A stretch of DNA of 64,000 nt from Alkalisalibacterium limincola. GTDB lineage: Bacteria > Pseudomonadota > Gammaproteobacteria > Xanthomonadales > Xanthomonadaceae. Of this stretch, positions 1-64,000 are shown one piece after another (within the stretch, counting starts at the first letter, position 1; the number at the start of each line of letters is the position of its first letter). A program made the translations under genes and the position numbers. The notes below the pieces were generated by a model. That model saw only the letters and a list, made by a program, of their open reading frames with translations, ran no database searches and was not told the origin of the DNA. Location: the NCBI RefSeq assembly GCF_008017755.1, contig NZ_VRTS01000001.1, forward strand, positions 372,001 to 436,000, written 5' to 3'.

Positions 1-31
1 CGAGACCCTCCCTCCCCCCGAACGACCCCAG

Positions 32-652
32 ATGAGCGGCTGGCAGACCATCGACGGACCGGCCCTGTTCGAGCTGGAGGTCAAGCGCAGCCGCCATCTT
101 GCCCGGGCGGTACCGGTATCCGACCCGGAAGCGGCCTTGGCGTTCGTTGCCACGCATGCCGACCCTTCCGCCCACCACAACTGCTGGGCCTACCGCATCG
201 GGTCGTCCTACCGCTTCAGCGACGACGGTGAACCTGCCGGGACCGCCGGACGCCCGATCCTGGCAGCGATCGAAGGCCAGGACGTCGACCAGGTCGCCGT
301 GCTGGTGACGCGCTGGTTCGGGGGGATCAAGCTCGGGGCGGGCGGCCTGGCGCGCGCCTATGGCGGTGCCGCGGCCGAGTGCCTGCGCCTGGCACCGCGC
401 CGGGCGCTGGTCGTGTGGTGCGAAGCGACGCTCGAGGCGGGCTTCGAGTTCGCGGGCACGCTCCACGCCCTGCTCGACCCGTTCGGAGCCAGGAAGATCG
501 AGGAGACCTTCCTGCCCGACGGCCTGCGGCTGCACGTGCGACTGCCGGCAGGGGAACTCGACCGGCTGCAATCGGCCATGGCGGACGCGAGCCGCGGACA
601 GGCCCGCCTTACGGTGCACCCTGGGCCCGGCGACGGAATGGGAACCCCATGA
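32..652 (+). CDS. yigZ: YigZ/IMPACT family protein
   Basis: A 206-residue member of the UPF0029/IMPACT family. The family signature is visible: DDGEPAGTAGRPIL at residues 64-77 and the RWFGGIKLGAGGLARAYGG stretch at 94-112. The C-terminal half fits the small ferredoxin-like domain seen in bacterial YigZ. The exact biochemical role of bacterial members is not settled; IMPACT proteins in eukaryotes regulate translation through Gcn1. The stop overlaps the start of the downstream ABC transporter (ATGA at 649-652), which suggests translational coupling. The family call is certain from the motif; the function is not. Confidence 0.93.
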   Translation: MSGWQTIDGPALFELEVKRSRHLARAVPVSDPEAALAFVATHADPSAHHNCWAYRIGSSYRFSDDGEPAGTAGRPILAAIEGQDVDQVAVLVTRWFGGIKLGAGGLARAYGGAAAECLRLAPRRALVVWCEATLEAGFEFAGTLHALLDPFGARKIEETFLPDGLRLHVRLPAGELDRLQSAMADASRGQARLTVHPGPGDGMGTP

Positions 653-2425
653 AAAGCGACGCGACCGCCGAAGCGCCGGCCACGCCCGCGACGCCCAGGC
701 TCAGGCCGCTGGCCGGCCTGTGGCCCTTCGTGCGGCCCTACAAGGGATTGATGGCGGGTTGGCTGGGTTTCCTGGCCCTGTCTTCGGCCGCCACGCTCAG
801 CCTTCCGGTGGCCGTGCGGTTCATGATCGACGGCGGATTCGGCGGCCAGGACGCGGCCTCGATCGACCGCTATTTCGCGGCCCTGTTCGGCGTGGCGCTG
901 GTGCTCGCCCTGGCCACGGCGGCGCGCTTCTACTTCGTCACCCTGCTGGGCGAGCGCGTGGTGGCCGACATCCGCCGCGCGCTCTACACCGGCCTGATGC
1001 GCCTGGACCTGGGTTTCTACGAGCGCACCCGGACCGGCGAGATCATCTCGCGGCTGTCTGCGGACACCGAACTGCTGCGCAGCGTGGTGGGGTCCAGCGC
1101 ATCGGTCGCGCTGCGCAGCGTGGTCACGCTGCTGGGCAGTGGCGTGATGCTGGCCGTGACCAGCCCGTGGCTGGCTGGCCTGGCGCTGGTCGGGATCCCC
1201 CTGGTGATCCTGCCGATCGTGGTGTTCGGCCGCCGCGTGCGGCGCTCTCGCGCGACAGCCAGGACCGCATCGCCGATGCCAACGCCCGCGCCGGCGAGAC
1301 GCTCAACGCGATGCACACGGTGCAGAGTTATGCCCGCGAGGGTTTCGAATCCGAGCGCTACGGCACCGCCGTGGACGCCGCCCTTCGGGCCGCCCGGTGC
1401 GCACCCGAACCCAGGCGTGCTGACCGCATCGGTCATCGTGCTGGTGTTCGGTGCGATCACGCTGGTGCTGTGGATTGGTGCCAAGGACGTCGTGGCCGGG
1501 GGGATGAGTGCCGGCGTGCTGGGACAGTTCGTCCTCTACGCCGTGATCGGAGCCGGTTCGGTCGGCGCACTGACGGAGGTATGGAGTGAAGTGCAGCGGG
1601 CCGCCGGCGGCATGGAGCGCATCAGCGACCTGCTGCGCGAGGCCCCGGGCATCGCTGCGCCACGCGCGCCGCGCCCTGCCTGATCCGGTCCGGGGCTCGA
1701 TCCGCTTCGACCACGTCCGCTTCCACTACCCGGCCCGGCCCGACGCGCCAGCACTGGAGGACTTCGACCTCGAGATCCGCCCTGGCGAGACCATCGCCCT
1801 CGTCGGACCTTCGGGTGCGGGCAAGAGCACGGTGTTCCAGTTGCTGCTGCGCTTCTATGACCCCGACGAAGGGGGTATCCGTTTGGATGGCGTCGACCTG
1901 CGCGAGCTGGTGCCCGAGACGCTGCGCTCGAGCATCGCACTGGTCCCGCAGGATCCGGTGATCTTCGGCACCGACGCGATGGAGAACATCCGCTATGGCC
2001 GGCTCGATGCCGACGACGACGCCGTCCATGCCGCCGCGCGAAATGCGGAGGCCGATGGCTTCCTCTCGGAGCTTCCCGACGGCTACGCCACCTTCCTGGG
2101 CGAGCGCGGCGTGCGCCTGTCCGGCGGACAGCAGCAGCGTCTGGCGATCGCACGCGCGGTGTTGAAGGACGCCCCCATCCTGCTGCTCGACGAAGCCACC
2201 AGCGCGCTGGACTCCCAGAGTGAGCAGGCGATCCAGCATGCCCTGGAGCGCCTGATGGAGCATCGCACCAGCCTGGTCATCGCGCACCGGCTGGCCACCG
2301 TGCTCAAGGCTGACCGCATCGTCGTCATGGATCGGGGACGCATCGTGGCCGAGGGGCGACACGACGAACTGGTGGCCCAGGGCGGCCTGTACGCGGAACT
2401 GGCGCGCCTGCAGTTCACCCGCTGA
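649..2425 (+). CDS. ABC exporter (fused permease-ATPase), three frameshifts as sequenced
   Basis: A fused exporter half-transporter of the MsbA/multidrug type: an N-terminal six-helix membrane domain, then an ATPase with Walker [10 protein letters not shown], signature [14 protein letters not shown] and Walker [13 protein letters not shown]. The start ATG overlaps the yigZ stop. The frame breaks three times: near 1236 (one base missing), between about 1390 and 1425 (one extra), and near 1670-1690 (one extra). Repairing them gives 591 residues, the usual family length, with continuous homology across every break. It could be a real pseudogene, but many other genes here carry single indels. Substrate (lipid or drug) cannot be told from the sequence. 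Confidence 0.85.
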
Positions 2426-2485
2426 CGCCGCGCCGATTCCAGGGCGCGGCTTGACGTGGGGAGCCATTCACGTCAGTTTGGAGTC

Positions 2486-3924
2486 ATGCCGTCACAAGAC
2501 CCCAAGCACGGCGATCGCCCCTGCTTCGACGAGATGGGCTGGCCGGATGAGATCCGGCCTCCCTATGCACTGGTCAAGGCTTGGCTCGACCAGCTGCCCG
2601 ACGACCAGCTCGAACTCAAGCGGCGCGAGGCCGAAACCCTGTTCCGCCGCATCGGCATCACTTTCGCGGTGTACACCGAGGGCGGCGACCCGGAGCGGCT
2701 GATCCCGTTCGACCTGATCCCCCGGGTGATGGCCCAGGCGGAATGGCAACGCCTCGCGACGGGCCTGGAACAGCGCGCCCGCGCCCTGAATGCCTTCATC
2801 CACGACGTCTATCACGAGCGCGAGATCATCCGCGCCGGGCGCATCCCCTCGAAGCTGGTGTTGCACAACCCGCAGTTCCGCCCCGAGATGGCCGGCCTGG
2901 ACTTGCCCCACCATGTCTACAGCCACATCATGGGCATCGACATGGTGCGCACCGGGCCGGACGACTATTACGTGCTCGAGGACAACTGCCGCACGCCTTC
3001 GGGCGTGTCCTACATGGTCGAGAACCGCGAAGTGATGATGCGCCTGTTCCCGGACCTGTTCCGACAGCAGGGCATTGCTGCGGTGAACCACTACCCCGAT
3101 GACCTGCTCGAAACGCTGCGCTCGGTGGCGCCGCCCAACTGCCCTGGCGACCCGACCGTGGTGCTGCTGACGCCCGGCGTGCACAACTCCGCCTATTACG
3201 AACACGCCTTCCTGGCCGACGAGATGGGCATCGACCTGGTCGAGGGCGCGGACCTGATGGTGCGCAACGACGTGTGCTACATGCGCACCACGCGCGGCCT
3301 GGAACGCGTCGACGTGATCTACCGGCGCATCGACGACGACTACATCGACCCGCTGGTGTTCCAGCCCGACTCCATGCTTGGCGTGCCCGGCCTGTACTTC
3401 GCCACCCGCGCGGCAACCTCACGCTGTCCAACGCGGTCGGCGCCGGCGTGGCCGACGACAAGGCGGTCTACATACACGTCCCGGAAATGATCCGCTTCTA
3501 CCTGGACGAGGAACCGCTGCTGCAAAACGTGCCGACTCGCGACTGCTCGAAGCCCGACGACCTGCGCTACACGCTGGAGCACATCGACGAGCTGGTGGTG
3601 AAGGCGGTCCATGGCTCAGGCGGCTACGGCATGCTGGTCGGCCCGACGTCCAGCCGCAGCGAGATCGAGGAATTCACCCGGATCCTGAAGGCCAAGCCAC
3701 ACGACTACATCGCCCAGCCGACGCTGGCACTGTCGACCGTGCCCACGTTCGTCGAGCAGGGCATCGCCCCGCGCCACGTCGACCTGCGTCCGTTCATCCT
3801 GAGCGGGGAGAACGTGCGCATCGTGCCCGGCGGCCTGACCCGTGTCGCCCTTCGCGAGGGGTCGCTGGTGGTGAACTCATCGCAGGGTGGCGGCACCAAA
3901 GACACCTGGGTACTGGAGGAGTGA
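2486..3924 (+). CDS. circularly permuted ATP-grasp protein, one frameshift as sequenced
   Basis: Protein of the circularly permuted ATP-grasp family (COG2308, DUF404/DUF407), predicted amidoligases that join an amino group to a carboxylate using ATP. Conserved blocks include [20 protein letters not shown] and [17 protein letters not shown], the latter an ATP-grasp nucleotide loop. The frame shifts near 3411, where a G-run appears one base short (GGG read as GG); repair gives 479 residues, normal for the family. ATG 2486 is preferred because the product then begins [12 protein letters not shown] 2456 is an alternative. The stop abuts the alpha-E start (TGATG), and the next three genes form the known Anbu gene neighbourhood. 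Confidence 0.88.
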
Positions 3925-4865
3925 TGCTGGCCCGGACCGCAGACGGCCTGTACTGGTTGACCCGCTACATGGAGCGGGCCGACTACGTGGCGCGCCTGCT
4001 GCAGGTGGCCGGCCACATGAGCGCGGCGCGCGTGGACGGCGCCGGCGAGAGCGAATGGGCATCCGCGATCATCGCTTCGGGCACGGCCGATGCCTTCTTC
4101 GAGCGCTACGAGGACGCGACCCCGGAGCGCGTGATCGAGTGGCTCGCCTTCGACTCCGACAATCCCTCCTCGATCACCAGCTGCATCCAGACCGCGCGCC
4201 GCAACGCGCGCGCGGTGCGCACGGCATTGACCACCGACGTGTGGGAAGCGGTGAACGGCAGCTGGCACGAGCTTCGAGGCTTCGACCCGAAGCCGATGCA
4301 TGGTGACGCGCTGGCGACGTTCCTGGACTGGTGCAAGACCCGTACCGGCCTGTTCCAGGGGGTGGTGGCGGGTACGATGCTGCGCAAGGACGGCTATCAC
4401 TTCGCCCGCCTGGGCAAGTACCTCGAGCGCGCCGACAACACCGCACGCCTGCTGGACGTGAAGTACCACGTGCTTCTGCCCAAGGCCGAGGAAGTGGGCG
4501 GCCTGGTGGATTACTACCAGTGGCTGGCCGTACTGCGCGTGGTCGGCGCCCGACGCGCCTACCGGGTGCTGTTCCACGGCCGCATCAATGCCGCGAATGT
4601 CGCCGAACTGCTGATCCTGCGGCGCGAGTTCCCGCGCTCGCTGGCGTTCTGTTTCGGCGAGATCACCTACGACCTCGACGCGATCCGCGGGCAGGATCCG
4701 CGCCGCATCGCAGAAGCCAAGCGCCGGGCGAACTCGATGTACGCGCAGCTCAAGTTCGGTCGTATCGAGGACATCCTCGCGCTCGGACTGCACGAATACC
4801 TCACCGACTTCGTCGAACGCAGCGATGAGCTGGGTGGCGAGGTCGCAAGCGGACACATGTTCTGA
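3924..4865 (+). CDS. alpha-E domain protein
   Basis: A 313-residue, mostly helical alpha-E domain protein (COG2307/DUF403). It starts with the characteristic LARTADGLYWLTRYMERADYVAR segment and repeats a similar pattern later (FARLGKYLERADNTARLLDVKYH). Proteins of this family almost always lie beside a circularly permuted ATP-grasp and a transglutaminase, as here. Its molecular role is unknown; a partner or scaffold for the amidoligase is the usual proposal. Start ATG overlaps the upstream stop, and the transglutaminase starts two bases after its own stop, so the genes are tightly co-transcribed. Confidence 0.92.
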   Translation: MLARTADGLYWLTRYMERADYVARLLQVAGHMSAARVDGAGESEWASAIIASGTADAFFERYEDATPERVIEWLAFDSDNPSSITSCIQTARRNARAVRTALTTDVWEAVNGSWHELRGFDPKPMHGDALATFLDWCKTRTGLFQGVVAGTMLRKDGYHFARLGKYLERADNTARLLDVKYHVLLPKAEEVGGLVDYYQWLAVLRVVGARRAYRVLFHGRINAANVAELLILRREFPRSLAFCFGEITYDLDAIRGQDPRRIAEAKRRANSMYAQLKFGRIEDILALGLHEYLTDFVERSDELGGEVASGHMF

Positions 4866-4867
4866 CC

Positions 4868-5695
4868 ATGAAACTGCATGTCCACCACCGCACCACCTAC
4901 CGCTATGCCGAACCGGCGCTGCGGCTGATCCAGGCGTTCCGGCTGTGGCCGACCCCGGCCTCTTCGCAACTCGTCCGCCAGTGGCAGGTGGACGTGGCGG
5001 GAAAACGCCTCCAGCCCACCGGCATGGATGGTTTCGGCAACCTGGTGGCCACGCACGGGTTCGACGACCCGATCGACACGGTGGTCATCGAGGTGACGGG
5101 CCTGGTCGAGACCCGGGACGTGCAGGGCGTGCACGGGGACGAAGGCGAGTGGCTGCCTCCGGAGATCTACCTCCGCCCCACCCCGCTTACCGAACCCGAC
5201 GATGCGATCAAGGCCCTCGTGGCCGACCTGGGGCCGGATGAACCGGTGCCGGCACTCCACGCGCTGTCGGCCCGCATCCTGTCGCACGTCGAATACCACT
5301 CGCATCGCACCGACAGCGGCACGACCGCGGCCCAGGCGCTCGCCCAAGGCGCCGGCGTATGCCAGGACCACGCCCACCTGATGGCGGCGTGCGCACGACT
5401 GATGGGCCATCCCGCCCGCTACGTCAGCGGCTACCTGTGCGCCGGTGCGGAGGGCCAAGACGCGGCCAGCCATGCCTGGGCGGAAGTCTTCATCGACGAA
5501 CTGGGCTGGGTCGGCTTCGACCCCTCCAATGGCATCTCGCCCGACCCGCACTACGTGCGCATCGCGATCGGCCGCGATTACGTCGATGCGGCGCCGGTCC
5601 GGGGCATCCGGCAAGGCGGCATTGCCGAGACACTGGAAGTCACCGTCAGCGTCAGCCAGACGCGGACCACGAGCCAGACGCAGAATTCACAGTAG
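4868..5695 (+). CDS. transglutaminase-like cysteine protease/amidase
   Basis: A 275-residue protein with the N-terminal beta domain (DUF2126-associated bacterial transglutaminase N-region) and a transglutaminase core. The catalytic triad is readable: Cys165 in GAGVCQDHAH, His202 in ASHAWAEVF and Asp218 in GFDPSNG. Such enzymes cleave or exchange amide bonds; in this neighbourhood they are proposed to remove or process peptide tags made by the ATP-grasp protein (inference). No signal peptide, so it is probably cytoplasmic. The short C-terminal tail is rich in Ser, Thr and Gln. Confidence 0.92.
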   Translation: MKLHVHHRTTYRYAEPALRLIQAFRLWPTPASSQLVRQWQVDVAGKRLQPTGMDGFGNLVATHGFDDPIDTVVIEVTGLVETRDVQGVHGDEGEWLPPEIYLRPTPLTEPDDAIKALVADLGPDEPVPALHALSARILSHVEYHSHRTDSGTTAAQALAQGAGVCQDHAHLMAACARLMGHPARYVSGYLCAGAEGQDAASHAWAEVFIDELGWVGFDPSNGISPDPHYVRIAIGRDYVDAAPVRGIRQGGIAETLEVTVSVSQTRTTSQTQNSQ

Positions 5696-5733
5696 TTGCG
5701 TCGCTCAGGCACCCCCATTATGGAGAACTACCC

Positions 5734-6474
5734 GTGACCTATTGCGTCGGACTTTTCCTCGACGACGGCCTGGTCATGCTGGCCGACACCCGCACCAATG
5801 CCGGCGTGGACAACATTTCCAGCTTCGCCAAACTGCAGGTGTTCTCGACGCCGGGCGACCGGATGATCGCAACGATGACCGCCGGCAGCCTCGCGGTCTC
5901 GCAGGCCGTCATGAACCTGATCCAGGAAGGCGTGCAGGATCCGGAGACCGGGGAGACCGCGACGATCTACACCGTGCCGTCGATGTTCCGGGCGGCGTCG
6001 CTTGTCGGCGAAGCGGTGCGCCAGGTCTACCGCACCCACGGCAAGGCCATGCAGGAGCATGGGCTGTCGTTCGACGTGTCGATCCTCCTGGGCGGCCAGC
6101 TCCATGGGCGCACGGTCCGGCTGTTCCAGATCTATTCGGCGGGCAACTTCATCGAGGCCACCGGGGACACACCCTTCCTCCAGATCGGCGAGCACAAGTA
6201 CGGCAAGCCGATCCTGGACCGGGCGGTGACCAGCGAGACCAACCTGATCGATGGCATCAAGCTGGCGCTGATCTCGATGGATTCCACGCTGCGCTCCAAC
6301 CTCAGCGTCGGGCTGCCGATGGACCTGCTGGTGTACCGCAAGGACCATCTCGAGGGCCCATCGCTGCGACGCATCACGGAGGACGACGAATATTTCCTCA
6401 TGCTGCGCAAGCGTTGGTCGGAGGCCATCAGCGAGGCCCACCGGCAAATTCCCCAGCCTGACTGGGGTTTCTAA
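5734..6474 (+). CDS. Anbu, proteasome-like Ntn peptidase
   Basis: A 246-residue Anbu (ancestral beta subunit) protein, a bacterial relative of proteasome beta subunits and HslV. The GTG start at 5734 has a GGAG ribosome site eight bases upstream and gives MTYCVGLFLDDG, so removal of Met exposes Thr as the N-terminal nucleophile. The supporting Asp (LADTRTNAG) and Lys33 (SSFAKLQVF) of the Ntn site are present. Anbu forms open helical assemblies in studied species; its physiological substrate is unknown. It follows the ATP-grasp, alpha-E and transglutaminase genes, the standard linkage. A short CCCCAG/CTGGGG hairpin followed by TTT overlaps its last codons (6451-6470) and may weaken read-through. 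Confidence 0.92.
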   Translation: MTYCVGLFLDDGLVMLADTRTNAGVDNISSFAKLQVFSTPGDRMIATMTAGSLAVSQAVMNLIQEGVQDPETGETATIYTVPSMFRAASLVGEAVRQVYRTHGKAMQEHGLSFDVSILLGGQLHGRTVRLFQIYSAGNFIEATGDTPFLQIGEHKYGKPILDRAVTSETNLIDGIKLALISMDSTLRSNLSVGLPMDLLVYRKDHLEGPSLRRITEDDEYFLMLRKRWSEAISEAHRQIPQPDWGF

Positions 6475-6477
6475 CCC

Positions 6478-6493
6478 GGTTAAGGAAGGTTAA
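6478..6493 (+). repeat. tandem GGTTAA direct repeat
   Basis: Two GGTTAA hexamers start ten bases apart (6478 and 6488), one helical turn, in the 69-base gap between Anbu and the secreted protein gene. The spacing is what a dimeric activator or repressor would use, but no regulator is identified. Confidence 0.35.
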
Positions 6494-6543
6494 CGGGCTT
6501 CAGCGCATCTTCGGGGCTGGTCAATCAAGGCAAGGAGGTCTCC

Positions 6544-6981
6544 ATGTTGCGCAATACACTTCTCTCCCTCACCGCAGCCATACTCGTCATGGGCATGGTG
6601 CCGCAGGCATCCGCCGCCGACGTGCGTTGCGAGATGCGATTCAACATGAGCGGATGGTCGCTTTTCTACAAGAAGTCTTCCGGCACGGGGACCATCACCT
6701 GCAACAACGGCCAGTCGATGAACGTGGCGCTCGAGGCCCGCGGCGGTGGACTGTCCTTCGGCAAGTCGACGATCGAGAATGGCGTCGGCGAGTTCTCGCC
6801 GGTGGACAACATCAACGAACTCCTGGGCGGCTACGCGAGCGCGGAGGCCCATGCCGGCGCCGGTGGTTCGGCCAAGGGCCAGGTGGTCACCAAGGGGCCG
6901 GTCTCGCTCGCCCTGAGCGGTACGGGTCGCGGCGTCGACCTTGGCGTCGCCTTCGGCAGCTTCATCATCAGCGCCCGCTGA
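6544..6981 (+). CDS. small secreted protein of unknown function
   Basis: A 145-residue protein with a clear Sec signal peptide (hydrophobic residues 5-20, cleavage expected after QASA, residue 24). The mature part has two cysteines (RCEMRF and ITCNNG), which could form a disulfide, then a Gly/Ala-rich, beta-prone tail. I do not recognise the family. A near-perfect Shine-Dalgarno (AAGGAGGT, 6532-6539) sits five bases before ATG, suggesting strong expression. It is the last gene before a hairpin terminator and could be co-transcribed with, or independent of, the Anbu cluster. Confidence 0.75.
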   Translation: MLRNTLLSLTAAILVMGMVPQASAADVRCEMRFNMSGWSLFYKKSSGTGTITCNNGQSMNVALEARGGGLSFGKSTIENGVGEFSPVDNINELLGGYASAEAHAGAGGSAKGQVVTKGPVSLALSGTGRGVDLGVAFGSFIISAR

Positions 6982-6997
6982 GCCGTCGGCTGGAACC

Positions 6998-7024
6998 GGC
7001 AGGGCGGGCCGTGCCCGCCCTGCC
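6998..7024. terminator. bidirectional hairpin between convergent genes
   Basis: A perfect 12-bp stem (GGCAGGGCGGGC, 6998-7009, with GCCCGCCCTGCC, 7013-7024) around a 3-base loop. It lies between the stops of the secreted protein gene (+) and yfcC (-). There is no U-tract, so it may act with Rho or as an mRNA end stabiliser. Confidence 0.55.
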
Positions 7025-7033
7025 TGGCGCGGG

Positions 7034-8413
7034 TCAGCTGTAGCCGATCCACACCGCGACCACCAGGGCGAGGGCCGCCATCAACATCAGCTTGACCAGC
7101 AGCGGCCAGGCGAAGCGGAACCACCGGTCGAACGGGATTCCCGCCACGCCCAGGATCGCCATCAGCACGATGTTCGTCGGCAGGATCATGTTCGAGAACC
7201 CGTCGCCGAACTGGAACGCCAGCACCGCCACCTGACGCTCGATGCCGACCACGTCGGCCAGCGGCGCCATGATCGGCATCGTCGCGAACGCCTGCCCGGA
7301 GCCGGACGGGATGAAGAAGTTCATCAGCGTCTGCATCAGCAGCATGCCGACGGCGGACAACTCCGCGCCGACCATGCCCAGCGGGATCGAGGCACCATGC
7401 ACGATCGTGTGCAGCACCTGCCCGTCCTCCAGGATCAACGCGATCGAGCGGGCGAAGCCCACCAGCAACGCCACGACGGCAAGCTCGGAGGCCCCGGCGG
7501 CGAACTTCTTCGCTGTATCGTCCAGGCGCAGCCCGCCGACGACCCCCGCGAACAGGGCCACCGCCAGCCAGATGCCTCCCAGTTCGACGAGGTACCAACC
7601 GCGCTGGGAAATGCCGTAGACCATCGCCACCAGGGCCAGCATCGTGATCGCCAGGACCGCCGAGCGGCGCCCGTCGAGCTCCGGATACTCGGCCTTCGCC
7701 TGGTGGCGGGGATCGTCCAGGTCGTTCGTCAGGCTGGCGGAAGGATCGTTCTTCACCTTCTGCGCGTAACGCCACACGTGGTGGACGGCCACGGCGACGA
7801 AGGGCACGAACAAGGCCAGTCGGAACCCGATGCCCGAGGTCGGCGGCAAGCCGGCCACGTCCTGCGCCACCAGCACCGTGTAGGGATTGGTCCAGGCCAC
7901 GCCATAGCCCACGCCATAGCCGCAGATCATGACCCCCATCGCCGTCATCGCGTCCAGGCGCATCGCCACGCACAGCGTGATCAGCACCAGTGCGAACGGG
8001 ATGTATTCCGTCGAGACGCCGAGCGTCGCCGAACCCGCGGCGAACGCTGCGGTGCCGAAGACGATCAGCAGCGCGGGGTTGTGCCCGATGCGCCTGAGCA
8101 GCCACCCGAGCACCCCGTCGATCATGCCGGTGGCACGCAGGACCGCGATCGCCCCACCGACGATGAGCAGGAAGAAGATGATCGACTGCGCATCGGCAAG
8201 GGCCCGCGGCACCGCCGTGAACAGCGCCACAGGCGTCAACCACACCCGCTCCTCGTGCACCTCGTAGCTGCCCGGGACGACCATCTCCCTGCCCTGCTCG
8301 TTGGGCTGGGTCTGGAAGCTGCCCTGCGGCAACACCCAGGTCGAGACCAGGGCCAGGATCATGATCCCGAACAGCAGGACCAGGGTATGCGGGACACGGA
8401 AGCTTCGGGCCAT
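7034..8413 (-). CDS. YfcC family membrane transporter
   Basis: A roughly 459-residue polytopic inner-membrane protein of the YfcC/DcuC-like (PF03606) family. Many hydrophobic helices are visible, with conserved blocks GSATLGVSTEYIPFALVL and GYGVGYGVAWTNPYTVLVAQ in the middle and PSGSGQAFATMPIM and GDGFSNMILPTN in the C-terminal half. Related proteins carry C4-dicarboxylates or amino acids; the substrate here is unknown. ATG 8413 is preferred because it places MARSFRVPH directly before the first helix; an in-frame ATG at 8449 would add twelve residues. It stands alone, convergent with the upstream secreted protein gene. Confidence 0.85.
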   Translation of the reverse strand: MARSFRVPHTLVLLFGIMILALVSTWVLPQGSFQTQPNEQGREMVVPGSYEVHEERVWLTPVALFTAVPRALADAQSIIFFLLIVGGAIAVLRATGMIDGVLGWLLRRIGHNPALLIVFGTAAFAAGSATLGVSTEYIPFALVLITLCVAMRLDAMTAMGVMICGYGVGYGVAWTNPYTVLVAQDVAGLPPTSGIGFRLALFVPFVAVAVHHVWRYAQKVKNDPSASLTNDLDDPRHQAKAEYPELDGRRSAVLAITMLALVAMVYGISQRGWYLVELGGIWLAVALFAGVVGGLRLDDTAKKFAAGASELAVVALLVGFARSIALILEDGQVLHTIVHGASIPLGMVGAELSAVGMLLMQTLMNFFIPSGSGQAFATMPIMAPLADVVGIERQVAVLAFQFGDGFSNMILPTNIVLMAILGVAGIPFDRWFRFAWPLLVKLMLMAALALVVAVWIGYS

Positions 8414-8499
8414 GGGCGACGACTCTGTTTTGGGGTGAACGCCGGCCATGCTAACCGGTCTTCCCCACGCCTGCCTTCGGGTTCAGGCGGGGCGCCGGC

Positions 8500-9309
8500 C
8501 TACAGGAAGATCCACAACAGGATCGCGCCGAGGATGACCCGATAGGCGACGAATGGCTGCATGCCGATCCGCTTGATGAAGGCGAGGAAGTAGTGGATGC
8601 AGGCATAGGCGCTCACGGCCGCCACCAGGCTGCCCAGCCACAGGCTGCGCCAGTCGATCTGCACTTCCGGGTCGCGCAGCTCCAGCAACTGCAGGCCGGT
8701 GGCCAGCACGATGACCGGGATGGAGAGCAGGAACGAGAAGCGCGCCGCTGCCTCGCGGCTCAGGCCCATGAAGAGCGCTGCGGTCATCGTGATCCCCGAG
8801 CGCGATGTCCCGGGTATGAGCGCCAGCGCCTGGGCCACGCCGATGACCAGCACGTCGGTCCAGCGCATGTCGCGCTCGGTGCGCTCGCCCCGGAAACGCC
8901 AGTCGGCGAGTCCCAGAAGCAGGCCGAAGCCGATCAGCGAGCACGCGATCACGATCGCCCCGACCTCCGGCGTGCGCATCGTCGTCTCGACCAGGTCCTT
9001 GAACAGCAGGCCGGCGATGCCGACGGGAATGGTGCCCCACAAGACCGCCCAGCCGATGCGCGAGTGTTCCGTCTGCCGGCGGGTGACGAGCGAGCCGCCC
9101 CAGTCGTGCACCACCAGGAGTATCTCGCGCCGGAAATAGAACACCACCGCAGCCAGGCTGCCCAGATGCAGCGCGAGGTCGAACGTCAGGCCCTGGTCGT
9201 CCCAGTCCGTCAGCAGCGGCACCAGGATCAGGTGGGCCGCGCTTGATATCGGCAGGAACTCGGTCAGGCCCTGCACGACGGCAAGGACGAAGATCTCTAT
9301 CAGGCTCAA
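8500..9309 (-). CDS. uppP: undecaprenyl-diphosphatase
   Basis: UppP/BacA, 269 residues, the usual length. This integral membrane enzyme removes a phosphate from undecaprenyl pyrophosphate on the periplasmic side, recycling the lipid carrier for peptidoglycan and LPS synthesis. The two family motifs are present: QGLTEFLPISSAAH (residues 13-26, including Glu17) and PGTSRSG (166-172, including Arg170). Overproduction of this family confers bacitracin resistance. It lies next to tag in the same direction with a 76-base gap, so shared transcription is possible. Confidence 0.96.
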   Translation of the reverse strand: MSLIEIFVLAVVQGLTEFLPISSAAHLILVPLLTDWDDQGLTFDLALHLGSLAAVVFYFRREILLVVHDWGGSLVTRRQTEHSRIGWAVLWGTIPVGIAGLLFKDLVETTMRTPEVGAIVIACSLIGFGLLLGLADWRFRGERTERDMRWTDVLVIGVAQALALIPGTSRSGITMTAALFMGLSREAAARFSFLLSIPVIVLATGLQLLELRDPEVQIDWRSLWLGSLVAAVSAYACIHYFLAFIKRIGMQPFVAYRVILGAILLWIFL

Positions 9310-9385
9310 GGCGGGGGGCCGGCAGGAAGTCGATTCAGGACGCGCGATTGGAACGCAGCGGGCGCATGTGCGTCAAACCGGTGGC

Positions 9386-9958
9386 TCATGCCGTGGCGGG
9401 CGACCCGCCCGTGGGCTTCGCCGCCGCGAGCAGCCACGGCGGTTGCAGGCGGACGACCTCCGCATGCACCGGACAGTCCGGCTCGTGGGCACCGGGCAGC
9501 CATCCGGTGCTCATCAGGAATTCGTTGACGATCTCGCCCCCGGTGAAGCGGAAGTGCCGTTTGAACAGCTTGACCCATTCGGGCCTGCCGAGTGGATGGT
9601 GCAGATCGATCCAGCCGGCAAATCCGCCGTGCTGCCTCGAGAGCGCCACGATGACCCCTGCGTTGTGGATCACCGCATCGATCTTGAGGCGGTTGCGGAT
9701 GATTCCCGCATCCGAAAGCAGCCGCTCGCGCTCGGCCTCACCGTAGGCCGCGACGCGCTCCGGGTCGAATCCGTCGAACGCTTGACGGAAATTCCCGCGC
9801 TTGCGAAGCATCAGTTCCCAGCTCAGGCCGGCCTGGTTTATCTCGAGCACCAGGCGCTCGAACAACGCCCGGTCGTCGCGCTCGGGAAAGCCGTACTCGC
9901 GGTCGTGGTAGTCGGCGTGGAGCGGATGGTCCCTCGCAAACCTGCAATAACTCGTCAT
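9386..9958 (-). CDS. tag: DNA-3-methyladenine glycosylase I
   Basis: A 190-residue Tag enzyme, which excises 3-methyladenine from DNA as the first step of base excision repair. The zinc-binding set of the family is complete: Cys5, His18 (in YHDREYG), and His158 with Cys162 (HEPDC). The body carries the LVLEINQAGLSW and FDGFDPERVA helices typical of the helix-hairpin-helix glycosylase fold. In E. coli Tag the first Cys lies at residue 4, so the chosen start is close to the family norm. Confidence 0.93.
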   Translation of the reverse strand: MTSYCRFARDHPLHADYHDREYGFPERDDRALFERLVLEINQAGLSWELMLRKRGNFRQAFDGFDPERVAAYGEAERERLLSDAGIIRNRLKIDAVIHNAGVIVALSRQHGGFAGWIDLHHPLGRPEWVKLFKRHFRFTGGEIVNEFLMSTGWLPGAHEPDCPVHAEVVRLQPPWLLAAAKPTGGSPATA

Positions 9959-10003
9959 GCCCGCGGCCCTCGTGATCTTCCCCCGCCCTCCCGGGCCCGG
10001 GCG

Positions 10004-11104
10004 CTACGCTTCCTTTTCCTGCGGTGCAGGAAGCGGCAAAGCCGGTTCGTGCGCCCCGAGCTCGCCGTTTCGCGAAAGCAGCACCGCGATCGGCCGCGTG
10101 CCGGGGAACCCGGCCAGGATGATCAGCAGTACCGCGGTGATCGGCACGGCCAGGAACGCCCCCGGGATCCCCCACAGGCTGGACCATATGGCCAGGCTGG
10201 CCAGGATCACGAACGGACTGAGGTTGAGCGAGTTCCCCATCAGGAACGGGTCGAGGAAGCTTCCGATCAGGAACTGCGCGGCGCTCAGCGAAACCATCAG
10301 CACCACGACCGAGGCCAGGTCGCCGAACTGCACCAGCGACATCGCCACCGGGAAGAGCACGCCAAGGAAGGATCCGATGTAGGGAACGTAGTTGAGCAGG
10401 GCGATGACCACGGCCCAGAAGGCGGCGAATTCGACCCCCATGATCGACATGATCGCCCAGCTCACGACACCCAGCAGGATGTTGATGAAGGTCTTGAGCG
10501 CCAGGTAGGTGCCGATGCGTGAGTTCACGTCGTGCACCACGCGGCGGATCTGCGCCACGTTCCCGGGATCGTCGGAGAGGCGGTCGACCTTGTCGGAGAA
10601 CACCCGCTGCTCCAGCAGCAGGAACGTGACGTACAGCAGCACGATCAGCAGCGTGGCCAGGATGCCGGTCACCGAGGCCACCGTCGAGCCGACCAGGGCC
10701 TGCAGGCTGATCTGCGAGAGCACGTCCTCCTGCAGCGTCGTCCAGGTCGGGGCCGCTTCGATGCCGAGGAACACCGCCAATCGCTGGATCTGCAGCAGCA
10801 GCGATTCCTGGTACTCCGGCGCCAGTTCCACCACCTTGCCCACGTTGGTGACAATCAGCGAGACGCCGGCGGCCAGCACCAGGCCGATGCCGAGTATCGA
10901 CAAGGTGAAGCACGCCGCCGTGGGCAAGCGCCCCCCGATTCCGGGGATGCGTCTTTGCAGGCGTGCCAGGCCGACGATCACGTAGGCGATCAGCACGCTG
11001 AACACGATCGGGACGAACACCTGCTTGCCGACATGCAGCACCCAGCCCACCAGCACGGCAAGGGCCACGCCGAAAAACACCTTCTGCAGGCGGTCCATGG
11101 GCAT
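10004..11104 (-). CDS. AI-2E/PerM family membrane protein
   Basis: A 366-residue member of the AI-2E transporter family (PF01594), with hydrophobic helices in the first 90 residues, a helical middle section, and a closing cluster of helices containing GVEFAAFWAVVIALLNYVPYIGSFLGV, the most conserved family block. Members are reported to export autoinducer-2 or act as sodium/proton antiporters; which applies here cannot be told. The C-terminal tail is short and polar. It is divergent from the small membrane protein gene at 11265 with a 160-base gap in which no clear promoter was recognised. Confidence 0.87.
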   Translation of the reverse strand: MPMDRLQKVFFGVALAVLVGWVLHVGKQVFVPIVFSVLIAYVIVGLARLQRRIPGIGGRLPTAACFTLSILGIGLVLAAGVSLIVTNVGKVVELAPEYQESLLLQIQRLAVFLGIEAAPTWTTLQEDVLSQISLQALVGSTVASVTGILATLLIVLLYVTFLLLEQRVFSDKVDRLSDDPGNVAQIRRVVHDVNSRIGTYLALKTFINILLGVVSWAIMSIMGVEFAAFWAVVIALLNYVPYIGSFLGVLFPVAMSLVQFGDLASVVVLMVSLSAAQFLIGSFLDPFLMGNSLNLSPFVILASLAIWSSLWGIPGAFLAVPITAVLLIILAGFPGTRPIAVLLSRNGELGAHEPALPLPAPQEKEA

Positions 11105-11264
11105 TGCGCGACTCCTTGTCGATCAAGCCGCGCCGCGGTCGCGGCACGATGCGAGCAGGATACCGGAACCCGCCATTCCTGCAGACGCACCCGGCATATC
11201 GAGCGCTTGGCTGTTCCCTGCGTGGCGCGCTCGTGTTTGAATCGCACGACCACCCGGAGAACAC

Positions 11265-11672
11265 ATGAATACCGACGCGTTCTGGATCGCCTTTCCCCTC
11301 ACCCTGTTGTCGGTGCTCGCCCTGGTTGGCGCAAGCCGTGGCTTCGGTCGCGTCGTGACCGCCATCTACCCGCTGGGGCACTGGTTCCTCACCTGGCCGC
11401 CGACGAGGATCGGGCTGGCCATCTTCGGAGCAGGCGGGCTGGTGCTGGTCGCCGCGATCATCTTCCCGTTCGCTCGCGGACTGGGCGTGTTCGTCGCGTT
11501 GCTGGGCCTGCTCGGCTGGGTCGGCGCAGCGGTTCACGACCTCATGCACTGGCGCCGCCACGCCAAGGCGGACCCGTACGCCGCCGCCGCCGCCGCGCGC
11601 AAGCGCAAGGCCTTCGGAAAGCCGAAGGGCCGGGATCCGCGAGCGGCACGCAAGAAGCGCCGCCATCACTGA
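11265..11672 (+). CDS. small membrane protein with basic C-terminal tail
   Basis: A 135-residue hypothetical protein. Three hydrophobic segments are visible (about residues 7-22, 49-68 and 73-90), followed by an Ala-rich and strongly basic tail ending in KKRRHH. A GGAG ribosome site precedes ATG. No catalytic motif or known family was recognised. It is 24 bases upstream of the sodium/solute symporter in the same direction and may be co-transcribed with it. Confidence 0.65.
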   Translation: MNTDAFWIAFPLTLLSVLALVGASRGFGRVVTAIYPLGHWFLTWPPTRIGLAIFGAGGLVLVAAIIFPFARGLGVFVALLGLLGWVGAAVHDLMHWRRHAKADPYAAAAAARKRKAFGKPKGRDPRAARKKRRHH

Positions 11673-11696
11673 CCGCTCGGCCAGGGGGGCGCGCAC

Positions 11697-13100
11697 ATGA
11701 TCGCCGCCACGCTGCTGGTCTACCTCGTATTGCTGCTGGCCATCGGCCTCTGGGCCCGTCGCAGGGTCGGCGACAGCACCGATTTCCATCTGGCCGGCCG
11801 CCAGCTCGGCCCCGCCGTCGCCGCGCTCAGCGCTTCGGCCAGTTCCTCCTCGGCGTGGACCCTGCTGGGCATGAGCGGCGCCGCCTACGCGTGGGGATTG
11901 CAGGCGTTGTGGCTGGTGCCTGCCGTGGTGTCGGGATTCGCGATCAACTGGTTCCTGGTGGCACCGAGGCTGTTGCGGCAAAGCCACGCGAACGGCGCGC
12001 TGACCCTGGTCGAACACCTTTCCCACGGCATGCCGGCACCCCAGGCACGGCGCTTCCGCATGCTCGGGGCGCTCGTGATCCTGTTCTGCTTCACCTTCTA
12101 CGTGGCGGCGCAGTTCCAGGCCGCTGGCACGGCCATCGCGACGGCCTTGCCGGTGCCGGCCACGATGGCCATGGTGGTCGGCGCGATCGTCGTGGTGGGC
12201 TACGTATTCCTCGGCGGCTTTTGGGCCGCCAGCGTCACCGATGCGCTGCAGGGCGTGATGATGCTGTTCGTGGCGCTGGTGCTTCCGCTCGTCGCCCTGG
12301 TGGCGGTCGGCGGGCCCAGTGGCTTGTGGAGCGGACTGGTGGCGCAGGGCGACCCCGCGCTGCTGCGGCTGGTGGACCAGCCGGGACTGCTGCTGGCCAT
12401 CGTGTTCGTCGTCGGCCTGTTCGGAATCGGCCTGGGCTACCCCGGCCAGCCCCACGTCGTGAACCGCTTCATGGCCTTGCGTTCCGAGCACGACATCCGG
12501 CTGGGCCGCGTCATCGCGCTGGGCTGGGCCGTCCTGATCTACATCGGCATGGTCATCCTGGGATGGTCCGGCCGGGTGCTCCTGCCGGGACTCGCCGAAG
12601 CCGAATCGGTGCTGCTGCAAGCCAGCGTCGCGCTGCTGCCCGCCGTCGTGGGCGGCATCGTCACCGGCGGCGTGCTGGCGGCCATCATGTCGACCGCGGA
12701 CAGTCAGCTGCTGGTCGCTTCCGGCTCGGTCAGCCACGACCTGCTGCAGGGGAAGGTGTCACTGCGCACCGACCGCCTCGTCGTCATCGCGCTGGGCATC
12801 GCCGCCGTGGTCCTGGCCCTGTACTTCCCCAGCACGATCTTCCGTCGGGTGCTGTTCGCGTGGCAGGCACTGGGCAACGCCTTTGGTCCGTTGCTCCTGG
12901 TGTCGCTCTGGCTGGGTGCGGTTGCCCCACCCTACCGGCTGGCGGCCATGCTTTCAGGCTTCGGTTTGACGGTGCTGATCAGCTTCCTGCCGCAAGCACC
13001 GGGCAATGCGGTGGAACGGCTGCTGCCCTTCTTCGTCGCATTGGCGCTGGCCTGGTGGGGCACCCGCAGGGTGGCCCCTCAACGCGGATCGACCTCGTAA
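11697..13100 (+). CDS. sodium:solute symporter (proline permease-like)
   Basis: A 467-residue member of the sodium/solute symporter family, closest in pattern to proline permease PutP. Recognisable blocks are DFHLAGRQLGPAVAALSASASSSSAW near the N-terminus, the GYPGQPHVVNRFMALRSEHD region around residue 245, and ADSQLLVASGSVSHDLL around 335, which corresponds to the sodium-site serine-rich helix of the family. PutP proteins take up proline driven by sodium. The product is slightly shorter than E. coli PutP (502). Its 3' end overlaps the convergent lipoprotein gene by 22 bases. Confidence 0.88.
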   Translation: MIAATLLVYLVLLLAIGLWARRRVGDSTDFHLAGRQLGPAVAALSASASSSSAWTLLGMSGAAYAWGLQALWLVPAVVSGFAINWFLVAPRLLRQSHANGALTLVEHLSHGMPAPQARRFRMLGALVILFCFTFYVAAQFQAAGTAIATALPVPATMAMVVGAIVVVGYVFLGGFWAASVTDALQGVMMLFVALVLPLVALVAVGGPSGLWSGLVAQGDPALLRLVDQPGLLLAIVFVVGLFGIGLGYPGQPHVVNRFMALRSEHDIRLGRVIALGWAVLIYIGMVILGWSGRVLLPGLAEAESVLLQASVALLPAVVGGIVTGGVLAAIMSTADSQLLVASGSVSHDLLQGKVSLRTDRLVVIALGIAAVVLALYFPSTIFRRVLFAWQALGNAFGPLLLVSLWLGAVAPPYRLAAMLSGFGLTVLISFLPQAPGNAVERLLPFFVALALAWWGTRRVAPQRGSTS

Positions 13101-13501
13101 CTGATGATCTCAACGTCGGACGTCGTGCTTCGACCCCGCTCCGAAAGCGGCACCACCAGGTGCACCACGTCGGTTTGGGGCACCCGGAAGACCGCCTGCA
13201 GCGTCATCGCGTGCTCGCCGCGGACAGCCGCGCCCACCTGCTCGGCCAGAACTTCCCCGTCGCCGGACTGCACGACCAGGCCCACGTTGCCAGCAGCCGA
13301 GCCCAGGGTGTAGGCAACCTCCACGCGGACTGCGACTTCGTCGCCGACGCGCAGCACGCTATCCCGCTCCGGCGTCACCGAGGTCACCGTCATCGAGGAC
13401 GCCACCGGGGGCGCTGCGTCCTGCCCTTCGCGCTGCCCGCAGGCAACGACGAGGGTGGCCGACAGCATGATGAGGAAGAGACGGGGCATTCGGCTTTTCA
13501 T
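13079..13501 (-). CDS. putative lipoprotein, unknown function
   Basis: A 140-residue protein with a lipoprotein signal peptide: positive start, hydrophobic core and a lipobox (LVVAC, Cys21). The mature region after a short linker is about 100 residues of alternating hydrophobic and polar residues, consistent with an immunoglobulin-like beta fold (inference). No family recognised. The stop lies inside the convergent symporter gene, giving a 22-base tail-to-tail overlap. The 182 bases upstream, before the first diguanylate cyclase, show no clear regulatory site. Confidence 0.7.
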   Translation of the reverse strand: MKSRMPRLFLIMLSATLVVACGQREGQDAAPPVASSMTVTSVTPERDSVLRVGDEVAVRVEVAYTLGSAAGNVGLVVQSGDGEVLAEQVGAAVRGEHAMTLQAVFRVPQTDVVHLVVPLSERGRSTTSDVEIISYEVDPR

Positions 13502-13683
13502 GATGCAGTCCTCGGACGGGCTCCCCGGTTCAGGGGTACGTTGCCAGACTACCGCGAACTGGGCGCCCGTGCCGCCGGAGCCATTGTGCAGCGCGCAAAC
13601 GCGCCTTCACGACACCACGTAGACTCCACCGCAACGGGCCAGTGCCAAGTCCGCCTCCCGCGCCGAGCCGAGCAGCACGACCG

Positions 13684-14795
13684 ATGCCCCTGACCCCGTA
13701 CCGTCACGCGAAGGACCTGTCCCGGCAGCTGCGACCATCCGCCCGTCCTGGATCAACGGACGGCCTCGACGCGGACCTTCGGCTACCCATCATCCTCTTC
13801 TTCGGCAGCTGTGCCGTGCTCGGGATCAGTCCGTTTGCCGTGCTGCGCTTCGCGAGCGGCCAATGGCTCATCGGACTGGTCGACCTGCTGATCATCGTGG
13901 CCATCGCTTCGACGATGGCCTATGCGTGGCGGACCCGGGACACGCGTCGCGCAGGGGTCCTGGTCGCCCTGACCAACACCATCGGCTGCATGGCGATCGT
14001 CGTCCTGCTCGGCCCCTTCGGCCTGTACTGGACCTACATGGTCGTACTCTCGAACTTCATGCTGCTCGCCAACCGCGGGCTGGCCATCCTGTGCACGCTT
14101 GCCCTGCTGGGGACGGCGGTGAGCCAGCAGCAGCTGTTCGCCTCGACTGCGGAGCTGATGTCCTTCCTGACCACCTCGGCGATGGTGGCCGTGTGCGCGA
14201 TGATCTTCGTCTCGCGCAGCGAGCTCCACCAGATGCGCCTGACCCATATCGCACGACGTGACCCGCTCACCGGGGTCGGCAACCGCCGGTTGATGGAGGA
14301 GGAACTCGACCTGCTCATGCAGGGGGCGATGGGCCCGGCCGGGAACTACGCATTGGCCGTCATCGACATCGACCACTTCAAGGCCATCACGACCGCTTCG
14401 GCCATGAGGCGGGCGACGTGGTCATCCGTGACCTGGCGGAGCTCGTCCAGGCGCGCGTGCGCAAGCGGGACCGGCTGTATCGCATGGGAGGAGAGGAATT
14501 CCTGCTCCTGCTCGATGGTGTCGAAGCCGGCGCACTGCACCAGGTGCTCGACACGCTGCGCGAAACGATCCACGACGAGCTCGATGTCCCCGGGGGGCGG
14601 ATCACGGTCTCGATCGGCGGTGCCCTCCCGCTGCCGGGAGAAGACTGGCGCCCATGGCTCTCGCGCGCGGACGCGGCGATGTACGATGCCAAGCAGGGGG
14701 GGAGGAACCAGGTCCGGGTTTTCGGGAGCAACACCCCGGTCCAGCGCCCCGACCCACGGGCTGATCGGCGCCGGGAGGCTGTCGACAGCCCCTGA
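13684..14795 (+). CDS. membrane diguanylate cyclase 1 (GGEEF), one frameshift as sequenced
   Basis: Makes cyclic di-GMP from two GTP. The N-terminal half has about five or six membrane helices, beginning after a DLRLPIILFFGSCAVLGISPFAV block; the C-terminal half is a GGDEF domain with ARRDPLTGVGNRR, DIDHFK and the active-site GGEEF. The RKRD motif five residues before GGEEF is a canonical product-inhibition I-site. The frame breaks near 14389, where one A is missing before the expected NDRFGHEAGD; repair gives 370 residues. The next gene is a paralogue in the same direction. Start ATG 13684 gives MPLTPYRHAK; no strong ribosome site. Confidence 0.88.
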
Positions 14796-14815
14796 CCAGG
14801 CGGCGGGGAGGGGCG

Positions 14816-15864
14816 ATGGACATCGCAGGGAGACTCAAGGGCAACTTCCAGCTGACCATGCTCATGGTGCTCGGTGGCTGCAGCGTCCTGGGCATCAGCC
14901 CCTTCGTGGTGCTGCGCCTGGCCACGGGGGAGCCTGGCAAGGCGCTGCTGAACCTGGGGATCGTGCTCGCCATCTGTGCCGCGCCCGCCTACGCCTGGCG
15001 TACCGGGCGCGTCCAGCGTGCCGCCGTGGCGATGGGCCTGGTCAACACCCTGTGCTGCCTCGTGGTCTCGCTCGTCTTCGACCGCCAGGCGCTGCTGTGG
15101 TCCTACCTGGCCATCGTCACCAACTTCATCCTGCTCGATCGCCGCGGGGCGATGGGCCTCAGCCTGGTGCTCGTCGCCGGACTCCTGGTGCAGGTCGGCA
15201 TGTTCGAAAGCGTGATCGAGATGACGAGCTACGCCGTCACCACGCTGCTGCTCAGCATCTACTCCTATGCATCGGCCTACCGCAACGAACTCCAGCAAGC
15301 ACGCCTGGCGTCGCTCGCCACGCGCGACCCGCTCACGGGCGCGGGGAACCGGCGACTGATGGAGGAGGACCTCAACGCGGCGATCGCGGCGAACCAGCGG
15401 GAGCCCACGCCGATGACGCTGGGCATCCTCGACATCGACCACTTCAAATCGGTCAACGACCTGTACGGCCACGAGGCCGGGGACCGCGTCCTGAAGACGC
15501 TGGTGGAAACCGTCCAGCGCACGTTGCGTCGGTCGACCGAATCTACCGCTTCGGCGGAGAGGAGTTCGTCGTGGTCCTGCCAGGCGCCGATCCCCGCGAT
15601 GGCGTTCGCATCCTGGAGGGCGTCCACGAGGCGCTGCGAAGGGAGCTGTGCAGCCCCGGAGGGCCGGTGAGCGTGTCGATCGGCGCCTCCATGCTGGAGT
15701 CCGGTGAAGACTGGACAGCCTGGCTCGGCCGCGCCGATGCGGCCCTGTACCGCGCCAAACGCGGTGGCCGCGCACGCCTGGTCTTCGACGACCTGCCGGT
15801 ACCCGGCAACGGACCGATCAGCACCCGGGCCCTGGACGTCGGGACCCTGGCACGCAACGACTGA
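14816..15864 (+). CDS. membrane diguanylate cyclase 2 (GGEEF), one frameshift as sequenced
   Basis: A second membrane GGDEF enzyme, clearly paralogous to the one just upstream: it shares the VLGISPFVVLR entry to the first helices, the ATRDPLTGAGNRRLMEE domain start and the GGEEF site. A G is missing near 15531; repair reads LRRVDRIYRFGGEEF, which restores an I-site (RRVD) and gives 349 residues. The start ATG at 14816 has a GGGAGGGG ribosome site and follows the first gene by 20 bases, so the two form an operon. The sensed signal is unknown because the membrane region has no recognised ligand motif. Confidence 0.88.
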
Positions 15865-15879
15865 AGGGCGTGCGCTTCC

Positions 15880-17517
15880 CTAGCGCCCGACCCTGGCCAG
15901 GATGCCTTCGAAATCAACGTCCCCCGAAAGCGTCCCAAACGCCAGGCCGTGCCGGTCGTCGAGCCGGGACCGGCAGAACGCGTCGGCCAAAGTGTTCTCC
16001 CCGGTGCGCAACAGGAGCGAGGCCTGCAATGCGAGCGCGAGCCGCTCCACGACGAAGCGGGCGCCGGTTTCCAGCGACTCGGGTTGCGCCAGGATCCTTC
16101 GGAAGGCCGCCGCCTCCTCGTCCAGCGACTCATCCGCGCCGGCAGCGCCGTCGAGTTCCGCCAGCACCGCATCCACGCAGGCCGGCTCCCGGCGCAGGGC
16201 CCGCAGCACGTCGAGGCACTGGATGTTGGAGCACCCTTCCCAGATCGCGTTGAGCGGGGCCTCCCGGTACAGCCGCGCCAGGATCGATTCCTCCACGTAG
16301 CCCGCGCCCCCGAGGCATTCCTGGGCTTCGTTGACGAAGGCCGGGGCGCGACGACACAGCCAGTACTTGCCGACTGCGGTCGCGATCCGCGCGAAGGCGG
16401 CCTCCCGGGGGTCGGAGGGTGCCGCGCCGACAGCACGGGCCACCCGCAGCGCCAGGGCAACCGCCGCCTCGGATTCCAGCGCCAGGTCGGCCAGGACGTT
16501 GCGCATCAGGGGGTGTTCCACCAAACGCTTGCCGAAGCTGCGCCGGTGCGTGGCGTGGTGCATGGCCTGGGCCAATGCCATGCGCATCTGGGCCGCAGCG
16601 CCGATCATGCAGTCCAGGCGCGTATGCGACACCATCTCGATGATCGTCGCCACGCCCCTGCCCTCGTCGCCGACGCGCTGCGCCCAGGCGCCGCAGAACT
16701 CCACTTCCGACGAGGCATTCGACCAGTTGCCGAGCTTGTCCTTCAGGCGCATCAGCCGGAGCGCGTTGAGCGCCCCGTCGGGGAGGCGACGCGGCAACAG
16801 GAAGCACGTCAGCCCATCGGGGGCCTGTGCCAGCACCAGCCAGGCGTCCGACATGGGTGCCGAGAAGAACCACTTGTGGCCCACCAGACGGTACTCGCCG
16901 GAGGCGGGAAGCGGCTCTGCACGGGTGGTGTTGGCGCGCACGTCCGAGCCACCCTGCTTCTCGGTCATCCCCATGCCCAGCGTCACGCCGTGTTTGTGGG
17001 TGATCGCGATGTCGCGCGCGTCGTAACGCGGCGCGATCGCCTTTTCCACCCATTCGCCGAACCCCGGGCTGGCGCGCAATACCGGGACCGCCGCGTGGGT
17101 CATCGTCAACGGGCAGTTGGTCCCGGCCTCGACCTGGTGGTGGAGGTAGGTCATCGCCGCCCGCGCCACCAGTGACCCGCGTCGCTCATGCCGCCAGGTG
17201 AAGTTGGACACCCCGTGCTCGACCCCTGCCGCCATGAGCTGGTGATAGGCCGGGTGGAATTCCACGCGATCGACGCGGTGGCCGAAGCGGTCGTGCGTCA
17301 GCAGGCGAGGCTTGTGGATGTTGGCCTCGAAGCCGGCCGCGAACAGCTCCCCGCCGGCCAGCGTGCCGTAGCGTGCCAATGCGTCGCCCGCCCAGTCCCC
17401 GCCCTCACGGGCGACGGCCTGCCGCAGGGCCGGGTCGGACTCCCACAGACAGCGCGGTTCGAACGGCGGCGGCTGGTTGTCGACCTGGTGGGTGTCGAAC
17501 TCACTGGGGGCGTTCAT
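15880..17517 (-). CDS. aidB: acyl-CoA dehydrogenase, AidB-like
   Basis: A 545-residue flavoprotein of the AidB branch of acyl-CoA dehydrogenases, a length well above the usual 380 for fatty-acid enzymes and matching AidB. Family blocks include LTMTHAAVPVLR, GMGMTEKQGGSDVRANT (flavin-binding region) and GHKWFFSAPMSDAW, with CLGGAGYVEES and EAPLNAIWEGCSNIQCLD near the C-terminus. AidB in E. coli is induced by alkylation and binds DNA; a protective role here is inferred. It is convergent with the second cyclase (15-base gap) and lies 66 bases from mtiP with no terminator seen. Confidence 0.9.
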   Translation of the reverse strand: MNAPSEFDTHQVDNQPPPFEPRCLWESDPALRQAVAREGGDWAGDALARYGTLAGGELFAAGFEANIHKPRLLTHDRFGHRVDRVEFHPAYHQLMAAGVEHGVSNFTWRHERRGSLVARAAMTYLHHQVEAGTNCPLTMTHAAVPVLRASPGFGEWVEKAIAPRYDARDIAITHKHGVTLGMGMTEKQGGSDVRANTTRAEPLPASGEYRLVGHKWFFSAPMSDAWLVLAQAPDGLTCFLLPRRLPDGALNALRLMRLKDKLGNWSNASSEVEFCGAWAQRVGDEGRGVATIIEMVSHTRLDCMIGAAAQMRMALAQAMHHATHRRSFGKRLVEHPLMRNVLADLALESEAAVALALRVARAVGAAPSDPREAAFARIATAVGKYWLCRRAPAFVNEAQECLGGAGYVEESILARLYREAPLNAIWEGCSNIQCLDVLRALRREPACVDAVLAELDGAAGADESLDEEAAAFRRILAQPESLETGARFVVERLALALQASLLLRTGENTLADAFCRSRLDDRHGLAFGTLSGDVDFEGILARVGR

Positions 17518-17583
17518 GGCAACTCCCGGGTACGTGCCTGCTCCCCGATTGTGCGCGAACGCCGGAACGGCTGCAGGAGCGAC

Positions 17584-18342
17584 TCAGCGCGCCGGAGCCA
17601 GCAGCGCCTCCAGCAAGGCGGGAATGGGAGCCGTGGCATGCTCGAGGTTGGCATGCACCTCCTCCAGCGTGATCTCGGCCTGGTCGCCACATCCTGCGGC
17701 CCAGTTCGCGACCAGGGCCAGGCAGGCGTACTCCAGGCCAAGTTCCCGCGCCAGGCCGGCCTCGGGCATGCCGGTCATCCCGACCAGGTCACAGCCATCG
17801 CGGCGCATGCGTGCGATCTCCGCCCGGGTCTCCAGGCGGGGCCCCTGCGTGGCGCCGTAGCAGCCCCCGTCGACGAGGGCGACGCGGGCATCGACGCCGG
17901 CCTGGAGCACGGCTTCCCGAAGCGACCGGCTGTAGGGTTCGGTCATGTCCACGTGCAGCACCTCCGAACCGGGCTCCTCGCAGAAGGTGCCCACCCGTCC
18001 CCAGGTGTAGTCGATCAACTGGTCGGGCAGGCCCAGGGCCTGCGGCGCCCAGTCGCCGGTGATCCCGCCGACCGCGTTCACCGCCAGCACGCGACGGATG
18101 CCCAGGTCCTGGAGCAGCCACAGGTTGGCGCGGTAGTTGACCCGATGCGGGGGCAGCGAATGCTGCTCGCCATGACGGGCCAGGAACGCGACCCGGCGAC
18201 CGTGCAGGCGTCCCACCCGCACCGGCCCGGATGTTTCTCCATACGGCGTGTCGCGCACGATCGCCTCGGCGTCCTCGAATGCCGCCAGCCGGTACAGGCC
18301 CGTCCCTCCGATCACTGCCAGGTCGATTGCTTCATCGCTCAT
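17584..18342 (-). CDS. mtiP: S-methyl-5'-thioinosine phosphorylase (MTAP family)
   Basis: A 252-residue purine nucleoside phosphorylase of the MTAP family. Phosphate-binding elements GGTG (residues 12-15) and RHG (56-58) and the substrate block NAVGGITGDW are visible, with GCYGATQGPRLET and GMTGMPEAGLARELG downstream. In pseudomonads the equivalent gene beside nagZ encodes a phosphorylase that prefers methylthioinosine to methylthioadenosine, feeding hypoxanthine to the adjacent Hpt; the same is inferred here. ATG 18342 begins MSDEAIDLAV; longer upstream reading has no homology. Confidence 0.88.
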   Translation of the reverse strand: MSDEAIDLAVIGGTGLYRLAAFEDAEAIVRDTPYGETSGPVRVGRLHGRRVAFLARHGEQHSLPPHRVNYRANLWLLQDLGIRRVLAVNAVGGITGDWAPQALGLPDQLIDYTWGRVGTFCEEPGSEVLHVDMTEPYSRSLREAVLQAGVDARVALVDGGCYGATQGPRLETRAEIARMRRDGCDLVGMTGMPEAGLARELGLEYACLALVANWAAGCGDQAEITLEEVHANLEHATAPIPALLEALLAPAR

Positions 18343-18368
18343 TTCCCGCTCCCGTCGTCCAGGCCGCT

Positions 18369-18935
18369 TCAGTCGATCAGTGCGTGGATCGCCGGGAGAT
18401 GGCGGCCGCGCTCGTGGTAGTCCATGCCAAAACCAAACACGTAACGGTCGGGAACCTCGAAGGCCACGTAGTCCGCCACCAGTCCCTCCACGCAGCGATC
18501 GTGCCGCTTCACCGTCATCGCCGCGATGCGCACGTCGACCGCTCCCTCGGCCCGGCACCATTCGCGGATCGCCGCCAGCGTGTGGCCTTCGTCGAGGATG
18601 TCATCCACCAGCAGCACGCGCCGCCCCGAAAGCGGGACCTCCGGGCGCCTGAGCCAGTGCAGGCCCGCGCCGGTGGTGTCGCCGCGGTAACGCGTGGCGT
18701 GGACGTAGTCGAACTCCAGGTCTGCCATGCCGCGCGACGATGCTTGCCGCCCGATCTCCAGCGCCAGCAGGGAAGCGAACGGCATGCCGCCATTCATCAC
18801 GGTCAGGAACAGCGGGCGCTCGCCGGCATAGTCCTCCGCGATCGACCCGGCCAGGCGCCCTATCGCGGCATCGATCTGTGCACGCTCGAAGAGCACTTCG
18901 GAATGGGACAGGGCGTAGGCAAGTGATTTCTCCAT
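18369..18935 (-). CDS. hpt: hypoxanthine-guanine phosphoribosyltransferase
   Basis: A 188-residue type I phosphoribosyltransferase that converts hypoxanthine or guanine plus PRPP to IMP or GMP. The PRPP-binding motif VLLVDDILDEGHT occupies residues 107-119, and the flexible-loop and purine-site region reads MNGGMPFA early and DYVAFEVPDRYVFGFGMDY late. It lies 26 bases upstream of mtiP in one transcript, which makes sense because MtiP releases hypoxanthine. nagZ is only four bases further upstream. Confidence 0.93.
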   Translation of the reverse strand: MEKSLAYALSHSEVLFERAQIDAAIGRLAGSIAEDYAGERPLFLTVMNGGMPFASLLALEIGRQASSRGMADLEFDYVHATRYRGDTTGAGLHWLRRPEVPLSGRRVLLVDDILDEGHTLAAIREWCRAEGAVDVRIAAMTVKRHDRCVEGLVADYVAFEVPDRYVFGFGMDYHERGRHLPAIHALID

Positions 18936-18939
18936 GGGA

Positions 18940-19959
18940 TCAGGCTACCCCGGTCGGCGTGGAATCGTCGCCGAGCACGTCGCGACGTGCCTGCCGGTGG
19001 CGGACGTCGGCCAGCAGCGCGTCCCAGCCCAGCCCGCCGCGGCCCATCAGGCCCGAGAGCGCCACGGTCGAAGAGGCCGGTCGCCTTGCCATGGCCTCCA
19101 GGCTCTCGGCGACGATCGCCGGGGCGCAGGCCAGCACCACGTCGCAGCCCGCATCCAGGTGGGCGTCCACGCGCGCGGCAAGGCCGCCCGCGGACTCGGC
19201 GGCCGCCATGCCGATGTCATCGGAAAACACGACACCGCGGAAGCCCATTTCCTCGCGCAGGATCCCGCGGATCCAGCGCGGCGAGTAGCCCGCAGGCTCC
19301 GGTGCCACCGCCGGGTAGCGCACGTGCGCGAGCATCATCGCATCGGCGCCCGCCTCGATTCCCGCGACGAACGGCATCAGGTCGGCTTCGCGCAGCGCTT
19401 CCAGCGGGCGCGGATCGACCGCATCGTCGAAATGGGTGTCTTCGAGCACCGAGCCGTGGCCGGGGAAATGCTTGAGCGTGGCCGCCATGCCCGCAGCGTG
19501 CATGCCGTGCACGTAGGCACGGGTGAACGCGGCGACGACCGCCGGGTCCTCGTGGAACGCGCGATCACCGATCGCCCGGTTGCCACGGTGCAGGTCGACG
19601 ACCGGCGCGAAGCTCAGGTCGATGCCCAGCGCACGGATCTCGCTCGCCATCAGCCAGGCATGCTCGCCGGCCAGCGCCAGCGCGCGGTCGGGATCGACGT
19701 CGTAGGTCGGCCCGAAGCTGGCCAGCGGGGGAAGTTCACTGAACCCGTCGCGGAAGCGCTGCACCCGGCCACCCTCCTGGTCGACACACACCAGCTGCGG
19801 CCGCGGCGCCGCATCACGGATCGAGGCGGTCAGATCGATCACCTGCTGGCGCGAGGCGAAGTTGCGCGTGAACAGGATCACTCCCGCCACTGCATCGTGT
19901 TGCAACCACTCGCGTTCGTGCGCGAGCAGCTCGGTGGACTCGATTCCAATCACCAGCAT
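18940..19959 (-). CDS. nagZ: beta-N-acetylhexosaminidase NagZ
   Basis: A 339-residue glycoside hydrolase family 3 enzyme that removes N-acetylglucosamine from cytosolic anhydromuropeptides during peptidoglycan recycling. Motifs seen: VCVDQEGGRVQR, the KHFPGHG loop (163-169) with the general acid/base Asp174-His176 dyad, and the nucleophile in FSDDIGM (Asp247/248). No signal peptide, as expected for a cytoplasmic NagZ. The start overlaps the stop of the CYTH gene (TGATG), and hpt follows four bases downstream. NagZ activity also generates inducers of AmpC beta-lactamase in species that carry it. Confidence 0.96.
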   Translation of the reverse strand: MLVIGIESTELLAHEREWLQHDAVAGVILFTRNFASRQQVIDLTASIRDAAPRPQLVCVDQEGGRVQRFRDGFSELPPLASFGPTYDVDPDRALALAGEHAWLMASEIRALGIDLSFAPVVDLHRGNRAIGDRAFHEDPAVVAAFTRAYVHGMHAAGMAATLKHFPGHGSVLEDTHFDDAVDPRPLEALREADLMPFVAGIEAGADAMMLAHVRYPAVAPEPAGYSPRWIRGILREEMGFRGVVFSDDIGMAAAESAGGLAARVDAHLDAGCDVVLACAPAIVAESLEAMARRPASSTVALSGLMGRGGLGWDALLADVRHRQARRDVLGDDSTPTGVA

Positions 19960-20462
19960 CAGTTTCTCTCCGCGGCCGACCAGGCCGAGTACGGGCGCGA
20001 AGCCAGCGCCAGGTTGTAGTAGCGGACATCATCGGTCACTTCGCGACCCAGCCATGCCGGGCGTTCGAAGTCCTCCTCGGCGTGGTCGAGCTCGATCTCG
20101 GCCACGACCAGGCCGTCGTTCTCCCCGAGGAACTCATCGACCTCCCACCGGTGCGCGCCGACAGCGACGTGATGGCGGCGCTTGTCGACCAGGCCACCCA
20201 CGCACAGCGCCAGCAGCGCCCGTGCGTCCACCAGCGGCACCTCGTACTCGAACTCCTGCCGCGTATGCCCCCGCTCGCGCGACTTGATGTTGAGGAAGGC
20301 CTGCGCACCGGCGATGCGCACCCGCACCGAGGCGCGCTGGCGTCCGGAGTCCACCGCCTCGGCATCGTTGAGATAGCCCTGCGCCATGCGCACCACCTGC
20401 GATGATGCCTCGCGCCAGGCGTCGCCGAGGACGAGGAACTTGCGTTCGATCTCGATGCCCAT
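19959..20462 (-). CDS. CYTH domain protein (triphosphate tunnel metalloenzyme)
   Basis: A 167-residue CYTH protein. The diagnostic ExExK motif is at the N-terminus (Glu4, Glu6, Lys8 in EIERKF), followed by alternating charged strands that line the phosphate tunnel (RVRIAG, LNIKSR, EFEYEVP, EVDEFLG, VAEIELD). Small bacterial members are usually inorganic triphosphatases or adenylate cyclases of class IV; triphosphatase is the more likely activity (inference). It sits between rlmD (2-base gap) and nagZ (overlapping) in one transcript. Confidence 0.92.
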   Translation of the reverse strand: MGIEIERKFLVLGDAWREASSQVVRMAQGYLNDAEAVDSGRQRASVRVRIAGAQAFLNIKSRERGHTRQEFEYEVPLVDARALLALCVGGLVDKRRHHVAVGAHRWEVDEFLGENDGLVVAEIELDHAEEDFERPAWLGREVTDDVRYYNLALASRPYSAWSAAERN

Positions 20463-20464
20463 GC

Positions 20465-21781
20465 TCAGCGCTCGAACACCGCGATCGACTCGACGTGCGC
20501 GGTGTGGGGAAACATGTCCATGACGCCCGCGGCCACCAGGCGGAAACCCCGCTCGCGCACCAGGTAGCCTGCGTCGCGCGCCAGCGACGCAGGATGGCAG
20601 CTGACGTAGACGATGCGCTGGATGCCGTCGAGGTCGAGCTGGGCCAGGACCGCATCGGCGCCCGAGCGCGGCGGGTCCAGCAGCAGCTTGCTGAAGCCCT
20701 GCCTCATCCAGGTCGCCTGGCGTTGGTCCTGGGTGAGGTCGGCGGCGTGGAACTGCGCATTGGTGATGCCGTTGCGCTGGGCGTTCTCGCGTGCGCGCTG
20801 CACCAGTCCGGCATCACCCTCCACCCCGACCACCTCGGACACCCGCCGTGCCAGGGGCAGGGTGAAGTTGCCCAGTCCACAAAACAGGTCCAGCACCCGG
20901 TCGTCGGGCCGCGCATCGAGCAGCTCCAGGGCCAGGTCGATCATCTTGTGGTTGATGCCGGCATTGACCTGGATGAAATCCAGCGGGCGGAACGCCAGCT
21001 CCACGCCATGCCCGGCGATGGCGAACGACAGCGGCACCTGCTCCGGCCACAGCGGCTGGACCGAGTCGACGCCACCGGGCTGCAGGAAAACCGCCAGGCC
21101 GGTGCGCTTGGAGAACGCGACCAGCGCGTCGCGGTCGGCCTCGCCCAGGGGCGTCAGGTGGCGGAAGATCAGCGCCGTGGCCTCGTCGCCGGCGATGAAT
21201 TCGATCTGCGGAATGTCGCTGCGTGCCTGCAGGGAATCGACCAGCTCTCCGATCTCGTCCACGCGCCCGCCGATCTGCGGCACGACCACTTCGCAGCGGG
21301 TGATGTCGGCCACGTAGCGCGGGTTCGTTTCGCGGAAGCCGACCAGGGTCTTGCCCTTCTTCTCGACATGGCGCACCGAGAATCGTCCCTTGCGACGGTA
21401 GCCCCAGGACGCGTCGGTCAGCGGTGGCAGCACGGTGCCCGGCCGCACGTGGCCGATACGCTCGAGGTTCTCGATCAGGACGCCCTGCTTGGCCTGGATC
21501 TGCTGCGATTCGGCCATGTGCTGCAGGACGCAGCCCGAGCACACGCCGAAATGCTGGCAGCGCGGTTCCACCCGCTCCGGGGCGGCCTGCAGGACCTCCT
21601 CGGTGCGCGCCTCGTCGTAGCTGCGATGACGACCCGTCTGCATCGCCCGTACCCGCTCGCCGGGCAGCGCACCGGCGATGAACACCGCCTTGCCGTCCTC
21701 CAGGCGGGCCACGCCGCGGCCGTCGTGGGTCAGGCCGGTGATCTCGGCTTCGAATTCCTGGAAGTTGCGACGACGGGCCAC
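20465..21781 (-). CDS. rlmD: 23S rRNA (uracil-1939-C5)-methyltransferase
   Basis: RlmD, 438 residues, with an N-terminal TRAM domain, an iron-sulfur cluster and a Rossmann methyltransferase domain. The cluster ligands are Cys75, Cys81, Cys84 and Cys163; the S-adenosylmethionine site is LDLFCGLGNFTLPLA; the catalytic nucleophile is Cys395 in VSCHPASLARD. It methylates U1939 of 23S rRNA. First gene of the rlmD-CYTH-nagZ-hpt-mtiP group, preceded upstream by a hairpin terminator that isolates it from DUF1318. Confidence 0.95.
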   Translation of the reverse strand: MARRRNFQEFEAEITGLTHDGRGVARLEDGKAVFIAGALPGERVRAMQTGRHRSYDEARTEEVLQAAPERVEPRCQHFGVCSGCVLQHMAESQQIQAKQGVLIENLERIGHVRPGTVLPPLTDASWGYRRKGRFSVRHVEKKGKTLVGFRETNPRYVADITRCEVVVPQIGGRVDEIGELVDSLQARSDIPQIEFIAGDEATALIFRHLTPLGEADRDALVAFSKRTGLAVFLQPGGVDSVQPLWPEQVPLSFAIAGHGVELAFRPLDFIQVNAGINHKMIDLALELLDARPDDRVLDLFCGLGNFTLPLARRVSEVVGVEGDAGLVQRARENAQRNGITNAQFHAADLTQDQRQATWMRQGFSKLLLDPPRSGADAVLAQLDLDGIQRIVYVSCHPASLARDAGYLVRERGFRLVAAGVMDMFPHTAHVESIAVFER

Positions 21782-21802
21782 GGATGCTCGCTGAAACGAA
21801 AA

Positions 21803-21834
21803 CGGGGCGCGGATTGTCTCAAATCCGCGCCCCG
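21803..21834 (-). terminator. Rho-independent terminator after DUF1318 gene
   Basis: A 13-bp stem (21803-21815 with 21822-21834, core GGGGCGCGGATT) and a 6-base loop, followed in the leftward direction by GTTTTCGTTTC. It lies just past the stop of the DUF1318 gene and before the rlmD start. Confidence 0.82.
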
Positions 21835-21859
21835 CATGGGGAATCCACCCCGGGATGGC

Positions 21860-22471
21860 CTACTTCTGGCGCCAGCTCCCGCCGGCGTCCTGGTAGTGCC
21901 AGCCGCTGCGCGCGGATTCCACCCACTGCCGGGCGAAGATCTCGCGGATCTGCGCTTCCCATTCCGGATGTCCGTTGGCCACCGCGATTTCCCGATAGAC
22001 CGCATTGCGGTCGCGGTTGTCGTCGGCCACCGCCTGGTTCACCGCCACGCGGGCGTTGAGCGGTATGGCGCCGGCGTTGCGCACCACCACCAGGCCATCC
22101 CGGGTGAACCCCAGGGCGCCGGATTCGAAATGCGGCTGGAGCTGGCTGCGGAAACGCTCGGCCATCCGGCTCTGGATGGCGAGGATCGCCGGCGTGCGGA
22201 TGTTGATGTCGGCCGTCTGGGCGTGGGCGACAGGAATGAAGAAACCCAGGACGCGCTCACCCAGGCCCTGGCGCGGCGCGATGGCGCCCTGCGGGTCGAC
22301 CAGGGGCGGCGACTCCGCCGTGCCGTCCTCGCCGATCACGTTCTCGACGAACTCGCGCGCCGCCTCCCGCGTTTCGGCGGCGGGGAAATACACGTTGATC
22401 GTCAGGCAGGCACTCAGCACGAGTGTCGAGACCGCCATGGCGGACAGCACGAGCAGTAAACGGTGTCGCAT
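21860..22471 (-). CDS. DUF1318 lipoprotein (YdbL-like)
   Basis: A 203-residue DUF1318 protein. ATG 22471 has a GGGAG ribosome site and gives a lipoprotein signal with lipobox LSAC; the sequence after the Cys (LTINVYFPAAE) is the typical opening of lipidated DUF1318 members. An in-frame ATG at 22516 overlaps the ydbH stop (ATGA) and would add 15 residues. In E. coli the non-lipidated YdbL works with YdbH and the small lipoprotein YnbE in moving phospholipid between membranes; the present gene follows ydbH directly, so a similar role is inferred. Confidence 0.87.
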   Translation of the reverse strand: MRHRLLLVLSAMAVSTLVLSACLTINVYFPAAETREAAREFVENVIGEDGTAESPPLVDPQGAIAPRQGLGERVLGFFIPVAHAQTADINIRTPAILAIQSRMAERFRSQLQPHFESGALGFTRDGLVVVRNAGAIPLNARVAVNQAVADDNRDRNAVYREIAVANGHPEWEAQIREIFARQWVESARSGWHYQDAGGSWRQK

Positions 22472-22512
22472 TCGGTTTTCTCCCGTTGCAGCAATTGCAT
22501 CGATCCGGTCGA

Positions 22513-24604
22513 TCATTCGATCACCGGCATCTGCCCCTCGGTGACCGCCCGCAGGCGTTCCACCAGCACCGGCCAGTCGACGGCACGACCGAACCCGACC
22601 ACGGTCAGTCGTGGCAGGCCGGATCCTTCGATGATGGTATAGCCGCCTTCATGTGAACCGATACCATCCATGAGGCAGACCTGGTCGGCCAGCCGGCAGC
22701 TGATCCCCATCCTTCGATACGCGAAGCTGCTGAAGAGCCGCAGGGCCTGGTTCTGCAATTCGGTGACCAGGAAGTTGCCGCCGACGCTGCTGATGTCGCG
22801 CACGGCCCGCTGGGAGATGCGTTGGCGGCCACGGTAGCCGGGGTTGGAGTACAGGTGCGCATCGAACGCCACTGGCGACCAGTCGACCAGGCGAAGGCCG
22901 GTGATGCGACCCGCCAGCTCGCCGCTGATTTCGCCAAAGCCGAAGGCCGCGGTCAGCGGCAGCAGCTCGATGCCACGCAGGGCGACGTCGGCACTGAGGG
23001 TGGGCGCGACGCCGAACGGGCGCTCCATGGCCAGCGCACCGATGTCGAGCCGGCCGCCGAACAACTGCATCGTCAGGCCACCGTCCAGGGTCAGCTGGTT
23101 GTTGGCGTAGACCGCGGAGGGAATCCTTCCCTCCACCGTGCCGGTGAAGGGTGGCCAGCCCAGGCGCTGGGACAGGTCGGCCAGGTCCAGGCCCGATAGT
23201 TCCAGGCCCAGTCCGATGCGCGCCGACTGCTCGTCGAGCCCCGCCCGGATGACGAAATGCTCGAAGGCCAGGCGCCCACCCAACAGGTCCATCGCCACTG
23301 CACGCGTCAGGCCGATCTCCCCTCGCTGGCTTTCCAGCGGCAGGTCGACGGGACCCAGGCCGAGCCCGTAGAGCGCGCCCGCCGACCACGACAGCCGACT
23401 CTCGACACGCGCATCGCCTGCGCTCCAGCGGGGATGCCCGCGCAGTCCGGCGAAGCTGAAGCGGCCCGCGCCATCGATCGCGTTGACGCCGTCGAGCTCC
23501 ACGCCTGCGGCGGAAAGCGAGCCCCCGCTGAAGACCGCCCGCGCGCGCAACGCCCCGTACAAGCGCACCTGCGACAGGCCCGCCGGCGCCAGGAGGCCGG
23601 CGAGGTAGCGCTCGCCAAGCGTCCCGGCATCGGTGCTGCGCAAGGTGAGCGTGCCCTCCCGCGGTGCCAGGTCCGCGTCCAGCGCGAGGTGCCCGTCAAG
23701 CACCAGCGCCTCCCCGTCGGCCCAGTGAAGACGCTGCAGTTCCCAGAGGCCTCCGCGCTGGCGAGCGTCCACCGCGACCTGTACCGCCCCGCCCGGGAGC
23801 GGGACGTAGATCGGCCCCGCCAGCAGCTCGCCACCGTGCAGTTCGCCGCCGACCGACACATCCGCCCCGGCCGGCCCGGTGGCGACGTCCAGGTCGAGTC
23901 GCGCGTTCACGCCCTCGCCGGCCAGCAGCCCATCGGGCGTATCGAAGCCCACCTCGTTGAGCTGGAGGTCGCCACGCACCGTCGTCGAGCCTGGGGGCCG
24001 GGTGTCGACCCGCAGTTCGCCATCCACGGTGCCGGCATGGAAGCGCCCCTGTGCCCACAGCGTCGCGACGAAGGCCTCGAGCCAGTCGACCGGGACGCTG
24101 GTCGCGAGGATCACCAGCGGATCGGACTCGCCCCCCGCCGTTTGCAGGCCCAGCCTGCCCCCTCCCCGCGTGAGGTCGCCGCGGATCGCGGATCCATCGA
24201 CCACGATGGCGACCCGGGCACCCCCGGGCTGCGAGAAGACCGGCCCGCCCTGGGCCACCGCCATTCCGGCGCAGCGCAGCCTGCCGTCTTCAAGCCGCTC
24301 GGCCTGGCAATCCCAGCCGACGTCGCGCCAGGCGTAGCCCAGCGCGCGGCGTCGACCGCGCCCGGCATCCAATCGCCAGGTGCCCCGTGGCCGCATCCTC
24401 CGGCCAGTCCAGACGCATCACCAGGTTGCTGGCCCGCACCACGCCCGCGTCGACCCGGTCGATCCTCGCTTCCACGACGCGCGCCTGCGCGGGCACGGCA
24501 ACCGCCAGGGCGAGCGCGAACACCAGCACCGAGTGCCAGCACCCGGTGGCACCGTGGCTTGCGTCGCGGAACCTGGACGTCGTGCTTGGCAATGCGCCGC
24601 TCAT
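22513..24604 (-). CDS. ydbH: YdbH family AsmA-like inter-membrane protein, one frameshift as sequenced
   Basis: A large periplasmic-bridge protein of the YdbH family (C-terminal dicarboxylate-transport/YdbH domain). The N-terminus has a hydrophobic anchor or signal segment (VLVFALALAVAVPAQA), then long runs of beta strands typical of AsmA-like lipid conduits, ending in GGNFLVTELQNQALRLFSSFAYRRMG. The frame breaks near 24383-24386, where a G-run reads one too long; repair gives 696 residues. ATG 24604 is the likely start, 44 bases from the divergent REC-Hpt gene. In E. coli YdbH shares an essential phospholipid transport role with TamB and YhdP. Confidence 0.85.
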
Positions 24605-24648
24605 TCCGCGAGGATAAGCCCGATCCCGCCGCAAGCGACGCCTCCGCA

Positions 24649-25356
24649 ATGAATGACGCCCGACTGCTGCTGGTGGAAGACGACATCGTCAGCGCCCATT
24701 TCCTGCTCGAGGTGCTGGAGTCCCTGCCCGCCTCGGTCGTGCATGCGTCGACCTGCGCCGAGGCGATGGGCGCTACGCGCAAGGCCGTGTTCGACCTGTG
24801 GCTGGTGGATGCGAACCTGCCTGATGGCACCGCCGAGGCCTTGCTTGGGCAACTCCAGACGCATCGCGACGGGCGAACCGCCGCGATCGCACTGACCGCC
24901 GATCCGTTTCCCGAACGTAGCGACCGCCTGCTGGCCGCCGGCTTCCTGGAAGTGCTGGCAAAGCCGTTGGAGGCCCGCCGCCTGCAGGACGCGGTGCGAT
25001 CCCATCTGCCTGGTGAGGCCGTGGAGGGAGTGCCACCTGCCCCGGGATGCATCATCGACGTGTGGGACGACGCCCAGGCCTTGCACGCGGCCGGCGGCAA
25101 CCTCGAATCGGTGGCCGCGCTGCGGTCGCTCTTCGCCCGCGAGCTTCCGCTCGACCACGCCCGGGTGCTGGGCGCCCTTCGCGACGGCAACCTCGAGGAG
25201 CTCCAGGACACCCTGCACCGGCTCAAGGCGTCCTGCGGCTTCGTCGGCGCGCGCGGCCTGCTCGACGCCGTGCGGGACCTCTCCCGCGACCCCTCCAGCC
25301 CACAGCGGCAGGCCACATTCGACGCTGCCTGCCGCTCAACCCTCGCCGGTCTGTGA
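24649..25356 (+). CDS. response regulator receiver plus Hpt domain protein
   Basis: A 235-residue signalling protein without a kinase or DNA-binding domain. Residues 5-118 form a receiver domain: acidic pocket Asp11-Asp12, phosphoacceptor Asp54 in LWLVDANLPDG, and Lys105 in LAKPL. Residues about 135-230 form a histidine phosphotransfer domain with His190 in TLHRLKASCG. Such proteins shuttle phosphate between a sensor and a distant regulator; the partner is not in this window. Divergent from ydbH and overlapping the end of recO by 21 bases. Confidence 0.88.
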   Translation: MNDARLLLVEDDIVSAHFLLEVLESLPASVVHASTCAEAMGATRKAVFDLWLVDANLPDGTAEALLGQLQTHRDGRTAAIALTADPFPERSDRLLAAGFLEVLAKPLEARRLQDAVRSHLPGEAVEGVPPAPGCIIDVWDDAQALHAAGGNLESVAALRSLFARELPLDHARVLGALRDGNLEELQDTLHRLKASCGFVGARGLLDAVRDLSRDPSSPQRQATFDAACRSTLAGL

Positions 25357-26082
25357 GTCGGCGCCGGGCGCAGCGATCTTCGGACGCTGCAGGCGGCCAA
25401 GCATGTCCCAGCTCTTGAGGGGGCGCCCGCCCAGCTGGGCCACCAGCAGCGCACGAAGCGCCGGTCGCAGCTCGCGCAGTTGTTCCAGGGGCGGGCAGTG
25501 TTCTCCCGCCAGGGACAACAGCGCCGCTCCGCTGACGCTCCCGGAGCGATGGCCGGCATCGCGGACCGGCCCGTCCTCCGGGTCCACGCGGTAGCGCGCC
25601 GCGGCATCCAGCGGCATGCCCCGGGCATCCATGGACCAGTCCAACCCCACCCCGAGTTCGGCCAACAGGTCGCGTTCGAAACGGCGCAGCACCCAGGCCA
25701 GCGGCTGCCCCTCCGCCAGCTCCGAAAGCACCACTCCATAGCGCAGGAACAGCGGAGTCGCCGGGTCGCCGCGCGGCGCCAGGCGCAGCACCAGTTCATT
25801 CACATAGAACGCCGCCATCAGCGCATCCCCGCGCAACGGCAGGCCCAGGCCCATCGCCTCGGCCTGGATCAGCCGCGCCATCTCGCCGCGGGCCAGATAG
25901 TCCACATGCACCGGCACCAGTGGCTGCAACGCGGCCCGCAGCGCCTGCTGGCGGGGTCCGCGAATGCCCCGGACCACCGCGCCCACGCGCCCATGGTCGC
26001 GGGTGAACAGCTCGACCAGGGCGCTGGACTCCCGCCACGGGCGCAGGTGCAGCACCCACGCAGGCTGCTGCTCGATGCGCAT
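25336..26082 (-). CDS. recO: DNA repair protein RecO
   Basis: A 248-residue RecO with the N-terminal OB-fold (WVLHLRPWRESSALVELFTRDHGRVGAVVRG) and helical remainder. With RecF and RecR it loads RecA onto SSB-coated DNA. Unlike some RecO proteins it lacks an evident four-cysteine zinc site (only one Cys seen). Last gene of the leftward lepA-lepB-rnc-era-recO block; recR is also in this window at 54.1-54.7 kb. Confidence 0.92.
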   Translation of the reverse strand: MRIEQQPAWVLHLRPWRESSALVELFTRDHGRVGAVVRGIRGPRQQALRAALQPLVPVHVDYLARGEMARLIQAEAMGLGLPLRGDALMAAFYVNELVLRLAPRGDPATPLFLRYGVVLSELAEGQPLAWVLRRFERDLLAELGVGLDWSMDARGMPLDAAARYRVDPEDGPVRDAGHRSGSVSGAALLSLAGEHCPPLEQLRELRPALRALLVAQLGGRPLKSWDMLGRLQRPKIAAPGADSQTGEG

Positions 26083-26133
26083 CGGGCTCAGATGCCGCGG
26101 GCTGGATGGTTCGTCGCCGCCACCGCGGCGTCT

Positions 26134-27030
26134 TCAGTCGCCATAGCCCAGCCGCCGAAGTGCGTTCTCGTCATCCGACCAACCCTCGCGCACCTTGCAC
26201 CACAGTTGCAGGAACACCTTCTGGCCGAACAGCGACTCCATTCCCTCGCGAGCGCTGCGGCCAATCGACTTCATGCGCTCGCCACCCTTGCCGATCACGA
26301 TCGGCTTCTGCCCCTCGCGCTCGACCCAGATGATCACGCCGATACGCAGCAGCTCACCGTCCTCGTCGAAGTTCTCGACCTCGACGGCGGCGGCATAGGG
26401 CAGCTCGTCGCCCAGCCTGAGCATCAACTGTTCGCGCACCAGTTCACCGGCCATGAAGCGCGAGGACTTGTCGGTGATCTCATCCTCCGCATAGAGCGGC
26501 TCGGACTCGGGCACCAGCGCCAACAGGCTCTCGACGAGGTCATCCAGGCCCTTGCGCTTGAGCGCGGACACCGGGTGCACCGAGGCGAAATCCCGCTCCG
26601 CGGTCACCTCCGCGATGAATGGCAGCAGCTGCGCCTTGTCCTTGAGCTTGTCGACCTTGTTGATGACCAGCACGACCGGGATGCCCGCATCGCGGCATAC
26701 CGAGTACGACAGGGTGTCGTCGTCGGTCCAGCGGCCGGCCTCGACCAGCAGGACCGCCGCGTGCACGTCCGATACGGCGCCGCGTGCAGCGCGGTTGAGG
26801 TAGCGGTTGATCGCCCGGGCCTCCTTGCGGTGCAGCCCCGGCGTGTCGACCAGCAGCAACTGCCCTTCGGGAAACGTGGCGATGCCCAGCACGCGGTGGC
26901 GCGTTGTCTGTGCGCGCGGAGAGACGATCGAGATCTTTGCGCCCACCAGCGCATTGACCAGCGTGGACTTGCCGACATTGGGTCGGCCCAGCACGGCCAC
27001 CGGGCCGGCGCGGAAAGCGGTTTCGTTCAT
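26134..27030 (-). CDS. era: GTPase Era
   Basis: A 298-residue Era GTPase needed for 16S rRNA maturation and 30S assembly. G motifs: GRPNVGKST (15-23), DTPG in VDTPGLH, and NKVD. The C-terminal KH domain has the expected [21 protein letters not shown] loop. Lies between rnc and recO as in most gammaproteobacteria, 41 bases after the rnc stop. Confidence 0.97.
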
Positions 27031-27071
27031 CCGGTGATTGTCCGGCGCGCGGGCGCGGGGGGCAAATGCGG

Positions 27072-27776
27072 CTAGCGGCCGCGACGCCCCGCCCGTTCAG
27101 ATTTGGCCTTGGCGTCGGCATCCTTGAGCAGCTGCAACACCCCGCTCGCCGCCGCCTGTTCGGCCACGCGCCGGGAAGCGCCCTCGCCTTCCCCTGAAAG
27201 CGCATCGTCCTGGAGTGCGCAGCAGGCGCGGAAGTGACGCTCGTGGTCCTCGCCGCTGGCCTCGACCAACGTATAGACGGGCAACGGCCGCTGCCGGGCC
27301 TGCAGCCATTCCTGCAGCTGCGTCTTGGCATCCTTCTCGACCTTGCCCACAGGAAGCGCTTCGATGGCCTCCTCGAACCAGCCCAGCACCACCTCGCGGC
27401 AACGCTCGAACCCGGCGTCCAGGTAGATGGCGGCGATGATTGCCTCGACGGCGTCGGCCAGGATCGAATCGCGACGGTGGGCGCCGCTCTTGAGTTCACC
27501 CGGGCCGAAGATGATCCGTGGCCCCAGATCGAGGTGCCGCGCCACCTGGGCCAGGGACCGCTCGCGTACCAGCTCGGCACGGGCCCGGGTCAGCGCGCCC
27601 TCATCGGCCCGGGGCCAGCGCTGGAACAGCGCCTCGGCGATGATCAGGTTGACCAGGCCGTCGCCAAGGAACTCCAGGCGCTCGTTGTTGCGCGAACCGG
27701 CACTGGCGTGGGTGAGGGCCTGCTCGAGCAGGCCGGGGTCCCGGAAGCCGTGCCCGATTGGATCAGTTCGCGGCAC
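27072..27776 (-). CDS. rnc: ribonuclease III
   Basis: A 234-residue RNase III. The signature ERLEFLGDG is at residues 32-40, and [16 protein letters not shown] carries the second acidic cluster; a C-terminal double-stranded RNA-binding domain follows (KTQLQEWLQ, then CCALQDD, ending [16 protein letters not shown]). It cleaves double-stranded RNA in rRNA and mRNA processing. The start overlaps the end of the DUF4845 gene by 14 bases, implying coupling. Confidence 0.96.
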
Positions 27777-28173
27777 TCTGGCGGCTGCTGAGCTCGACGG
27801 TCTCGTCGAAGCTGATCAGGAACTCGATGTTGTACAGGAACGGTGTGACGCGCTGGTACTGGATGTTGAGCTGCGTGCCCCTCGCGTCGCGGATGACACG
27901 GATGTCCTGCGGCCGGACGTTCTCGACATAGCTGATGTCGAAGCGGCGCGCCAGCGACTGCCGGATCTGGGCGGGGCTGGTGTTCGGGCCGGCCTCCTCG
28001 GCCACCGCCTTCATCGCCTGGCGCACGCTGAAGTATTCCTGGTAGACCGGCACCAGCCGCATCGCCATGTAGGCGAAGAAGCCCACGACGACCAGTACGA
28101 TGATGAAACTCAGGAAGGTGATGCCCCGGGCGCGCCCCATCCCGGTCGAGCTGTTTACCTGCTGCTTCCCCAT
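27763..28173 (-). CDS. DUF4845 membrane protein
   Basis: A 136-residue protein that starts at ATG 28173 with a clear AGGGGAG ribosome site. One membrane helix (about residues 19-36, [16 protein letters not shown]) is followed by a periplasmic-facing region with [16 protein letters not shown]. It matches the DUF4845 family found between lepB and rnc in many gammaproteobacteria. Function unknown; the position suggests involvement with signal peptidase or envelope biogenesis, but this is only context. Confidence 0.85.
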
Positions 28174-28217
28174 GTCACTCCCCTTTCGGTCCCTGTCGGG
28201 ACGCACTGGCGGACAGC

Positions 28218-28991
28218 TTAGCGGATGACCGTGCCGATCCGCGAGAACTCGACCCCGCCATTGTCCCAGCTCATCCAGACCACGAACGCCCGGCCGACCA
28301 GGTTGCCCTCGGGCACGAAGCCCCAGGCCCGGCTGTCCTCGCTATTATCCCGATTGTCGCCCATAACGAAATACTCGCCCTCGGGCACCACCCAGCGCTG
28401 CTCGTCGCGCTGGCGGAAGTCCAGCTGCAGGATCTCGTGCGGCGTCGACCCGAGGGTCTCCAGCAGCACCGAGGCACCCGTCATGTCACGCCCGCTGCCC
28501 GATCCCACGTAGCGACCGTCCGCCTGCTGGGGCACCGGCTCGCCGTTCACGTAGATCACCTTGTTGCGGTAGACCACCTCGTCGCCGGGCAATCCGACCA
28601 CCCGCTTGATGTAGTTCTGGCGCGGATCGGGCGGGTAGCGGAACACGACCACGTCGCCCCGGTCGGGACGTCCGGTGTCGAGGATCTCGGTGTAGGTGAC
28701 CGGCAGGCGCAGGCCGTAGCTGAACTTGCTGACCAGGATGAAGTCGCCGATCAACACCGTGGGCATCATCGAACTCGACGGGATGCGGAACGGCTCGGCG
28801 ATGAAGCTGCGCAGGATCAGCACGATCACGATGACCGGGAACAGCGAGCGCGAGTACTCCACCAGCACCGGCTCGTGGACCTGGCCCTCGGCATCGGGCT
28901 GGCGCGCCTTGCGCCACAGCAGCCGGTCCATCAGCCACACCAGGCCGGTGACCAGGCTCAGCACCACCAGGATGATTTCGAATAACAGCAT
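28218..28991 (-). CDS. lepB: signal peptidase I
   Basis: LepB, 257 residues, with two N-terminal membrane helices and a periplasmic catalytic domain. The Ser-Lys dyad is Ser74 (PSSSMMPT) and Lys129 (YIKRVVGLPGD); the later GDNRDNSEDSR box is intact. It removes signal peptides from Sec and Tat exports. It follows lepA by 30 bases. Confidence 0.97.
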   Translation of the reverse strand: MLLFEIILVVLSLVTGLVWLMDRLLWRKARQPDAEGQVHEPVLVEYSRSLFPVIVIVLILRSFIAEPFRIPSSSMMPTVLIGDFILVSKFSYGLRLPVTYTEILDTGRPDRGDVVVFRYPPDPRQNYIKRVVGLPGDEVVYRNKVIYVNGEPVPQQADGRYVGSGSGRDMTGASVLLETLGSTPHEILQLDFRQRDEQRWVVPEGEYFVMGDNRDNSEDSRAWGFVPEGNLVGRAFVVWMSWDNGGVEFSRIGTVIR

Positions 28992-29021
28992 GGGCTTCCC
29001 GCCTCGGTGCGCCTGCGCGCG

Positions 29022-30815
29022 TTACTTGTTGTCCACCTGCAGCACGGCCAGGAAGGCCTCCTGCGGGATCTCCACGCGACCGACCTGCTTCATCCGCTTC
29101 TTGCCGGCCTTCTGCTTCTCCAGCAGCTTCTTCTTGCGGCTGATGTCGCCGCCGTAGCACTTGGCCAGCACGTTCTTGCGCATCGCCTTGACCGTCGAGC
29201 GCGAGATGATCTGCGAACCCACCGCCGCCTGGATCGCGACGTCGAACATTTGCCGCGGGATCAGTTCGCGCATCTTCTCGCACAGGTCGCGGCCGCGCCG
29301 GTCGGCCAGGCCGCGATGGGTGACCATCGACAGCGCATCGACGCGCTCGCCGTTGATCAGCACGTCCAGGCGCACGAACGGGCCGGCCTCGAAGCGCACG
29401 AAGTGGTAGTCGAGCGAAGCGTAGCCGCGGCTGACGGACTTCAGGCGGTCGAAGAAGTCCAGCACCACCTCGGCCATCGGCAGCTCGTAGCTGATCTGGA
29501 CCTGGCTGCCCATGTAGTTGATGCCGACCTGGCTGCCGCGCTTCTCCTCGCACAGCGTGATCACGTTGCCCACGTAGTCCGGCGGGGTGAGGATGTTGGC
29601 GCGGATGATCGGCTCGCGCACTTCCTCGATCTTGTTCGACGGCGGCAGCTTGGCCGGGTTGTCCAGCGCCAGGATCGAGCCGTCGGTCAGCAGCACCTCG
29701 TAGATCACGGTCGGCGCCGTGCTGATCAGGTCGAGGTCGTATTCGCGCTCCAGGCGCTCCTGCACGATCTCCATGTGCAGCATTCCGAGGAAGCCGCAGC
29801 GGAAGCCGAAGCCCATCGCTTCGGAGCTCTCCGGCTCGAAGTTGAGCGCCGCATCGTTGAGCTTGAGCTTCTCCAGCGCCTCGCGCAGCGCCGGGTAGTC
29901 GTCGGCGGCCACCGGGAACAGGCCCGAGAAGACCCGCGACTGCATCTTCTGGAAGCCGGGCAGCTGGGTGGTGGCCGGGTCCGACGCCAGCGTCAGCGTG
30001 TCGCCGACCGGCGCACCGTGCACGTCCTTGATCGAGGCGTTGATCCAGCCCACCTCGCCCGCACCGAGCTGCTTGAGCTCCTTGCGCTTGGGCGTGAACA
30101 CGCCGACGTTGTCGACCTGGTGGGTGCGGCCGGTCGACATGACCAGCACCTTGTCGCCGGGCTTGATCTGGCCCTGCATCACCCGCACCAGGCTGACCAC
30201 GCCAAGGTAGTTGTCGAACCACGAGTCGATGATCAGCGCCTGCAGCTTGTCGGTGTCGCGCGGCTTGGGCGGCGGGATACGCTTGACGATCGCCTCCAGC
30301 ACGTCGATGACGTTGAGGCCGGTCTTGGCGCTGATCGCGATCGCGTCCTCGGCGTCGATGCCGATGACCGACTCGATCTCGGCCTTGACCTTGTCGATGT
30401 CGGCCGTTGGCAGGTCGATCTTGTTGATCACCGGGACCACTTCGAGCCCCTGCTCGACGGCCGTGTAGCAATTGGCCACCGACTGCGCTTCCACGCCCTG
30501 GGCGGCATCGACCACCAGCAGGGCGCCCTCGCAGGCCGCCAGTGAACGGCTCACTTCGTAGCTGAAGTCCACGTGCCCCGGCGTGTCGATGAAATTGAGC
30601 TGGTAGGTCTGTCCGTCCAGCGCGGTGTAGGGCAGCGAGACCGACTGCGCCTTGATCGTGATGCCCCGCTCGCGCTCGATCGGGTTGGAATCGAGCACCT
30701 GCTCGGCCATCTCGCGCTCGGTCAGGCCACCGCACAGGTGGATGATGCGGTCGGCCAGCGTCGACTTGCCGTGGTCGACGTGGGCGATGATCGAGAAATT
30801 GCGGATGTGCTGCAT
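29022..30815 (-). CDS. lepA: elongation factor 4 (LepA)
   Basis: LepA/EF4, 597 residues from ATG 30815 (an upstream in-frame start at 30869 would add a non-conserved leader). GTPase motifs [18 protein letters not shown] and NKID are intact, followed by the EF-G-like domains and the LepA-specific C-terminal domain ending in basic [20 protein letters not shown]. It binds ribosomes and affects translation under stress and initiation. A GATAAT hexamer at 30858-30863 (leftward) could be a -10 box, but no -35 was found. A weak GC-rich hairpin near 30892-30927 precedes it after degQ. Confidence 0.97.
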
Positions 30816-30938
30816 GGGGGAGTCGGGGCCTGGGAATCGCGCGGGGACAAACGACGCATTATCGCACATGCCCGGCGGGCTGGGCTCCGACCGGCCGCCA
30901 CGGGCGCCCCTCGGGCGGCCCGGTGGCCGTGCAGGGTG

Positions 30939-32357
30939 TCAGCGGTCGGCGTCGACGGTCAGCGTCACGAAGCGGGTCTGGCCGTCGCCGGAGCGCACCA
31001 GCACCATCACCGTGTCCCCGGCCTCCAACTCGCCGGTGCGGCGGCGCACGTCGGCCACCGAGCCGACATCGGCCTGCCCGACCATCAGCAGCACGTCGCC
31101 TGGGCGGATCTGCGCGCGTCGGGCGCTGTCACCGGTCACCGCCGTGATGCGCACGCCCTCCCCGCTCCCCAGGCCCATGCCGGCCCGGTCCTCGGCGGAA
31201 AGCTCTTCCACGGCCAGCCCCAGGGGGCCGGTCTCCGCGGGTGCCGCCTCGGCGCCCGCGCGGCGCGGCGGAGTGGCCGAGGCCTGGCCCGCGGCGGTGC
31301 CCAGCGTCGCCCGGAGTTCGCGCTCGCGCCCGTCGCGAAGCACGGTGATCCGCACCTCGGTGTCGGGTGCGATGTTGCCCACCATCGGCGGGAGGTCACC
31401 CGAGCTGCTCACCTCAACGCCGTTGAAGGCAACGATGACGTCGCCGCGACGCACGCCGGCCTTGGCCGCGGCGCTGTCGGGCTCGACGTTGGCGACCAGG
31501 GCGCCGATGGAGCGTTGCATGCCCAGCTCGCGGGCCAGTTCGCGCGTCACCTGCTGCACCAGCACGCCCAGCTGGCCACGGCGCACTTCGCCGGTCTCGC
31601 GCAACTGGCGGGCGGCGTTCATCGCGACATCCATCGGGATCGCGAAGCTCACGCCCATGAAGCCACCCGAGTTGGAGAAGATCTGGGAATTGATGCCGAC
31701 CACCTCGCCGTCGACGTTGAGCAGCGGGCCTCCGGAGTTGCCCCGGTTGATCGCCACGTCGGTCTGGATGAACGGCACGTAGTTCTGGCCCTGCATCCGG
31801 CTCTGCCGGCCGGTGCCGCTGACGATGCCGGCGGTCACGGTGTTCTCCAGGAAGCCGAACGGCGAGCCGATCGCGATGACCCACTGGCCGGCGCGCAGCG
31901 TGCGCGAATCACCCAGCGGCAGCGTTGGCAACCCGGTGGCATCGATCCTCAGCAGGGCCACGTCGGATTGCGGGTCCGAGCCGATCACCTCGGCCTCGTA
32001 TTCGCGCCGGTCCGGCAGCCGGACGATGACGGTGTCCGCGCCATCGATGACGTGGTGGTTGGTGAGGACCTCGCCGTCGGCGGAGATGATGAAGCCGGAG
32101 CCGCCCGAGACCGAATCGCGCGGTGGCATCGGCATTCCGGGCTCACCGAAGAAGCGACGGAAGAACTCCGGCAGCTCGTCCTGCGACGGGCCGCTGCGGC
32201 GGGACGTCTGCGCGCTGCGCGTCGCCTCGATGTTGACCACCGCGGGACTGCTGCGCTCCACCAGTTCGGTGAAGTCGGGAAGGTTGGAGACAGCCGAGGC
32301 CTGGGTGGCCACCAGCGCCAGTGCCAGGGTAAGCATCGATCGCATCAAAAGTTTCAT
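30939..32357 (-). CDS. degQ: periplasmic serine protease DegQ/MucD (HtrA family)
   Basis: A 472-residue HtrA protease/chaperone: signal peptide (cleavage near ASA, residue 22), trypsin-like domain with His102, Asp132 and Ser208 (GNSGGPL), and two PDZ domains. It degrades misfolded periplasmic proteins. Its ATG overlaps the rseC stop (ATGA, 32354-32357), so it belongs to the sigma-E operon, as mucD does in pseudomonads. Confidence 0.95.
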   Translation of the reverse strand: MKLLMRSMLTLALALVATQASAVSNLPDFTELVERSSPAVVNIEATRSAQTSRRSGPSQDELPEFFRRFFGEPGMPMPPRDSVSGGSGFIISADGEVLTNHHVIDGADTVIVRLPDRREYEAEVIGSDPQSDVALLRIDATGLPTLPLGDSRTLRAGQWVIAIGSPFGFLENTVTAGIVSGTGRQSRMQGQNYVPFIQTDVAINRGNSGGPLLNVDGEVVGINSQIFSNSGGFMGVSFAIPMDVAMNAARQLRETGEVRRGQLGVLVQQVTRELARELGMQRSIGALVANVEPDSAAAKAGVRRGDVIVAFNGVEVSSSGDLPPMVGNIAPDTEVRITVLRDGRERELRATLGTAAGQASATPPRRAGAEAAPAETGPLGLAVEELSAEDRAGMGLGSGEGVRITAVTGDSARRAQIRPGDVLLMVGQADVGSVADVRRRTGELEAGDTVMVLVRSGDGQTRFVTLTVDADR

Positions 32358-32824
32358 GGTCTGGGCTTGCTCTGCAAAGGTGGGGGGGTGTCATCGATTG
32401 GGTATGGGTTTGCTTCCAGCTTCTCAAGCCGCGGCTGGAATTCGTGCCGCTTTGAGCGCCGCAGCATCCACACAGTTCCCGCCAACAGGCCCAGCAGCGT
32501 CGATGGGTCGCGCGGCAGGCCGGTCAGCAGGGACAGCCCGAAACCGAGCCCGGCACCGAGGACGAGGCCGGCGAGTGCGAGGCCGTAGCCGGCGAAGGCG
32601 GCGCGGCGCAGCGCCAGTTCGTCGACCGCCAGGCGGACCTGGTCTCCAACCTCAAGGTGCGCGCCGGCGGGTAAGGGCAGCGTGATCTCGCCGGACTCAT
32701 CGGAGCGCAGGACATTGCACCGTCCCCCGCAACCGATCCGGCAGCCGCGGCACGCCGCCGCATCCGGGCGCAGGCGGACGTTGTCCTGCGCGATGCCGGT
32801 GACCCGCGCGTCGCGCTCAGCCAT
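32354..32824 (-). CDS. rseC: RseC/MucC family sigma-E positive regulator
   Basis: A 156-residue RseC-like membrane protein. The N-terminus has a cysteine cluster (CRGCRIGCGGRC), then two hydrophobic helices (about residues 72-100 and 107-122) and a basic cytoplasmic tail. E. coli RseC modestly supports sigma-E activity and relates to SoxR-reducing subunits; the same is inferred. ATG 32824 chosen over the TTG codon immediately before it. It lies between rseA and degQ; no rseB gene is present between them. Confidence 0.85.
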   Translation of the reverse strand: MAERDARVTGIAQDNVRLRPDAAACRGCRIGCGGRCNVLRSDESGEITLPLPAGAHLEVGDQVRLAVDELALRRAAFAGYGLALAGLVLGAGLGFGLSLLTGLPRDPSTLLGLLAGTVWMLRRSKRHEFQPRLEKLEANPYPIDDTPPPLQSKPRP

Positions 32825-32851
32825 CAAAGCCGCCCGGGACCAACCACGGGC

Positions 32852-33559
32852 TCAGTGGGTCTCGAGTTCGACGGGGACCGCCTGCTGGCGACCTTCGGCG
32901 GCCTCGACATAGGGCATGAAGTCGCCGAGGCCACCGCCCTGCAGGCGCCCATCCACGATGACCAGGTAGGCCGGGACCCGCGGATCGATCGTCTGCATTC
33001 CGCCCTGCGCCTGCAGCAGGGGCCCGCGCTGCTGCACCGAGACCGCCTGGGCGGGCGCCCGCAGGCGGGGCCGCAGGTCGGCCTCGCTGAGCGGCGACGG
33101 CGCGACGATATAGGGTTCCGCCGGCGTTGCCTCCACCAGCCCCTGTCCAGGCTCCGCCACGGGCGCCTGGGGCTGGGTCGCCATGACCGCGACCACGGCG
33201 ACGCTGGCGGCGATCGCGCCGCCCGCCGCCCAGCGCAGCCAGACCGCGGCTGGCGCTGGCGCCGGTGCGTGTCCGGCGCCGTCCTCGCCCACCTCGGCCA
33301 TCGGCTCGTCGGCATGGCGGCCTGCCTCGATCCCGTCGCGCACCCGCGCCAGGAAGCCGGCATCCACCTGAAGTGCCAGACGGCCCTTGAGGCTGCCCGA
33401 GACCAACTGCCACCGCTCCCAGGCGGCGCGCAAGGCCGGGTCGCCTTCCAGGCGCCGGAGCAGGAAGCGGCTGCGCTCGGCATCGAGCTCGCCGTCCATC
33501 AGCGCAGACAGCTGCTCGCCCAGTTCGGGATCGATCGCGTGGGTGCTTGGCTTGCTCAT
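32852..33559 (-). CDS. rseA: anti-sigma-E factor RseA/MucA
   Basis: A 235-residue anti-sigma factor. The N-terminal zinc-less anti-sigma domain starts GEQLSALMDGELDAERSRFLLRRL, a single membrane helix spans about residues 106-127, and the rest is periplasmic. It holds RpoE at the membrane until cleaved by regulated proteolysis. The start overlaps the rpoE stop (ATGA, 33556-33559), keeping sigma and anti-sigma in proportion. Confidence 0.9.
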   Translation of the reverse strand: MSKPSTHAIDPELGEQLSALMDGELDAERSRFLLRRLEGDPALRAAWERWQLVSGSLKGRLALQVDAGFLARVRDGIEAGRHADEPMAEVGEDGAGHAPAPAPAAVWLRWAAGGAIAASVAVVAVMATQPQAPVAEPGQGLVEATPAEPYIVAPSPLSEADLRPRLRAPAQAVSVQQRGPLLQAQGGMQTIDPRVPAYLVIVDGRLQGGGLGDFMPYVEAAEGRQQAVPVELETH

Positions 33560-34149
33560 GGTCGGACTCGCTCGTTCTCGAGGAGGGGGTTGATGTTCGT
33601 GTCGATCGCCTCGCGGGCCCGGAAGATGCGCGATCGCACCGTGCCGATCGGGCAACCCATGCGCTCGGCGATCTCCTCGTAGCTCAGGCCCTCGACCTCG
33701 CGCAGCGTGATCGCCACGCGCAGCTCTTCGGGCAAGGCATCGACCGTGCGCGCGACCATGCGTTCGATCTCGTCGCGCAGCAGTTCGTGCTCCGGCGTCG
33801 AGGTTTCGCGCAGGCGCTCGCCCGAGGCGTACTGTTCGGCGTCACCGGCATCGATGTCGTCGGTGGGCGGCCGGCGGTTGCGTGCCACGAGGTGGTTCTT
33901 GGCGGTATTCACTGCGATCTTGTATAGCCAGGTATAGAACTGCGCGTCTCCGCGGAAATTCGGAAGCGCCCGGAAGGCGCGGATGAACGCGTCCTGCGCC
34001 ACGTCCTGGCACTCGCTCCAGTCGTTGATGTAGCGGGAGATCAACGCGGTGATGCGGTGCTGGTACTTCAGCACCAGCAGGTCGAACGCCGCGTTGTCGC
34101 CTTTCTGGAAGCGTTGCACCAGAATCTGGTCGGACTCGTTTTCGGCCAT
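33556..34149 (-). CDS. rpoE: RNA polymerase sigma factor RpoE/AlgU
   Basis: A 197-residue ECF sigma factor of the sigma-E type. Region 2 contains DVAQDAFIRAFRALPNFRGDA and WLYKIAVNTAKNHL; region 4 contains LREVEGLSYEEIAERMGCPIGTVRSRIFRARE. It directs envelope stress genes. A probable sigma-E promoter lies upstream at 34191-34218, implying autoregulation. Ribosome site AGGAG eleven bases upstream. First gene of the rseA-rseC-degQ group. Confidence 0.97.
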   Translation of the reverse strand: MAENESDQILVQRFQKGDNAAFDLLVLKYQHRITALISRYINDWSECQDVAQDAFIRAFRALPNFRGDAQFYTWLYKIAVNTAKNHLVARNRRPPTDDIDAGDAEQYASGERLRETSTPEHELLRDEIERMVARTVDALPEELRVAITLREVEGLSYEEIAERMGCPIGTVRSRIFRAREAIDTNINPLLENERVRP

Positions 34150-34184
34150 CCGGGCCGGGTCTCCTATGGCTCGGCACCGGGGCT

Positions 34185-34197
34185 GGTCACTGTGACC
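34185..34197. promoter_or_regulatory. 13-bp palindrome GGTCAC-T-GTGACC
   Basis: A perfect inverted repeat with one central base, in the 148-base gap between rpoE and the fatty-acid gene, overlapping the predicted rpoE -10 box. Its position suits an operator. No regulator is known. Confidence 0.45.
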
Positions 34198-34218
34198 GGG
34201 CGGTGCCTGGAAAGTTCA
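34191..34218 (-). promoter_or_regulatory. candidate sigma-E promoter for rpoE operon
   Basis: Read leftward: -35 TGAACTT (34218-34212), 15-base spacer, -10 GTCACA (34196-34191). The E. coli sigma-E consensus is GGAACTT, 15-16 bases, GTCTAA, so seven-base -35 matches six positions and the -10 keeps GTC and the last A. The start would lie about 35 bases before rpoE. Confidence 0.5.
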
Positions 34219-34297
34219 CGGCATGGCATCCATCCGGGGGACGTTGCCCTGCCGGCGCGCAGCCGGGATGATACGGTCTTTCCCCATACCGTGACGG

Positions 34298-36373
34298 ATG
34301 GACCCCCGTATGTTCGATGGACTCCAATTCCAGCACTGGCAGCCCCGGCTGCGCGACGATGGTTTCGTCGTCCTGACTCTCGATCGTGCAGACCAGCGCG
34401 TCAATGCCCTGTCCGCAGCCGTGCTCGAGGAGCTCGAGCAGGCGGTCGAGCGCATCGCGATCGGCAAGCCCAAGGGGGTGGTGATCATCTCCGGCAAGCA
34501 GGCGGGCTTCGTGCCGGGTGCCGACATCTCGGAATTCCAGGAGTTCGATGCCAAGGGCATCGTCCATGACCGGATCCGCGCCGGCCAGGGCATCCTGCAA
34601 AAGCTTGCCGAGCTGCCGGTGCCGACGGTGTGCGCGATCCACGGCCACTGCATGGGCGGCGGCACCGAGCTGGCGCTGGCCTGCGACTACCGCATCGCGA
34701 CCAGTGACGAATCCACCCGGATCGGACTCCCGGAAGTGAAGCTGGGCATCTACCCGGGCTGGGGCGGCAGTGTTCGCCTCCCGCCCCTGGTGGGCGCGCC
34801 GGCGGCCATGGACATGATGCTCACCGGCCGCGGCCTGAGCGCGAAGGCGGCGCGTGGCATCGGCCTGGTCGACAAGGTGGTCGAGCCGGCCGTGTTGCTC
34901 GACGCTGCGATCGAGCTGGGCCGGCGCGGCACCACCCGCCCGTTCAAGCAACGCGCGCTGGGCTGGGCCACCAACATCTGGCCGACGCGACAGGTGCTGG
35001 CGCCGATCCTTGTCAAGCAGGTCTCGCGCAAGGCACGCAAGGAGCACTACCCGGCTCCGTTCAGCCTGATCGAGACCTGGCGCCGCAGCGGCGGCACCGT
35101 CGATGCGCGGCTCAAGGCGGAGGCCAAGTCGGTGGCCAGGCTCGCCCAGACGCCGACCGCGCGGAACCTGGTGCGCGTCTTCTTCCTGCAGGAGCGCCTG
35201 AAGGGGCTGGGCGGCAAGGAGCATGGGATCCAGCACGTGCACGTCGTCGGCGCCGGCGTCATGGGCGGCGACATCGCTGCGTGGAGCGCGCTCAAGGGCT
35301 TCGACGTGACCCTCGAGGACCGCGAGATGAAATACATCGAGCCGGCCCTGCAGCGCGCCGACAAGCTGTATGCCAAGAAGGTCAAGGATGATGCCCGTCG
35401 CAGCGAGACGCGTGCCCGCCTGGTGGCCGATGTCGCCGGCGAGGGCGTGGCCAAGGCCGACCTCGTGATCGAGGCGATCTTCGAGAACCTGGAGGCCAAG
35501 CAGGCGCTGTACGCCAAGGCCGAAGCCTCGCTCAAGCCCGACGCGACCCTCGCCTCGAACACCAGCTCGATCGCTCTGGATGAACTCGCCGCCGACCTCA
35601 AGGCCCCGGAGCGGTTCGCCGGCCTGCATTTCTTCAACCCGGTATCGATGATGCCGCTGGTGGAGATCGTGCGCCACGAGAAGATGGACGAGGCCACGCA
35701 GAAGCGGCTGGCGGCTTTCTGCCGCGCGATCGGCAAGCTGCCGGTGCCGGTGGCCGGCAGCCCCGGCTTCCTGGTCAACCGCATCCTGATGCCCTACCTG
35801 CTCGAGGCGATGACCTGTCATTCCGAGGGCGTGCCCGGCCCGGTCATCGACAAGACCGCGGTGAAGTTCGGCATGCCGATGGGCCCGATCGAACTGGCCG
35901 ATACGGTGGGCCTGGACGTCGCCGCCAGCGTCGGCAAGATCCTCGCCGACTTCCTCGGCCTGCCGATTCCCAAGGGACTGGAGTCCAAGCTGGAGCATGG
36001 CAAGCGCGGCCGCAAGGACGGCGAAGGCTTCTACGTGTGGGAGGACGGCAAGGCGAAGAAGCCCGAAGTGCCGAAGGAATACCGCGCCCCGGAGGACCTC
36101 GAGGACCGGCTGATCCTGCCCTTCGTCAACGAGGCGGTGGCGTGCTGGCACGAAGGTGTGGTCGAAGACGCCGACCTGCTCGACGCGGGCGTCATCTTCG
36201 GCACCGGGTTCGCCCCGTTCCGCGGCGGCCCGATCACCTACGCACGCAGCGCCGGTCCGGCCAAGCTCAAGGCCCGGCTGGAACAGCTGGCCGGTCGCCA
36301 TGGCGACCGCTTCGCGCCGCGACCGGGTTGGGACGAGCTGATCGCCGCCGGGACGGATTCCCCAGGCCCCTGA
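34298..36373 (+). CDS. fadJ: fatty-acid oxidation complex alpha subunit (FadB/FadJ-like)
   Basis: A 691-residue fusion: enoyl-CoA hydratase/isomerase domain (residues about 1-190, with the oxyanion-hole region SGKQAGFVPGADISEF and CMGGGTELALACDYR), then 3-hydroxyacyl-CoA dehydrogenase (NAD site HVVGAGVMGGDIA around 314-326, HFFNPVSMMPLVE near 443-455, AVKFGMPMGPIELADTVGLD). It performs two steps of beta-oxidation. No fadA thiolase lies beside it. FadB versus FadJ cannot be separated with confidence. ATG 34298 or 34310 may start it. Divergent from rpoE. Confidence 0.88.
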   Translation: MDPRMFDGLQFQHWQPRLRDDGFVVLTLDRADQRVNALSAAVLEELEQAVERIAIGKPKGVVIISGKQAGFVPGADISEFQEFDAKGIVHDRIRAGQGILQKLAELPVPTVCAIHGHCMGGGTELALACDYRIATSDESTRIGLPEVKLGIYPGWGGSVRLPPLVGAPAAMDMMLTGRGLSAKAARGIGLVDKVVEPAVLLDAAIELGRRGTTRPFKQRALGWATNIWPTRQVLAPILVKQVSRKARKEHYPAPFSLIETWRRSGGTVDARLKAEAKSVARLAQTPTARNLVRVFFLQERLKGLGGKEHGIQHVHVVGAGVMGGDIAAWSALKGFDVTLEDREMKYIEPALQRADKLYAKKVKDDARRSETRARLVADVAGEGVAKADLVIEAIFENLEAKQALYAKAEASLKPDATLASNTSSIALDELAADLKAPERFAGLHFFNPVSMMPLVEIVRHEKMDEATQKRLAAFCRAIGKLPVPVAGSPGFLVNRILMPYLLEAMTCHSEGVPGPVIDKTAVKFGMPMGPIELADTVGLDVAASVGKILADFLGLPIPKGLESKLEHGKRGRKDGEGFYVWEDGKAKKPEVPKEYRAPEDLEDRLILPFVNEAVACWHEGVVEDADLLDAGVIFGTGFAPFRGGPITYARSAGPAKLKARLEQLAGRHGDRFAPRPGWDELIAAGTDSPGP

Positions 36374-36395
36374 GCCCCGGAGCCGAGGTGCAACG

Positions 36396-36426
36396 AAAAA
36401 GCCCCGGTCGACGCCGGGGCTTTTTT
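36396..36426. terminator. bidirectional Rho-independent terminator
   Basis: AAAAA, a 7-bp stem GCCCCGG/CCGGGGC (36401-36407 and 36414-36420) with 6-base loop, then TTTTTT. U-tracts exist in both directions, fitting its place between the stops of fadJ (+) and pilZ (-). Confidence 0.92.
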
Positions 36427-36448
36427 CTGGCGCTGCGGAGGGCCGACC

Positions 36449-36805
36449 TCACATCGTGTGGGTGGGTTTGTCCGCGGTGAGGGTGCCCGCGAGCAGCGTC
36501 TCGATCTTCCCGCGCACCGTCTCACCCTCGTTGGTGTCGGCGAACTGCACGCCAATGCCGGCTGCCCGGTTGCCCTGCGCGCCCGGGGGCGTCACCCAGA
36601 TCACCTTGCCGGCCACCGGCAGGCGGTCCTTGTCCTCCATCAGCGTGAGCAGGATGAAGACTTCATCGCCCAGCATGTAGCGCTTGGTCGTGGGCACGAA
36701 GATGCCGCCGCCCTTCACGTAGGGCATGTACGCGTTGTACAGCGCGCTCTTGTCCTTGATCGCCAGTGACAGGATGCCCTGTCGTGCCCCAGCTGCTCCG
36801 CTCAT
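36449..36805 (-). CDS. pilZ: PilZ domain protein
   Basis: A 118-residue single PilZ domain protein. From ATG 36805 (CCGGAG ribosome site seven bases upstream) it reads ILSLAIKDKSALYNAYMPYVKGGGIFVPTTKRY, matching the type IV pilus PilZ of pseudomonads and xanthomonads. That protein, despite its name, lacks the RxxxR motif and does not bind cyclic di-GMP well; the motif is also missing here. It supports type IV pilus assembly through FimX and PilB in Xanthomonas. Last gene of the leftward fab-to-pilZ block, 17 bases after holB. Confidence 0.9.
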   Translation of the reverse strand: MSGAAGARQGILSLAIKDKSALYNAYMPYVKGGGIFVPTTKRYMLGDEVFILLTLMEDKDRLPVAGKVIWVTPPGAQGNRAAGIGVQFADTNEGETVRGKIETLLAGTLTADKPTHTM

Positions 36806-36821
36806 GTGCTGCTCCGGTAGG

Positions 36822-37790
36822 TCATTGCCCCACGCAGGCCGAACGCCAGTCGCGCAGGAGGCCGGCCACGGCCAGGTCCAGTCGGACCGTCGTGCCCAGC
36901 AGGCGCCGCGACCGGTTGGCCGCATCGAACCATGTCGACAGCTTCTGGAAATCCGCCGTGGCGGTCAAGCGATCCGGCTCGGCCAGCCCCTGCATCGAGG
37001 CACACAGTCGCTGCGCGTGCTCGGCCGCCAGCTGCAGCCGCAGGTCCAGCGCGTCGTCCGCAGCCCAGGCCTTGCCGAGATCCAGCGGCGCCACCCGGCC
37101 TCCGGCGACCGCGGCCAGCTCCGACATCACCTCGCGTCGCAGTTCCAGGGTTCCCGAGGCGGCCCACTGCGCGGCCAGCCCCGGATTGCCCCGCGCCGCA
37201 TCCAGGGCGTCGGCCGCACCGGCCACGCCCTGTGCCTGCAGCCAGGCCAGCCCCTGCTCGCGGGTCGGCATGCGCAGTTCGAAGCGGTGGCAGCGGCTGC
37301 GGATCGTGGCCGGCAACTGGTGCGACCGATGGCTGACGAGCAGCAGGAAACGGTTGCCGGAGGGCTCCTCGAGCGTCTTGAGCAAGGAGTTCGCGGCGCT
37401 GCGATTGAGCGCATCGGCCGGATCGATCAGTGCGACCTGCGCGCCACCCAGCTGGGGCGTCAGCGCAAACCACTCCCCCAGGCGGCGCATCTGGTCGATG
37501 ATGACCTCGGTACGCAGTTTTCCGCTCTTCTCGTTGATCTCGAACGTGACGTGCTGGAAGTCGGGATGGGTCCCGGCGGCCAGCAGGACGCAGTGGCGGC
37601 ACCGGCCGCAGGCGCGGCCCGATTCTGGCGTGGCGCACAGCAGCCTTGCCGCCAACGCCTGTGCCACGGCGTGCTTGCCCAGGCCCTGGGCGCCGGTCAG
37701 CAGCAGCGCGTGGCCCAGCCTGCCCGCCTCATGTGCGGCCACCAGGCGCTCCAGCACCGTCTCCTGCCATGGTGCAAGCCCCCCACTCAT
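36822..37790 (-). CDS. holB: DNA polymerase III subunit delta'
   Basis: A 322-residue delta' clamp-loader subunit. AAA+ fold with GAQGLGKHAVAQALA near residue 33 (a modified P-loop), a zinc module (Cys-x8-Cys-x2-Cys-x2-Cys, CATPESGRACGRCRHC), and LNRSAANSLLKTLEEPSGNRFLLLVSH. It opens and loads the sliding clamp with DnaX. Start overlaps the tmk stop by 4 bases. Confidence 0.94.
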   Translation of the reverse strand: MSGGLAPWQETVLERLVAAHEAGRLGHALLLTGAQGLGKHAVAQALAARLLCATPESGRACGRCRHCVLLAAGTHPDFQHVTFEINEKSGKLRTEVIIDQMRRLGEWFALTPQLGGAQVALIDPADALNRSAANSLLKTLEEPSGNRFLLLVSHRSHQLPATIRSRCHRFELRMPTREQGLAWLQAQGVAGAADALDAARGNPGLAAQWAASGTLELRREVMSELAAVAGGRVAPLDLGKAWAADDALDLRLQLAAEHAQRLCASMQGLAEPDRLTATADFQKLSTWFDAANRSRRLLGTTVRLDLAVAGLLRDWRSACVGQ

Positions 37791-38443
37791 GCCAGGCCGC
37801 TCCCGGCGAGTCGGGCTTCCAGCGCCTCGAGGACGTCCGCACGCACCCGGTCGGGCGGCTGCGAGGCATCGATGACCCGGAAGCGTTCCGGCTCGGCCTG
37901 CGCGCGCCGCCGGTAGGCCCCGCGGACACGCTCGAAGAATGCATCGCGCTCGGACTCGATCCGGTCCGCGCCCTCGCCCCGCGCGCGTGCGCGCGCCAGG
38001 CCTTCGGCCACGTCCACATCGAGCAGGAAGGTCAGGTCCGGGCGCACCAGGGCCGCCCAGCGCTCGAGCTCGGCGATGTGGCCGGCATCCAGGCCGCGGC
38101 CGCCGCCCTGGTAGGCGAAGCTGGCGTCGGTGAACCGGTCGCTGACCACGATCGCCCCACGCTCCAGCGCCGGCAGCACCGTCTCGCGCACCAGCTGCGC
38201 GCGCGAGGCGAACATCAGCAGCAGCTCCGTTTCGGCGAACAACACCTGCGCCGGGTCCAGCAACAGCTCGCGGATCCGCTCGCCGGCAGGTGTGCCGCCG
38301 GGCTCCCGCGTCACCACGAGTTCGCGTCCGACACCCTCCAGCCGGGCGGTGATCGCGGCCAGCACCGTGGACTTGCCCGCACCCTCGCCGCCCTCGAGGC
38401 TGATCAGGAAGCCCCGCGACGCGTCGGCCTGCGGGTCACTCAT
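37787..38443 (-). CDS. tmk: thymidylate kinase
   Basis: A 218-residue dTMP kinase. P-loop GGEGAGKST at residues 18-26, the DR[F/Y] motif in VVSDRFTDASFAYQGGGRG, and the lid RARARGEGADRIE. It makes dTDP for DNA synthesis. ATG 38443 overlaps the end of mltG by 8 bases; the longer upstream reading is an artefact. Confidence 0.95.
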   Translation of the reverse strand: MSDPQADASRGFLISLEGGEGAGKSTVLAAITARLEGVGRELVVTREPGGTPAGERIRELLLDPAQVLFAETELLLMFASRAQLVRETVLPALERGAIVVSDRFTDASFAYQGGGRGLDAGHIAELERWAALVRPDLTFLLDVDVAEGLARARARGEGADRIESERDAFFERVRGAYRRRAQAEPERFRVIDASQPPDRVRADVLEALEARLAGSGLA

Positions 38444-39488
38444 CGGTGCTGCTCCGGCCGCGACCCAGGATGTATCGCGCCACGGCACGGTTGTGCTCGG
38501 CCAGCGTGCGCGAGAAATGGTGGCTGCCATCACCGCGACTGACGAAGTACATCGTGTCGCCGTCGGCGGGATCGACTGCCGCTTCCAGCGCCGCGCGGCC
38601 AGGCATCGCGATCGGCGTCGGCGGCAGGCCGCCGCGCGTATAGGTGTTGTAGGGCGTGTCGGTGTCGAGTCCGGCACGGCCGATGCGCCCCTGGTAGAGC
38701 TCGCCCATGCCGTAGATCACGCTGGGGTCGGTCTGCAGGCGCATGCCGATGTTCAGGCGCCGGGTGAAGACTCCGGCGATCTCGCGGCGCTCGCCCGCCT
38801 GGCCGGTCTCCTTCTCGATCAGCGAGGCCAGGATCAGCGCCTCCTCGGCGGAATCCACCGCCAGCGCTTCGGCACGAGCCTCCCAGACCTCCTCCAGCAC
38901 CCGGTCCATCGCCCGCATCGCCCGCGCCAGCACCTCCAGGTCGGTCGTGCCTCGGGTGAAGTTGTAGGTTTCGGGGAGGAAGCGGCCTTCGGGGTGGACC
39001 CCCTCGCGACCGAGGGCGGCCATCACCTGTGCATCGTCCATGTCGGTGATCGTGGGCTGGAGCGATTCGCTGCGATCCAGCGCCTGGCGCAGCTCGCGGA
39101 AGTTCCAGCCCTCCACGATCGTGAAGCGGTACTGGATCACGCGTCCGGATCCCATCTTGGCGAGCAACTGGCGCGGTGTCGTGCCAGGCTCGATCGCATA
39201 CTCACCCACGTGGATGCGCCGCATCACGTCCATCTGCCAGGCCAGCGCCTGCCAATAGACATCGGGCGCCTGGCTGATGCCGGCGGCGCGCAGCCGCGTG
39301 AGCACCCTGCGGAAGGAGTCCCCGCGCTCGACCGGCACCACCACCCGGTCCTCCTGGATGACCAGCGGCGCATCGGCGAAGCGCTGGTACTGCTGCCACA
39401 GCGCGGCGCCCACACCGGCCGCCACCACCACCGCCACCAGCAATACCAGCGCCAGCGTGCGGACGATCCATCCCGACTGTGCTCTCAC
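38436..39488 (-). CDS. mltG: endolytic murein transglycosylase MltG
   Basis: A 350-residue MltG (YceG). One N-terminal membrane helix (about 10-30), a LysM-like region, and the catalytic Glu225 in ASLIEKETG, matching Glu218 of E. coli. It cuts nascent peptidoglycan strands and is thought to end glycan elongation. Ends in the tmk start; follows pabC by a 27-base gap. Confidence 0.94.
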   Translation of the reverse strand: MRAQSGWIVRTLALVLLVAVVVAAGVGAALWQQYQRFADAPLVIQEDRVVVPVERGDSFRRVLTRLRAAGISQAPDVYWQALAWQMDVMRRIHVGEYAIEPGTTPRQLLAKMGSGRVIQYRFTIVEGWNFRELRQALDRSESLQPTITDMDDAQVMAALGREGVHPEGRFLPETYNFTRGTTDLEVLARAMRAMDRVLEEVWEARAEALAVDSAEEALILASLIEKETGQAGERREIAGVFTRRLNIGMRLQTDPSVIYGMGELYQGRIGRAGLDTDTPYNTYTRGGLPPTPIAMPGRAALEAAVDPADGDTMYFVSRGDGSHHFSRTLAEHNRAVARYILGRGRSSTDE

Positions 39489-39515
39489 CCGAATCCGTCC
39501 ATCGTGTGCTCCCGG

Positions 39516-40324
39516 TCAGCGTGCAAAGGCCGGCATGGCCGCATGCAGCTCGCCGAGGATCGAATCAATGGCTGGTGGTCGCGGAAGCTCGCGACCACCC
39601 AACCGTGCGACCGGCAGGATACCCCGCACGGCATTGCACAGGATAACCGCCTCGGCAGCCTCGACCTGTTCGGGGAGCACGTCAGTCTCGCTGGCAAGTC
39701 CCTGCTCGATCAGCCAGCCACGGCAGATGCCTGCCACACCGCTTCCGGACACCGGTGGCGTCAGCCAGCAGCCATCGCGCAGCACCACCACGTTGGCCGC
39801 CGTGGCGCAGACGACCTGCCCGTCCATGTCCAGCATCAGCGCCTCGTCGGCACCCGCGGCGGCCGCTTCACGGCGTGCCAGGACCTGTTCGAGCCGGTTG
39901 AGGTGCTTGATTCCGGCCAGCGCAGGCTGGACCGCCAGGCGGATCGTGCTCCAGGCCACGTCCAGGCCCTGCCGGGCGTACTCGGGCAGCGCGTGCACGG
40001 ACAGCAACACGGTCGGCGCCAGCCGTCCGGCGGGAGGTACCCCCGCCCACCCGCCCCCCGGGTCAGCACCAGTTTGAGCACCCCCTGGTCGACATCGGCC
40101 GCCAGCTCGGCGATGCGCGCATCGAGCCACGCCTCACGCGGTGCAACGATGCCAAGCCGGCGCGCGCCGTCGGACAGCCGGGCGCGGTGCCGCGGCCACC
40201 ACGGCACCCCACCCCGGTCGATGCGCATGGTTTCAAACAGCCCGTCGCCATAGGCCAGGCCGCGTTCGTCCGCCGCCAGCGCGGGCATGGCCTGTTCGCC
40301 GCGAAACAGCCGGACCCGGCTCAC
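39516..40324 (-). CDS. pabC: aminodeoxychorismate lyase, one frameshift as sequenced
   Basis: PabC converts aminodeoxychorismate to p-aminobenzoate for folate, using pyridoxal phosphate. The start is GTG 40324 ([13 protein letters not shown]), overlapping the pabB stop (GTGA). ADERGLAYGDGLFETMRI and LKLVLTRGAGGRGY are conserved; the PLP-binding Lys is expected in the LKLVLT/KHLNRLEQVLARREA regions (GIKHLNRL visible). The frame breaks near 40035, one base short in TACCTCCC; repair gives 269 residues, the family norm. Confidence 0.88.
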
Positions 40325-41670
40325 TCCACCCCCAGCGCGCGCAGAAGCCCACGGGCCTTGGCACGGCTCTCCTCGAGTTCGCGCTGCGGATCGGAGTCGA
40401 CCACAATGCCGGCCCCGGCGCGCAACTCGAGTGCCGTGCCCGCCAGGGACGCGGTGCGGATGAGGATGTTCAGGTCCATGTCGCCATCGCGGTTGAGGTA
40501 GCCCATCGCCCCGGTATAGGCCCCCCGGCCGACGCCTTCGAGCTCGGCGACGATCTCCATGCAGCGCACCTTGGGACAACCGGTGATCGTGCCGCCGGGG
40601 AACACCGCGGCGACCACCTGCCCTGGCGAGATGCCGGGGCGCAGCCGGCCACGCACGTTGGAGACGATGTGGTGGACGTGGGTGTAGCTCTCCACCGCCA
40701 TCAGCTCGTCGACCTCCACGCTGCCCGGAGCACAGATGCGTCCGAGGTCGTTGCGTTCCAGATCGATCAGCATCACGTGCTCGGCGCGTTCCTTGGGATG
40801 CCCCACGAGCTCCTGGATACGCTCGCCCGCGTCGTCTCCCGCCAGCCGCGGGCGCGTTCCGGCGATCGGCCGCGTCTGCACCAGGTCGCCGTGGATCGCC
40901 ACAAGGCGCTCTGGCGAGGAACTCGCCAATGCCCAGTCGTCATGGACCAGCAGCCCAGCGAACGGTGCGGGGTTGGCTTCGCGCAGCCGCCGGTAGAGGT
41001 CGGCCGGCTGCGGCGGATGCCGGAACCGCGCACGCCAGGCCCGCGAGAGGTTCACCTGGAAAACGTCACCGGCCTCCAGGTAGTCGAGGATCCTCGAGAC
41101 ACCTTCCAGATAACGCTCCGGCGCATCTTCCTCGACCGTCTCGGGTGGCTGCCAGGGATCCATGGCGGGCAGTTCCCTGGCCCGGCGTGCGTCGGTGGCG
41201 ATGCGTTCCAGCCACGCCGACTGGTCGTCCTCGGCAACCGCGAGCACCTCGCCGCTGAAGCGGTCGTGCAGGACCGCGGCCGGGCTGCGCAGCGCCAGCG
41301 CCACCGGCAGCGGCGCCGGGGGAGCCGGCAGGCGCAAACGGGGCTCGACCTGTGCGGCCAGCTCGTAGGCGAGGAAAAGGCCCCAGCCTCCCCGGAACGG
41401 CAGGCTTTCGTGCTCGCGCGGGCGCTGGAGACGCCTGAATTCGCCATCGAGGGCCGCCAGGAAGCCCGGCCCGAGGACGTCGCCGTCCAGGCGCCTGGCC
41501 TGCTGCCCGGGCTGCTGGATGACGCCGGTGCCGTCGCTGGCCAGCAGCATGTCCCAGCGCGCACGCGGACTGCCGCCGACCGCGCTTTCCAGCAGCATCG
41601 GGTAGCGCTTTGGGTCCAGCCGGTGCAGGTCCAGCAGGTCGGTGTCGGCGGGCAGCGGGCGGGTGATCAT
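40321..41670 (-). CDS. pabB: aminodeoxychorismate synthase component I
   Basis: A 449-residue chorismate-utilising enzyme. Neighbouring pabC and family blocks ([48 protein letters not shown]) support PabB. The active-site stretch reads PIAGT near residue 267, where E. coli PabB has PIKGT and TrpE has PIAGT. So anthranilate synthase is a formal alternative, but pabC linkage and lack of trpG favour PabB. Glutaminase subunit not in this window. The stop overlaps the pabC start. Confidence 0.88.
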
Positions 41671-41742
41671 CGGAGGACTCCCGGGCCGGCCGCCCCGGGG
41701 CAGGTCCGGGCGGTGGCCCGGACGCGCCCGGAGGGTTCCGCC

Positions 41743-42984
41743 TCAGAGACGGCGGAACACCAGGGTGCCGTTGGTGCCACCGAAGCCGAAGCCATTGGAC
41801 ATCGACACATCGATGCGCTTCTCGCGGGCCACGTTGGGCACGTAGTCGAGGTCGCAGCCTTCGCTGGGCTTGTCGAGATTGATGGTCGGCGGGATGACGC
41901 CGGTTTCGAGCGCCTTGACCGAGAAGATCGCCTCGACGCCACCGGCGGCACCCAGGAGGTGGCCGGTCATCGACTTGGTCGAGCTGACCATGATCCTGTG
42001 CGCGTGCTCACCCAGCGCGATCTTCATGGCCAGTGTCTCGGCCAGGTCGCCCAGGGGCGTCGAGGTGCCGTGCGCATTGAGGTAGTCCACCTGCTCGGGA
42101 TTGATCCCGGCATCGCGCATCGCCATCGCCATGCAGCGCGCCGGACCCTCGCCGGATTCGCTGGGCGCGGTCATGTGCCACGCATCGGAACTGGCGCCGA
42201 AGCCGGCCAGCTCGCAGTAGATGCGTGCGCCACGGGCCTTGGCCGACTCGTACTCCTCCAGCACCAGCACGCCGGCGCCGTCACCCAGCACGAAGCCGTC
42301 GCGGGCCTCGTCCCAGGGCCGGCTGGCCGCAGTGGGGTCGTCGTTGCGGGTCGACATCGCCTTCATCGAACAGAAGCCGCCCACCGACGTCGGCGAGGCA
42401 CCCCGTTCGGCGCCACCGGCGACCATCACGTCGGCATCGCCGTACTGGATCATGCGCATCGCCATGCCGATGGAATGGTTGGCCGTCGCGCAGGCGGAGA
42501 CCGCCGAGAAGTTCGGGCCCTTCAGGCCCTTCAGGATGCTGACCTGACCCGGCAGCATGTTGATGATCGTGCTGGGCACGTAGAACGGGGAGATCTTGCG
42601 CGGTCCGCCTTCGAGGTATTTCTGCGTCTGCTGCTCGATGCCGAGGATGCCGCCGATACCCGAGCCGATCATGACGCCGATGCGTTCGGCGTTGGACTCG
42701 GTCACCTCGAGCCCGGCATCGTCCATCGCCTGGAACGCCGCAGCCACCCCGTAATGGATGAACGGGTCCATCTTCTTGGCGTCCTTGGCCGGCATCCACT
42801 GCGAGGCATCGAAGTCGCGGACCTCGCCAGCGATCTGCGTGGTGAAGGCGGAGGCATCGAAATGGGTGATCGGGCCGATGCCCGAACGGCCATTGGCGAT
42901 GCTGTCCCAGGCGGTGGCCATGTCGTTTCCAACCGGGGAGATGATCCCCATGCCCGTTACGACGACGCGACGCTTGCTCATCAC
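41743..42984 (-). CDS. fabF: 3-oxoacyl-ACP synthase II
   Basis: A 413-residue KAS II with the Cys-His-His triad: Cys165 ([10 protein letters not shown]), His305 ([11 protein letters not shown]) and His342 ([10 protein letters not shown]). It elongates acyl-ACP with malonyl-ACP and converts palmitoleate to cis-vaccenate. Two start codons in tandem (ATG ATG). 106 bases after acpP, with a hairpin between them. Confidence 0.96.
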
Positions 42985-43045
42985 TCAGTCCTCATGGGTC
43001 GGGGCTCGCGTGCAACGCGGCCCGGCAATCAGCGGTACAAACGCA

Positions 43046-43068
43046 CGGGGCCGCGCATGGCGGCCCCG
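43046..43068 (-). terminator. hairpin between acpP and fabF
   Basis: A 9-bp stem (CGGGGCCGC with GCGGCCCCG) and 5-base loop, followed leftward by TGCGTTTGT. A weak terminator or attenuator that could make acpP more abundant than fabF. Confidence 0.45.
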
Positions 43069-43090
43069 GCGTTGCGAAACCGCGAAGGTT

Positions 43091-43330
43091 TCAGCCCTTG
43101 ACGTGGGCGTTGATGTAGTCGATCGCCTGCTGGACGCTGGTGATCTTCTCGGCCTCTTCGTCAGGGATCTCGCACTCGAATTCTTCCTCGAGCGCCATGA
43201 CCAGCTCGACGGTGTCCAGCGAGTCCGCGCCCAGGTCGTCAACGAACGAGGCGTTGGCCGTGACTTCTTCTTCCTTCACGCCGAGTTGTTCGACGACGAT
43301 CTTCTTGACGCGTTCTTCGATGCTGCTCAT
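43091..43330 (-). CDS. acpP: acyl carrier protein
   Basis: A 79-residue ACP, strongly acidic. Ser37 in [18 protein letters not shown] carries the phosphopantetheine arm. GGGAGG ribosome site upstream of ATG 43330. It carries intermediates of fatty acid, lipid A and possibly lipoate synthesis. A separate promoter upstream is likely. Confidence 0.97.
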
Positions 43331-43364
43331 GGGGTTCAAACCTCCCGTAGGTATCTGCGGGCGC

Positions 43365-43395
43365 ATTGTAGTGGAGTTTCGCCGCCCTGTGTCAG
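43365..43395 (-). promoter_or_regulatory. candidate acpP promoter
   Basis: Read leftward: -35 CTGACA (43395-43390), 19-base spacer, -10 TACAAT (43370-43365), each one mismatch from the sigma-70 consensus. The 149-base gap upstream of acpP and its ribosome site fit a strong independent promoter. The long spacer lowers confidence. Confidence 0.45.
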
Positions 43396-43479
43396 GACGG
43401 CGACCGAAACCGTCGCGCGCCTTGCCGCCGGTCCCGGACATGGGTGAAAGGATAACGCGCAACGCCCGGGGGCGTCGCT

Positions 43480-44223
43480 TCAGGACATGTACATGCCGCC
43501 GTTGACGTGAAGCGTCTCGCCAGTGATGTAGGCGCCCGCGGGACCGGCCAGGAACGCGACCGCCTCGGCGATGTCCTCGGGCGAACCCAGGCGGCCCAGC
43601 GCGATCTGGCCCAGCATCGCCTCCTTCTGCGCCTCCGGAAGGTCGCGCGTCATGTCGGTCTCGATGAAGCCGGGTGCCACGACATTGACGGTGATGCCAC
43701 GGCTGCCCACCTCGCGTGCCATCGACTTGGAGAAGCCGATGATGCCTGCCTTTGCCGCGGCGTAGTTCGCCTGGCCGGCATTGCCGGTCAGGCCGATGAC
43801 CGAGGCGATGTTGATGATGCGGCCACGGCGCGCCTTCATCATGCCGCGCATGACCGCCTTGGAGGTGCGGAAGATCGAGCTGAGGTTGGTGTTGATCACC
43901 GCATCCCAGTCCTCGTCCTTCATCCGCATCAGCAGCTGGTCGCGGGTGATGCCGGCGTTGTTGACCAGGATCGAGACCGGGCCGAAGGCCTTGGCCACCT
44001 CGTCGAGCAGCGCGTCGACCGAGGCCGGATCGGCGACGTCGAGCACGCGCCCGTGCCCGCCCAGGGCCGAGAGGCGCCCCCCGATCGCAGCGGCACCGGA
44101 CTCCGAGGTGGCGGTGCCGATGACGGTGGCGCCCAACGCAGCGAGGCGGTCGGCGATGGCGGAGCCGATGCCGCGGCTGGCGCCGGTCACCAGCGCGATT
44201 TCGCCTGAAAGCGGAAGACTCAT
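43480..44223 (-). CDS. fabG: 3-oxoacyl-ACP reductase
   Basis: A 247-residue short-chain reductase. NADPH site TGASRGIG (13-20), NNAG (88-91), catalytic Ser141, Tyr154 and Lys158 (YAAAK). It reduces 3-oxoacyl-ACP. ATG 44223; 149 bases before acpP and 43 bases after fabD. Confidence 0.97.
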
Positions 44224-44266
44224 GTCGATTCCTCGTGTCCTGCCAGAAAAGGATTTGGTCGCTTGA

Positions 44267-45207
44267 TCAGGCGCGCCACGCCTCGAGCGCGGCATCGAAG
44301 TCGCCCACGCTGCCCAGCGCACGCGCCTCGAGCGACTTGTCGATGCGGCGCGCCAGGCCGGCCAGCACCTTGCCGGGGCCACACTCGCCCAGGCGCGTCA
44401 CGCCCTGGCCCGCCAGGGCCTGCACGCACCCGGTCCAGCGCACGGGCAGGAACAGCTGCCGCTGCAAGGCGTCGCGGATCGACTCGATCGATCCGTGCAC
44501 CTCGGCGTCGACGTTCTGCACCACCTCGATCTTCGGCGCATTCCACTGCAGCGACCCATGACTTCACCCAGGCGGTTGGCCGCCTCGCGCATCAGCGGAG
44601 TGTGCGAGGGCACGCTCACGGCCAGCTTGACCGTCTTTCGCACGCCCTGCGCGGCCAGCAGCTCCAGCGCCCTGTCCACCGCCGGGGCATGGCCACCAAT
44701 GACCACCTGCCCCGGGGAATTGAAGTTCGCTGGAACCACGACCTCCTCGCCCGAGGCCTGGCGGCAGATCGTCGCCACCTGCTCGTCCTCGGCTCCGATG
44801 ACCGCGGCCATCGCCCCGGTACCGGCGGGAACCGCAGCCTGCATCAGGCGACCCCGTTCGCGCACCAGCAGGGCGGCGTCGTGCAGCGAGATCGCCTCCG
44901 CCGCCACCAGCGCCGCGTACTCGCCCAGGCTGTGCCCGGCGAGGCGGCCGGGATTTTCCCCACCCGCCTTGAGCCACAAGCGCCACACCGCGATGTCGGC
45001 CGCCAGCAGCGCAGGCTGGGTGAACTCGGTCTGGTTGAGCTGGTCGTCGGGGTTTTCCTGCGCGATGAGCCACAGATCCGCGCCCGCACCCTGCGAGGCC
45101 TCCTCGAATGTCTCGCGCACCAGTGCGTCACGCTCGGCAAGATCGGCCAGCATGCCCACAGACTGGGAACCCTGGCCCGGGAATACGAATGCGAGCGTGT
45201 CGGACAT
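44267..45207 (-). CDS. fabD: malonyl-CoA:ACP transacylase, one frameshift as sequenced
   Basis: FabD charges ACP with malonate. PGQGSQ at residues 10-15, the nucleophile Ser93 in GHSLGEY, and His202 in VPSHTPLM are present. The frame breaks near 44555-44557 (CCC on the plus strand, probably CCCC); repair continues as GSLQWNAPKIEVVQNVDAEV and gives 313 residues. As fabD is normally essential, a sequencing error is the simplest explanation. ATG 45207. Confidence 0.92.
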
Positions 45208-45333
45208 CGGCGATGGCATCACTCAGGACGAAGCCCGCCATGATACGCGAGGCTGGTGCGCCTGCGTCTGTACTCGGGCGTAGGGTGGCGACATCATCCC
45301 GGGGCCCTCCAGCGAAGCGCTCCAGCGCGGCGT

Positions 45334-46077
45334 TCAGGCCCGCGGGGTGAGCGCAGTCCGAAGCGCGGCCCGAAGCGCGGCGACCGCCTTGCCCAGGCTG
45401 GCAGCGCGGCGGCCCAGGGGGCGCGTGAGCGTCTCCAGGAAACCGAGCCTCGCCACCGATCGCGCGACTTCATCGCGCGTCACCGCCGGCACGCTCGCCA
45501 TCGCGTCGGCAATGATTTTGCCCATGCGCTGCTCGTCCAACGGCAGGTACTTCGCCACGCCCGAGGTGAACACCAGCCAGTCGCGCGCCTGCGCGTGCCT
45601 GAGGTCCATGACCTCGCCGGGGTCCTCCTCGAAATCGAGGAAGCCGATTCGCCCGATCGCATCGATCGTTATGTTGCGTGGCAGCGGCTGCCCCAGGTAT
45701 TGGCCTGCCGCGTGCACGCAGGCGATCGCCTCGGCCGCGTCGGCGAACAGGCGCTCGGCCCCGGCTGCATCGACCTCGCGCAGGTGCGCGGCAAGCGTCC
45801 TGCCGATGTCGGCCAACACCAGGGTGGCCTCGCCGCTATGCAAGACTCCCGGCACGACGACATCGGCACCCGCCAGTTGCAGGATCCTGCGCTGCTCGGT
45901 TGCACGCGCATCGTCGCCGGCGTGCCTCGGCGGCGGCCGCAGGGCAGGCACGCCGAGCAGGCGCACGGCCGCATCGAGCAGCGCCAGCCTGAACCGCCGG
46001 AGCTCGTTGCCGTAGCGCTTGGCCCACGCCGGTTGGCCGTCGACATCGATACGTTCGACCGTCTGCTGTTCGACCAT
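45334..46077 (-). CDS. kinase-like protein inside fab operon
   Basis: A 247-residue protein with a protein-kinase-like/LPS-kinase-like plan: a possible beta-3 lysine in PAWAKRY (Lys20), a catalytic-loop-like stretch ending PLPRNITID (Asn135), and a DFG-like DFE at residues 148-150. The Asp expected five residues before the Asn is Gln130, so it may be inactive or use another residue. Small WaaP/Rio-like kinases are the nearest comparison; no firm function. Good GGGAGG ribosome site. Lies between fabH and fabD, 126 bases before fabD. Confidence 0.65.
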   Translation of the reverse strand: MVEQQTVERIDVDGQPAWAKRYGNELRRFRLALLDAAVRLLGVPALRPPPRHAGDDARATEQRRILQLAGADVVVPGVLHSGEATLVLADIGRTLAAHLREVDAAGAERLFADAAEAIACVHAAGQYLGQPLPRNITIDAIGRIGFLDFEEDPGEVMDLRHAQARDWLVFTSGVAKYLPLDEQRMGKIIADAMASVPAVTRDEVARSVARLGFLETLTRPLGRRAASLGKAVAALRAALRTALTPRA

Positions 46078-46116
46078 CGCATGCCTCCCGCGCGAGCTGG
46101 AGCACAGCCCGACTGC

Positions 46117-47097
46117 TCAGTAGCGTAGCAGCGCAGAGCCCCAGGTGAAGCCACCGCCGAACGCCTCGAGAAGCAGCAGCTGGCCGCGTTGCACGCGGCC
46201 CGAACGCACCGCCTCGTCCAGCGCCAGCGGAACCGATCCGGCCGAGGTGTTGCCGTGCCGGTCGACGGTCACGATGACGCGATCCATCGACAGCGCCAAC
46301 CGCTTCGCGGTGGCCTGGATGATGCGCAGGTTGGCCTGGTGCGGGATCAGCCAGTCGATGTCACCGCGCTGCAGGCCGTTGGCGTCGAGGGTCTCGTCGA
46401 CCACCGAGTCGAGCGCCTTCACCGCGTACTTGAATACGTCGTTCCCGGCCATCAGCACGCGCACGCCCGCGTTCTTCTCTTCGGGCTTGAAGCCCACCGA
46501 GACGCCGACGGGGTTGTAGAGCATTTCCTTCTTGCCGCCATCGGCGTGCAGGTGGGTCGACAGGATCCCGGTCTCGGCATCCGCCGTCAGCACCACCGCA
46601 CCGGCGCCGTCGCCGAACAGCACGCAGGTGCTGCGGTCGCTCCAGTCGAGCATGCGCGAGAGGGTCTCCGCGCCGACAACCAGAACCTTCTTCGCGGTGC
46701 CGGAGCGGATGAATTTCTCACCAACGGCCAGCGCGTAGATGAAGCCCGAGCAGGCGGCGTTTACGTCGAATGCGGCGCAGCCGTTCGCACCCAGGCGATG
46801 CTGGAGCAGGCAGGCGGTCGAGGGGAAAATGATGTCCGGGGTCGTGGTGCCGACGATGATCAGGTCGAGCTCGGAGGCATCGACGCCGGCGGCCTCGAGC
46901 GCGCGGCGCGAGGCCTGCTCGGCCAGGTCGCAGGTGGTTTCGCCGTCGGCCGCGATATGGCGCTGGCGGATGCCGGTGCGGTCGCGGATCCACTCGTCAC
47001 TGGTCTCGACGAACTGCGCCAGGTCATCGTTGGTCAGGACCTTCTCTGGAAGGTAGCTGCCGGTTCCGGCGATACGTGCGAAGACCTGTGCACTCAT
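46117..47097 (-). CDS. fabH: 3-oxoacyl-ACP synthase III
   Basis: A 326-residue KAS III that starts fatty acid synthesis by joining acetyl-CoA and malonyl-ACP. Triad Cys116 (NAACSGF), His253 (IPHQAN) and Asn283 (RHGNTSAGS). AGGAG ribosome site six bases before ATG 47097. No plsX lies between it and rpmF, unlike in E. coli and pseudomonads. Confidence 0.97.
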
Positions 47098-47216
47098 GCT
47101 TCTCTCCTGCGGCGCCGCGTGGATTCACGACGTCTGGTGGTGGCGACGCCCGCTGGCGGACCCCGGGGCCGGAACTGTCGCACGTACGCGCGCGCAGACC
47201 CAGCCCCGAAACGAAC

Positions 47217-47239
47217 GCGGCGGGCCAAGGGCCCGCCGC
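47217..47239 (-). terminator. hairpin after rpmF
   Basis: A 10-bp stem (GCGGCGGGCC with GGCCCGCCGC) and 3-base loop, followed leftward by GTTCGTTTC. Lies in the 218-base rpmF-fabH gap, which otherwise holds a second small hairpin (47291-47309) and no gene. Confidence 0.5.
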
Positions 47240-47315
47240 TGGACGCCCCGCAGTGCAGGCACTGGGGGAACGCGGGCCGTTCACCGGCACGCGCTTGCCG
47301 GGCAAGCGCCCGGGC

Positions 47316-47510
47316 TTACTCTTCGTCGACGATCTCGACCTTCGGCTCGATGACCTGGCGACCACGGTAGAAGCCGTCGGCCGTCACGTGATGGCGGATG
47401 TGGGTCTCGCCGGTCTTCGGGTCGGTCGCCAGCTGCTTGGCGGTGAGCGAATCGTGCGCGCGGCGCATGCCACGGCGGGAGGGGGAAACGCGGGATTTCT
47501 GGACTGCCAT
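47316..47510 (-). CDS. rpmF: 50S ribosomal protein L32
   Basis: A 64-residue L32, typical start [22 protein letters not shown] and basic middle. No zinc-ribbon cysteines, so the zinc-independent form. Co-transcribed with yceD (15-base gap), as in E. coli. Confidence 0.97.
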
Positions 47511-47525
47511 GGGTGTCTCTCCGGC

Positions 47526-48038
47526 TTACTGTTTGTCTTTCTTGAGCGCCGACAGCGCGGCGAACGGATTTGCTGCCGCCTTTTCATCGGCGCTCGGCGG
47601 CACGTCAAGCACCACCGCTTCGGTCCCCGGCGCCACCGGAATCACCGGTACCGCCAGAATCAATTCGTCCTCGACCAGCTGCGCCGGATGGACCATCGCA
47701 TCGGCGTCGACCAGCAGCGGCTCATACCCCTCGGGCAGGCCCGCTTCGTCGGCCTCGTTGCTGATCAGGCCCAGCCTCTGCACCGCGTCGACCAGAAACT
47801 CGAACCGCTGCAGCGTGCGCTGGCAGCGCAGCGGCAGCGAAGCCTGCACGCGGATCTCCAGGTAGCGGATTCCCAACGCGTCGGTATCGAACTCCAGCCG
47901 GTAGCGGCACTCGCCCTCGGCATCGTCGAGGAAAGGCTGCAGCCGCTCGAACGAGGCCAGCGGCAGCGAGCCCTCGAAGATCCGCCGCGAGGCGATCATG
48001 CGCTTCGCGTCGAGTACTTCGGGCAAGGTCGCGGACAT
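47526..48038 (-). CDS. yceD: YceD/DUF177 protein (rRNA accumulation)
   Basis: A 170-residue DUF177 protein. Conserved end of the family (DELILAVPVIPVAP, NPFAALSALK) is present. The plant and bacterial family affects 23S rRNA accumulation. ATG 48038 has no Shine-Dalgarno, and a consensus-like promoter ends nine bases before it, so the transcript may be nearly leaderless. Followed by rpmF. Confidence 0.9.
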   Translation of the reverse strand: MSATLPEVLDAKRMIASRRIFEGSLPLASFERLQPFLDDAEGECRYRLEFDTDALGIRYLEIRVQASLPLRCQRTLQRFEFLVDAVQRLGLISNEADEAGLPEGYEPLLVDADAMVHPAQLVEDELILAVPVIPVAPGTEAVVLDVPPSADEKAAANPFAALSALKKDKQ

Positions 48039-48047
48039 AAGCGCGAA

Positions 48048-48077
48048 AGGATACGGTGAAATCGAGCCGATTGTCAA
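48048..48077 (-). promoter_or_regulatory. candidate yceD-rpmF promoter
   Basis: Read leftward: perfect -35 TTGACA (48077-48072), 18-base spacer, -10 TATCCT (48053-48048), then nine bases to the yceD ATG. Confidence 0.6.
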
Positions 48078-48161
48078 TGAATTGGCGGGCTGCCGCGTGG
48101 CATTTGCCGCCCCGGTCGCACCACGGCAGACTGCGGATCAACGTCCTGTTGCGACCCGCGT

Positions 48162-48639
48162 GTGAATATCCTTGCCATTGTACTCGTCGTCCTGGCCCTG
48201 GTGGCCGTCGTGGTGCTGCTCAAGCACCGCCAGGTGCGGCTGCGCCAGAGCGCGCTGACCCACCTGCTGACCGGTGCCGACGAGATGGAGCGGCTGCTCT
48301 CGCGGACCCGCGAGCGGATGCGCGCCATGGAAGGGGTGGTGCAGCGCGTGCCCGACGACATCGGCGCCCAGGCCCGTGCCTCCCTGCGACCCGACCGCCA
48401 GGTCGAGGAGGCGCTGAAGGAACTCCTGCAGCACCGCCTGTGGATCCAGCGCCACGGAGCCAGCGCCAGCCAGGAAGAGCTGGACGCGGCCTGCATCGCG
48501 ATGGACCAGGCCCGCGACCGCATCAGCACCGAACTTGCACGCCTGGACCGTGCCGGCGCCGAGCTCGATGAAGCCACGGAGGCCGCGCTGGCCGCCGCCG
48601 AGCGCGAACCCCCCCGAACTGCGCCGACCCGCCAAATGA
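48162..48639 (+). CDS. membrane-anchored coiled-coil protein, frame merged with maf as sequenced
   Basis: A hypothetical protein of about 158 residues from GTG 48162: one N-terminal helix (ILAIVLVVLALVAVVVLL) followed by charged, heptad-rich helices (residues about 35-150). As sequenced it reads straight into maf (354 residues in total). If one C of the C7 run at 48609-48615 is removed, it ends EPPELRRPAK with a stop at 48637-48639 overlapping the maf ATG, so two genes are more likely than a fusion. Function unknown. Divergent from yceD by 123 bases. Confidence 0.65.
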
Positions 48640-49226
48640 CTCCCCGGGAGGGCCGTGGCCTGTGGCTTGCCTCGGGCTCGGCCTACCGTGCCGGGCTGCT
48701 GGGGCGGCTGGGCCTCGCCTTCGAGTCGGAAGCACCCGACGTGGACGAGTCACCGCTGCCGGACGAGCCGCCCAGGGAGCTGGCGCGCCGGCTGGCCCAC
48801 CTCAAGGCGGCTGCGGTGCACGCCGCCAGGCCCGACGCCTGGGTCATCGGCTCCGACCAGGTGGCGGACTGTGCCGGCCGGATACTGGGCAAGCCGATGA
48901 CGCTGGAGGCCGCGCGCGGGCAGCTGGCCGCGAGTTCCGGGCAGGTCGTGGACTTCCACACCGCCGTCTGCCTGCTCGGGCCGGACGGATTGCATCAGGC
49001 GCACTGCGACCTGACCCGCGTGCGCTTCCGGGCGCTTTCGGCGGACGTCATCGAGCGTTACCTGGCACAGGAACCGGCGCTCGACTGCGCGGGCAGCTTC
49101 AAGGCCGAGGGCCTGGGCATCACCCTTTTCGAGGCGATCGAATCCCGGGACCCCACGGCACTGGTCGGCCTGCCGCTCATCGCCTTGGCCAGGATGCTGC
49201 GCTCGGCGGGCCTGGAGCTGCCCTGA
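48636..49226 (+). CDS. maf: Maf family nucleotide pyrophosphatase (YceF-type)
   Basis: A 196-residue Maf protein; ATG 48636. Conserved LASGSAYRAGLLGRLG, GSDQVA and SFKAEGLGITLFEAIESRDPTALVGLPL blocks. In E. coli YceF, also divergent from yceD-rpmF, is a 7-methyl-GTP pyrophosphatase; the same activity is inferred from position and the GSDQVA motif. House-cleaning of modified nucleotides. Confidence 0.9.
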   Translation: MTPREGRGLWLASGSAYRAGLLGRLGLAFESEAPDVDESPLPDEPPRELARRLAHLKAAAVHAARPDAWVIGSDQVADCAGRILGKPMTLEAARGQLAASSGQVVDFHTAVCLLGPDGLHQAHCDLTRVRFRALSADVIERYLAQEPALDCAGSFKAEGLGITLFEAIESRDPTALVGLPLIALARMLRSAGLELP

Positions 49227-49307
49227 CCGCCCGGGGTGCGTTCACGGCACGCGCAGGCGACATCATGGCAGCATGGGACGCATCGGACCCCGCAACGGAA
49301 CCTGCCC

Positions 49308-50261
49308 ATGGAAGCCACCCTTCGTTCCCGCACCGACGACAGCGAAGCCACGCAACGACGCCTGCGCGCGGCCATGGGCCAGGTCAACGCGATGGTCCTG
49401 GGCAAGCCCAGGGAGATCGAACTGGCGTTCGCGTGCCTGCTGGCGGGTGGCCACCTGCTGATCGAGGACCTGCCGGGGCTGGGCAAGACCACGCTGGCGC
49501 GCGCCCTGTCGGTCACGTTGGGCCTGGAGTTCCAGCGCATGCAGTTCACCTCCGACCTGCTGCCCAGCGACATCATCGGCGTCTCGGTGTTCGAGCAGGC
49601 CCATGGCGAGTTCCGCTTCCATCCCGGCCCGCTGTTCACCCAGATGTTGCTTGCCGACGAGATAAACCGCGCGCCGCCGCGAACCCAGAGCGCATTGCTC
49701 GAAGCGATGGCCGAGCACCAGGTCAGCGTCGATGGCGTGACCCACGCCCTTCCGCAACCCTTTTTCGTCATCGCGACCCAGAACCCGGTCGACCTCACCG
49801 GCACCTACCCGCTGCCGGACTCGCAGCTCGACCGCTTCCTGTTCCGGGTGCGGCTGGGCTACCCGGATGCCGATGCGGAGCGCGAGATGCTCGCCGGCGA
49901 GGACCGGCGCCACCTGATCGCCGACCTCATGCCGGTGCTGTCTTCCGAGGACGTCCTGGCGCTGCGCCGGGCCGTGGAGCAGGTGCGGGCCAGCGATGCG
50001 CTGGTGTCCTACATCCAGCGCCTGCTGGCGGAGAGCCGCAAGCACCCCGGCGTCCAGGTCGGCCTGTCGCCCCGAGCGGGCCTGGCGCTGCTGCGTGCCT
50101 CCAAGGCGCGGGCCATGCTGCTGGAGCGTGAGCATGTGGTGCCCGAGGACGTGCAGGCCCTGTTCGCGGAAGTTGCCGCCCACCGGCTGGTGCCGGAAGC
50201 GGAGGCCGGCGACCGCGTCGAGCTGGCCGGCACGATCCTCAAGGCGGTGGCGGTGCATTGA
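49308..50261 (+). CDS. MoxR family AAA+ ATPase
   Basis: A 317-residue MoxR ATPase. Walker A EDLPGLGKTT (residues 53-62), Walker B LLADEINRAPP, and sensor region ATQNPVDLTGTYPLPDSQLDRFLFR. MoxR proteins act as chaperones for partner complexes. The stop overlaps the start of the DUF58 gene. MoxR, DUF58 and TgpA form a known co-occurring set. Confidence 0.93.
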   Translation: MEATLRSRTDDSEATQRRLRAAMGQVNAMVLGKPREIELAFACLLAGGHLLIEDLPGLGKTTLARALSVTLGLEFQRMQFTSDLLPSDIIGVSVFEQAHGEFRFHPGPLFTQMLLADEINRAPPRTQSALLEAMAEHQVSVDGVTHALPQPFFVIATQNPVDLTGTYPLPDSQLDRFLFRVRLGYPDADAEREMLAGEDRRHLIADLMPVLSSEDVLALRRAVEQVRASDALVSYIQRLLAESRKHPGVQVGLSPRAGLALLRASKARAMLLEREHVVPEDVQALFAEVAAHRLVPEAEAGDRVELAGTILKAVAVH

Positions 50262-51235
50262 AGGTGGCCGAGGCCACGACGCCGGTCGCCACCCCGAGCC
50301 GGTCGCAGCGGCTGTGGGGCCGGCTCCAGTTGCTTGCCCGGCCCCGCACCCGCGAGCCGCTGCCCGTCCGCATCGATCGTCGCCGGGTCTACGTGCTTCC
50401 GTCCGGATTCGGCCTGTTCTTTTCCGCGGTCGTGGGCGCGATGCTGCTGGGTGCACTCAACTACAACAACAATCCTGCGCTGCTGCTGGCCTTCGTCCTC
50501 GCTGCCGCCATCCACAACAGCCTGGTGCGTGCGCACCTCAACATCAGCGGCACGGCACTGGCTGCAGTGCATGCCGAGCCGGTGCACGCCGGCTCGACCA
50601 TGCGGCTTCGCTGCGTGTTCGAATCGGAGGGCTCGCGACTGCGTCCCGGGCTGCAGCTCGAGGGCCTGCCGGCATTCGAGCTGCGTCCCGGCCAGCGCGA
50701 GGAGGCCTGCCTCGACCTGCCCACGCACCGTCGCGGCTGGCTGCCTGTCCCACGCCTGCGCCTGGCCACCCGTTATCCGCTGGGGCTGGCGGTGGCCTGG
50801 TGCTGGTTCTGGCCCGAACAGCGACTGCTGGTCTACCCCGCCCCGGAAACCCACGCCCCCCCGCTTCCTGCCGATGCCGGCGAGGGGCGCCGGTCCAGGC
50901 GCGACCCCCTCGGCAGCGAGCTTCACCACCTGCGCGACTACCGTCCGGGCGACCCGCTGCGGCAGATCGCGTGGAAGAGCTCTGCGCGCAACGACCGCCT
51001 GCTGGTGCGCGAGTACGAGAGCACCCGCGGCAGCGAAGTGGTGCTCGACTGGCATGCGCTCGAGGGGCTGCCGGTCGAGGCGCGCATCCGCCGACTGACC
51101 CGCTGGGTGCTTGAGGCGGAGCGGGCCGGAACCCGCTACCTGCTTTTGTTGCCGGCGCGTTCGGTCGGGCCATCCCACGGACCCGAGCACCGCCACGCCT
51201 GCCTGCGCGCCCTGGCGCTGATGCCCGATGGCTGA
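50258..51235 (+). CDS. DUF58 domain membrane protein
   Basis: A 325-residue DUF58 protein with an N-terminal pair of helices (YVLPSGFGLFFSAVVGAMLLGAL and following LLLAFVLAAAI) and the conserved block DPLGSELHHLRDYRPGDPLRQIAWKSSAR. Start is TTG 50258, overlapping the moxR stop; GTG 50264 is an alternative. Probably the MoxR partner at the membrane (inference). Overlaps the TgpA start by 8 bases. Confidence 0.87.
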   Translation: MKVAEATTPVATPSRSQRLWGRLQLLARPRTREPLPVRIDRRRVYVLPSGFGLFFSAVVGAMLLGALNYNNNPALLLAFVLAAAIHNSLVRAHLNISGTALAAVHAEPVHAGSTMRLRCVFESEGSRLRPGLQLEGLPAFELRPGQREEACLDLPTHRRGWLPVPRLRLATRYPLGLAVAWCWFWPEQRLLVYPAPETHAPPLPADAGEGRRSRRDPLGSELHHLRDYRPGDPLRQIAWKSSARNDRLLVREYESTRGSEVVLDWHALEGLPVEARIRRLTRWVLEAERAGTRYLLLLPARSVGPSHGPEHRHACLRALALMPDG

Positions 51236-53231
51236 AGTCCTGCTCCCCAGGCAGCCGCGAGGAACGCCGCTGGGCGGAGACGCCCGCACGTTCTGCCTGC
51301 TTGCGGCGGCACTGGCTGCGCTGCCGCTGCTGCGCCTGATGCCGGCATGGCTTGGGGCCTGCCTGGTCGTGCTCGGCGCCGTGCTGGCCTGGGCCAGCAT
51401 CCGCCGACCGGTCCCGGCGTGGGTGCTGGTGCCCTTGACCCTGGCTGCCGGCGCGCTGGTGCTGGCCGCCTACGAATTCCGTTTCGGCCGCGACACCGGC
51501 AGCGCGCTGCTGCTGACGATGCTGGTGCTGAAGCTCGGCGAGAGCTCCCGGGTGCGCGACGGTCGGGCCCTGATCGGCTTCGCGCTGTTCGCCACCTTCG
51601 CCGCGTTCCTCCAGGACCAGGGCCCCTTGACGCTGCTACTGGCGGTACCGGCGGTGGCCGCGATGCTGGTGGCCAGCGCACGAATGACCGAGGACGCAGC
51701 GGGCATGTCGAGGCGGCGACGCTGGTCCCGGCGGCTGGCGGACACTGCCCTGGCGCTTGCCTTGGCCTTGCCGCTGGCCTTGGCGGGATTCTGGCTGTTC
51801 CCGCGACTGGCAAACCCGCTGTGGGGCGTTCCGGAGAACGCCATCGCCAGGCCCGGCATCAGCGGCGAAATGTCACCCGGTGACTGGCTCGACGTCATGT
51901 CCGACGACAGCGTCGCGTTCCGCGTGCGCTTCTTTGGCGACACGCCCTCGCGCCGGGAACTCTACTGGCGCGGTCCGGTTCTGTGGGACTTCAATGGCCG
52001 CACCTGGACGCGTTCCAACTGGACGGCGATGCTGCCGTTGCCGGAGGTCGAACCTGCCGATGGCCGCTACGACTACGAATTGACCATGGAGCCGTCCGAA
52101 CGGCGCTTCATGTTCGCCCTCGACCTGCCGACCAGCGCCCCGGAAGGCGCCCGGCTGGAGGGCGACCTGACGCCCATGGCATCGCGACCGGTGAACCGGC
52201 TGGTGAGGTACCGTCTCGAGGCCGTGGCCCCGGCGCGCTTCGAGGTCGACCTTCCGGACCGCATACGGTCCGCAGCCACGCGTCTGCCGGACGGTTTCAA
52301 TCCGCGCATCCGCCAGGAGATGGCCCGTTGGCGTGCCGAGGGCCTCGACGACATCGCCGTGGTCGAGCGCAGCCTGGAATGGTTCAACCGGGACTTCAGC
52401 TACACGCTTGCCGCCCCCCCGCTGGGGCGACACTCCGTCGACGAGTTCATGTACGACACCCGCGAGGGGTTCTGCGAGCATTTCAGTTCGGCATTCGTGT
52501 TCATGATGCGCGAGGCCGGCATTCCGGCCCGCGTAGTGACCGGTTATGTCGGTGGCTACCTGAACCCGATGGGCGAGCATTGGCGAATCCAGCAGTCCGA
52601 TGCCCATGCCTGGGCGGAAGTCTGGTTGCCGCACAGAGGCTGGCTGCGGGTCGATCCCACGGCTGCCGTCGACCCCACGCGGATCTTCGAGCGCTATGGC
52701 CGGGGCGCCGGCGAGGGCGGCCTCGGGCTCGGTACGCTGGGACGGCGCGACGGGCCCCTGCGTGGCCTGCAGGACCTGGCCGACTACGTCCGCCGCGGCT
52801 GGAACGACGCCGTGCTGGGCTTCAACGCCGAGAGCCAGATGCTCATGCTGCGCCGCCTGGGCATCGACAACCCGCGGGAGTGGCAGGTCGGCGCGCTGTT
52901 CGTGCTGGGTGCCGGTGCCGCACTGCTGCTCACCCTGTGGTTGTTGCTCAGGGAACGCGAGCGCGAGGACGACGCGTTGATGGCCGCCTACCGGCGCTTC
53001 ACCCGCCGGTTGAAGCGCGCCGGCGTCGAGCGCGCCGCCCACGAGGCCCCGCTGGCGTTCGGCGAACGGGCTGCCACCGCCCTGCCCGACTCCGCCGGAG
53101 CGATCCGCGCACTCAGCCGGCGTTTCTCGGACGCCCGGTATGCTGAAACCCTGGATGTCGCCTCGCGCGCCGAGTTGGCGCGTGAACTCGCGGCGTTCCG
53201 CCCCGCCCGCCCCCGTGGAGATCGACGATGA
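51228..53231 (+). CDS. TgpA-like membrane transglutaminase (DUF3488/DUF4129)
   Basis: A 667-residue protein: about six N-terminal helices (DUF3488), a periplasmic transglutaminase domain with Cys around 416 (REGFCEHFSSAF), His around 460 (DAHAWAEVW) and Asp around 476 (RVDPTAA), one more helix (LFVLGAGAALLLTLWLLL) and a short DUF4129-like tail. It matches TgpA of Pseudomonas aeruginosa, important for viability there. The stop overlaps the next gene. Confidence 0.92.
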   Translation: MAEVLLPRQPRGTPLGGDARTFCLLAAALAALPLLRLMPAWLGACLVVLGAVLAWASIRRPVPAWVLVPLTLAAGALVLAAYEFRFGRDTGSALLLTMLVLKLGESSRVRDGRALIGFALFATFAAFLQDQGPLTLLLAVPAVAAMLVASARMTEDAAGMSRRRRWSRRLADTALALALALPLALAGFWLFPRLANPLWGVPENAIARPGISGEMSPGDWLDVMSDDSVAFRVRFFGDTPSRRELYWRGPVLWDFNGRTWTRSNWTAMLPLPEVEPADGRYDYELTMEPSERRFMFALDLPTSAPEGARLEGDLTPMASRPVNRLVRYRLEAVAPARFEVDLPDRIRSAATRLPDGFNPRIRQEMARWRAEGLDDIAVVERSLEWFNRDFSYTLAAPPLGRHSVDEFMYDTREGFCEHFSSAFVFMMREAGIPARVVTGYVGGYLNPMGEHWRIQQSDAHAWAEVWLPHRGWLRVDPTAAVDPTRIFERYGRGAGEGGLGLGTLGRRDGPLRGLQDLADYVRRGWNDAVLGFNAESQMLMLRRLGIDNPREWQVGALFVLGAGAALLLTLWLLLREREREDDALMAAYRRFTRRLKRAGVERAAHEAPLAFGERAATALPDSAGAIRALSRRFSDARYAETLDVASRAELARELAAFRPARPRGDRR

Positions 53232-53692
53232 CGCGCCTGATGACTGCCGTGCCCCCTGCTTGCCCTGCTGGCCGGCTGCGTGACGGCCCCGCAGCCGCTG
53301 CGTGGCGAGTTCCTGGCGATCGATCCGGTCGACGCGCCAGGCCACGCCGGCGCCATGGTGCGCTGGGGCGGCACGATCGCCGCGGTGGAACCTGCCGCGG
53401 ACCACACCTGCTTCCAGGTGGTGGGGCGCCCGATGGGCGACAGTGCGCGCCCCATGGATACCGACCAGACCACCGGCCGTTCCTGGCCTGCCGCGAAGGC
53501 TTCTACGACCCGGCGGTGTTCGTGGAGGGGCGCGAACTGACGGTCACCGGCCGGATCGACGGCAGCGTGGATCGCGAGATCGGTGCCTACCTCTACCGGC
53601 ACCCGCGCGTGGACGCCGACCGGATCTACCTGTGGCCCCAACGCCGCGACACGATCATCTACTCGCCCGGCTATCGCCCCTGGTACTGGTAG
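53228..53692 (+). CDS. Slp family outer-membrane lipoprotein, two frameshifts as sequenced
   Basis: A Slp/YeaY-like starvation-inducible lipoprotein. Breaks: one C too many in the C5 run at 53252-53256 and one T missing near 53481. Repair reads MTRLMTAVPLLALLAGCVTAPQ, a lipobox (LAGC), then GEFLAIDP and GFYDPAVFVEGRELTVTGRI, with 154 residues. ATG overlaps the TgpA stop (ATGA). It may join the MoxR set by accident of position or work with it. Confidence 0.75.
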   Translation: MTRLMTAVPPACPAGRLRDGPAAAAWRVPGDRSGRRARPRRRHGALGRHDRRGGTCRGPHLLPGGGAPDGRQCAPHGYRPDHRPFLACREGFYDPAVFVEGRELTVTGRIDGSVDREIGAYLYRHPRVDADRIYLWPQRRDTIIYSPGYRPWYW

Positions 53693-53702
53693 GGCCGCGG
53701 GC

Positions 53703-54047
53703 TCAACCCGGCGGCCAGGCCAGGCGTCGACCGGCCAGCAGGTGCAGGTGGATGTGGTGCACGCTCTGTCCGCCGTCGCGGTTGCAGTTGAACACGGTCC
53801 GGTAACCGTCCTCGGCGAATCCCTGCGCCTTGGCGAATGCCGCTGCGGCCAGCACCAGCCGGCCGGTGAGCTCGGCGTCGTCGGGCGTGAGGTCGTTGAG
53901 CGTGGCTATCGGCCGCTTCGGGATGAACAGCACGTGCACCGGCGCCTGCGGATTGATGTCGCGGAAGCCAAGCACGTGCTCGTCCTCGTGGACGATGTCG
54001 GCGGCGATTTCCCGGCTGATGATCTTGTCGAACAGGGTCTTTGACAT
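53703..54047 (-). CDS. hinT: HIT family purine nucleoside phosphoramidase
   Basis: A 114-residue HinT: HIT triad HHIHLH with His98, His100 and His102. Hydrolyses AMP-lysine and AMP-NH2. Convergent with the Slp gene (11-base gap). Confidence 0.95.
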   Translation of the reverse strand: MSKTLFDKIISREIAADIVHEDEHVLGFRDINPQAPVHVLFIPKRPIATLNDLTPDDAELTGRLVLAAAAFAKAQGFAEDGYRTVFNCNRDGGQSVHHIHLHLLAGRRLAWPPG

Positions 54048-54083
54048 CGGATTCCTCCATGCTTCGCGAACACGTCGCCAGCG

Positions 54084-54686
54084 TCAGTTCCCCGCCTCCT
54101 GGCGGGTGCCGAACGCGTGGGCCAGGGTGCCTCGATCGATGTACTCCAGCTCGCCACCCAGGGGCAGGCCGTGTGCCAGCCTGCTGGGCCGCACCCCCGC
54201 TTCGCGGGCCAGCTGCGCCAGGTAATGGGCCGTCGCCTCGCCTTCCACGGTGGGATTGGTGGCGATGATCAGTTCGCCGACGCCGCCTTCCGCCAACCGA
54301 CGTGCCAGCAGGTCGAGGCCCAACTCGGCCGGACCGATGCCGTCCAGCGGCGACAGTCGCCCCTGCAGCACGAAATACAGGCCCCGGTAGCCGGTCGCCT
54401 GCTCGATCGCCAAGCGGTCGGCGGGCGACTCGACCGCGCACAGCAGGTGCGTGTCGCGACTCGCGCTGGCGCACACCGGGCACACCGGCAGCTCGCTGAA
54501 ATCGCGACAGCGCTCGCAATGGCCGACGCCCTCGACCGCCGCGACCAACGCCACTCCCAGCCGCCGGCCGCCGTCGCGATCCCGCTCCAGCAGCTGGTAG
54601 GCCATGCGCTGCGCGCTCTTCTGGCCCACCCCGGGCAGGCAGCGCAAGGCCTCGATGAGCTGCTCGAGCAGCGGGGCCGTGCTCAT
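54084..54686 (-). CDS. recR: recombination protein RecR
   Basis: A 200-residue RecR: helix-hairpin-helix ([18 protein letters not shown]), zinc finger ([16 protein letters not shown]), and Toprim (VVE-type [31 protein letters not shown]). Works with RecO and RecF. Gene order dnaX-ybaB-recR is classic. Confidence 0.97.
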
Positions 54687-54714
54687 TGCGGCTCGGCCCG
54701 GGCGGCACGTGGCA

Positions 54715-55044
54715 TCAGAACAGGCCCGGCATCTTCATGCCCGGCGGCATCGGCATGCCTGCCGTGGCCTTGGCCATGTGCTCCTGGCTGAGGTCGTTGA
54801 CCTTGTTGACCGCGTCGTTGATCGCGGCCGCCACGAGGTCTTCGGCCATCTCCGGGTCGGCCAGCGCCGAGGGGTCGATGCGCACCTTGCGCGCTTCCAT
54901 GCGACCGGTCAGGGTCACGCTGACCAGGCCACCTCCGGCCTGTCCGGTCACCTCCAGCGACGCCAGCTCCTCCTGGGCGCGCTTCATGTTCTCCTGCATC
55001 TTCTGGGCCTGCTGCATCAGGCCGGCAATCTGTCCCTTCATCAT
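54715..55044 (-). CDS. ybaB: YbaB/EbfC nucleoid-associated protein
   Basis: A 109-residue YbaB: coiled-coil start ([27 protein letters not shown] is divided between helix and dimer interface) and central [19 protein letters not shown]. Binds DNA as a dimer. Four bases after dnaX, 28 before recR. Confidence 0.95.
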
Positions 55045-55047
55045 GGT

Positions 55048-56820
55048 CTAGTCCTCGTTGGGTCGGATCGAGTCCGGAACCACGCGGGCCCCGTGTTCGC
55101 GGATCAGTTGCGCCACGGCCGGGTCGGCCAGGAAGCCGGCTTCGGCGTCGTCCTGCCTGGCCTGGGCGGCGCGCTGGTTGTGCTCGTGTAGCGTCGCCCC
55201 GCCCGCGGCGCGGGCTGTCTCCAGGCGGATCACCGGGCGCTGCCCCAGCGGCGACTCGAGCGCGTGTGCGAGCTGCGCGACCAGCTTCTCACTGCGCAGA
55301 TGCTCGTCCTGGGCCGGCAGCGACAACGTCAACTGCCCCCCAGAATAAGCCACGAAGCCCGAATGCCCGGCCAACATCGCCACCGGGCCGCGCAACGTCA
55401 GGCCGGCCACCAGGTCGATCCATTCCTGGGACGAGCCCAGCGGACGTGGCTCGCATCGCGCCGACGCCACCGGAGCGGGCGGCTGCCCCATGGCGGGGCC
55501 TTTCCCGCGGCTGGCCTCGCCTGGCACCGTACCGGCCGTGGCTGCGGGCGCGGAGGCCGGAGTCGCAGCCGCGACCGGCGCAGCGGCAGCGTCGCGCCGC
55601 GCCGGGTGTGATTGCCCCGCCTGGGAGCGCGGGGGGCCCTCGCCTCCGACGGTGGCGGCGACCGCAGCGTGCGACGGGCCGGCCGGCATCGCCCGCCCAC
55701 CGCCCGTCGCGCGTGGCGGAGCGGCCGCGTCGGCCGGCTGGAAGGCCAGCATGCGCAGCAAGGCCATTTCGAAGCCGACCCGGGCGCTGGGCGCCACCGG
55801 CAGGTCGCGTCGTGCGTTGAGCGCCATCTGGTACCACAGCTGTACCAGCTCGGCCGACACCTGCGTGGCAAGCGTGGCCTCGCCCTCGTCGGCCATGCCG
55901 ACCAGCCGCGCGTCGGCCAGGCCCGGCACCAGCTGTCGCAGCTGGATGCGGTGCAGTGCTGCCGCGAGCGCATCGAGCACTGCCGCGAAGTCCGGTGAAA
56001 AACCCGCCATGACCTCCACCTGCGCCATCAGCCTGGGCCCATCCGCGGCCGCCAGTGCGGCGACCAGCTCCCCGACCTGGCCGCGGTCGACCGTGCCCAG
56101 CATGTCGGCCACCAGCGCGGTTTCCAGCCGCCCGCCGGTAAACGCGATGGCCTGGTCGAGCAGCGAGAGTCCGTCGCGCAGGCTGCCATCGGCGGCATGC
56201 GCCAGCTGCACCAGCGCGCCGGGTTCGACCGCGATCTCCTCGGCCTCCAGGATGCGCTGCATCTGGCCGCTGATCTGCTCCTCCTCGAGCCGCTTGAGGT
56301 TGAACTGGAGGCAACGCGAGAGCACCGTGACGGGTAGCCTGTCCGGGTCGGTGGTGGCCAGCAGAAACTTCACATGCTCCGGTGGCTCCTCGAGCGTCTT
56401 GAGCAGTGCGTTGAACGCCGGCTTGGACAGCATGTGAACCTCGTCGATGAGGTACACCTTGATGCGGCCGCGCGAGGGCATGTACTGGGCGTTGTCGATC
56501 AACTCGCGGATGTTGTCCACGCCCGTGTGGCTGGCGGCATCGATCTCGAGCAGGTCGACGAAGCGGCCGGCGTCGATGTCCACGCAGGCACTGCACTCAC
56601 CACACGGATCGGCGCCGGTGCCCCGCTCGCAGTTGAGGCTCTTGGCGAAGATCCGCGCGATCGTGGTCTTGCCCACGCCGCGGGTGCCGGTGAACAGGAA
56701 GGCATGGTGGACCTTGCCGGTCTCGAGCGCGTTGCTCAGCGCCCGCACCACGTGTTCCTGCCCCACCAGCTCGGCGAAACGCTTCGGACGCCATTTGCGG
56801 GCGAGGACGAGATAGGACAT
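55048..56820 (-). CDS. dnaX: DNA polymerase III subunit tau/gamma
   Basis: A 590-residue clamp-loader ATPase. GTRGVGKTT P-loop, zinc module (CERGTGADPCGECSAC), DEVHMLSKPAFNALLKTLEEPP, then an Ala/Pro-rich linker and the C-terminal domain that binds the polymerase. No slippery A-run was seen that would give the short gamma form by the E. coli route. Confidence 0.96.
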   Translation of the reverse strand: MSYLVLARKWRPKRFAELVGQEHVVRALSNALETGKVHHAFLFTGTRGVGKTTIARIFAKSLNCERGTGADPCGECSACVDIDAGRFVDLLEIDAASHTGVDNIRELIDNAQYMPSRGRIKVYLIDEVHMLSKPAFNALLKTLEEPPEHVKFLLATTDPDRLPVTVLSRCLQFNLKRLEEEQISGQMQRILEAEEIAVEPGALVQLAHAADGSLRDGLSLLDQAIAFTGGRLETALVADMLGTVDRGQVGELVAALAAADGPRLMAQVEVMAGFSPDFAAVLDALAAALHRIQLRQLVPGLADARLVGMADEGEATLATQVSAELVQLWYQMALNARRDLPVAPSARVGFEMALLRMLAFQPADAAAPPRATGGGRAMPAGPSHAAVAATVGGEGPPRSQAGQSHPARRDAAAAPVAAATPASAPAATAGTVPGEASRGKGPAMGQPPAPVASARCEPRPLGSSQEWIDLVAGLTLRGPVAMLAGHSGFVAYSGGQLTLSLPAQDEHLRSEKLVAQLAHALESPLGQRPVIRLETARAAGGATLHEHNQRAAQARQDDAEAGFLADPAVAQLIREHGARVVPDSIRPNED

Positions 56821-56891
56821 GGGCAGGCCTTCCGGGATAGGGGTTCATTGTGCCAAGCCCCCCAGCCGGGGCCAAGCGACACCGCGTTCGC

Positions 56892-56920
56892 TTGTGGCCG
56901 GGGCCAGTGGCGGGTATCCT
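56892..56920 (+). promoter_or_regulatory. candidate tRNA-Ser(GGA) promoter
   Basis: -35 TTGTGG, 17-base spacer, -10 TATCCT, then a GC-rich discriminator (TGCGCCCC). About 68 bases before the mature tRNA. The flanking 174-base gap has no gene. Confidence 0.5.
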
Positions 56921-56994
56921 TGCGCCCCCTGACCGGACGTGTTCCGGAAAGGCGCACGCGGGCCCCGGCCCACGCGCGAAAATCAGGTTCCAGC

Positions 56995-57087
56995 GGAGAG
57001 GTGTCCGAGTGGTTGAAGGAGCACGCCTGGAAAGTGTGTAAACGGCTAAACCCCGTTTCGCGGGTTCGAATCCCGCCCTCTCCGCCA
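56995..57087 (+). tRNA. serT: tRNA-Ser (anticodon GGA)
   Basis: 93 bases including encoded CCA. Acceptor GGAGAGG (56995-57001) pairs with CCTCTCC (57077-57083). Anticodon loop CTGGAAA gives GGA at 57029-57031. A long variable arm, as in serine tRNAs, is present. Reads UCC and UCU. Confidence 0.97.
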
Positions 57088-57143
57088 TCTGATTCCACCT
57101 GTTGCCCGGCGCCACCACACGGTGTGCGAAGGGCGGTTTCAAT

Positions 57144-57256
57144 GGTGGTCCCCGTCGGTTCTCCGCGACGATAAGCCGAAAACTCCGCCAGGTCCGGAAG
57201 GAAGCAACGGTATTGGCCGATTCGGGCGCCGGAGGTCGCCGGCGGGGGCTACCACC
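57144..57256 (+). ncRNA. ffs: signal recognition particle 4.5S RNA
   Basis: About 113 bases. The ends pair (GGTGG with CCACC), and the apical domain shows GCCAGGTCCGGAAGGAAGCA with the GGAA tetraloop (57187-57206), the Ffh-binding core. No Alu domain, the small gammaproteobacterial form. It lies between two tRNA genes; no separate promoter seen. Confidence 0.92.
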
Positions 57257-57271
57257 CCGCTGCAAATTGGG

Positions 57272-57277
57272 TATACT
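57272..57277 (+). promoter_or_regulatory. candidate tRNA-Asp -10 box
   Basis: TATACT in the context GGGTATACTCTCGCGCCCC, similar to the tRNA-Ser(GGA) promoter. The -35 would lie inside ffs and is poor. Confidence 0.4.
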
Positions 57278-57307
57278 CTCGCGCCCCGCAGCGCGGGGGA
57301 AAGTTCT

Positions 57308-57384
57308 GGAGCGGTAGTTCAGTTGGTTAGAATACCGGCCTGTCACGCCGGGGGTCGCGGGTTCGAGTCCCGTCCGCTCCGCCA
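57308..57384 (+). tRNA. aspT: tRNA-Asp (anticodon GTC)
   Basis: 77 bases including encoded CCA. Acceptor GGAGCGG (57308-57314) with CCGCTCC (57374-57380). Loop CTGTCAC gives anticodon GTC at 57342-57344. Confidence 0.98.
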
Positions 57385-57390
57385 ACACCA

Positions 57391-57422
57391 CAAGGGCGCC
57401 CATTGGGCGCCCTTGTTCTTTT
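57391..57422 (+). terminator. Rho-independent terminator after tRNA-Asp
   Basis: An 11-bp stem CAAGGGCGCCC/GGGCGCCCTTG with 3-base loop, then TTCTTTTT. Ends the tRNA transcript. Confidence 0.93.
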
Positions 57423-57467
57423 TGCGCGGCCTTTTCGTGCCCGGGACGTGGCCGGGCGACCCGGCGC

Positions 57468-57968
57468 TCAATCGACCCTGCCGAAATCGCGCTTTCCGCC
57501 GCGCTTGCCCGCCAGCCTCGCGGGACCGATGACCAGCTTGTGGCTGAGCGCCTTGCACATGTCGTAGATCGTCAGCGCCGCCACGGTGGCCCCGGTCAGG
57601 GCCTCCATCTCCACGCCGGTGCGGTGGGTGGTGCGCACGTCGCACTCCACGAGCAGCACGTTCTCGCCACTCCAGTCGATGCCGATGCGGCAGCCATCGA
57701 TCGGCAGCGGGTGGCAGAACGGGATCAGCTCCGAGGTGCGCTTGACCGCCATGGTCCCGGCGATGATCGCGGTATCGATCACCGCGCCCTTCTTCGTGCT
57801 CATGCCATGGCGCCTGAGCTCCGCCGCGACGTCGGCGGGGAAGCGCACCTGGCACTGCGCGCGCGCGTCGCGCACCGTGACCTCCTTGGCAGACACATCG
57901 ACCATCGTCGGCCGGCCCTCGGCGTCGACGTGGGTGAGTCCGGGTTTCGCCTGCTTCTTCTTCGACAC
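57468..57968 (-). CDS. moaC: cyclic pyranopterin monophosphate synthase
   Basis: A 166-residue MoaC from GTG 57968 with AGGAG eight bases upstream. [18 protein letters not shown] at the start, FCHPLP and [20 protein letters not shown] later. Makes cPMP, the first pterin of molybdenum cofactor. No other mo genes nearby. Confidence 0.94.
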
Positions 57969-57990
57969 GCCATCACTCCTGCTGGTGGGC

Positions 57991-58752
57991 TCAACTCGGA
58001 AGGGGTGCCCTGGGGTCGCGGGGCGGTGGCAACACCACGCCCTCGCCGGGCTCGAGCACCCGGTGGCCGCGCTCGCGCAGCACGCGCGCCTCGTCGGCGG
58101 ACGCGTAGTGGTAGAGGGCCAGGCGGGCCAGCAGTTCGGGACTGTACTCGCGCTCCAGGTCGTCGATGCCGGAGTGCGAGGGGTTGCCGTGCAGCGCGCA
58201 GTCGTGGGCGATGAATTCCCCGGCGTCGGCATAGTACGCCAGCACCTCGGGGATCGGCCGCGTGTCACCGGTGTACACGAAGCTGCCAGGAAGACGCAGG
58301 CCCCAGGCCGTTTCCGGCTGGTGATGGCGAACCGGGAAGACCTCGAACCAGTGGCGCTCATGCCAGAAGCCGCTGCGCACCGGCACCAGCTGGAACGCGT
58401 CCCAGAAATTCGCGCCACCTTCGGCGAGGACGCCGGGGTAGTCCGCCACCCGCGCCTGCAGGTGGGGCAGCACCGTGACGGGCACGTACAGGCGGATGCG
58501 CCCGCGCCGCGACTCGTCGAAGAACGCGTCGACGAACAGCCGCTCCATCCCCGCGACGTGGTCGAGGTGGACATGGGTGATGAACACGGCGCCGGGCGGC
58601 TCGCCGTAGGCCTCCAGGTAGGCGGTCATCGCCTCCTGGCCACAATCGATCATCAGCAGCGGCGAGGACCCGCGCTCGACGACCGCGCAGGCCGAGCCCA
58701 GTTCCACCGCAGAGGCGTTGCCGACGCCGAGGAAGCGCAACTTCCAGTCCAT
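57991..58752 (-). CDS. metallo-beta-lactamase fold hydrolase
   Basis: A 253-residue MBL-fold protein related to RNase Z. Metal site THVHLDH (His60, His62, Asp64, His65) and later VYTGDTRP and [15 protein letters not shown] 58752 overlaps the kdkA stop (ATGA), so it is translated with the LPS gene. Substrate unknown; a phosphodiesterase is one possibility. Confidence 0.83.
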
Positions 58753-59510
58753 CAAGCCTCCCGTCCGATTGCAGCCAGATACCCCTCGCGCAGGCTGGCA
58801 AACCCCACCTCGACGCCCGGGGAGTCCGGTGCGAGCTTGCGCAGGGACCGTTGCAGGCGACGCAGGTTGCGTTCGCCGAAACCGCTGGAACCGTCCCGGC
58901 TGCCACGATCGAAGTCGATCAGCCAGACCCGGTCCTCGCGATCAAGCAGGATGTTGTGCGCATTGAGATCGGCGTGATCCACGCCAAGCCGGTGCATGCG
59001 GGCGATCGTCGCGCCGATGCGTGTCCACGGCGGTGGGCCTTCGCCGTCCGGCAGGCGCTGCGCCAGGCTGCGCGCCCCGGGGATGCGCTCGACGATCAGT
59101 GCCGCGGTGTAGGTCAGGCCACGCCGCTGGTACATCGCGGCCAGTGGCGGGGGAACCGGCATGCCCTGGCGTCGGAGCCAGTCCAGCAGCCGGAACTCGG
59201 CGATGCTGCGCGTGCGCGCCTCGCCCCGCCACAGGTAGCGCTCCCGGCTCACGCGCGCGGCCATTCCGCCGCGACGGTAGTGGCGAAGCACGCCATCGAT
59301 CCCATCGAGCTCGACGAACCAGGCCGCGCCGCGCCCCCCCTCGGCGACCGGACGGGCCCGTTCGCCGAGCCCGCTGGGCGAAAACAGTTCCGGCCCGGCT
59401 TGCGGCAGGCGCGCGGCGTCGAACACAATCGCTCCGACGCCACCCGCGCCCTGGACGCGGATCCTCTCCTCCGTCACCGCATCATTGGCTGGGCCTGTGG
59501 GGACTTGCAT
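58752..59510 (-). CDS. kdkA: 3-deoxy-D-manno-octulosonic acid kinase
   Basis: A 252-residue KdkA/WaaP-type kinase. Catalytic loop DHADLNAHNILLD with Asp181 and Asn186, and DFDRG at 199. Phosphorylates Kdo on lipid A precursor in the inner core, as in Haemophilus and Xanthomonas. Divergent from the heptosyltransferase-like gene with a 51-base gap. Confidence 0.92.
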   Translation of the reverse strand: MQVPTGPANDAVTEERIRVQGAGGVGAIVFDAARLPQAGPELFSPSGLGERARPVAEGGRGAAWFVELDGIDGVLRHYRRGGMAARVSRERYLWRGEARTRSIAEFRLLDWLRRQGMPVPPPLAAMYQRRGLTYTAALIVERIPGARSLAQRLPDGEGPPPWTRIGATIARMHRLGVDHADLNAHNILLDREDRVWLIDFDRGSRDGSSGFGERNLRRLQRSLRKLAPDSPGVEVGFASLREGYLAAIGREA

Positions 59511-59561
59511 CACGGCAGTCTAGCAACCCCGTCGCCCAAGTCGGCCAGACCCCGGAGCACC

Positions 59562-60611
59562 GTGAGCCAGACCCCATCGATCTGCCTGCTGCGCCTCTCC
59601 GCCCTGGGCGACGCCACCCACGTGGTGCCCGTGGTGCGAACGCTGCAGCGGCAACTCCCCGGGTGTCGGCTGACCTGGGTCATCGGCCCGGGCGAGGCGA
59701 AGCTGCTCGCCGGCCTGGAGGACGTGCGGTTCGTGGTCTACGACAAGCGCAGCGGCCTTTCCGGCATGCGCGCGTTGTGGCGGGAACTGCGCAAGGAGCC
59801 CTTCGACGTCCTGTTGCAGATGCAGCTGGCGGCCCGGGCGAACCTGCTGGCCGCGGGCATCCGGGCGCGCCGGCGGATCGGCTACGACCGCGCCCGCAGC
59901 AAGGAAGGCCACGGCCTGGTGGTCAACGAACGCATCGACCCGGGTGGCCAGCACGTGCTGGACGTGCTGGGCCGCTTCTGCGAACCGCTCGGCGTCCGCC
60001 AGGACCGGGTGGAGTGGAACCTGCCGCTGGCCGCCGCCGAGCGCGAATGGGCCGCCGGCCACCTCGCCCCCGGCCGCCGCTGGTTGCTGGTGTCGCCGTG
60101 CTCGAGCCACAGGCTGCGCAACTGGTCGGCCGAACGCTATGCCGCGGTCGCCGACCACGCCGTGTCCCGGGGCTGGAGCGTGGCGATCTGTGGTGGCCGC
60201 AGCGAGCTCGAACGCGTCACCACCGACGCGATCCTCGCCGCGATGTCCCAGCCCGCGCTCGACCTGGTGGGCCGGGACACCCTCAAGCAGCTCATTGCGC
60301 TGCTCGAGCGCGCCGATGCCGTCATGGCCCCGGATTCGGGGCCGGTGCACATCGCCAACGCGGTGGGGACGCCGGTGCTTGGGCTGTACGCCTGCACCGA
60401 CCCGACCCGCAGCGGGCCCTATTCCAGCCTGGAATGGACCATCGACCGCTACGACGCAGCCGCGCGACGCTTCCTTGGCAAGCCCGGCAGCGCCCTGCGC
60501 TGGGGCAAGCGGGTCGAGTTCGAAGGCGCGATGGACCTGATTGCAGTCGAGGAAGTCATCGAGCGCTTCGACGCGTTCGCCGCGACTCAGGCACCCTTGC
60601 CCGCGCCGTAG
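59562..60611 (+). CDS. glycosyltransferase family 9 (heptosyltransferase-like)
   Basis: A 349-residue GT9 enzyme from GTG 59562 with GGAG five bases upstream. Two Rossmann halves: ICLLRLSALGDATHVVPVVRTL and WLLVSPCSSHRLRNWSAERYAAVADHA; the donor region is MAPDSGPVHIANAVGTPVLGLYACTDPTRSGPY. Most likely adds heptose or a related sugar to the LPS core (WaaC/WaaF-like). Overlaps DUF6165 tail-to-tail by 25 bases. Confidence 0.9.
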   Translation: MSQTPSICLLRLSALGDATHVVPVVRTLQRQLPGCRLTWVIGPGEAKLLAGLEDVRFVVYDKRSGLSGMRALWRELRKEPFDVLLQMQLAARANLLAAGIRARRRIGYDRARSKEGHGLVVNERIDPGGQHVLDVLGRFCEPLGVRQDRVEWNLPLAAAEREWAAGHLAPGRRWLLVSPCSSHRLRNWSAERYAAVADHAVSRGWSVAICGGRSELERVTTDAILAAMSQPALDLVGRDTLKQLIALLERADAVMAPDSGPVHIANAVGTPVLGLYACTDPTRSGPYSSLEWTIDRYDAAARRFLGKPGSALRWGKRVEFEGAMDLIAVEEVIERFDAFAATQAPLPAP

Positions 60612-60993
60612 TCCTGGTAGGACTTCTCCTCGACGTAGGTCGAACCCAGCGCCTGGTTGATCTCGCGCTTGATCCGGGCACGCTCGTCGTTCTCGAAATA
60701 CACCGAACGCGCCAGGCGGATGAACTCCTCGTCGAAGGCCTGGGCCTTCTCCTTGACGCGGATGTCGTCCTCGATGACCCACAGGCGCTCATTGACCGCC
60801 TTGAGGCCTTCGCGCAGCCGGGCGATGTCCACCGAAGCGGCGCCGAGCCCATCCAGGTGCGCTCCAGGGCCTGCAATTCACGGCGCACGTTGGCCAGCTT
60901 GGCCTCGTCGGACATGCGTTCTGACTTGATCTGGAGGATGGCGATCTTGTCGAGCAGTTCGCCAAACGACACCGGTACTGAAATTTCGCTCAC
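60587..60993 (-). CDS. DUF6165 protein, one frameshift as sequenced
   Basis: A small helical protein. ATG 60993 starts MSEISVPVSFGELLDKIAILQIKSERM; the frame breaks near 60858 (one base missing in GCGCACC), and repair gives 135 residues ending SYQDYGAGKGA. DUF6165 members are often beside LPS genes; role unknown. Confidence 0.8.
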
Positions 60994-61022
60994 TTCGGGC
61001 TCCCAGCCATGCTTGCGCCGCC

Positions 61023-61051
61023 TTGAACTGCCGCGGCCGAGTCCGTATTAT
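61023..61051 (+). promoter_or_regulatory. candidate tRNA-Ser(CGA) promoter
   Basis: -35 TTGAAC, 17-base spacer, -10 TATTAT, ending 14 bases before the mature tRNA. Confidence 0.65.
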
Positions 61052-61065
61052 GCCGTGCTCGACCC

Positions 61066-61155
<90 letters not shown>

Positions 61156-61160
61156 ACACC

Positions 61161-61194
61161 CAAACGCCCCCGCTCGCGGGGGCGTTTGCTTTGG
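61161..61194 (+). terminator. Rho-independent terminator after tRNA-Ser
   Basis: A 12-bp stem CAAACGCCCCCG/CGGGGGCGTTTG with 4-base loop, then CTTT. Following gap to 61318 holds no gene. Confidence 0.88.
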
Positions 61195-61318
61195 CCTGCC
61201 TGCCGGGCCCGGACCGACGTCGCTTCGTCCTTGCCGCGGCCGGCACGCGACCTGCATCATGGGCATCCTGCGTTGTCCCCGATAGCAGCGCCCAACGGGC
61301 GCACATGACTGGATACCC

Positions 61319-62020
61319 ATGATCGAGTTCGGCCACCTCAGCCACGTGGGACTGCGACGAGAGCTCAACGAGGACACCTACTACGCCAATGCCGACCTGG
61401 GGCTGTGGCTGGTGGCCGACGGCATGGGCGGCCATGAGTTCGGGGAAGTGGCCAGCGCGCTGGCGCGTGAGGTGATCGTGGAAAAGGTCCGCGGGGGCGA
61501 GTCGCTCGACCTGGCGATCCGCAGCGCCGACGAAGAGATCATCCGCCACTCCCGCCAGCGCCGCGAGGCACTGCCCATGGGTACGACCGTGGCCGCCGTG
61601 CGCATCCTCGACCGCCGCTTCGAGGTGGCCTGGGTTGGCGACAGCCGCGCCTACGTCTGGAACGGCCAGCTGTGCCAGCTCTCGCAGGACCACAGCTACG
61701 TGCAGGAACTCGTCGAGCGCGGGGCGATCACCGCCGAACAGGCGCGCAGCCACCCGCACCGCAACGTGGTCACCCAGGCACTGGGCGTCACCGGCACCGA
61801 CGACCTGGAAGTCGAGACGATCAGCGGCCGGCTCGAGCCCGGCATGCAGCTGTTGCTGTGCAGCGACGGCTTGACCGAGGAAGTCGGCGATGCCGACATC
61901 GCCCGCATCGTCGGTCGCACCGACCTGTCGGCCCAGGAATGCGTGGACCACCTGGTCATGGCGGCACTCGAACACGGCGGCAGCGACAACATCACCGTCG
62001 TACTGCTGCGCGCGTCCTGA
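61319..62020 (+). CDS. PP2C family serine/threonine phosphatase
   Basis: A 233-residue PPM phosphatase. Metal ligands Asp19 (NEDTYY) and Asp34 (VADGMGGH); also VGDSRAYV, LCSDGLTEEV and SDNITVVLL. Dephosphorylates proteins, often opposing a Ser/Thr kinase; no partner kinase with an intact HRD loop lies nearby. Stop abuts the dnaQ stop (TGATCA). Confidence 0.93.
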   Translation: MIEFGHLSHVGLRRELNEDTYYANADLGLWLVADGMGGHEFGEVASALAREVIVEKVRGGESLDLAIRSADEEIIRHSRQRREALPMGTTVAAVRILDRRFEVAWVGDSRAYVWNGQLCQLSQDHSYVQELVERGAITAEQARSHPHRNVVTQALGVTGTDDLEVETISGRLEPGMQLLLCSDGLTEEVGDADIARIVGRTDLSAQECVDHLVMAALEHGGSDNITVVLLRAS

Positions 62021-62731
62021 TCAGTCCGGCTGCAGCGTCGACCACAACGCCTCGCCACCGGCCTTCCTGGCGATCGACGCCAGTCGCTCCTGGTGGCGCC
62101 CGATGTCGGTCGTATCGGCGCGCAACACCTTCCCCGCCACCTGCGGGACCTCGAGGTCGATGAACACGGGGCTGGCGGCCTCGTCGGCGCCAGCATCGAA
62201 TCCGAGTTCGCTCTGGCCGGAAGTCAGCGCCAGGTAGACCTCGGCCAACAGCTCGGCGTCGAGCAGGGCCCCGTGCAGCTTGCGGTGCGCGTTGTCGACG
62301 CCGAGGCGGCGGCACAGGGCGTCAAGGCTGTTGCGCTGGCCGGGGAAGCGCTCGCGCGCCATCGCCAGGGAGTCCAGCACCATCGCCCGGTCGGTCACCC
62401 GCCCCCACTGGGGGCCCAGCAGCGAGAGTTCGTAGTCGAGGAAGCCGACGTCGAACACCGCGTTGTGGATGACCAGCTCCGACCCCTCGATGAACTCCAG
62501 GAATTCCCGGGCGATCTCCGGAAAGCGGGGCTTGTCCGAAAGGAACTCGCGGGTCAGGCCGGTCACCTCCTCCGCCCCCGGCTCCATGTCGCGGTCGGGG
62601 TTGAGGTAGTAGTGGAAATGCCGCCCGGTGGGCCGGCGCTCCAGCATCTCCAGGCAACCGATCTCCACCACCCGGTTGCCCTTCTCCCAGGACAGCCCGG
62701 TGGTTTCGGTATCCAGCACGATCTGCCGCAT
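62021..62731 (-). CDS. dnaQ: DNA polymerase III epsilon (proofreading exonuclease)
   Basis: A 236-residue epsilon subunit. Exonuclease residues Asp7 and Glu9 (DTETTG), Asp94 (NAVFDVGFL), and His153/Asp158 (LHGALLDAELLA). C-terminal tail would bind the polymerase. ATG 62731 follows the rnhA stop by one base. Confidence 0.96.
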   Translation of the reverse strand: MRQIVLDTETTGLSWEKGNRVVEIGCLEMLERRPTGRHFHYYLNPDRDMEPGAEEVTGLTREFLSDKPRFPEIAREFLEFIEGSELVIHNAVFDVGFLDYELSLLGPQWGRVTDRAMVLDSLAMARERFPGQRNSLDALCRRLGVDNAHRKLHGALLDAELLAEVYLALTSGQSELGFDAGADEAASPVFIDLEVPQVAGKVLRADTTDIGRHQERLASIARKAGGEALWSTLQPD

Positions 62732-62732
62732 G

Positions 62733-63191
62733 TCAGCGCACCCCGACGCCGGGCGCATCGCGCAACTGCTCGGCCGCTGTGCGCGCCAGCTCGTCCACGC
62801 GCTCGTTGTCCGGGTCGCCGGAATGGCCCTTGACCCACTGCCACTGCACCTGGTGCGGCTGCGCGGCGCGTTGCAGGCGTTGCCACAGGTCCTGGTTCTT
62901 CACCGGCTCGCCGCCGGAGGTTTTCCAGCCGCGACGCACCCACCCGGGCAGCCACTCGACGAAGCCCTTCTGCACGTACTGGGAGTCGGTGAACAGCTTG
63001 ACGCTGCACGGCTCCTTCAAAGATTCCAGGCCCTGGATCGCCGCCATCATCTCCATGCGGTTGTTGGTCGTGTCCAACTCGCCGCCGACCAGCTCGCGCT
63101 CGCGGCCGTTGAAGCGCAACAGCGCCGCCCAGCCCCCAGGACCGGGATTGCCCAGGCACGCGCCGTCGGTATGGATCTCGATGGATTTCAC
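62733..63191 (-). CDS. rnhA: ribonuclease HI
   Basis: A 152-residue RNase HI from GTG 63191. Asp9 (HTDGAC), Glu47 (NRMEMMAA), Asp69 (FTDSQYV), His123 and Asp133 form the active site. A longer GTG start at 63230 would overlap the next gene. Removes RNA from DNA-RNA hybrids. Confidence 0.96.
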
Positions 63192-63207
63192 TGGTTCGGG
63201 TTCCGTT

Positions 63208-63891
63208 TCATCCGGGGCTGGCGCTCGCACCCAGCGGCACGGGTCGACGCCGCAGGCGCAGTGGCGTCAGGCCGTGCTCGCGGCGCCGCGCGAGCAGCAG
63301 GTTCGAGGAACGCAGCATCGGCAATCGGGGCGTGCGGGTGTCGGCCAAGGCGTCGCGGGCCCGCCACCATACGCCAACCGGACGGCAGGCGTGAACCTCC
63401 AGGCCCGCGGAACGCAGCATTCGCGAAACCTGCGCACCACTGAACGCCTGCAGGCCCTGCCGCGCCCAGCGCAGATGGAATGGACTGAACGGGTTCAGCG
63501 CAAGCACCAGCATCGTGCCGTCGGGTTCGAGCGTGCGCGCGCATTCGGCGACCAGGCCGGCTGGATCACGCGCGCACTCCAGCGCGTGCAGCGAGAACAC
63601 CAGGCTCATGCTCGCCGAGCACACCGGCAGTCGCGATTCGTCGGCTCGGAACTCTCCCTCCAGGCCCTCCGGGCCCAGCCAGGTATCGTGCAGCGTGTGC
63701 AGGCGATGCCCCTGCAACTCACCGGGGAGCGGTTGGCAGCCCCGCACCAGCAACCCCCGGCGGCCGAAGGCACCCTCGAGTTCCGGAGCCGCCTGGCGCA
63801 TCTCCTCACGCACCACTTGCTGAACAGCTGGCTTACGAAACCAGGGGCAGGCGGAATGCTCGAGTTGACGGGCGGAAGCGCTGGCGGGCAT
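63208..63891 (-). CDS. class I SAM-dependent methyltransferase (YafS-like)
   Basis: A 227-residue methyltransferase-like protein. [46 protein letters not shown] resembles the C-terminal half of the fold; the glycine-rich S-adenosylmethionine loop is degenerate ([15 protein letters not shown]). Position between gloB and rnhA matches E. coli yafS. ATG 63891. Substrate unknown. Confidence 0.8.
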
Positions 63892-63937
63892 GTTGGGGAT
63901 TGTGCGGGAAAACCCCGCCCCGCAAAACAAGCCTTCC

Positions 63938-64000
63938 ATGCCCCTGACCCTCCATGCCCTGCCGGCACTGTCCGACAACTACATCTGGCTGCTCGTCGAC
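63938..64000 (+). CDS. gloB: hydroxyacylglutathione hydrolase (glyoxalase II), partial
   Basis: Only the first 21 codons are inside the window. MPLTLHALPALSDNYIWLLVD matches the GloB start (DNYIWLL). It is divergent from the YafS-like gene, the usual order gloB/yafS-rnhA-dnaQ. GloB finishes methylglyoxal detoxification. Confidence 0.85.
   Translation, partial: MPLTLHALPALSDNYIWLLVD

Follow-up and report, generated by a model that had tools for sequence, protein, structure and literature searches.

A kinase-fold protein family without the catalytic Asp, encoded between fabH and fabD in one clade, as candidate pseudokinases in envelope lipid supply

In this study, we describe a protein of 247 amino acids, here called K, which is encoded among the fatty-acid synthesis genes of Alkalisalibacterium limincola, is predicted to adopt a protein-kinase fold and carries Gln where a kinase would have its catalytic Asp. 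We tentatively read K as a nucleotide-binding pseudokinase with a regulatory or scaffolding function in envelope lipid supply, from a family that is apparently undescribed in the open-access literature searched. The best reading of the family is that its members are pseudokinases or, alternatively, kinases repurposed for a role connected with envelope lipid supply. None of the Pfam and NCBIfam models matched is specific to this family, which we regard as a new branch among kinase folds, so far uncurated, and not as a new type of system. It is not yet settled how Gram-negative bacteria split the flow of fatty acids between phospholipid and lipid A. K is a concrete candidate here: it is a conserved kinase-fold protein that cannot use the textbook mechanism, it has a place in the fab operon of one clade and, in some other lineages, msbA/lpxK or lpt genes lie nearby. 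Moreover, the family provides a natural series on base-less kinase folds, with Gln, Arg, Ala, Gly or Phe at the Asp position and an Arg held at +4.

K occupies positions 45334-46077 of the 64-kb window, the whole stretch of DNA analysed here, on the minus strand, and its ATG start is directly preceded by GGGAGG. It lies downstream of fabH (46117-47097, minus strand, FabH search) and upstream of fabD (44267-45222, minus strand), and the open reading frame coordinates thus bear out its original placement between these two genes. Read along the minus strand, the genes are yceD (48077-47526, YceD search), rpmF (47510-47316), fabH, K, fabD, fabG (43480-44382 as the listed open reading frame, the true start lying within it), acpP (within 43462-43091) and fabF (42984-41743); rpmF, acpP and fabF were named by eye. 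K is likely co-transcribed with the fab genes, because the gaps to fabH (39 bases) and fabD (about 110 bases) are short. An antisense open reading frame of 290 amino acids overlaps K, and long open frames are common across the window; the case for K as a real gene therefore rests on conservation and not on the length of the frame. In the assembly, fabD is split: a change of frame near 44545-44551 separates its first approximately 225 codons from the C-terminal part. This is likely an assembly or sequencing error, since fabD is normally essential. No plsX was present between rpmF and fabH (47097-47526), and a search for PlsX (PF02504) gave no match in this genome or in any of the 20 other family genomes searched, the control search having matched in 8 of 14 known genomes.

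The model of K predicted by AlphaFold2 from six sequences (mean pLDDT 87.6, pTM 0.86) shows a two-lobe kinase core. Bud32/PRPK proteins were the top Foldseek matches (E 1e-5; PRPK 7szc_C, TM 0.60/0.66), with modest TM-scores of 0.46-0.60 by query length for the top four. In the VIA comparison PRPK reached Z 15.4 (2.9 A, 180 residues), RIO1 12.9, APH(3')-Ia 12.1 and WaaP with acyl carrier protein 12.0. The top rank of PRPK leaves the nearest family unsettled, because 692 of the 999 compared chains reach Z of at least 8, the TM-scores are modest and the model was built from six sequences. A kinase-like fold of K is nevertheless well supported by the model, in agreement with the original prediction, which had named an unrelated fold as the outcome that would speak against it and had proposed the comparison with WaaP and Rio folds; no such fold emerged. 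The model opens with a strand pair, the second strand of which carries Lys20, and the alignment with PRPK starts at PRPK residue 43. Judged from these model strands and from this start, and against what we take to be the position of PRPK's own Gly-rich loop, the beta-1 strand and the Gly-rich loop seem to be missing from K. In Pfam, K had no match at E up to 5, Kdo/WaaP, APH, RIO1 and SelO included. The last 75 residues of K comprise 13 Lys/Arg and 6 Asp/Glu; among 22 relatives the number of Lys/Arg varies from 5 to 16. A hydrophobic C-terminal stretch (Kyte-Doolittle >1.6 over 19 residues) occurs in 10 of 17 other proteins of the fab clade (L003, L009-L016, L018), where it is possibly a membrane anchor; K itself has no such stretch.

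The active site was compared across 79 distinct family sequences read from open frames. Weak partial matches of the class-wide search (L033-L038, 26-32 bits), the canonical HGDLKPEN kinase L103, and G515 and the second G523 place of the family-wide search were excluded from this set. At position 20, the putative beta-3 lysine of the codons W18-A19-K20 (46018-46026, minus strand), 77 of the 79 sequences carry Lys and the other 2 carry Arg. The alpha-C residue Glu61, His122 and Asp166 are invariant (79/79 each), as are Asp148 and Glu150 of D148-F149-E150, the DFG-like metal site (45628-45636, minus strand). The altered catalytic loop reads G129-Q130-P131-L132-P133-R134-N135 (45673-45693, minus strand). 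When it is aligned with the Kdo kinase KdkA, Gln130 falls on the catalytic Asp of H-A-D-L-N-A-H-N and Asn135 on the metal-binding Asn. The family has Gln (61), Arg (8), Ala (7), Gly (2) or Phe (1) at the catalytic position and never Asp, a count to be read with the caveat that an Asp-less search profile may under-sample Asp-bearing relatives, yet one column is not decisive for a profile score. Asn135 is Asn in 71 and Asp in 8 sequences, and the preceding Arg134, at +4 from the catalytic position, is Arg in 78 and Lys in 1. Nor does any other position of the catalytic loop have a fixed Asp across the 79 sequences. Thus the possible nucleotide lysine, Asn135, the DFE motif and the Gln in place of the catalytic Asp, all picked out beforehand, hold up on comparison, and what had been described as a degenerate catalytic loop is the state of the whole family and not a local lesion. 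On these alignments, every family member seen has lost the catalytic base while holding the other Mg-ATP-type residues.

In kinases, the Lys, the Glu, the Asn/Asp and the DFG-type Asp contact Mg-ATP. The same kinase residues have been described for WaaP (PMC6147952). Pseudokinases are defined as kinase-like proteins without the beta-3 Lys, the HRD Asp or the DFG Asp (PMC12599244), and K agrees with this definition at the level of sequence, its HRD Asp being gone and its beta-3 Lys and DFG-type Asp retained. That the ATP- and metal-type residues persist although the base is gone suggests that K binds a nucleotide and does not carry out ordinary phosphotransfer. The label may, however, be wrong about catalysis, because SelO, which has no HRD Asp either, is an active AMPylase (PMC8097203, PMC3281104). 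It is possible, if somewhat doubtful, that K is likewise an active, non-canonical enzyme in which Asp148 together with Asn135 and Arg134 would run a SelO-like AMP transfer or a slow phosphotransfer. The nucleotide- and metal-type residues and the extra Arg are kept in 77-79 of the 79 sequences (apart from the 8 with Asp at position 135), which is tighter than a pure scaffold requires; several relatives read HG-x-x-x-x-R-N, and SelO, which keeps Lys, Glu, Asn and DFG, transfers AMP (PMC3281104, PMC8097203). Against such activity stand the variation of residue 130, the seemingly missing Gly-rich loop and the failure of K to match any Pfam model.

Weak matches of the relatives to known kinase families raise the question whether K is instead an ordinary kinase of LPS or of a small molecule whose catalytic base has been misaligned. 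Among 19 relatives, Pfam matches were found to Kdo/WaaP (PF06293; 4/19, best 2.3e-6), APH (2/19, best 3.1e-5) and RIO1 (4/19, best 0.012), and among 13 broader relatives to RIO1 (5/13, best 6.5e-5) and Kdo (3/13). When ten relatives were scanned singly, L004 was barely over the APH cut-off (PF01636; 24.3 vs 23.2) and L067 over that of RIO1 (PF01163; 23.1 vs 22), and none of the other eight exceeded either one. Some lineages also have LPS genes as neighbours. This reading is nonetheless very unlikely: in a profile comparison with four KdkA proteins (hhalign, probability 94.3, E 9.8e-8), the loop length and flanks of K align cleanly, with no Asp fixed elsewhere in the loop. Moreover, when predicted kinase residues of WaaP from P. 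aeruginosa were altered, among them the HRD Asp, most of the resulting variants were unable to support growth (PMC6147952). In addition, a separate canonical Kdo kinase with HADLNAHN and DFD motifs is encoded at 58752-59513 (minus strand) of the same window, and a true KdkA separate from K is likewise present in G329, G982 and G875. The PF06293 search of this genome (E up to 0.01; gathering score 21.3 bits) returned this window's KdkA and two places below the cut-off and did not list K. K was therefore rejected as the Kdo kinase of this organism.

K is patchily distributed. It was matched by tblastn in 17 of 80 near genomes, its own included. With a profile built from 19 relatives, 50 of the 247 genomes searched in the same family gave a match (49 full-length, 1 weak partial), as did 15 of 369 genomes at the level of the class (9 full-length, 6 weak partial). 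A broader profile of 13 relatives matched 24 of 398 genomes of the phylum, among which the G866 match is a canonical kinase; an Opitutus-assigned MAG also carries K. The original proposal to survey fab clusters for the gene gave a uniform answer, as all 49 family genomes with full-length K have it in the order fabH-K-fabD on one strand. By locus, this order was found in 18/23, 29/29 and 16/16 loci of three sets, the exceptions in the first being L004, L005, L006, L022 and L023. A tree was computed from 63 distinct sequences, and all 36 members with a fab location group in one clade, which also contains a single non-fab MAG sequence (L004). The fab label needs two changes on this tree, compared with 20.6 in shuffles. 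Apparently K entered the fabH-fabD gap once, given this clustering, and was then patchily retained. It is absent from about four fifths of the family genomes and therefore dispensable for fatty-acid synthesis.

We searched for remnants of K, via fabH, in 29 of the 35 same-family genomes without a tblastn match. In 25 of these 29, fabD lies within 1.5 kb of fabH (computed gap 52-568 bases), and in the other 4 it was not found inside 1.5 kb next to fabH. No convincing K remnant was found 3' of fabH in any of the 29 by profile or tblastn, the best scores being 7.7 bits with the profile (L218) and, with tblastn, E 0.001 over 63 residues in antisense (L196). The gene is under purifying selection: dN/dS is 0.035-0.27 (Nei-Gojobori) over the 30 closest printed pairs of fab-located relatives, pairs that share sequences and are not independent. 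The missing catalytic residue and the patchy presence might suggest a decaying gene. This is hardly credible and was rejected in view of these dN/dS values and of the fixed active-site residues in 79 distinct open-frame relatives.

Outside the fab clade, gene context was taken for 26 of the 27 known loci (the omitted one, G870, shares its genus with G981 and G977), and for L004-L006 and L118 it spans about 10 kb only. Lipid A/LPS genes at the level of orthologs lie near K in 5 of the 26 loci, which represent four lineages. In L069, K adjoins msbA, with an O-antigen ligase farther out (Pfam check). In L105 and L106 it is oriented divergently to msbA, waaA, lpxK and a gene for a DUF374 acyltransferase, the last of which was checked in L105. 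In L108 it follows msbA-lpxK-ycaR, and in L112 it is one gene from kdsD-lptC-lptB. L112 and L111 are two diverged family copies within one genome (G698), and the L112 copy is the one with Lys for the otherwise invariant Arg. At the same ortholog level, no lipid A/LPS gene was seen beside K in the other 21 loci; neighbours there include alaS (L005), rimP-nusA (L073/L109/L110), folate genes (L068) and threonine synthase, these names, like rnd and ycaR, having been read by eye. Among 40 random regions, drawn from 10 contigs of the same genomes and not matched to every lineage, 2 have lipid A/LPS genes (L165 lpxC, L168 lpxL). Generic ABC ATPases were discounted in both sets (K loci L004, L005 and L117; random regions L153, L161, L163, L169, L179, L184 and L186), as was a 26% ABC exporter in the random region L185. 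The enrichment (5/26 vs 2/40) has a Fisher p of 0.10 by locus; by lineage p is 0.027 for 4 of 13 family-level lineages, a grouping of our own in which the controls were left unmerged, or 0.021 with an alternative 12 groups. We consider the proximity to LPS genes only suggestive, since the enrichment is statistically weak.

From gene location, we infer that K is tied to lipid supply. Its fab location may also be due to one chance insertion, and K could then be a hitch-hiker, a kinase-fold gene of unrelated function that was at some time inserted between fabH and fabD and is simply expressed along with them. The diverse contexts elsewhere (alaS, rimP-nusA, folate genes) and the gain and loss of K mostly without upsetting the fab order are in line with this. 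We think it unlikely in view of the lipid A/LPS neighbours in four lineages and of a fab position held in every one of the 49 family genomes that carry a full-length K. We tentatively propose that K is a pseudokinase of envelope lipid supply, from a family of small kinase-fold proteins of the Bud32/RIO/Kdo-kinase type. All members seen have lost the catalytic Asp, and probably also the first strand and the Gly-rich loop. The Lys-Glu pair is retained, as are the Asn/Asp and the Asp of DFE, which together would hold Mg-ATP, and a near-invariant Arg has been added before the Asn. On this reading, K most likely binds a nucleotide, or else another anionic ligand of similar type, does not perform ordinary phosphotransfer and acts as a switch or scaffold in envelope lipid supply, potentially in fatty-acid synthesis in the fabH-K-fabD group and in lipid A/LPS steps in some other lineages. 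As WaaP binds acyl-ACP and is stabilised by it (PMC6147952), ACP is the first candidate partner for K. It is tempting to go further and to speculate that the family are sensors of a nucleotide and of acyl-ACP or a lipid A intermediate that relay fatty-acid supply to lipid A/LPS assembly, Asp-less folds having been recruited repeatedly near MsbA/LpxK (the K family, the PA4998 type and perhaps E. coli YcbJ). We regard this extension as quite unlikely.

Among known systems, the PA4998 type, annotated as 'kinase' or 'toluene tolerance protein' and located between Pseudomonas msbA and waaL (PMC8005017), resembles K in its kinase annotation, its place next to msbA and a weak profile match (probability 86). 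Its copies beside msbA in two genomes (L137, L140; G689/G693), called Pseudomonas-like on account of their waa kinase cluster, read YFRSLHLGN, with Ser for Asp. The type differs from K in the other loop residues and has no Arg before the Asn, and is no clear family member. In E. coli K-12, YcbJ (L119 7253-8146) is an Asp-less kinase-like protein with HGN instead of HGD, encoded behind msbA-lpxK-ycaQ-ycaR-kdsB. It was rejected as a member of the K family, as it scored -1.2 and -0.6 bits with two profiles.

Bud32/PRPK, the KEOPS kinase/ATPase, shares with K a small kinase fold, the best structural match and a weak match to the NCBIfam model arch_bud32 (TIGR03724; 21.7 bits). However, K lacks the catalytic Asp and stays far below the family cut-off of 125 bits. 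The Kdo/WaaP LPS kinases (PF06293: KdkA, WaaP, InaA) are similar in fold, in the KdkA profile and in some LPS neighbours, whereas in the K family the Asp is replaced in all 79 sequences, K has no Pfam match and a real KdkA is also present. SelO/YdiU is far larger than K, has no sequence match to it and presumably carries an Asp at +4, where K has Arg. Like K, it has lost the HRD Asp and kept Lys-Glu-Asn-DFG (PMC3281104, PMC8097203), HRD being replaced mostly by HGV (PMC3281104). Finally, the bacterial Ser/Thr pseudokinases ActPs1-3, GLW, CP1, DYD and DLHK have, like K, a kinase fold with altered catalytic motifs, and no fab- or lipid A-linked family is named among those in the accessible text of PMC12599244. 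The beta-3 Lys is gone as well from ActPs2 and GLW, whereas the HRD Asp is retained in DLHK (PMC12599244); by these motif descriptions, K is set apart from them as a protein that keeps the Lys and the DFG-type Asp without the HRD Asp.
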